From Spirogloea muscicola (taxonomy: Eukaryota > Streptophyta > Zygnematophyceae > Spirogloeales > Spirogloeaceae), in assembly GCA_009602725.1 (NCBI GenBank), contig WELB01000044.1, positions 743,254-772,316 on the forward strand: DNA of 29,063 bases. Direction: 5' to 3'. The notes under the pieces are model-generated. The model searched no databases. It was given only the letters and a program-made list of their open reading frames with translations, and was not told the origin of the DNA. Position 1 is the stretch's first letter. The number at the start of each line of letters is the position of its first letter. This document shows positions 1 through 29,063 of the stretch, one piece after another. The position numbers and the translations under genes are program-made.

Positions 1-26
1 GCTGGTGGCAGCGCCCGCGCGCCGTC

Positions 27-80
27 ATGGCCATCGCCGCCGCCGCCACCGCGGCGGCGGGCGGGGCGGCGGCGACCGCC
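27..80. repeat. GCC/GGC-rich trinucleotide tract
   Basis: Imperfect runs of GCC followed by GGC, so the two halves could pair as a hairpin. Similar tracts lie beside the IF3, SMG8 and 18.1 kb loci, so this may be the promoter or 5' end of a gene running off the left edge. At 164-175 and 216-227 the stretch GGGCTGGCCCT occurs twice, which resembles the LINE 3' end motif seen later, but the match is short. Confidence 0.5.
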
Positions 81-239
81 ATGACTGCAGGCCGCGGACG
101 CCGGAACCAGCGCCAGGGTTTAAGCCCCCACGGCTGGCCATAAGCACTCGCCGTGGGGTTTTGGGCTGGCCCTCTGCAGCCATCAGCCCCTCATAGAAAG
201 AACTTGTCCTTCGGTGGGCTGGCCCTTCTGCACCTCCCT

Positions 240-1356
240 TAGTTGTTTAGTTGAAGTGGAGTTGCTTGACTTCCGCTTTCTGTGTGACCTCAGGATACTG
301 TCTCGTGGCTATGGAGCACGCACGTCTGGTCAGTGCTGCTTTGTGCACTGTGCCAATCTACTGTCCCAGCAGAATCCTGCCCCAATGGCATGATGTGCTT
401 TGCCGGCATCGAATTACTCCACTGCCTTGCCACGTTCAGCAGAGTTCCAGCTCCTCTAAGCGAAAAATCTCCATGCACAGGCGGACAGTTAGGCGGCTCC
501 TAAACGACATGCTGACTTAGGTTCGCAGCCTTCGCAAGCGCGAGAGCATGCACCTAGCCTGCACATGCTTGTCTCTGGTGATTTTAAGCGCTTGCGTTGC
601 ATGCCAGCATCAATATGCTCCTTGACCAAGCACACCACCGGAAGCATGTCACTCTTGAGTAGCTAGCCCTTTGTAACCTCCGCTGACTAAAAAGGAGAGG
701 CGCCAAAGAATTGGTTGTAAATTAGCAGCAACAAAGGGTGACAGCGGGAGACGCATGCTGGCTTCAAGAAAGCAATACATGACGTGTCAAAAAAAATGTG
801 AGCATCCATTATCAATCGCTGTAGCAATGACTCACTTCTGCTTCGGCAAGACCTACTGTTGCCAACACATCTGATATTTGAGAAAATGGTCACCATGCCA
901 ATGGGCAATATCATATGACTGATTTTAGACTATCTACGTGTAGTGTTGGCAATACACGAGAGTCTTCAATTTGTCAATGTTTCTCTGACTATGTGCTCCA
1001 ATATCCTCTGTGATGTGCTGGCCGCATTTCCTATAAAGACACGTACCTCTAGATTATACAGAGCATGGTAACGCAACGAATCAGAGCCATAAGCAAAGAC
1101 CTCAAAGACCTGGTATGGAGCACTTCTCAAATAGGAGCTGAAGCTGCCTCTGTAGATGACAAACCTGCGCAAAGTAAGCCGGTACAGCATCATCTTTCCA
1201 GATAGAGCAGCAGGTAGAATCGTATTGACGTCAGATGAAGGGCATGGCAAGCAGCACACTGCAGTCATTGAGATGTTATGTACTGTCCAACCAGGAGATC
1301 TGGGCACGATTTGCCTGCAACCAAGCATCTGTCTTTGCAACCTGCAGTGCTCCTCT
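240..1356. other. No recognisable gene (downstream of phytochelatin synthase)
   Basis: Short open frames exist on both strands but none shows a family motif. The longest (minus strand, 966-1415) overlaps the last exon of the phytochelatin synthase gene in another frame and may be 3' UTR. I see no RNA gene or clear repeat here. Confidence 0.4.
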
Positions 1357-4300
1357 CTATCGCATTGCAAATGGCATCCAATATAGACAAGTAGGCAGGC
1401 CACAGCAAAGACCAAGACATTGCATCACCTCCTCACGCAGTCCTGGAGGCAGTTGCTCAAAGCTCACAAGCTGATGTATGTCATCCCTGGCAGAGGCATC
1501 GGCAAGATTGTCCCACGTGTCCTTTGGGCATGCAAGGATCAGCATGGTCAGCAGATCCTCCTGGGTTGGTATAGCACTTGCCGTGCAGGACACGTGCAGA
1601 GAAGTGTCCAAGGAAGTGTGTGCTGCACAATATTGCAAAGACATGTCAGACACAGCGTGTATTTTTACCTCTGGCCCCCATTCAGCAGGCTCAATTTCTA
1701 GTCACGAGAATGAGAAACAAGCTTCAGGTTAAGCATGTACTTGCCATTATATGCAAAGGAAGAAGACGTGACCTACCTGTTACTTGCAATGCACCTCCAT
1801 CGCCACGAGGTGGCATTGACTGTGCTTGCCAACAACCAACACAATTGGCTTCATCTGGATATGCTAGCATTGCAGCTGCTCCACGCTGAACTTCACGACA
1901 CTGTGCAGCTTGAGCACAACACGATCGTGCATGCTGATCGGATTGAACTGTTCCTACCGTGCCCGCTGCATCCAACCGGACAGCTACATCCACAATGGAG
2001 TTTGTGCCTGCTGGCTGACTAGAGGATGGACTTGCACGATGACCAGTGAAGCCTGGACCACCTTCCATATCCGATGGCAGCGTGCGATTGCTGGCCTTTG
2101 ACCACAAGGACACATAAACGAGAAGCTGCAGCTCGCGGAGTTGGTCCAGGATAGCAGCCTGCAATTGTAGCGGGCACGCCCCGAGGGTAAGGGCCAAGAC
2201 AATGTAGCCAGTACTTAACCACAACACGAAGCGTCAGTCAAGCCAGCAGCCACCTATACATATGTGGGCCTGCGGGCATAGTCCGTGGCCTGTGTGGCCA
2301 CGTAGCTTTTGTGCTGGTGGGTTGCTAGCACGCTTCAAAATGCTGTACAATGTGATTCATGAATGCCTGGACAGAGGTCTATGGAGAATAAGTACATCTC
2401 ATACGTGGAGAGGTTTGCCAGTGTAGCAGACCTGTGCTGCAGACTCTGAGGTCTTTGCAGCAAGGGAGGAATCTTCAAGTTTTGGCTCCAAGCTCGCAAT
2501 CCACACAATGAAGGCTTCGGTTCCAGCAGGAACAGAATCCAAGATCCTTGCAATGACAGCTTGAGGTGTCTTCAAGTTGCCATCCAGAAGTATTGCTGGT
2601 AGCTGCTGTACGAAGTAGATTGAAAGTCTTGCCCAGCGTTCATCCTTGCATGACTGCATCATTGCACATGGAAGGAGTGAGGATAATCTTGAGAAGGCTA
2701 TTGATAACTATCATCTCCTCTCTGTGATAGTAACCGCTGTGTTCAAGTGCATGCCACACGGGCAAAAGTCTACCAATTGCTAGCCATGCAATTCCAAGTG
2801 CTAGCTATGCTACTTACCAATGTGAAGAGAATGGAGGGAGCCTTGGCCGGCTTGGATATAACCATGAACCTAACCAAGAAGACAAAATCTTGCTTGCATG
2901 CTTACATACGACAATGATTTTCTGTATTGGCCGCCAACATGTCTCATGGAGGCACGCGAACTTGTTGAAATCTTGTCAGCTTAGATAGCAGTCCAATGAG
3001 ATATTATCATCAGCTGGTTATTGGCTGTCCAACATCACGTTCATTTGAAGCAGTCCAGATGAGTTGTTTAGAATTTACCCACGTGTCAGTCCTGTCTTGC
3101 CATCGATGGTACTCATAGCCTCCCACAGCATTGACACTGGTATCCAGTGGGGAGGGTATTTGAAGCGTGCCACATCAAGGATCAGCACAAGATCCTTTGC
3201 CCTGTGGTATCCTCCGAGAGGTGAGAAGTGTCCATCACCAGTCTGAAAGTTCTCAAACGAGACCACAGTATTTGGACCAGTCAGGCCCAGTAATTTCCAA
3301 GCTGGTCTAATTAAGGCCATTAAAGACAGGCCCGGTGAGTACCAAGCTGGTCTAGTAAGGCCTCACTATCACATCCGAGATGGGGTCAAGACAACTGCAT
3401 GTAGATTTTATCCTCAACGATGCCAAGATAATGACCACCAAAGCGCTTTTGGGACTGGACCAGTGCATCAGCATCCTCTGTTTGTCCTAAGCAGAGACCT
3501 GCAGAAACTTCTTGCGACCGTAGGCTGCAATGATGTGGCTGTCACATGATGTACTTGTCTGTATCACCGTGGCACGGAGGTCAGCAAGAGAGCTGTTGGA
3601 CGCTCTAGCCTCCTGTACCAAGCCGCCAGCACATCTGGCAAGGCAAGCCACCGAGGAGAATGTGGTCCCTTCCAGTGCAATCTTCTGGAGAGGCTCGCAG
3701 CAGTCCAGCATGGTCTCGTCAAACCATCGCCAGGGCCCTGCTTCAGAAAATTCAAGCTACTGGTGGCATGAGCCCCTTGCAGATACTTGCACCAAATTTA
3801 GATCATTACAGACCTGATAAGACAAGTGCTAATGGACGTCTGCTTGCCAATGCTTCAAGCAATCAAGGCCAACCGCAGGCTGCACGGCAATTACAATGTC
3901 AGTGAGCTGACGCTTAAATCACTCACCTTTCCAGGTCCTTCCTGGATCCACTGCAAGTGCATTGAGGACGACAGCAAGGGAGGCCAACCCGCAGAATGCT
4001 GGTTCCGCTTGTGTTTGGAAATGTGAGATGAGCTCGAAGAAGCCATTCATGCCCCCGCTCTCCAAGGCCTCCTTAAATAGTGCCTGCAGGCACACATTTG
4101 CACACAAAGCTCAGCACCACTTGGAGCTTCTGTCTGCTAGATGAACCCGTCTTGATGGCAGCTCAACAATTCAAGCAAGTAATGCTGCAGCGAGTCTTCT
4201 GTGATGCCCTCTTTGAGGAATGGCTACTGGTATTTCTAATTAATACTGCACCCAGCTTGCGGTGAAGTCTGAGGTCAGGGCTTCTGCAGTGGGGAAAGCC

Positions 4301-4380
4301 CTTACCTTTCCTTCCGGGGACGCAAAAACAATAGCAGGAGGCGAGGGAAGCGTCCTCCTGTACATCCCTGCAACGGCCAT
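1357..4380 (-). CDS. PCS: Phytochelatin synthase, complete, 8 exons
   Basis: Glutathione gamma-glutamylcysteinyltransferase (EC 2.3.2.15), a cytosolic enzyme that joins glutathione units into metal-chelating phytochelatins. Exons on the minus strand: 4380-4306, 4083-3927, 3737-3499, 3242-3079, 2869-2818, 2653-2432, 2158-1784 and 1560-1357. Every GT-AG junction keeps phase, and the sum is 1,488 nt (495 residues; Arabidopsis PCS1 has 485). The start is ATG at 4380, giving [20 protein letters not shown], the usual family N-terminus. The catalytic triad falls at Cys56 (in [10 protein letters not shown]), His162 (in [13 protein letters not shown]) and Asp180 (in [14 protein letters not shown]), the same numbers as in Arabidopsis PCS1. 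The C-terminal half is recognisable from [20 protein letters not shown] and [14 protein letters not shown]. Exon 7 is variable and Cys-bearing ([13 protein letters not shown]), as expected of a metal-sensing region. The last residues after [14 protein letters not shown] are less certain, because a further intron cannot be excluded. Confidence 0.95.
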
Positions 4381-5030
4381 CGTCGCTGTGCTACTGGTCT
4401 CCCAGGTGGTCGTCGTTGGAAAGCCGACTGACGAGCTGCCAGTCCATCCGAGCGCTGGTTGTCAATGACGGCCTCGGTCGGCGATGGCCAACCTCTCGAC
4501 TGAGAAGCCCGGGCATCTGATCGGTCCCCCGACCTGACCTGCGAGCCGGCAAGCCCGGACGGGCAGCCACCGCCAGGTCGGGTCTCAGCTCGTGGCGACT
4601 GCGCAAGCGGTGCGCCTCAAGAGCGGCGGTCCCGCTCGCCTCGTCGCCCGTCGGCGTCGGCAGGGCCGCAGCTGCTTGGAGGTCACAGCGCAAGCGGCGG
4701 AGGCGGCGGCGGCGGCGGGGGCGGCGGCGGCGGCGGCGGCGCTGGCGCGGCCGCAGAGACGTGAAGGTGGGGTGGTGGAGAAAGTGGTGAGAAGCTCCGC
4801 TGCGAAGCTCCCGCTTATAAGGAAGGGGTGTGCCGTCCGGGGAGGCGGTCAAGGGGTGGCTCCGCCCCACGTCAAGGATCGAACGGCGCGCGCTGGCTCC
4901 CCCCCCCCTGCCTGGATCTCACGGCCCTCCTGGGGAGCAGCAGCGTGGCCNGCCCCGGCCGGGCGGCGGCGGCGGCGGCGGCGGCCGCCTGCGCACGCCC
5001 CTGGACGAGGCCAAGGACCAGGGGCCCGCC
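4381..5030. promoter_or_regulatory. GC-rich divergent interval between PCS and IF3
   Basis: PCS reads left from 4380 and IF3 reads right from 5031 or earlier, so both promoters must lie within about 650 bp. The interval is strongly GC-rich. It carries a GGC repeat at 4695-4743, a second GGC tract at 4963-4985 and one ambiguous base (N) at 4951. Two short plus-strand upstream ORFs start at ATG 4466 and near 4483 and close within about 18 codons. The IF3 transit peptide should also lie here, but no ATG-led frame supplies it. I see no TATA box that I would trust. Confidence 0.5.
4695..4743. repeat. GGC trinucleotide microsatellite
   Basis: Almost uninterrupted GGC units, which would read as polyalanine, polyglycine or polyarginine depending on frame. 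It lies in the divergent PCS/IF3 interval. Such tracts often vary in length and are prone to sequencing error, which may explain the lost frame at the IF3 5' end. Confidence 0.8.
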
Positions 5031-7440
5031 ATGAACGAGGACATCAGGTGTGCCGAGCGATGTGGCGCTCCTTGGCAGTGCCTGTTGATGGTCTTAGCCC
5101 GGCGCTCGTAGCCCATCAACTTGGGCCGTCGAGCAAAGGCCGCGCACGCTCCATAGCCAGTCGAGAGCTCGGAACGCCGCAGCTTCGGCTGAGTCTGCCG
5201 TAGCTAGCTGGAGGGCGGTGGACGTCCGCAGCTGCTTGCTTGAAGCTCTCGCCAGTCACTCGCGGCCTGAGCACTTGGGGCTTTCATAGATGCGCCGCAG
5301 ACTGAGCATGCACAGCTCTCGGCTGCTGGGGCTTAGCCACATTTCTCCATCTCCTTCAGAGCTAGCCAATCCGCATCTCGTCTGGTGCTGCTGAAGTAAG
5401 TGGCTGACCTGCTCCTGCACGTCCACGGTTTCTGAGTGCAGGTCGCCAATGCTGCGGCTGCTTGATGAGAAGAACAACATGGTAAGCCTCGCTCGCGCTG
5501 GCTGCTCGTTGCACTGAGACGCGCTCGTTTGCCCACCTAACCAGTCATCATTTGTAGAGGTCCACCACAATCAAAGTGCCAAGCCCACTGTTGACATCAA
5601 GGTAACAATCAGTCGCAAGAAACCAAAGTGCACCCCGCTCTGCCTAGTGCACCGCACCCTGACTTGTCCCACTCCAGCCGATTGCATGCAGGTCGGGATC
5701 ATGTCCAGAGAGGAGGCGCTCACCCGAGCGAGGGCCGCTGAGCTCGACCTGGTGAATGCCTCTTTGCTGTGCTTTGAAGCAGTTGTCATCATTGGTGACC
5801 AAGTGATACTGCCGTCTGTGAGCATGCTCTGCAGCTTGATGCACAGAGTTGCTCTCCTTGTGATTATCTTGTCTTCTCACCAGCGTAGGTCACGATATCC
5901 GCTGACGCCGATCCCCCTGTCGTCAGAGTGATGGATTTTAGGTGAGCATGCAGCCAGCTGATGTTGCTCACTGTCAATGCCATTCCTATTGCCTTCCTAT
6001 CATTCTCCACAGTGAAGAATTCAGCCGTTTGCAAAAAGTGCTCAGGCTTTGGCCGAAGACGTGTAGAAATTAGCTGGTTTGTTTTGCATGATGATACTGC
6101 TGTAGGGTTCTTCGTCACCAGAAGAATTGTGTTTTGGCGCCGGTGCTTTCAGCAAATACCGTTACGAACAGCAGAAGAAGAAAAGAGAGTTGCAGAAGAA
6201 AGCAGCTGGTGAGACATACTGTGCTACTGCTGCGGAAGTTGGGCCCATGGCACTTGACGAGCACTTTTTCCTGCGTTTGAGGAGATATTATGTTTACTGC
6301 CAGCAAGACGCGCTTTGACTGCAATTGAATGTTGCGCTTTGGTTGCAGCTAACAGGTCCGAAATGAAAGAGCTGAAGATGAGGTATGGCCTGCACAAGCT
6401 GCACAAGAAGTTCAAGCACGGAGATGGTCTTTCTGAGAGGCTTGGTTGAATTGCCATAAGTAGAACATGTGCTGGATTTGAGCTGCTAGTCATGACATGT
6501 CATCGTCACTTCTACATCGCAGGTACAACATAGACACCCACGACTACGAAGTCCGGTTGAGGTCTGCAGTCAAGTTTCTGCAAGATGGTGATAGGGTTAG
6601 TATTCATTCATCGCTACTTCTATACGCCCCGTGCTCCTGCGTTTCTGTCTGCATGAGTGACCCATGCACTTCAGTGGACATGGCCAGTCATTGTCTTCCA
6701 TGTATTCAATTGTGAAGAATGTGCACAATGTAGTGCTGTGCATGATGCCTTGAATCCGCAGAGCTTGTGTTGCAAAGTTGACCCCAACTTGGATGATGCC
6801 ATCAACACTTGGCAGTCATAAGCAAAAGCCTCAGGAGTCCAGCACCTACTATGCTAACCATCAAGCGCCTGTTCTCTTCTGATCTGCTAGCACCTTGTGA
6901 ACAGGTCAAATTGTCGGTGCAGTTCAGAGGCAGAGAAATGGAGTTTCGGGACCTTGGGGTCAAGCTTTTCGAGCGATTCCAGGGGGATGTGTCTGAGGTC
7001 AGCACCTGCTGCACAGTAGCATCACAGCAATGCACGTTGTTGCCAATGGGGGCTTCTGCCATCCTTTGCAAGCCGAGTACACGACTAGGAGGCCAATCAC
7101 ACCTCTTCACTAGCTGCTAAAGCTTGCCGATGCTGATCTTGGATGATTGCAGTTCGGGGTGGTCGAAACGAAGGTGACAATGGAGGGCCGAACAATGCTG
7201 ATGGTTCTGGCTCCCAACAAGGCTGCCCTACAGAAGTCCGCCGCTGCTCAGGCGAAGGCTGAGAAGGCCCAGGCCCGAGCTGAGCGGAATGCGAAGCGGC
7301 CTGAGCACGACCCTGACGATGAGGCCACGGATGCTGAAGATGCAGACGATGATGGGGATCTTGATGAGGACTCTGAGGACTTGGAGGAACCTAAGCAAGG
7401 AGCTAGTCGACCACAGGTTGGAGAAGCTGTCAACGTATAG
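5031..7440 (+). CDS. infC: Translation initiation factor IF3, plastid type, 9 exons
   Basis: IF3 binds the small ribosomal subunit and governs start-codon choice; the acidic tail points to the plastid form. Exons: (5031)-5047, 5442-5481, 5692-5751, 5889-5941, 6153-6208, 6349-6382, 6523-6595, 6905-6997 and 7153-7440, all joining in phase. Hallmarks in order are MNEDIR/SPMLRLLDEKNNM, VGIMSREEALTRARAAELDL, TISADADPPVVRVMDF, SKYRYEQQKKKRELQKKAA, ANRSEMKELKMR, YNIDTHDYEVRLRSAVKFLQ, FRGREMEFRDLGVKLFERF and EGRTMLMVLAP. The last exon adds a helical Ala/Lys stretch and then a run of Asp/Glu, as in chloroplast IF3s. From the ATG at 5031 the protein is 237 residues without a transit peptide. The frame is open upstream to a TAA at 4818 but has no ATG, so the true first exon or a sequencing error in the GC-rich tract (N at 4951) remains to be placed. 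Confidence 0.92.
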
Positions 7441-7689
7441 CCATTAATCATTGCTAGCAGCTCCTACACAAGCTCAAAAAGCTCCCTTGTAGTATGCCTG
7501 CTGGCATGAGACAAATTCGATATTTTGTGGAAGCTAGTCAAAGTATGTGACATGTTGGCAACATAGCAGACATGTAGTCTGTCCTCATCCCCACGCGGAG
7601 GCTCAAACACTTTGGGGCTCGGATGAAGTTTTGCGGTACAGGATACGAAGCTTCATGATGCTGCCCCTAGCCTCAATGGGCGAGCTCTT
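7441..7689. other. 3' flank of IF3, nothing else seen
   Basis: AT-richer sequence after the IF3 stop codon, probably 3' UTR and spacer. There is no recognisable coding or repeat signal. Confidence 0.4.
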
Positions 7690-7890
7690 CTTCCTGTCTA
7701 TGGCCCGAGGCTGCAGCCAAAGCGCGAACGGCACGCAGATGCGACGCGTGTGCCATTCGACCGCTCAGCGATACTGACAGGCGAATGCTATACACCTGGG
7801 ATCCGGCCCTCTGCACGCAGATGCAACGCGTGCGCCATTTGACCGACCGCTGCAGCGATGCTGACAGGCGGATGCGATACACCTGGATCC
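7690..7890 (-). repeat. Two tandem copies of a LINE ORF C-terminal tail
   Basis: Read on the minus strand, the two units (about 7805-7890 and 7720-7803) each begin near a CCAGGTGTAT block and encode versions of a tail found at the end of the LINE ORF at 21.6 kb: YRIRLSASLQRSV and YSIRLSVSLSGRMAHASHLR, the second continuing as ALAAASG. They are about 85 bp each and similar but not identical. They are retrotransposon debris lying between IF3 and the receptor kinase promoter. The duplication probably arose after insertion. Confidence 0.75.
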
Positions 7891-8368
7891 GCCGCGCCGC
7901 GGGCCAAGTCTCCGCATCTTTCCCACTCCCCGAGACGTCCAACCCCACGGACCCCGCCCCGCGCCGCCTGCAGGCCGCCGCCGCCCGCCGCGCCCGCCAT
8001 CGGCGGCCTGGCCGCGCCGCAGCCAGCCGGGCGGTCGGAGGCGCGCCGCTTCTCCCCCCCGTGTGCACCTGGCTGGCTTTCACAGCCGCTCATTCACCAT
8101 CAGCAGCCGCCTCCCTCGCCAGCGCACCGCGTCAAGCGCGCGCTCTCCCTCCCGTTCGCTGCCACCGCCACGCCGCCACGCCGCCACGCCTTTGCCGGCT
8201 CCGCCCCATCGTCCCGCCGCCTTCGACGCCATCGCCATCAAAGCTGCATCTCGCCGCCGCTGCCGCCGCCGTCGCCTTCCACTCGCGAGGGCACCCGCTG
8301 TTCGCCTGGGCTGCCCTGCTGTTGAGCCGCCCTGGTTGCCACAGGCGGTGTCGCGGAGGCAACGAACC
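7891..8368 (+). promoter_or_regulatory. GC-rich upstream region / 5' UTR of the receptor kinase
   Basis: CpG- and C-rich sequence ending at the ATG at 8369. Long open frames occur on both strands, but they are low-complexity Pro/Arg/Ala and look like composition artefacts. It is most likely promoter and 5' UTR. No core element is distinct. Confidence 0.4.
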
Positions 8369-11300
8369 ATGAACTCTCGATCTTTCCTGTTGGCTACGAC
8401 GCTGGCCGTGATGGCCGCCCAGGGGCTCGCGCAGCCTGGTGAGCAACGACCATTGTACAATGGAGTAGCAGTGCTTAATATCGCTCGCGGTAACAACCAA
8501 GGTGATGTCAAATGGCTGGGGCAATTTCTTGAACGACACTGTCGTTGCCACATTGCTCGCGCTGCACACTGAATTGAAGAGCGGCAGGACGGCACGGCAC
8601 TGCTATTCATGTAGCTCCTCCTTTCTTCTTCACGTTGGCACGTTACTAACTCGTTTGCTGCCTTGACCACCCCGCCTACAGCAGGGAGCACGCTCATCAA
8701 TTGCGGAGGGCCAGACTTCACAGACGTAGCACCTTATGCTCGCAAATGGACTGCTGACAGTAATAATTCTGGCATCTCAGAGAGGACTGTTGTCTCGAAC
8801 ATGACCAACCTGGTCTTCGCAGGCTTGGAGCTGTACCAAACGGCCAAGTACACTGACGCCTCCGTCCCTCTTTCGGTGCTTCCACATTCTATCCCCCCAT
8901 CCCTAATGCTTGAAGCGCCATCTGCTTGATCATTGCGGCCTCGCCATTGGCCCCGCGTGTGAATCTGATGTCAAGGTCCCTACTTGGCACCACAAAGCTA
9001 GTGCTCCATGATGGTTCTCAGGTGTTTTGATTCTTATGACTGGATTTTTGTGTTCTTCACTATCACACGCTTTGGTGCTGGGATTGAGCACGTTGCTTGT
9101 GTGCCAAGTGCAGGGCCAGACCTAGCCGTATAATATGTTCCCGACTGTAAGGACAGGTAATATTTGAGTACTTAGTCATTTCCAAGTCGGAGCTACCACA
9201 GAGCAACTCATCCCAGGCACCTCTTACATATGCGTGCCTGCAGTACTCTATCCTCCGGCCTAACTTCACCTATCTGAGCCAGCATCTCTTCGGCGATGTT
9301 GTGGACCGCTACTTCATTCGCTTGCACTTTGCTGCTATCCAGCCCCAATCTGGAGCTTTTCCTGATTTCTCCAAGGCCCTCTTTAACGTCACTGCCACCT
9401 ATCCCAGCCGTGAGAGTGGTTCCTACATCACAATGCCCTTGCTCAACAATTACAATGTCACTCAGCAAGCATCTGCGCAGGTAAGCTTGTGAGAGGTTGC
9501 CCTGCGCGGACCAAGTGCCTCCATCACTTTGCTTGCTGCTCTTCTGGCTCCTGTCCTGAAGATACTACTTGCCGGTGTTGCATTTCAACGGAGACGGGCT
9601 GGCAGTGGCCATTATGGAGGAGTTTTCTCTTCCCCTGGGTGTCTATATTCACAAAAATGGATCGTTAGTCACTGTAAGCCAGATGCTCAATATTACTTTC
9701 ACTCCCATATCTGACTCCTTCGCCTTTGTGAACGGCATCGAGCTGGTGCCTTCTGATGAAGACCTCTATAATCAGCAACCCCGTCTTGCATCCAATCACA
9801 GAAGTACAAGAGTGATGGCAAGGTTTGTGCTGATCAATCATGCACTGGGCCTACGAGGTTGGAATGTGCTGCACGACATTCAGTAGCATGTTGGCATGCA
9901 ATCTCTGCATGTTTTTGCATGTCCTGTGCCCTTGATGTCAGCGTCTGTGTATAGCCTGGGTGGTCAAAGAAGGTGACGCTGATGAGGATGACTTCTGCAT
10001 TCCTCCCTTTCCTTCACTGTGTCCAGCCATTGAAGCGTGAATACAGGCTAAATTGCGGTGGACCTAGTGTATCTTCTACTTCCGACAAGTTCTACCGAAC
10101 TTGGACAAAGAATGATGCGGACTTCCTCGACCCTATCTGGATTATTAATTTTAACGATTCTTTTTTCGAAGTTGGGGAAAATGGTGCTGCGAATATGACG
10201 GCAAATCGCTCTACCACAACACCATGACAGATACCACGACCCTTGATACTGACCACTCCAATACGTAACACGGACGCTCCTCCGTACTATACGCCATTGT
10301 AAGATTCCTATGATGGGCATGTTATGAATCAATATGCCATGCCCAGATGGATAAGAATGTGAGCAAGTGATGCTGACATTTCAATTCATATTATTACCAA
10401 AGTTCCACACTGGTATGGCAAGCCATCTGAAGGTCCCAATACTACATCCCTTGACATCTGCAGAGCTGTCGCCCAGAGTGACCGCAGCCTCCCAAAACAT
10501 ACTTTCAGCACCCAGCTCACCTACAGATTTCCTCTTGACGATGGCTGGAATTACCTAGTCCGAATTATTTTCTGCGAGAATGTGTATTCATTGCCAAATC
10601 AGCGCATGACGGATGTCTTCCTTGACATGGTCTTTGTTGGTGAAGTAAGTGCCTGCAAACAATAATGTGAAGTTGATCAGAAACAGTTGTTCCCTCTATG
10701 CTCATGCTTGCCATCATTGGAGTAGCCAGTGAAGATGGATGGAGGACGATAGAAACAGAACATGGCATTGCTATTGCATACAGTTGCTCTTGTTTTGTAC
10801 TTATGTCTGGCTTTGCAGCCAATTCTGACACCTCATCAACCAGTCCTCCCGCAGTATGACATTGCCAAGTTGGCAGGGAAGAACAGCGCCTATGTGAGAG
10901 ATTTTGTTGTTAGCCTTCCTGTGGGACAGAGTTCAATGCGACTTGATTTTCGCATTTCTAATAAGTTTATGGTGCGCAAAAGCCAGGTTGCGTCTGCCTC
11001 GTGAATTTGACATGCAAGAAGTGAAGCTTGCCTGATGACACTCGGACCTAGCTTATGAATCATACCTACTGCTTGTGTACATCACTGCTTTCTGCAATTT
11101 GCTGCAGGTGAACAATGTGACGGTATCGGGCATCGAAATTTTGAGGCTTGATACAGGGAGACCGGATAAGGCTGGAGAGGACTATTGCAGCACACCCCCT
11201 CCTCGTGGCACACCAGCTCCATCTCCAAGTGCCCCCCCCCACCCCGTCGGACCAGCTCCTCCTATTGCAACGGCCCCTCCTCCTGGCACACCGGCTCCTC

Positions 11301-14300
11301 TCCCCAGTGCCCCAGCTCCTGGCTCACTTGCTCGTCCTCTTGCGGCCCCTCCTCCTACCTCGTTTGCCCCTTCTATTCCAAGCGCCACTCCTCCTGCTGA
11401 GACACCAGCTTCTCCTACTCGAACCTCCCCTCCTCCTGCGGGCACACGGGCTCCTCCTAAAGGGCCACAGGGGAAGAGCTCAAGCTCATCAGCCATAATT
11501 GGGGGGGCGATTGGAGGATTAGCAGTGGTGCTCATTCTCGCCACACTTGCTGCTATTGCTGCATCAGAGAGCGCAAGCAGGATAAGCATTCACTTTCCGA
11601 ACGCTCAAAGCCATCAACATCCAGAAGGACCCCCCGTTCTTTTCCTGGCAAAAGCCACAAGAAGCTGCCTGGTGAGCTCTGATCAGCTCAAACCACATGT
11701 AATTTGCGTGCAAGCTTGATTCAGAGCAGGCAATCACATGTCAAGTATGCGCCTGTGGTGAAGTCCGACGTTCCTATAAAGTGTGACGAAGTGCACCAAG
11801 GCCAACTATACAAGATGCAGCCATTGTAGATACAGGCTTATGGCAAGGCCTGATTGGGATGCATAAGCCTGCTAGTGACCTGTGATTGAACTTGCATCCG
11901 CAACCTTGTCTGGCCGCTTTCACAGAGATGAATGTGTGAGCTTTGTTATGCAAACAGGACAGCTTCATGTTTAAACTGCAACTTGCGCAGGTATAGAGAC
12001 AGGCAAGCAGGTTGGGAGAGAGTTCTCGTTCGGGGAGCTAGTTCTGGCTACCAATGACTTTGCCGACAATTTGTTGCTCGGTGTTGGCGGATTTGGCAAG
12101 GTTTCGAGGTAAGAGAGTGCTCATAAAGTGGCAAATCTCTGTCAAGGCAACAACCACCCTGTTGCTAAGGACTTGCTATTCACTAGCAGCTATTGTTTCA
12201 CCCCACCCCAATTTACCATCACTCACCAAGAAGGGCCACCATGCTGCAGGGTGTTCAGAAACTTGACATTGAGCTACTACAAGAGTGAGTGGCCTTAGCG
12301 AAACCCCTTCTTTGAGTGAGTGCTGGCAATGCTGATGCATCGAAGGCATGGCGTGATGTTGGCCCATCGTAATACTTGGCGTCGGGCATCAGAGTCTTCC
12401 TCTGCTGGTCACTTGTCAGGAGTATCTCTGCCACCTCAGAGAGCCCCGCTGCGTGTCTGGGTGCTCGATGCGCATGGCATCTGTGTGCAGCGTATCGACT
12501 TCCCCATCGAAAGATGAAGGAGATGAACGGGAGCCCCTATTTCCTGTGGCCATCCATCGTCGACCATGTCTTCAATGACTCTGATGTGGTGCGTTCATCT
12601 GCCCTGTCTGACGAGCAAGAAGAGAGGCTGCTCACGGTTGCAGCTCTGGTCCTGACCATGTGTTTACCATGCCTGCAGGTTGTTCTAAATCTTGGTCTCC
12701 ACTATGCGAAGCACAACTTGGAGTGGTACAAGACCGATCTCACAGACCTCGGCAAGCGTCTGGAAGCAATAAACAAGGTGCCAGGGAGGATGGGAATCTT
12801 CAAGGAGACTTCTCCACAGCACTTCTACAGCCCCACTGGCAGCGGGGAGTATAACCCCAAGGATGCCAAAGGTTGCCGTGAAAAGGTGCAGCCCTGATTC
12901 TCGCCAGGGCATTGTGGAGTTCCATATGGAAATTAAGCTGCTCTCCCAGCTAAGGCACCGTCACCTTGTGTCTCTGATTGGCTATTGCGAGGAGGGTTTG
13001 GAGAAGCTTCTTGTGTACAACTTCATGTCGAATGGCGTCCTACGGTCTCACCTTTATGGTAAGCATTAATCTATTGACTGTTACCCTGCTTGGGACAGTC
13101 TTCAACTACAGGGCAAGACTTGAGCGTCCTTCATCCCAAGCAGCAGACTTTTTGACAGAAGAAAACACTGCATCTAGCTAGATTCACCCATCCATGCATC
13201 TCGGGAGTGGCAGGCACGGATGCGGTCTTCCACAACGTCCTTTCCTGGAAGCAGCGTCTTGAGATCTGCATTGAGGCTGCCCGAGGTCTTCACTACCTTC
13301 ACACTGGTGCTGCTCAGAGCATCATCCATCGTGACATCAAGGTGTTGCTTCTCAGTTTGCATTGCTTTGACGTCTCCGTTCTCATGAAACCCAGTGCTTT
13401 GGAGCATACCTGTGGATCTGCCTGATACACCAGTATGTAGACAATGGCGCTTTCTCTTACCTAGTCATCCCCTATTTGAGGATACAGGCTGCACAGCTTT
13501 GCAAGCTCAGAACAAGGTTGAGTAACCTTGTCTTTTGGGGGGCTGGCAAAGCAGAGCACAAATATCCTACTGGATGACAACTTTGTGGCAAAGGTCGGCG
13601 ATTCTGGTCTCTCGCGTATCGGACCCGGCTTGGGCAACTCCATTGTAATGTCCCATAACTCCAACTCTCGAAGAAGCGGGTTGCATTTGTGGTGCCCAGT
13701 TATCACATCATGGGGCTTGATCATGATGAGGCATGCTGGTAACCAAGGTTGAATTACTAAGAATCTGCAAATAATTAATACATCAATCAGCCGTCTTTGC
13801 TTCACCCGTCAATGCCCAGGTGAGCTCAGGCGTGCGTGGCAGTGTGGGATACTTCGATCCCAAATACTTGTTCAGGTATTCTATTTATCGTGGAGCTCAG
13901 TAAGCCTGAGAAGCTGCACTTTGCGAATACAATCGTGTACAGTACAGGATTTTGTGTGCGGACAGCGTTCATGGAAATCATCATAGCTTTGTCTTGTGCC
14001 TGAAGTAACACCTGTATCCAGCTTCATGTCACTACTTACCTGCAGATATTACTCCATGCTCATCTCGGGGTATATTTCCTAAGCAACGGGCAACATTTGC
14101 ACCTCAGTTGGCGACATGTGTCTGCAATGGTTGCTCACCATGATAAGTAATCTCTGCTTGATTTGTTGTTCTGGTCACATTGCAGGCTTCAATTAACGGA
14201 GAAGTCAGACATGTACAGCTTTGGAATTGTGCTGCTGGAAGTCATCTGTGCAAAGGCACCAATCAACACCAAGATTCCAAATCAGCTTACACTTGTCGAA

Positions 14301-14813
14301 TCAGTATAGCCATGAACTCAAACTCACAATTGCACAATCAGTAGCAAAGTGAAGGCAGGGGCAGAACTTTGGTATTGCTCTGATGTGGTACAGCATCTTT
14401 TCAGTGGACTTCAAGGCCGTCCCTCAGAACACTCTTCAATTTGCAGGCCCAGAACCTCATGAAGCACAGAATGCTGGACCAGATGCCAGATACCAAGATG
14501 GCTGGCACTTATCAGTGGGCGTCCATGAAGAAGGTGGTGGAGCTGGCGCTCAAGTGCGTCTCCTACGACAGCTCAGATCGTCCACCCATGAGTGACGTCC
14601 TCTGGAACTTAAAGTATGCGCTGTTGCTGCAGGTAACACGACAGGAACCATTGACCATTTGCGTGCTTTCTTTGCGCTTGCCTCCTATCAATTTGTGTGA
14701 AGTGCCAACGCATGGCAGGCTGGATGAGTCAGACATTCCGTGAGACGAGGTTTGTAAGTTGGTCACTAGAGATGTCCCTTTCAGTCCCTTGCCTTCAGGT
14801 GCTGATGATGTAA
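8369..14813 (+). CDS. Malectin-like receptor kinase (CrRLK1L type), about 16 exons, apparently damaged
   Basis: A plasma-membrane receptor kinase of the FERONIA/THESEUS kind. Exons: 8369-8438, 8682-8875, 9244-9480, about 9562-9811, 10027-10298, 10464-10644, 10819-10986, 11108-11671, 11991-12108, 12872-13058, 13214-13341, 13555-13644, 13820-13875, 14186-14303, 14447-14632 and probably 14799-14813. Domains in order are a signal peptide ([18 protein letters not shown]), a first malectin-like domain ([32 protein letters not shown]), a second ([40 protein letters not shown]), a 90-residue Pro-rich hinge, a membrane span ([20 protein letters not shown]) and a kinase ([59 protein letters not shown]). 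Oddities are a TGA at 10225-10227, a frame change near 11500-11548, DSG for DFG, no exon found for the residues between GKV and VAVKR, and no in-phase junction from 9480 to the next exon. It is either a decaying copy or an unpolished sequence. Confidence 0.85.
11500..11550 (+). other. Membrane span followed by an apparent frame change in the receptor kinase
   Basis: The extracellular hinge and membrane span read in one frame. Continuing that frame gives a non-basic tail that does not splice in phase to the kinase. Another frame gives [13 protein letters not shown], a typical cysteine-rich basic juxtamembrane segment, and from there exon 11108-11671 joins the next exon (11991) in phase. An indel of one base, or its equivalent, must lie between about 11500 and 11548. 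Confidence 0.6.
12250..12870 (+). pseudogene. PC-esterase / TBL-like gene fragment inside a receptor-kinase intron
   Basis: Between the kinase glycine loop (exon ending 12108) and the VAVKR exon (12872) lies coding sequence unrelated to kinases. One part, ending at 12588, reads [19 protein letters not shown]. After a 90-nt GT-AG intron (12589-12678) it continues as [32 protein letters not shown] and [18 protein letters not shown]. The order V-x-N-x-G-x-H-Y ... PGR ... ETSPQHF resembles the C-terminal half of plant PC-esterase (TRICHOME BIREFRINGENCE-LIKE) proteins, where the D/S-x-x-H region is catalytic; this assignment is from memory of the family. A short possible upstream exon at about 12250 reads [12 protein letters not shown]. 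The fragment has no start, no N-terminal GDS block and no own stop region. It runs directly into the kinase exon, both frames being open at the junction. Confidence 0.55.
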
Positions 14814-15143
14814 CAACCAAAGACTGCACAGCAGCTCTAATGCAACAGCAATAGCTATCCTGGTAGCGGTAGATACTGGACAGAAGGCAACTAAGATGCC
14901 GCTTTTCTCCAATTGAAAGTGTTGCTCAGTAAGGAAGTGTGGGTGGGTTTGCAGGAGTCGGACAGCGCTGGCAATGAGTCTGAGCCCACGATCATCGTCA
15001 GGCAGGATGGCATGTGGCCGAGGTTCCAGGACAATCGCAGCACATGTATTCAAGTAAGCTATGGCTCCGTCCCTGGCCCCCGTGACCCAGTCTCTGTGGA
15101 CAACAGCAGGGTGTCTCTGGAAGACGTCAGCGTAAGCCTCCAT
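14781..15143 (-). CDS. Unidentified minus-strand open frame, possible exon
   Basis: A 120-residue frame beginning MEAYADVFQRHPAVV and including AIAYLNTCAAIVLEPR and a helical-looking ASAVRLLQTHPHF. Its composition is protein-like, not low complexity, and the frame continues open a little upstream of the Met. I recognise no family. It overlaps the 3' end of the receptor kinase on the other strand and could be an exon of a separate gene or chance. Confidence 0.2.
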   Translation of the reverse strand: MEAYADVFQRHPAVVHRDWVTGARDGAIAYLNTCAAIVLEPRPHAILPDDDRGLRLIASAVRLLQTHPHFLTEQHFQLEKSGILVAFCPVSTATRIAIAVALELLCSLWLLHHQHLKARD

Positions 15144-15199
15144 GGCAGATAGCTGGTGGCAGTCCAGCTCATCAGCATGCCCAAGTACCCGTCCCGCTC

Positions 15200-16490
15200 C
15201 CGTGTCCTACTTCTGTATGGCCCTTGCCGATCACTTATTTCCAACCGCGACATAAGCGCGGATGCTCGCTGTCCTATACGTCTGCCAGATCATGAAATGG
15301 CCTCATGCCGGAAGAGGGCAGGGTCATCCTTTGTCACTAGAGCGCTCGCCTGCCTCACTCCTCTCTTCTTGCTGAGGCAGTATATAACAAGGAGACTCAG
15401 GCCCTCACTACACTTGAGTATAGCTTGCTCGATTTTGCCAAGGCTGAGAGAAGCAGCCAGCTGCTTTTGAGTAGCGCTCCTCAGCCACAGCCTGGCACTC
15501 CTCTTGTATTAGTGCGTAATGTCACAGGTAGGGTTGTAATACGTCAAACACATACATCTCTGGTCCATGGCTTTTTCTGAGAGTATCGAATTGCTACCCA
15601 TGATGCTTAACAGTGTTACTGCTTCAACATCGCTTCGCACCCTTGCTTGTCGGTGAGGGTGCTGGAAAGCGCAGCTTTTGACTGTCTCATGGCAGCGGAG
15701 CTTAAGTTACGGACAGGCCAGCCTGATCGTGAATGCACTCGTCAACTCGCCCGACAATGACGGAGCAGCTCCAGCAGCCCGCTTGTTCATCATACTGGTG
15801 GGATGGCCCATCTTGCTGCCACTCCTGTCCTTCACAGTGGCATTCGTCCAAGACTATGAGAAGGTGGTCTTCAAGCAAACCTGGCAAGATTTTCTGATCT
15901 AGGCGATGGCAGCAACCATCGTGCCGCAGCGCAAGCACGTCGGCCCGTCGCTTCTAGGGTTGCCCGCAAACCAAGGTGGCAACAAAGGGCGAATGGCCAA
16001 CTGCGGAAGAAGGGGCTACTGGCCCTCAGCTTCCTGAAGAGGTGGCAAAAGAGGCCCAATTTCATTCTGCCCGCTGCTCCGCCAGCCAGCCGACTCCACA
16101 GTGGAGCGAAGCACGCGAAGCTTCCCGGAAGACCGAGCAGCCCAGCGGGCTTGTGTGCGCACAGCTGGACGGGACAGCGGAGCACTGTGGCGCACGAGAA
16201 GGACGCAAACTGTGCCTCACAATGATTCTTACCCTCACGTGCACTGCCATGGAGCATGTGCTCAGCAGTGGCTCGACCTTCGCTAGTCTAGGTGCGCCGC
16301 TGCGAGCGCCGTGGCGTGAGCACTCCTCCATCAAAGTACCAAGCTCCGCTGGCTCTCGTCCTTTGGCATGCGCTTGTGTGAGTATCGTCACGGACCAGTA
16401 TCATTCCAGGGCCTTTGCTGGGCGCACTTGACACGCGCCCGCGGCACTCGTCCTGCTGGCAGCTGCGGAGGAGGAAAACGCATTTTGCCA
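15200..16490. other. No recognisable gene
   Basis: Several frames of 75-150 codons are open on both strands (for example plus 15976-16431 and minus 15871-16257), but none shows a domain, splice pattern or start context that I can support. They overlap one another on opposite strands, which suggests a composition effect or old transposon sequence. Confidence 0.35.
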
Positions 16491-16525
16491 GTCAAAGAAA
16501 TCACTTTTCCAGTGATTTCTTTGAC
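16491..16525. repeat. Perfect 15-bp inverted repeat with a 5-nt loop
   Basis: The left arm GTCAAAGAAATCACT (16491-16505) is exactly complementary to the right arm AGTGATTTCTTTGAC (16511-16525), separated by TTTCC. It is AT-rich within a GC-rich setting. It could form a stable RNA hairpin or DNA cruciform, or be joined terminal repeats of a small foldback element. Confidence 0.9.
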
Positions 16526-16659
16526 AACAGCCCGCTCCTCCAAGGGTGGACCTTGGGACTACCCTCGCCACACCCTCTGGGGAGGGGTGGCAGGTGAAGC
16601 GCTACAAGTAGTGGGCTGAGGCCAGACCCAGCAATCGGACTCCGTTCAGAGCTCGTTCT

Positions 16660-16910
16660 ACCAGCCGGCATCGACCGACGGTGCAAAGCAAGCGCTTGGG
16701 ACCGCTGTAGGGACATAGACAGAACGCAGTCGGTAGCAGGACACAAGATTCAAAGGCACCGAGCCACCGGGAAATGCTGCACCTTGTTCCTGGCGCCGCT
16801 GGTCAGCTTGAGATGCCAGCAGCGAAAGTAACGAGGACCACCGACCCCCCGTAACACCCATGGATGTCCATGGCCAGGGGGTATAAGGTATCACCCGCCG
16901 GGTGGTCACC
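16660..16910 (-). mobile_element. Degraded LINE 3' fragment (minus strand)
   Basis: On the minus strand, in shifting frames, this matches the end of the LINE ORF at 21.4-21.7 kb: HPAGDTLYPLAMDIHG (LINE: DHPRGDHFFLCAMDIYG), then GGRWSSLLSLLASQADQRR (LINE: ETKWSSLLHRLALHVDARR), then LSMSLQRSQALALHRR (LINE: LSLSLQRSQALAIHQR). At least two frame changes show it is an old copy. The 236-codon minus-strand open frame at 16658-17368 runs through it but mixes frames. Confidence 0.8.
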
Positions 16911-17559
16911 CGCAGGGGAGGAGCGGGGGAGGGACCCAAGCCATCAGCAATTGTGGCGCTTCGGCTACTTCCGCGGCGTGGTGGTGGCGCAGCTGGAGTG
17001 CCACGGAGCGGGCGGCGGTGGCTGGCGGCGGCTGCAAGAGCGGGCCATGATTGCGAGGACACGCACGTGGGGGAGCGGCCGCCCCGGGATGTGCAATCTT
17101 GAGGATCTTGGTTGGCGAGGGGCTCTCGGCGCGGCTGCCTTACCCCGACTGTTGGGGCTGTTGAGCTCTCAGCGCGTGTCCTGCGGTGGCGACGTTCCCG
17201 GTCTTCGCCACCTGGCTTCGTGGTAGCCACCTGAGATGGAGTCCATTGACTTCCTGGTGGGGGGCGAAAAAGAAAACTCTGGAGGGGGCGGGGTCCACGA
17301 CTCATACCCCCCCCGGTATTGCGGCGCCCATGTCCCCTCGCGCGCACCAATGCAGCCACGCGAGTCAAGGTTCTCGCAGTCTAGTGAGTCTGCGCCTTCT
17401 CGCAGTGAGACATTTCATCGGTGGGCTGATTGATGTCGATTTGACAAGGCATGTGAGGTGGCTACACACACGTGGACATCTGAGGCAAGTCAACTGTCAA
17501 TTTGACTTTGAAGGGTTCGCGAAAGCGGCACCTCAGCTCCGGTCAGCAAAGCTGCGTAT
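16911..17559. other. GC-rich sequence, probably older LINE or promoter debris
   Basis: Open frames here are Arg/Pro/Gly-rich and overlap on both strands. The part nearest 16910 may be the 5' continuation of the minus-strand LINE fragment, but I cannot align it. Nothing else is supportable. Confidence 0.3.
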
Positions 17560-17706
17560 CTGCCGCTGAGCCGTAGATCTGGTATTAGTGGGGCACACCC
17601 CATCCTGCCGCCCAAAGCTCTCAAAGGTCAACGTGCGCAACTGCCGCTGAGCCGTAGATCTAGCATCGGCGGGCAGACCTCATCCTACCGCCCGAGCCGC
17701 TCAAAG
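17560..17706 (+). repeat. Tandem duplication, 81-bp period
   Basis: A block beginning CTGCCGCTGAGCCGTAGATC occurs at 17560 and again at 17641. The units share the following CATCCT-CCGCCC and CTCAAAG segments but differ at scattered sites. The pair lies just upstream of a LINE 3' end motif and may belong to that element's 3' UTR. Confidence 0.85.
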
Positions 17707-17744
17707 AAGCCCGAAGAGAAGCCGAAAAGCCATATTCGCCCTCT

Positions 17745-17830
17745 TTCTTTGTTCATTCTTTTTTGGGCTGGCTTTTTCCAGCCCCTATCCTCAGTGGGCG
17801 AGCCCTAAATAAGATGAAATAAATAAAGTA
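17745..17830 (+). repeat. LINE 3' end with hairpin and A-rich tail (plus strand)
   Basis: TTTGTTCATTC and a T run lead into GGGCTGG-CTTTTT-CCAGCCC, a perfect 7-bp hairpin at 17765-17784. The same T-rich block and GGGCTGGCTTT recur at 23.16 and 23.67 kb. After the hairpin comes an AAATAAG/AAATAAATAAAG stretch that could be a LINE tail or polyadenylation signals. Confidence 0.7.
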
Positions 17831-18093
17831 TTCGATGCCCGCTTCGATGGGTATGACCAACCTTGACGAGTGATGGCGGGTACCGGCCAGGCTTGCGGCG
17901 GGTAAAGCCAGGTAGTGTGAAAATAAGTGATTCCAGCTTACACTGGCCTTGGGGATTGAGGTTGGAGGGGGAGCCAAACGGGCCAAAAAGCCCGTTCCAA
18001 TCAAAAATTTATCTTCTTTCCGACCGAAATTAAGCGAGCGGAGGGCTGGGACCGAGCAGTTCGACTCGGTCCAGTCTCTTCCTTCAGCCTATT

Positions 18094-18119
18094 CGCCGCC
18101 GCCGCCGCCGCCGCCGCCG
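18094..18119. repeat. GCC trinucleotide microsatellite
   Basis: About nine GCC units, followed by related GTC/GCT triplets to about 18190. In other loci of this window such tracts mark gene 5' ends, so a promoter or 5' UTR is possible here. Confidence 0.8.
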
Positions 18120-18218
18120 TCGCTGCTGTCGTCGTCGCTGCCGCTCTTGCCGCCGCCGACGTTGCTGCCGCTGCCGCGCCGCCGCCACCGCTGACACACC
18201 AGCGGGCATTGAGCGCGC

Positions 18219-18368
18219 ATGCTGGACTTGCCAAGAAGGCACGGGCAGGCGAACTGGACCAGACTGCTGCTAAAGAGCCTGCTACCGACGAACCTCGTTG
18301 ACCTGTACGTAAACCGGCACGTTGGCAAGGAACACTTGTTCTTGCTCGACTTGACGCTCCGAACATAA
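18219..18368 (+). CDS. Small open frame downstream of the GCC tract, unidentified
   Basis: An ATG at 18219 opens 49 codons ending in TAA, starting MLDLPRRHGQANWTRLLLK and containing LVDLYVNRHVGKEHLFLLD. It has mixed hydrophobic and charged composition unlike the surrounding low-complexity frames. It could be a first exon or a chance ORF. There is no family match. Confidence 0.15.
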   Translation: MLDLPRRHGQANWTRLLLKSLLPTNLVDLYVNRHVGKEHLFLLDLTLRT

Positions 18369-18459
18369 TCTCGGAAGCCGTTTATTATGTGGTACTCACA
18401 TCAGTACTATATGCGGTGGTTGTATTGAGTGCATCCTTGCTAACCTCCGTACTAAGAAT

Positions 18460-18622
18460 GACCCCTCATTGGGCGTCACTCGAGTTACCGGGCACTAAGA
18501 CCCTCAAGTGGGCGAACCTTGGTTGTTGGGGACTAAGACCCTCAATTGGGCAAACATTGATTACCATGACTGAGACCCTTAATTGGGCGAACTCGAGTTA
18601 CCGTACATCAGACCTTGTGGGG
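18460..18622 (+). repeat. Minisatellite, 37-39 bp period, about 4.3 copies
   Basis: Units begin with GACCC(C)TCA-TTGGGC at 18460, 18499, 18537, 18574 and (partial) 18611, and end with a GTTACC...CTAA/CATCA segment. They are imperfect, and unit length drifts by one or two bases. An earlier degraded unit may precede 18460. Confidence 0.85.
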
Positions 18623-19434
18623 GTCTAGCTATCTAGTTCTGGATTTGGTTCATTGCATCGCTGTTGATTGCTTGGTGTCTCCACCGATTTACCACTAATC
18701 TGAGTCATCCATCGCAAGCTCGAGTTATCTTATCATGCCGTTACTAGGCTGTCTATTCGTACATGTTCCTAAGTTCAAACAAAAGACTACCTATTTTTTC
18801 TCGCTTGTTAATTCCATCCACAATGTGTTGCGTTGCCGGCCACGTGGACTCTGACGTCTCACCTGTATTCTATACAGATCTGCCATATCGACCTGCCGAT
18901 CAGTACTGTGTGGCACGACAACGCCCCCCCAGAGCCGCCACCTTTGCCGCGGCTGCGCTCGCGCACCATGGCTTCCGCGAGCCTCACGGCGATGACCCCG
19001 CCCGCCTGTGCTCGCATTGCACCAGCGCCTGCTCCCTATTGACACCAATATAATGATGGCACGCCAGAACCCTTCATTGCGCTCATGCAGATAGATGTAG
19101 TACAGAGCACATTGCGAGGTCCTTGCTGAGCACCATAAAGGACCCAAGAGCTGAGTATGATCGTCTGTCCACTCGCACAGGAGCTAGAGGACTGGTGGAG
19201 GACGGTTCTCGTTGTTGGAGCGCATGTTGCTGGAAATTGGTGATAGTGCCCAGGGTCGTTGATGACTGCCCACGCGACAATGGAGTAAGGGCAGAGTGCC
19301 GGCATGTCCTGAGGTCCGTATTTCACAGGTTGCCGGCTAGCTTTGTCGTGGTGGCCGCTCCCCAGACGGATGGGTCACCCGTGCCAAAGGGGGCGGCGCG
19401 CTCACAGGCTGCAGGTCATTAGTAGGGCGCGTGC
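18623..19434. other. No recognisable gene before the LINE ORF
   Basis: Short frames on both strands show no domain. The reverse transcriptase frame is closed by TAG TAG at about 19421-19426, so the LINE is 5'-truncated or decayed here. I find no APE-type endonuclease or ORF1 upstream. Confidence 0.35.
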
Positions 19435-21729
19435 TTGCACCACCTTCCGGAGCCGAGGACCTTGCGTGCCCCTCGCAGGCGACAGGCAGGCATGGGGGGG
19501 TGCAAAGGACTCTCTCAGGAGGCGGTGGCTGTGAAAGGGAAAGGCAGCACCCTTCTCGCCCTTTCCAAACCAACAGGGGGCGTACGCCCCATCGCTATGG
19601 GCGAGGTGCTCACACGCCTGTTCTCCAAGGCACTCTTCCAGCAGCATAGGGAAGCGGCCCAGCTTCACTTCTCCCCACACCAGTTCGGCGCGGGGCTCTC
19701 TGCAGGACCAGAAGCAGTTGTCCATGGCCTGAGGGTGGCTACGGACTCCAGCCCCAGCTGGATGGCCCTCTCCGTCGACGTCAAAAACGCTTTCAACTCC
19801 GTCGACCACGGAGCAATTGCAGAGGAGCTCCACACTTTCTTCCCCTCGCTTGTCCCGTTCTTTCGTTGCACGTATGGGGCTGCATCTAGTTTCCTATGGG
19901 GAGCGGGCACCTCGCGGGTTGTCCTAACATGATGCACAAGCACCCGACAGGGCGACCCTCTCGGCGGTTTCCTGTTTGCTTTGGCTCATTTGCGTGCGCT
20001 GCGCACCACGGCGGCGGCCCACCCAGAGGTACTTCTGCCTAGCTATGCAGATGACACAACTTTGGTGGGCCCCCCTGCAGATGTCACCCGAGCCTTCAGC
20101 ACCTTGGAGTGTGAGCTACACTCTCTCGGCCTCACTGTCCGCCCCAACAAATGTACGGCATGGTCGCTAGTCGACATCCCACCCACCCTTCAGCTTCCGA
20201 TCGGGTGCCATAACCCCCCCCTCGGCCTGGTGGTGCTTGGAGTCCCTCTGGGCGAGGCAGCATATGTGGGGCAGGAGGTGCAGGCAACCATCGAGCGACA
20301 GTGTAAGACTCTCCCAGCCCTCCCCACATTGCATGACTTTCAGCTGGCTGTTGCTATCCTAACCCGGTGCGTGGCCCAACGCCCAACCTACCTGCAGTGG
20401 GCAGTTCCTCCCACCACTGCTCTGGACAATATATATGCCGCTGCGGATGTCACCCTCCAACAGGCTCTGCTCGGCCTGCTGGACCACCCGGCACTCCCTA
20501 CAACTCCTGCCGCCCTCCTACAAATGACACTCCCCATAGGCAAGGGCGGCCTTGGCTGCCGCTCTCTGGCTCACCTGGCTCGCGCAGCGCACCTGGGGTG
20601 TTGGGCCTAAGTGGCCTCCACAGTTTCAACGCGCTTCATCAGGAGGGGTCAGCCAGTACTGGCACCAGCAATAACTGGCGTGGCAAATGGGACCCTGCCC
20701 TTTCAAACTTCCCTCTCTGACGTTCGCAGAGACCTTCTCCGCTCCTTCCCATCACTTGCGGCAGATCAGGTCGACTTTGCAGCGTGGGCAAGATGCTCTG
20801 ACCTGAAGGCTCAAGCTCGCTTCTCACGCGCAGCCAATGAGCGAGCCATGAGTCACCTCAAAGCTTTGCTCAAGGAGGATGGACGTGGGCTCTCTCGTCT
20901 CCACTCCATCAGCTCTCCGGGGGCGTCGGAGTGGCTCAACGCTTTGCCGATTTATGAGTCCCTCCGGCTCTCCGACGACCTCTTCCGGACGGCTGTCCAC
21001 CACCATCTCGGCCTCCATCCACTTTGTTTGGCTGGCATTCGACAGTGTGGATGTGGCCATCGTTCGGAGGATGAGGTATCTTTGGCAGCCCACATGCTTC
21101 GATGTTTTGAGGGAAGTGAACGTAATGCCTCCCACAATCTTCTCAGAGACGCTATGTATGGCTTGGTGCGCGAGGCAGGTTATCATGCGGCCATAAAGGT
21201 CCCGGGCATCATGCCGGTGCTCCAGAAGCGTGGCAGGCCTTACGTGAGGCGTCTGGATGTGGTGGCCACCCCCTGGAGTGGTGGGCCTCGTCTTCTCCTC
21301 GACGTCTTTCTCATCGACGCATTCCAACCAGGGGCACCGACACCGAATGTGCCAGGTTGGGCGACACATCATGCAGAGAGGAAGAAGGAGAGGCACTACA
21401 ATGACCACCCCCGGGGCGACCACTTCTTCCTATGCGCTATGGACATCTACGGCGGCTACGAAACGAAGTGGTCTTCCCTCCTCCATCGCCTGGCACTGCA
21501 TGTCGATGCCCGCCGAGGTAGTCGGGCGGGTTGCTTGGGGCATTCTAGCGTCCCGCAAGCCATTGTTGCATGCTATAGAATGCGACTATCATTGAGTCTA
21601 CAGCGCTCCCAGGCACTCGCGATACACCAGCGTGCTGGTCGTGCATTAGCCCAGGCTAATGGCTTCCGTGGTGGTGGGTTGGCGCCTCAGTATAGCTTGT
21701 CAGATATGCATGTGCTCACTCGGGGATAA
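19435..21729 (+). mobile_element. Non-LTR retrotransposon (LINE) with probable restriction-like endonuclease, 5'-truncated
   Basis: One reading frame of 765 codons runs from 19435 to the TAA at 21727-21729, broken only by a TGA at 19930 and a TAA at 20608. Reverse transcriptase blocks in order are PTGGVRPIAMGEVLTRLF, HQFGAGLSAG, SVDVKNAFNSVD (first catalytic Asp), RQGDPLGGFLFALAHL, SYADDTTLVGP (catalytic DD) and LGLTVRPNKC. After a thumb-like region comes a cysteine/histidine cluster, CGCGH...AAHMLRC (21045-21105). Then RRLDVVATPWSGGP...LLLDVFLIDA places two Asp 14 residues apart (21256 and 21301), resembling the PD-(D/E)xK pattern of R2/Dualen-type endonucleases. The ORF ends with the tail YRMRLSLSLQRSQALAIHQR ... 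SDMHVLTRG, which recurs in other copies. No APE endonuclease lies upstream. Confidence 0.88.
19435..21729 (+). pseudogene. LINE reverse transcriptase ORF with two in-frame stops
   Basis: The three open segments (19435-19932, to 20610, to 21729) share one frame, so no indel has occurred over 2.3 kb. The first stop lies just before the RQGDPLG block, the second between the thumb region and the C-terminal domain. Each stop differs from a sense codon by one C-to-T change, as expected from cytosine methylation and deamination. The copy is therefore probably young but inactive. Confidence 0.8.
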
Positions 21730-21879
21730 TAGTGTCCCCCTTAGCCAGCTCATTACCCATTTGATAGGACATTTGTAAGGCTAGATTTGGCCTCCCTTTC
21801 AATTTCATGCGCACCGCGCGCCTTCTCTCGAAGGAGAGAAGGAAGCTCTTTGACTAGGGGCGATAGGTTGGAAAGAAGC

Positions 21880-22540
21880 ATAATGGCCACAGGGGCGAAG
21901 GCTCCAAAGAAGAAGTGGCTCTCCCAATGGGGGGGAGCAAGGGCTGTGAGAAGCCAGCCCGAAAAGAATTGACAAGGTTCGAAGGGGCCAAACTACGAGC
22001 TAAGCAGCGACTACGGGGCCTGAAGAGGCTATGGCAGAAGGGGGGAGGATGAACCACTCAGTAGTTACGAGTGAGGAGCCTCAAATCCGACAGACTAGCT
22101 GCCGGAAAACTATCACCCTGACGAAAGCCAGAGGCCGCAGCGAGAGCACGGCCAGCACGCAGATGCAAGGCGTGGGCCATGGACCGCTGAAGGGAGATGG
22201 ACAATCGCATACGATATACCTGAGCCGACGAGCCAGCGGCGTTGAAGTCAGCCGGCTCACCGCGCCTGCGGGACACAGCACGCCTCTCAAGCCTGGCCAG
22301 CAGGTCGAGCCAGTGGGACCCGAGAGCCCCGTGCACGTCCACAGCCAGGGGGACGAACTCATCGGCAGCCGGGTGGTCGGCGTGTTTGGCCGCCTTGCTG
22401 CGAGCGGCCTTCGCCGCAGCGTGGCCAGCCCGAGAGGCAGAAAGCCCCGGGTTGGAGCGGTCGACCACATCAGTGGTGACCACATCAGCGATGATGCGCC
22501 CGCCGCCGCCCGGCGTGGACCGCTCCAAAGGGCCAGCCTA
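21880..22540 (-). mobile_element. 5'-truncated LINE copy, second subfamily (minus strand)
   Basis: On the minus strand an open frame from about 22528 to the TGA at 22058-22060 carries the last part of the LINE ORF: HPAADEFVPLAVDVHGALG, HWLDLLARLERRAVSRRRG, then YRMRLSISLQRSMAHALHLR, AGRALAAASGFRQ and SLSDLRLLTRNY. It is clearly homologous to 21.35-21.73 kb but diverged, so it is another subfamily. The frame is undamaged. Its 3' UTR continues to about 21940 and ends with GGGCTG...CAGCCC (a hairpin at 21941-21960), then sequence to about 21880 of uncertain origin. Confidence 0.85.
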
Positions 22541-22784
22541 AATACAAATGACAATCTCCAGAGAAGAAGAAGAAGAAGGGAGGGAGAGGGCAGGCCACGA
22601 AACATTGGACAAAGGTCGGGGGTTGGAGCAGGCACGGGGTGCCTGTCTGGCGTATGGCTACTGTCCGATGCCAGGCACACCTTTCAGTCTCCGCGGGGTA
22701 CACGGCGAATCGCGTCAGATCAAAGAAAGTAAGGACGCTTCCAGAAAGCAAGCGCGGCCAGATTAAGGGGGCGGTGGCAGTGAG

Positions 22785-22875
22785 AGGCCAGCCCAGAAAA
22801 AGAGTGAACAAAGTTTGAAGGGGCCAGAGAGAAGCGCTAAAGCACAAAGGGGATCAAACAGCTACGAAACACTCA
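22785..22875 (-). repeat. LINE 3' UTR only (minus strand)
   Basis: Read on the minus strand, this runs from ACTGAGTGTTTCGTAGCTG at about 22875 to a T-rich block and GGGCTGGC at about 22785. It matches the 3' UTR after the ORF stop in the 23.58-23.68 kb copy, but the coding tail is missing. It is an extreme 5' truncation or a broken copy, lying head-to-head with the next plus-strand copy. Confidence 0.7.
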
Positions 22876-22912
22876 GTGACCCCTCTAAGCCGGGTCGCTC
22901 GCACAAGGCTTC

Positions 22913-23190
22913 CGCATGCGCCTGGCCGTATCGCTTCAACACTCCCTTGCCCACGCCGTCCACACGCGAGCAGGCCGTGCTATGGCCGCCGCCTCTGGGT
23001 CTCGGCGGAGTGCCTCTTTCCCTGCAGCGAGCTACTCAGACCTGATGTTGCTCACTCGTGGGTACTGAGCTTCCCTCTGCATCGTCTCTGTGTTCTGCAG
23101 TGTTTTGTAGTGTAGTCCTTTTTCCGGCTTCTCTTTCTTTGGCTTTGGACATTGTCCATTCTTTTTTGGGCTGGCTTTGCCGGCCCCTCT
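22913..23190 (+). mobile_element. 5'-truncated LINE tail with 3' UTR and hairpin (plus strand)
   Basis: The frame 22913-23068 reads RMRLAVSLQHSLAHAVHTR, AGRAMAAASGSRR and SYSDLMLLTRGY and then stops, the same tail as the long LINE. The 3' UTR follows to a T run and GGGCTGGC-TTT-GCCGGCCC (23168-23186). That hairpin is kept with a G-U pair where the 17.77 kb copy has A-U. Confidence 0.8.
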
Positions 23191-23217
23191 TCTCTATGGG
23201 CGCGCACTTCTTCTGAG

Positions 23218-23434
23218 CAGCCGCAGGTCGGAGAAACTAATCTCCGGGTAGCGGGGAAAGATTCATCCTGAAGAGCGCGACGAAGATAATTGGCCAGCCC
23301 AGAAAAAGAAGGAAGAAAGAATTGGAGGGGCCAGAAAAGCGCTAAAGCACACGGCGACTCAATTGGCCACTGGGTGCCTAGTATCCCACATTGAGCTAGC
23401 CACAGGTCAGAGATACTAGTCTCCGGGTGTCGGG
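23218..23434. repeat. Pair of imperfect direct repeats flanking a LINE 3' scrap
   Basis: GC(C/A)GCAGGTCGGAGAAACTAAT-type sequence at about 23218-23254 recurs as CACAGGTCAGAGATACTAGT at about 23400-23434; both continue CTCCGGGT--CGGG. Each contains a small palindrome (GGAGA...TCTCC, GAGATACTAGTCTC). They enclose a minus-strand LINE 3' end. They are too diverged for a fresh target-site duplication and may mark a duplicated segment of 3' UTR. Confidence 0.55.
23288..23355 (-). repeat. LINE 3' UTR scrap (minus strand)
   Basis: On the minus strand GTGCTTTAGCGCTTTTCTGG leads to CCCCTCCAATTC, a T-rich stretch and GGGCTGGCC. It is the same 3' UTR as at 22785-22875, ending at the GGGCTGG motif without the closing hairpin arm. 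Confidence 0.65.
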
Positions 23435-23436
23435 TG

Positions 23437-23690
23437 CCCTGTCTGGCCGTCTTGCTGCAGAAGTCTGTGGCCCGCGCGCTGCACCTGCGTGCCGGCAGAG
23501 CCCTCGCTGCTGCCCCTGGCTCTGGCCAGGGGACCCGCTTCCAGGAGCCCAGCTTCTCTGAGCTGAGGCGGCTTTGCAGGGGTTACTGAGTGCTTCCTAG
23601 CTGCTTTGTTTCTTTTTGTGCTTATTTTCTTAGCATTCCCCTGGCCCTTTCTTTGTACTTTGTTCATTCTTTTTTGGGCTGGCTTTTTCT
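23437..23690 (+). mobile_element. 5'-truncated LINE tail with 3' UTR (plus strand)
   Basis: The frame ending in TGA at 23587-23589 reads VLLQKSVARALHLRAGRALA and SFSELRRLCRGY, the LINE ORF tail again. The 3' UTR runs through CTTTGTTCATTC and a T run to GGGCTGGCTTTTTC at about 23690. This block is nearly identical to 17748-17778, but the second hairpin arm is absent. Confidence 0.8.
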
Positions 23691-24362
23691 AATCTTGACA
23701 TTGCTGGTAAAGGTATTGACAACATTGTAGTCAGGACTAGAAAGCTAGCGACCGGGGCAAGCAAGCAAAGCCTGCCATGGAGCACGTCAACAAACTGCAC
23801 AGCTATGACCACCACTCGAGAGAAGGTGGCCAAAAGAGTCTCTGCTGGCATGGTGGGTAACTTTTATCATCATCATCAGCTGGAGATGACGAGGCACGGT
23901 TGTGTTTGACCCATGATATGAAGCAGCCCTTCCTCCTGCTAGATAGAGTGAAAGGACATTCACAAACCACTGGTTATTTGTAAGAATACAAGGTACAATT
24001 GTGGCCTAAGTCTTCAGCAACTTTGAATCCTGCACCTTAGCGGTTGTATATCTGCAAGTACACCTGCATTCTAGGTGCCTGGCCCGTCTGTACCCATTAT
24101 CGGTAGCGCTAAGTCTGCAACAAGTCAAATGGAACATGCTCTCAAGATGCTTGTTAATCTCACAAATTCTATCACAAGAAAATGCTGGGACTGCATACCT
24201 CTGCTGGCGGAGGGTCGAAAGGGAGGCAGACTTGTTCTCTCTGTCTCCAATGACATCCTTTTCTCCAATGACACTTAGCCGAGACGTAACTGTGAGCATA
24301 TTGCAGCAATATGGCTTGGGCTGCAGTAAGCAGATTGATCACTTCATCCATGCCACCAACTG
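23691..24362. other. Between the LINE cluster and SMG8: no confident gene
   Basis: A plus-strand frame from about 23691 to 23911 is open for some 70 codons (starting NLDIAGKGIDNIVVRTRKL) and could be a stray exon, but no partner exon was found. On the minus strand 24006-24299 is open and lies just downstream of the SMG8 stop. It may be 3' UTR or an alternative last exon. Confidence 0.3.
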
Positions 24363-27300
24363 TTACCCAGGCACCAAGCTGTCTCCAGCCCAGATTGAGT
24401 CCGTAACAGCGTAAAATGACAGCTTGGCCGACAGTTTCGCAGTGCCGATTGCATTGTTGTCACCCAGTAAGGAAAATTCCAGTCCATCATAACCTCTGCT
24501 GATGTACAGCGATGGCAGCTTCAAGCAGAGCAAGCAGCCCGGTGGCAGAACCACCTCTTTGGCGAGGCTGAATGAGGTCGCTGGCTGCTCAGGGTCGAGA
24601 CAATGGCGAGTGTCAATGCTTAAGGTCATTTACACAGCTGAAATTGGGTTAGCAAAGACCAAAGTGATGAAGAGCTTTGCGCACCTGAAAATGCACAGCA
24701 GCCTTGGTTGCAAAAACGTGTGGCCTGGGAGGAGTGACCTGCATCCCACACGAGCAATATCAATCTTCTCAGACGCAATAGTAAGCCCACCCTGGACAAG
24801 TGTTAAGCATTACCTTGTCTCCACTTGAATTCGTGCTCTGCGCGACATTGTTCACTTCTGCTCTTATATTCTTCAACTTGCATAGCAAATGAGTGCGTTA
24901 GCATATGTGGCACACCAATCAATGTAATCAAGCAACTTCTCAATGCAAGGCTCACCATGTATATGCGCTGTAGCTGCGACATGTAAAGTGCAGAGTCTGG
25001 CCCCTGGTCAGGAATTGACGTGCCGTCCTCCTTTGCAGACTTGCAGAAGGGGCACTTGAGGAACATCGGCAAGTTGCTATCCACCAACAACTGAGCCTTC
25101 GCAACGTCAACAAGCTTATTGTCGGCATGAGCCGACGGAGAATTCTGAACCGGCTCAGTGCCTCTGAGAGGCAACTGCACAGTCTCCGCGTGCCTGGCAC
25201 CGTCCCTGCTTCCCGGCGCGTCAACTGCGAGAACTTCACTCAGACCTGCAGGCTTGACTGTGCCAGCACTGTCATGTGCCAGGCCTGATGGTCGTGCAGC
25301 GTCCACTACACTTTTTGTGAGAAGGTCGGAGTGGAGGAGGTAGCGGTGCCCGAAAGGGCACTCGTGCTCAAAGCCGACATACGCGGAGCTGCCCAGCTCC
25401 ACGGCGCCGACAGTGCTTGCTTCACTCTGAGCAGCGGCGCCGTTGCCCTGGCCTCCTCCACTCTGAGCTCGCAGGTCACCATGCACCTTGCCTGCCTTTC
25501 TCCGCGGCTGCTTGGCGCTGGAGCTCAGCGACGGAAAGGCGAGATCCTCATCCAAGGACAGTATGCTGTTAGAAGCCCCATGAGTTGGCCGTCCCCCATC
25601 CTGCTTGCTTGAAGTAATGGGAGCCCTTTTACTGGCAGCAACATGGGCGTCTGGCTTAGCATCCGGACGCGGCGGGACAGTGACCACCTCCAGGATGTTG
25701 GCCGCCTTGCAGAAGCCCTCCTGCTGCAAGCCCTTGGCGGGGCTGTACGCCGAGCTCCGGCCCAGCAGCACAAGCGACCAGCCGCAGGGGTCGAAGTCCG
25801 AAGCATCAGCTTTGTCATTCGCGGCCGACTTCTCAGTCAACACCACGCGATCCTGCTGAGTGCCAAAGCTGCCGAAGAAGATCCCGGCAGTGGGCTTGGC
25901 CAGCTCTGTCTCCAGCTCGGGCTCGGGCTCCGGCTCGGCATCGATGCTCAGCCGTGTACAGCAGCCATGGAAGTCGCACCACAGCTTGGCGGAAGGAATG
26001 TCAAAAGCGTCCGCGCACTGCTTCCTGGCGGCGCCGCACGGGCAGGCTCTGAGGTACACAGCACCGCTGGAGTGCATGGAGGTCGTCGGTGGGCCGCCTT
26101 CACTTGACCGGAGGGCACCATCATTGGTAATGACGTCCTCAAGGGCGGCTGGCCTGCTCGCAACTTGCTCGCCATTCATCCTGCTGGCACTTGATGCAGC
26201 CATTGCCAGCTCTTCTTCGAGCTCTGCGCTGCTAGCAAGGGCAGGAGATGGCGGAGTGGAGGCAAGTCTCTCTTTCAGGCCGTTGATAAGCTGCCCTTCC
26301 CACCCCTCCCATAGCAGCTGACCTCCCTTGTTGGCACCCTCAGCCTGCACAGCAACATACAGCAAAGAGATGCTACAGGATATGCTACATCTTGATGGTC
26401 TCTAGGTTGTGAGGGTGATGAGCTTGACAAGCAGCACAAATGACTTGTCGAGGCAAAGCAGCTATTGCCCTTTCATTTGGTCAACAAATGCTAGTCATGC
26501 TATGTCGTCCGTAAACCCAAGTCATAATTATGAGAAGTCTTCAACTCCACGGCCTGCATCCCTTGCATCGGATGTGTTAGACTGCAGGTGTCGAGCAGGG
26601 CCGTAATGGTGGGAGACTTACCCCCGGCATTGATGCGTCTTGACAGTGAGCTGCAAGCATGCAAGGTCGGCCAGTGAGGCTTTCTGCATCACATTGCCGG
26701 CGGGCCACCCAAGTGGCTCTGCAAAGCCGACTGAGCTCTGCGAGTGCGTTTGGCAACTCGGGCCCCCGCACGCGCTCCTCAAAGTACTTGAGCGCCGACT
26801 CAAGACGCTCAGCGTGCACTCTGGTGGGATACAGCAGCGGTAGGCCCTCTGAATAAAGGGCAAAGGCCGCCGGCAGCTCCTGGGCGCACCAGTGCTGGGA
26901 GAAGGCCGCCTCCAGGCCTGTGGAAGCCTCCATGGCGGTCATGGCCGCGTCCGCAGTGACAGTGGGGCGCCTTATGAGCAGGCCGGGAGTGCTCTTGACA
27001 GCGGCGGCGTCGGCACTCCTCCGCTTTCTGGCTGCTGCAGGGGGGCTCAGGGCCTCTGCCAGCTCAGTGGCGCTGGTGGCCCATGCCGCAAAGAGCGGGA
27101 GCTCGATGCGGGGGTGCAAGCTGAGGCGGCCAGCGCCAGGCCCGCCGCGGGGGCTGCGCAGAGCCTCAGCCTGCTTGGCAACAAAGTCACGCACGAGCTG
27201 CACATCCTCGTCCTTGTCCTTGTCGGGGCCCCCGCCTGCAGTGTCGGCCTCCACCATCGGCAACGATCCCGAGCCTTGCTTGCCAGAAGCCAGCAGGTTC

Positions 27301-28934
27301 CTCAAGGCACCGACGACGGCCTCGAGCGCAGCGGGGCGGCGCGCACGGCGCGTCCTCGGCAGCAAGAGAACGGCCCGCACAGGGTCCAGTGCAAAAAGCG
27401 CCGTCCCGCTGCTCGCCCGCGGCAGTCCGTCCTTGGCATCCGAAGGAGCTGCTGCTGTGATGCGGCACCGCTTCAGCACCAATCGAAGCTGCGCCTCCAG
27501 GGCCAGCTGGCGCCGCCGCCTCAGCAGCGCTCTGTCGGCAGAGCTGCCTGGCTGCTGGGTGCTGCCGCTGCCCGTTGGCAAGGTTTCGAGCGGCATTGGA
27601 GCAGGTGTGAGTGCTCCGCCGGCGGGCTTGGCAGCCTTGTCGGCAGCAACGTCATCCGCAGCATCGTCATAGCAGGCGATGATGAGCGTGGGAGCGAAGC
27701 TCCCAGGAAGGAGCACCGTGGCGGCACCCACCCCACCATGACTGTGCTGCCTGACCCCGGCGAAGCCCGGGCCCCCGCTGCCACCGGCTGCCGGGGAGCG
27801 ATACTTGGGCCGCTCCAACGGCCGCGGTGGCGCCGTGAGCGGCGGCAGCGCAGCGCCAGCCTGGAAGAAGGGCTGCAGCGCGTCCTTGCCAGCCTGCAGC
27901 ACGCGAAGCGTGCGCACGAGCGCGGGTTCCAGACCAGGGCCGTCCTGGAGCAGCACAACAAGATGGCAGACCTGCGGGGGCGCACCATGACATCGAGGCC
28001 CAGCGTAAGTACCAGCCAGACTTGCCGGCCTGCATTGTGCCGCCGAATCCATTGCAAGCCAGAGGCACTGCTGCCGAAAGTGTCGTTGCTGTGCTGAGCT
28101 AGACTGCAGGAATACGCGCACAGCATGCGGCACGGTGATTACTGTGAAGAGGAGGAGCAGCAGGCGGTGGTCCTCGTCGTCTTTCTCCTGCAGCCAGCGC
28201 TGCTGCGAGGCCGCCGCAAGCGCCGGAGGCCCGGCGGCGCCGGCCTCGCCCCGCTGCTCCCATTGGAAGCGCCTCAGCCTCGCGGCGCCGCACTCCCAGC
28301 CCAGCGCCAGGTAGACCACGTCCCCGTCCTTATCGTGGTACTGCTGGAGCCGGCCAGCAGTCAGCTGCTCGAGAGCAGCTCCGCGCGTGGTGGCCTCGGC
28401 TCCGGCGGCGGCTGCAGCAGCGCCTGCTGCAGCGCTCAGGCCGGCCGGCGGGGGCAGCGGCTCCGGCCAACGAGAGAAGACCTGCGCGTCGAGGAGGCGG
28501 TCCAGGAAGCGGGCGGCGCCGCCGGCGGTGGGGCTCACCACGCCCACGGCCACCGTGCGGCTGCAGGAGCACGCCGCGACAGCAGCGGCGGAGACAGCGG
28601 CGGCGGCGTTGGAGGCGGCGGTGGCGGCAGCGGCGGCGGCGTGAGCACGTCGGCAGTGCTGCCAGGCGATACGGAGCCGCCATTGCCGGAGTGAGCGCAG
28701 GCAGCGAGCAAGGTGAGAGGCGGCCTGCGCACCCTCTGGCCTCAGGAGGGGCGGGAGCGGCGGGAGCTGGCGCGGCCTTGCTGGCGATTGCCGCTGCCGC
28801 GGCGTTGCGCACGACGGCGGCGGCGGCGGCGGCCGTCGCCGTCTGCGGCGCCGGCGCCGGCGGCGATGCTGGTGGCGGCGTCCTCCGCTGGTCCCTGGCG
28901 GGGGGTGACGGCGCCAGCCGGGGCTTGCCAGCAC
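24363..28934 (-). CDS. SMG8: SMG8-like nonsense-mediated decay factor, 5 exons seen, 5' end unresolved
   Basis: SMG8 partners SMG9 and holds SMG1 kinase in check during nonsense-mediated mRNA decay. Exons on the minus strand: (about 28934)-28143, 27971-26622, 26344-24956, 24738-24685 and 24584-24363, all joining in phase 0. Recognisable blocks in order are VAVGVVSPTAGGAARFLDRL, VCHLVVLLQDG/VRTLRVLQAGKDAL, RALLRRRRQLALEAQLRLVL, DPVRAVLLLPRTR, HWCAQELPAAFALY, LPLLYPTRVHAERLESALKY, CDAESLTGRPCMLAAHCQ, HSSGAVYLRACPCGAARKQC, WSLVLLGRSSAYSPAKGLQQ, YVGFEHECPFGHRYLL, FLKCPFCK, SQLQRIYMVTPP and EVVLPPGCLLCLKLPSLYI. The total exceeds 1,100 residues, near the plant norm. No ATG opens the first exon in frame, and the N-terminal sequence is Ala/Pro/Arg low complexity, so the start lies upstream, possibly beyond the window, or is hidden by an indel in GC repeats. 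The last exon may have a spliced alternative after LEFSLLG. Confidence 0.92.
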
Positions 28935-29010
28935 CAGGCTGCGCCGACCCCGGATTCTCCGACGGCGACAGCGGCGTCGGCCTCGGCGGGGCCAAGTTCC
29001 GGCTGCGGTA

Positions 29011-29055
<45 letters not shown>
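29011..29055. repeat. GCC trinucleotide microsatellite at the window edge
   Basis: About 15 uninterrupted GCC units. On the minus strand they precede the SMG8 first exon and read as GGC, so they are either 5' UTR or an Ala/Gly run in the N-terminus. Confidence 0.9.
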
Positions 29056-29057
<2 letters not shown>

Positions 29058-29063
29058 TGCCAG

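Follow-up and report, generated by a model that had tools for sequence, protein, structure and literature searches.

A dead, probably 5′-truncated LINE with a putative REL, and decayed copies of it in the surrounding DNA

LINEs that carry a restriction-like endonuclease (REL) include the site-specific R2 elements, which are now being studied for gene insertion (PMC12222951). A KXRINALP linker motif has been published for R2, and a Cys/His spacing of CX2-3CX7-8HX4C has been described for aligned RLE LINEs, in which the order, as we read it, is NALP, Cys/His cluster, H, D, D and K...Y (motif passages of PMC5678591). RandI/Dualen elements with both APE and REL have been published for green algae, and they are the only green-algal LINEs with a REL-type endonuclease named in the portions of PMC3747384, PMC3636483 and PMC8226300 drawn on here. 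Utopia and NeSL elements combine a reverse transcriptase (RT), a C-terminal zinc finger and a REL, and Utopia is reported from Amoebozoa, SAR and Opisthokonta and not from green plants (PMC4640811).

The locus compared with these systems lies in a stretch of DNA of 29,063 nt, referred to as the window. An earlier note on this DNA had described a LINE with an R2/Dualen-like REL, in which R-L-D...L-D-V comes after a Cys/His cluster and has 14 residues separating its acidic positions. The motifs are present exactly as claimed in P0001, the translation of 20611-21726 that follows the second of two in-frame stops, where RLD occupies residues 214-216, the second D is residue 231, and exactly 14 residues separate the two D. 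We consider it highly probable that 19426-21729, called copy A, is the 3′ part of a dead, 5′-truncated REL-bearing non-LTR retrotransposon (LINE), made up of an RT, a linker with a Cys/His cluster, a REL and an extension of ~80 aa. The order along the frame is RT, linker, Cys/His cluster and RLD-x14-D, and the features of copy A are given below.

19426-21729, plus strand: copy A, a single frame, 767 codons long plus a terminal stop, interrupted by two in-frame stops
19426-20607, plus strand: RT and start of the linker of the apparently 5′-truncated copy A (RVT_1; in the PDB the joined frame matches R2 best)
20608-20610, plus strand: in-frame TAA that breaks copy A (ORF reading)
20611-21045, plus strand: linker with EWLNALP (nt 20929-20949), resembling KXRINALP of R2 (sequence; motif passages of PMC5678591)
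21046-21105, plus strand: Cys/His cluster C-x1-C-x12-H-x3-C (P0001 residues 146-165)
21130-21480, plus strand: putative REL core with SHN, RLD, x14, LLLDV, K-x2-H-Y and a G/W region (colinear with R2 RELs, 5/5 key residues)
21481-21726, plus strand: C-terminal extension of ~80 aa past the putative REL (alignment A1; codon-position constraint)
21730-21820, plus strand: 3′ UTR of copy A, its end not sharp (drawn from visual comparison with copies C, F and H; missed by the 3′-UTR profile)

The in-frame stops are a TGA at 19930-19932 and a TAA at 20608-20610. Pfam RVT_1 matches flank the first of these, with E values of 7.1e-7 (29.6 bits, at the cut-off) and 4.6e-6 (26.9 bits, below the cut-off), and P0001, the C-terminal part of copy A, had zero Pfam matches. 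Since RVT_1 begins at frame residue 48 and ten upstream ORFs (17.2-19.9 kb, both strands) gave no Pfam match to an RT, an APE or another endonuclease, copy A is probably truncated at its 5′ end. When the read-through frame was joined with three copy pieces from the window (profile A4), it picked out three R2 proteins among the PDB sequences (4.4e-5, 5.8e-5 and 1.2e-4), and LINE-1 ORF2p was absent from its matches up to an E value of 10; the same library includes four sequences labelled LINE-1 ORF2 together with 8c8j, which we take to be ORF2p, and these were retrieved by an R2 RT segment. The read-through frame by itself matched R2 at 8e-4 to 0.0073. Taken alone, the first RT piece had retron-type and group II RTs as its closest matches (best 0.0065); R2 came fourth at 0.081, and the second RT piece had no PDB match. 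Two of the five distinct R2 sequences in the PDB library were unmatched by the RT of copy A, and these are 8gh6 and 8ibw, presumably both R2Bm. Judged by these PDB matches and not by a phylogeny, the RT of the joined frame leans towards R2-like RTs.

As a reference for the REL we used the C-terminal sequences of three PDB R2 proteins (8gh6, 9nl2 and 9nl3); the R2 proteins in the PDB were retrieved with a bait sequence. The key residues scored were the H of RH, the D of PD, the second D, and the K and Y of KX2KY. When the three R2 RELs were aligned with P0001 by hhalign, H, D, D, K and Y fell on identical residues (5/5). The maximum was 2/5 both in 1000 column shuffles (750 with none, 229 with one and 21 with two) and in the 95 other ORFs of the window (83, 11 and 1, respectively; 96 ORFs of at least 100 aa in total). 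A permissive pattern, drawn up post hoc from the sequence and consisting of the Cys/His cluster, then [RK]..D-x12-16-[DE], then KxxxY, occurred in 0 of 20000 shuffles of P0001 and in 31 of 20000 when KxxxY was left out, and in either form it was unique to the copy A ORF among the 96 window ORFs. By score, the hhalign match of P0001 to the R2 RELs is weak (probability 0.6%, E 0.1): of 600 column shuffles, 23 did at least as well as its score of 17.3. For the single sequence, which scored 17.0, 42 of 600 did so, and three other window ORFs scored higher. A three-sequence R2 profile in hmmsearch gave P0001 a domain score of −2.4, the top eight sequences (seven shuffles and one other ORF) scoring 3.4 to 4.2. 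What supports the REL assignment is the order of the residues and not the score, and on that footing the description in the earlier note, a LINE-type RT followed by an apparently R2-like REL, stands.

Copy C, which is 46% identical to copy A, retains the second D and the K (IIADVV; RSKAAK). Over 148 codons the identity between the two copies is 53% at first, 62% at second and 34% at third codon positions, with an NG86 dN of 0.62 and a dS of 2.53 that is saturated; this pattern fits past selection on the protein, the copies having probably diverged as proteins. Two AlphaFold runs, each on the main sequence plus three window copy pieces, reached pLDDT values of 40.7 and 39.3 and gave no usable fold. 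The second model has a helix at 568-583, strands at 606-611 and 626-631, a helix at 645-658 and a strand at 665-669, a REL-like order that carries no evidential weight at pLDDT 39.3, and Foldseek with this model found nothing at E 0.001 or better.

Set beside R2 (9nl2, 9nl3 and 9dou, labelled as such, and 8gh6 and 8ibw, presumably R2Bm), copy A is alike in its RT, NALP linker, Cys/His cluster and REL with the order H, D, D, K and Y. It is unlike R2 in its Cys/His spacing, in having SH for RH and LD for PD (RLD against RPD), in the H that replaces the second K of KX2KY, in the x14 between the acids where 8gh6 has x12, and in an additional C-terminal extension, which reaches past the span of the R2 REL alignments. 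EWLNALP and KxxxY of copy A agree with the published RLE-LINE motifs, whereas C-x1-C-x12-H-x3-C falls outside the spacing published for them (motif passages of PMC5678591). We treat this odd spacing as a variant and not as an exclusion, and have lowered our confidence in the putative REL LINE on its account. Copies C and J have G-x2-W where GXW has been published. The motif RMRLSxSLQRSxAxAxHxRAGRA in the extension is common to copies A and C and, with differences, to copy F.

The many local copies reported previously are real. Searches with tblastn, blastn and nhmmer recovered at least eight decayed pieces in the window besides copy A, five of them within 1.8 kb, and tail and 3′-UTR pieces are found near 7.70-7.90, 16.57-16.91, 17.74-17.81 and 21.94-23.69 kb. 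Each of the following was located by sequence searches, with further evidence in brackets.

7703-7902, minus strand: copy K, a decayed extension, internally duplicated
16573-16907, minus strand: copy J, a frame-broken REL end and extension
17739-17806, plus strand: copy H, 3′ end with nested hairpin (RNA folding)
21936-22519, minus strand: copy C, C-terminal half of the REL, extension, stop and 3′ UTR (alignment A1)
22776-22877, minus strand: copy D, 3′ end only
22910-23208, plus strand: copy F, extension, stop and 3′ UTR with nested hairpin (RNA folding)
23287-23357, minus strand: copy E, 3′ end only, with an imperfect direct repeat of 42-43 bp on each side
23444-23692, plus strand: copy G, tail and 3′ end

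The midpoints of five of the nine copies lie inside 1.34 kb, and when nine intervals were placed uniformly 20000 times, five fell inside 1.5 kb in 0.22% of the placements. The cluster is thus denser than expected by chance, in a test whose nine intervals and 1.5 kb limit were chosen post hoc. Between 22776 and 23692 the copies form two head-to-head pairs, D (minus) with F (plus) and E (minus) with G (plus), their 3′ ends pointing outwards. These pairs look as if reverse transcription had been primed from both ends of a break; D scores closer to E and G than to F, so the pairs D/F and E/G need not each be one event. The imperfect 42-43 bp direct repeat that flanks copy E (23214-23255 and 23392-23434) is perhaps an old, long target duplication. 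Other repeats were seen beside the smaller pieces: an internal tandem duplication of ~80 bp, 86% identical, at 7731-7891 in copy K; a repeat of ~74 bp in two adjoining copies, 80% identical, at 17553-17706 directly before copy H; and a 35-bp stretch at 16491-16525, downstream of copy J, that matches its own reverse complement (86%).

Five of the 3′ ends were folded as RNA (copies A, C, D, F and H). Those of copies H and F form the same nested two-stem fold, with z scores of −3.6 and −3.3, and the nested structure was absent from the folds of copies A and D. In copy C the inner stem folds and the predicted fold is without the outer stem, which can be drawn by hand with 5 pairs, including one two-sided change from C-G to A-U. 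It is plausible that the nested 3′ hairpin is a handle for the RT. Target-primed reverse transcription is the most likely way in which the source element moved: one strand of the DNA would be nicked by the REL, the RT would hold the element RNA through its structured 3′ end, the nested hairpin, and extend the nicked 3′ end, and incomplete copying would leave 5′-truncated pieces. What we observe is anatomy, namely an RT, the REL residue order, tails and 3′ ends shared between copies, short 3′-end copies and stops, and from it we infer the activities of cleavage, RNA recognition and priming and the cause of truncation.

The window has 56% GC and GC-rich repeats. Fragments of a malectin and kinase receptor gene are spread over several frames at 8500-14740, as if with introns, with Pfam matches to PK_Tyr_Ser-Thr at 2.1e-10 and, below the cut-off, to Malectin at 0.0021 and Malectin_like at 0.0075. 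This gene presumably resembles the CrRLK1L receptors of plants, and with such fragments at 8.5-14.7 kb the proposal of a plant genome is plausible. Given the GC content and the GC-rich repeats, the host that we favour is a streptophyte alga. Long ORFs on the minus strand at 24806-29063 have SMG8/SMG9-like matches (9.4e-20 and 3.5e-11), a nonsense-mediated decay factor.

We found no rRNA or snRNA (Rfam, gathering score) and no tRNA anywhere in the window, and no target duplication beyond chance at copy A, where the longest flank match is 9 nt and random pairs score up to 11. The suggestion that the family is site-selective therefore found no support. For an insertion into 28S rDNA as in R2, no rDNA was found in this one window, which has decayed copies only. 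For the U2, spliced-leader and tRNA genes in which Utopia and NeSL insert, neither a tRNA nor any Rfam match at gathering score, U2 included, was found in the window. An unlikely alternative to targeting of rDNA or snRNA genes is self-targeting, in which a REL-only LINE clade of green algae (streptophyte or other), with its own Cys/His spacing, conserved extension and nested 3′ hairpin, would tend to land in or beside its own copies, the outward-pointing head-to-head pairs being examples.

Taking copy A as the remains of a REL-bearing LINE, two narrower placements are equally likely, and we hold each of them tentatively. The first makes it a member of RandI/Dualen, green-algal elements with an upstream APE and a downstream REL, whose APE would have been lost with the missing 5′ part. 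L1, RandI (8 families) and RTEX are the green-algal LINE families in the table of a 2013 review (PMC3747384), and Dualen/RandI is the LINE group described with an APE plus a PD-(D/E)XK-type endonuclease in the relevant portion of PMC3636483. The missing 5′ end of copy A leaves room for an APE, and that none was found in the ten ORFs upstream counts little given the probable truncation; the best PDB matches of the joined-frame RT, which are R2, speak against this placement. To our knowledge, Dualen is not represented in the PDB. The likeness to RandI/Dualen of Chlamydomonas is one of description and not of sequence: both would have a PD-(D/E)XK-type endonuclease and, should the host be an alga, both belong to the green lineage; these elements carry an APE, whereas the corresponding region of copy A is missing.

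The second placement is a separate REL-only clade, R2/NeSL/CRE-like, in a streptophyte or other green alga and marked by the C-terminal extension. R2 being the nearest solved RT to the joined frame argues for it, as does the ~80 aa by which the protein exceeds the region spanned by the R2 REL alignments, but such an extension may occur in Dualen or other REL elements too. Plant L1 LINEs have an upstream APE, no downstream REL and 5′ truncation; copy A is like them in its LINE-type RT and 5′ truncation, and its REL residue order would be unexpected there. That copy A is instead an APE-type LINE (plant L1 or RTE), with a Cys/His cluster followed by unrelated sequence that is REL-like by chance, is unlikely, for although the REL alignment score by itself is not significant and the linkers of APE LINEs also end in Cys/His clusters (linker passages of PMC5678591), the key residues agree at 5/5 against at most 2/5 in the controls, the second D and the K persist in copy C, and the joined RT matched R2 and not LINE-1 ORF2p.

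We also looked for relatives of the element in collections of viruses and prokaryotes. None was found in viral contigs (searched with P0001, both RT pieces, the tail alignment A1, the RT alignment A5 and copy C), in prokaryote genome contigs (P0001 and A5) or in phages (P0001 and P0002), and plasmids searched with P0001 gave two weak Burkholderia matches only, with E values of 0.5 and 0.8. The sole locus returned looks like a phage contig with a chance 51-aa match. Because of what these collections hold, absence from them weighs little for algae.

The earlier note had also thought that the family may be poorly described. No description of the copy A element was found in the literature searched, which did not cover Repbase, and the claim holds only partly, since green algae have published RandI/Dualen elements that combine APE and REL. 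Copy A extends a known class of REL-bearing mobile elements; it does not represent a new type of system. Another algal family could help to decide whether REL LINEs existed early in green plants and whether they select their targets. Since copy A is dead, its value lies in pointing to intact relatives and not in the copy itself.
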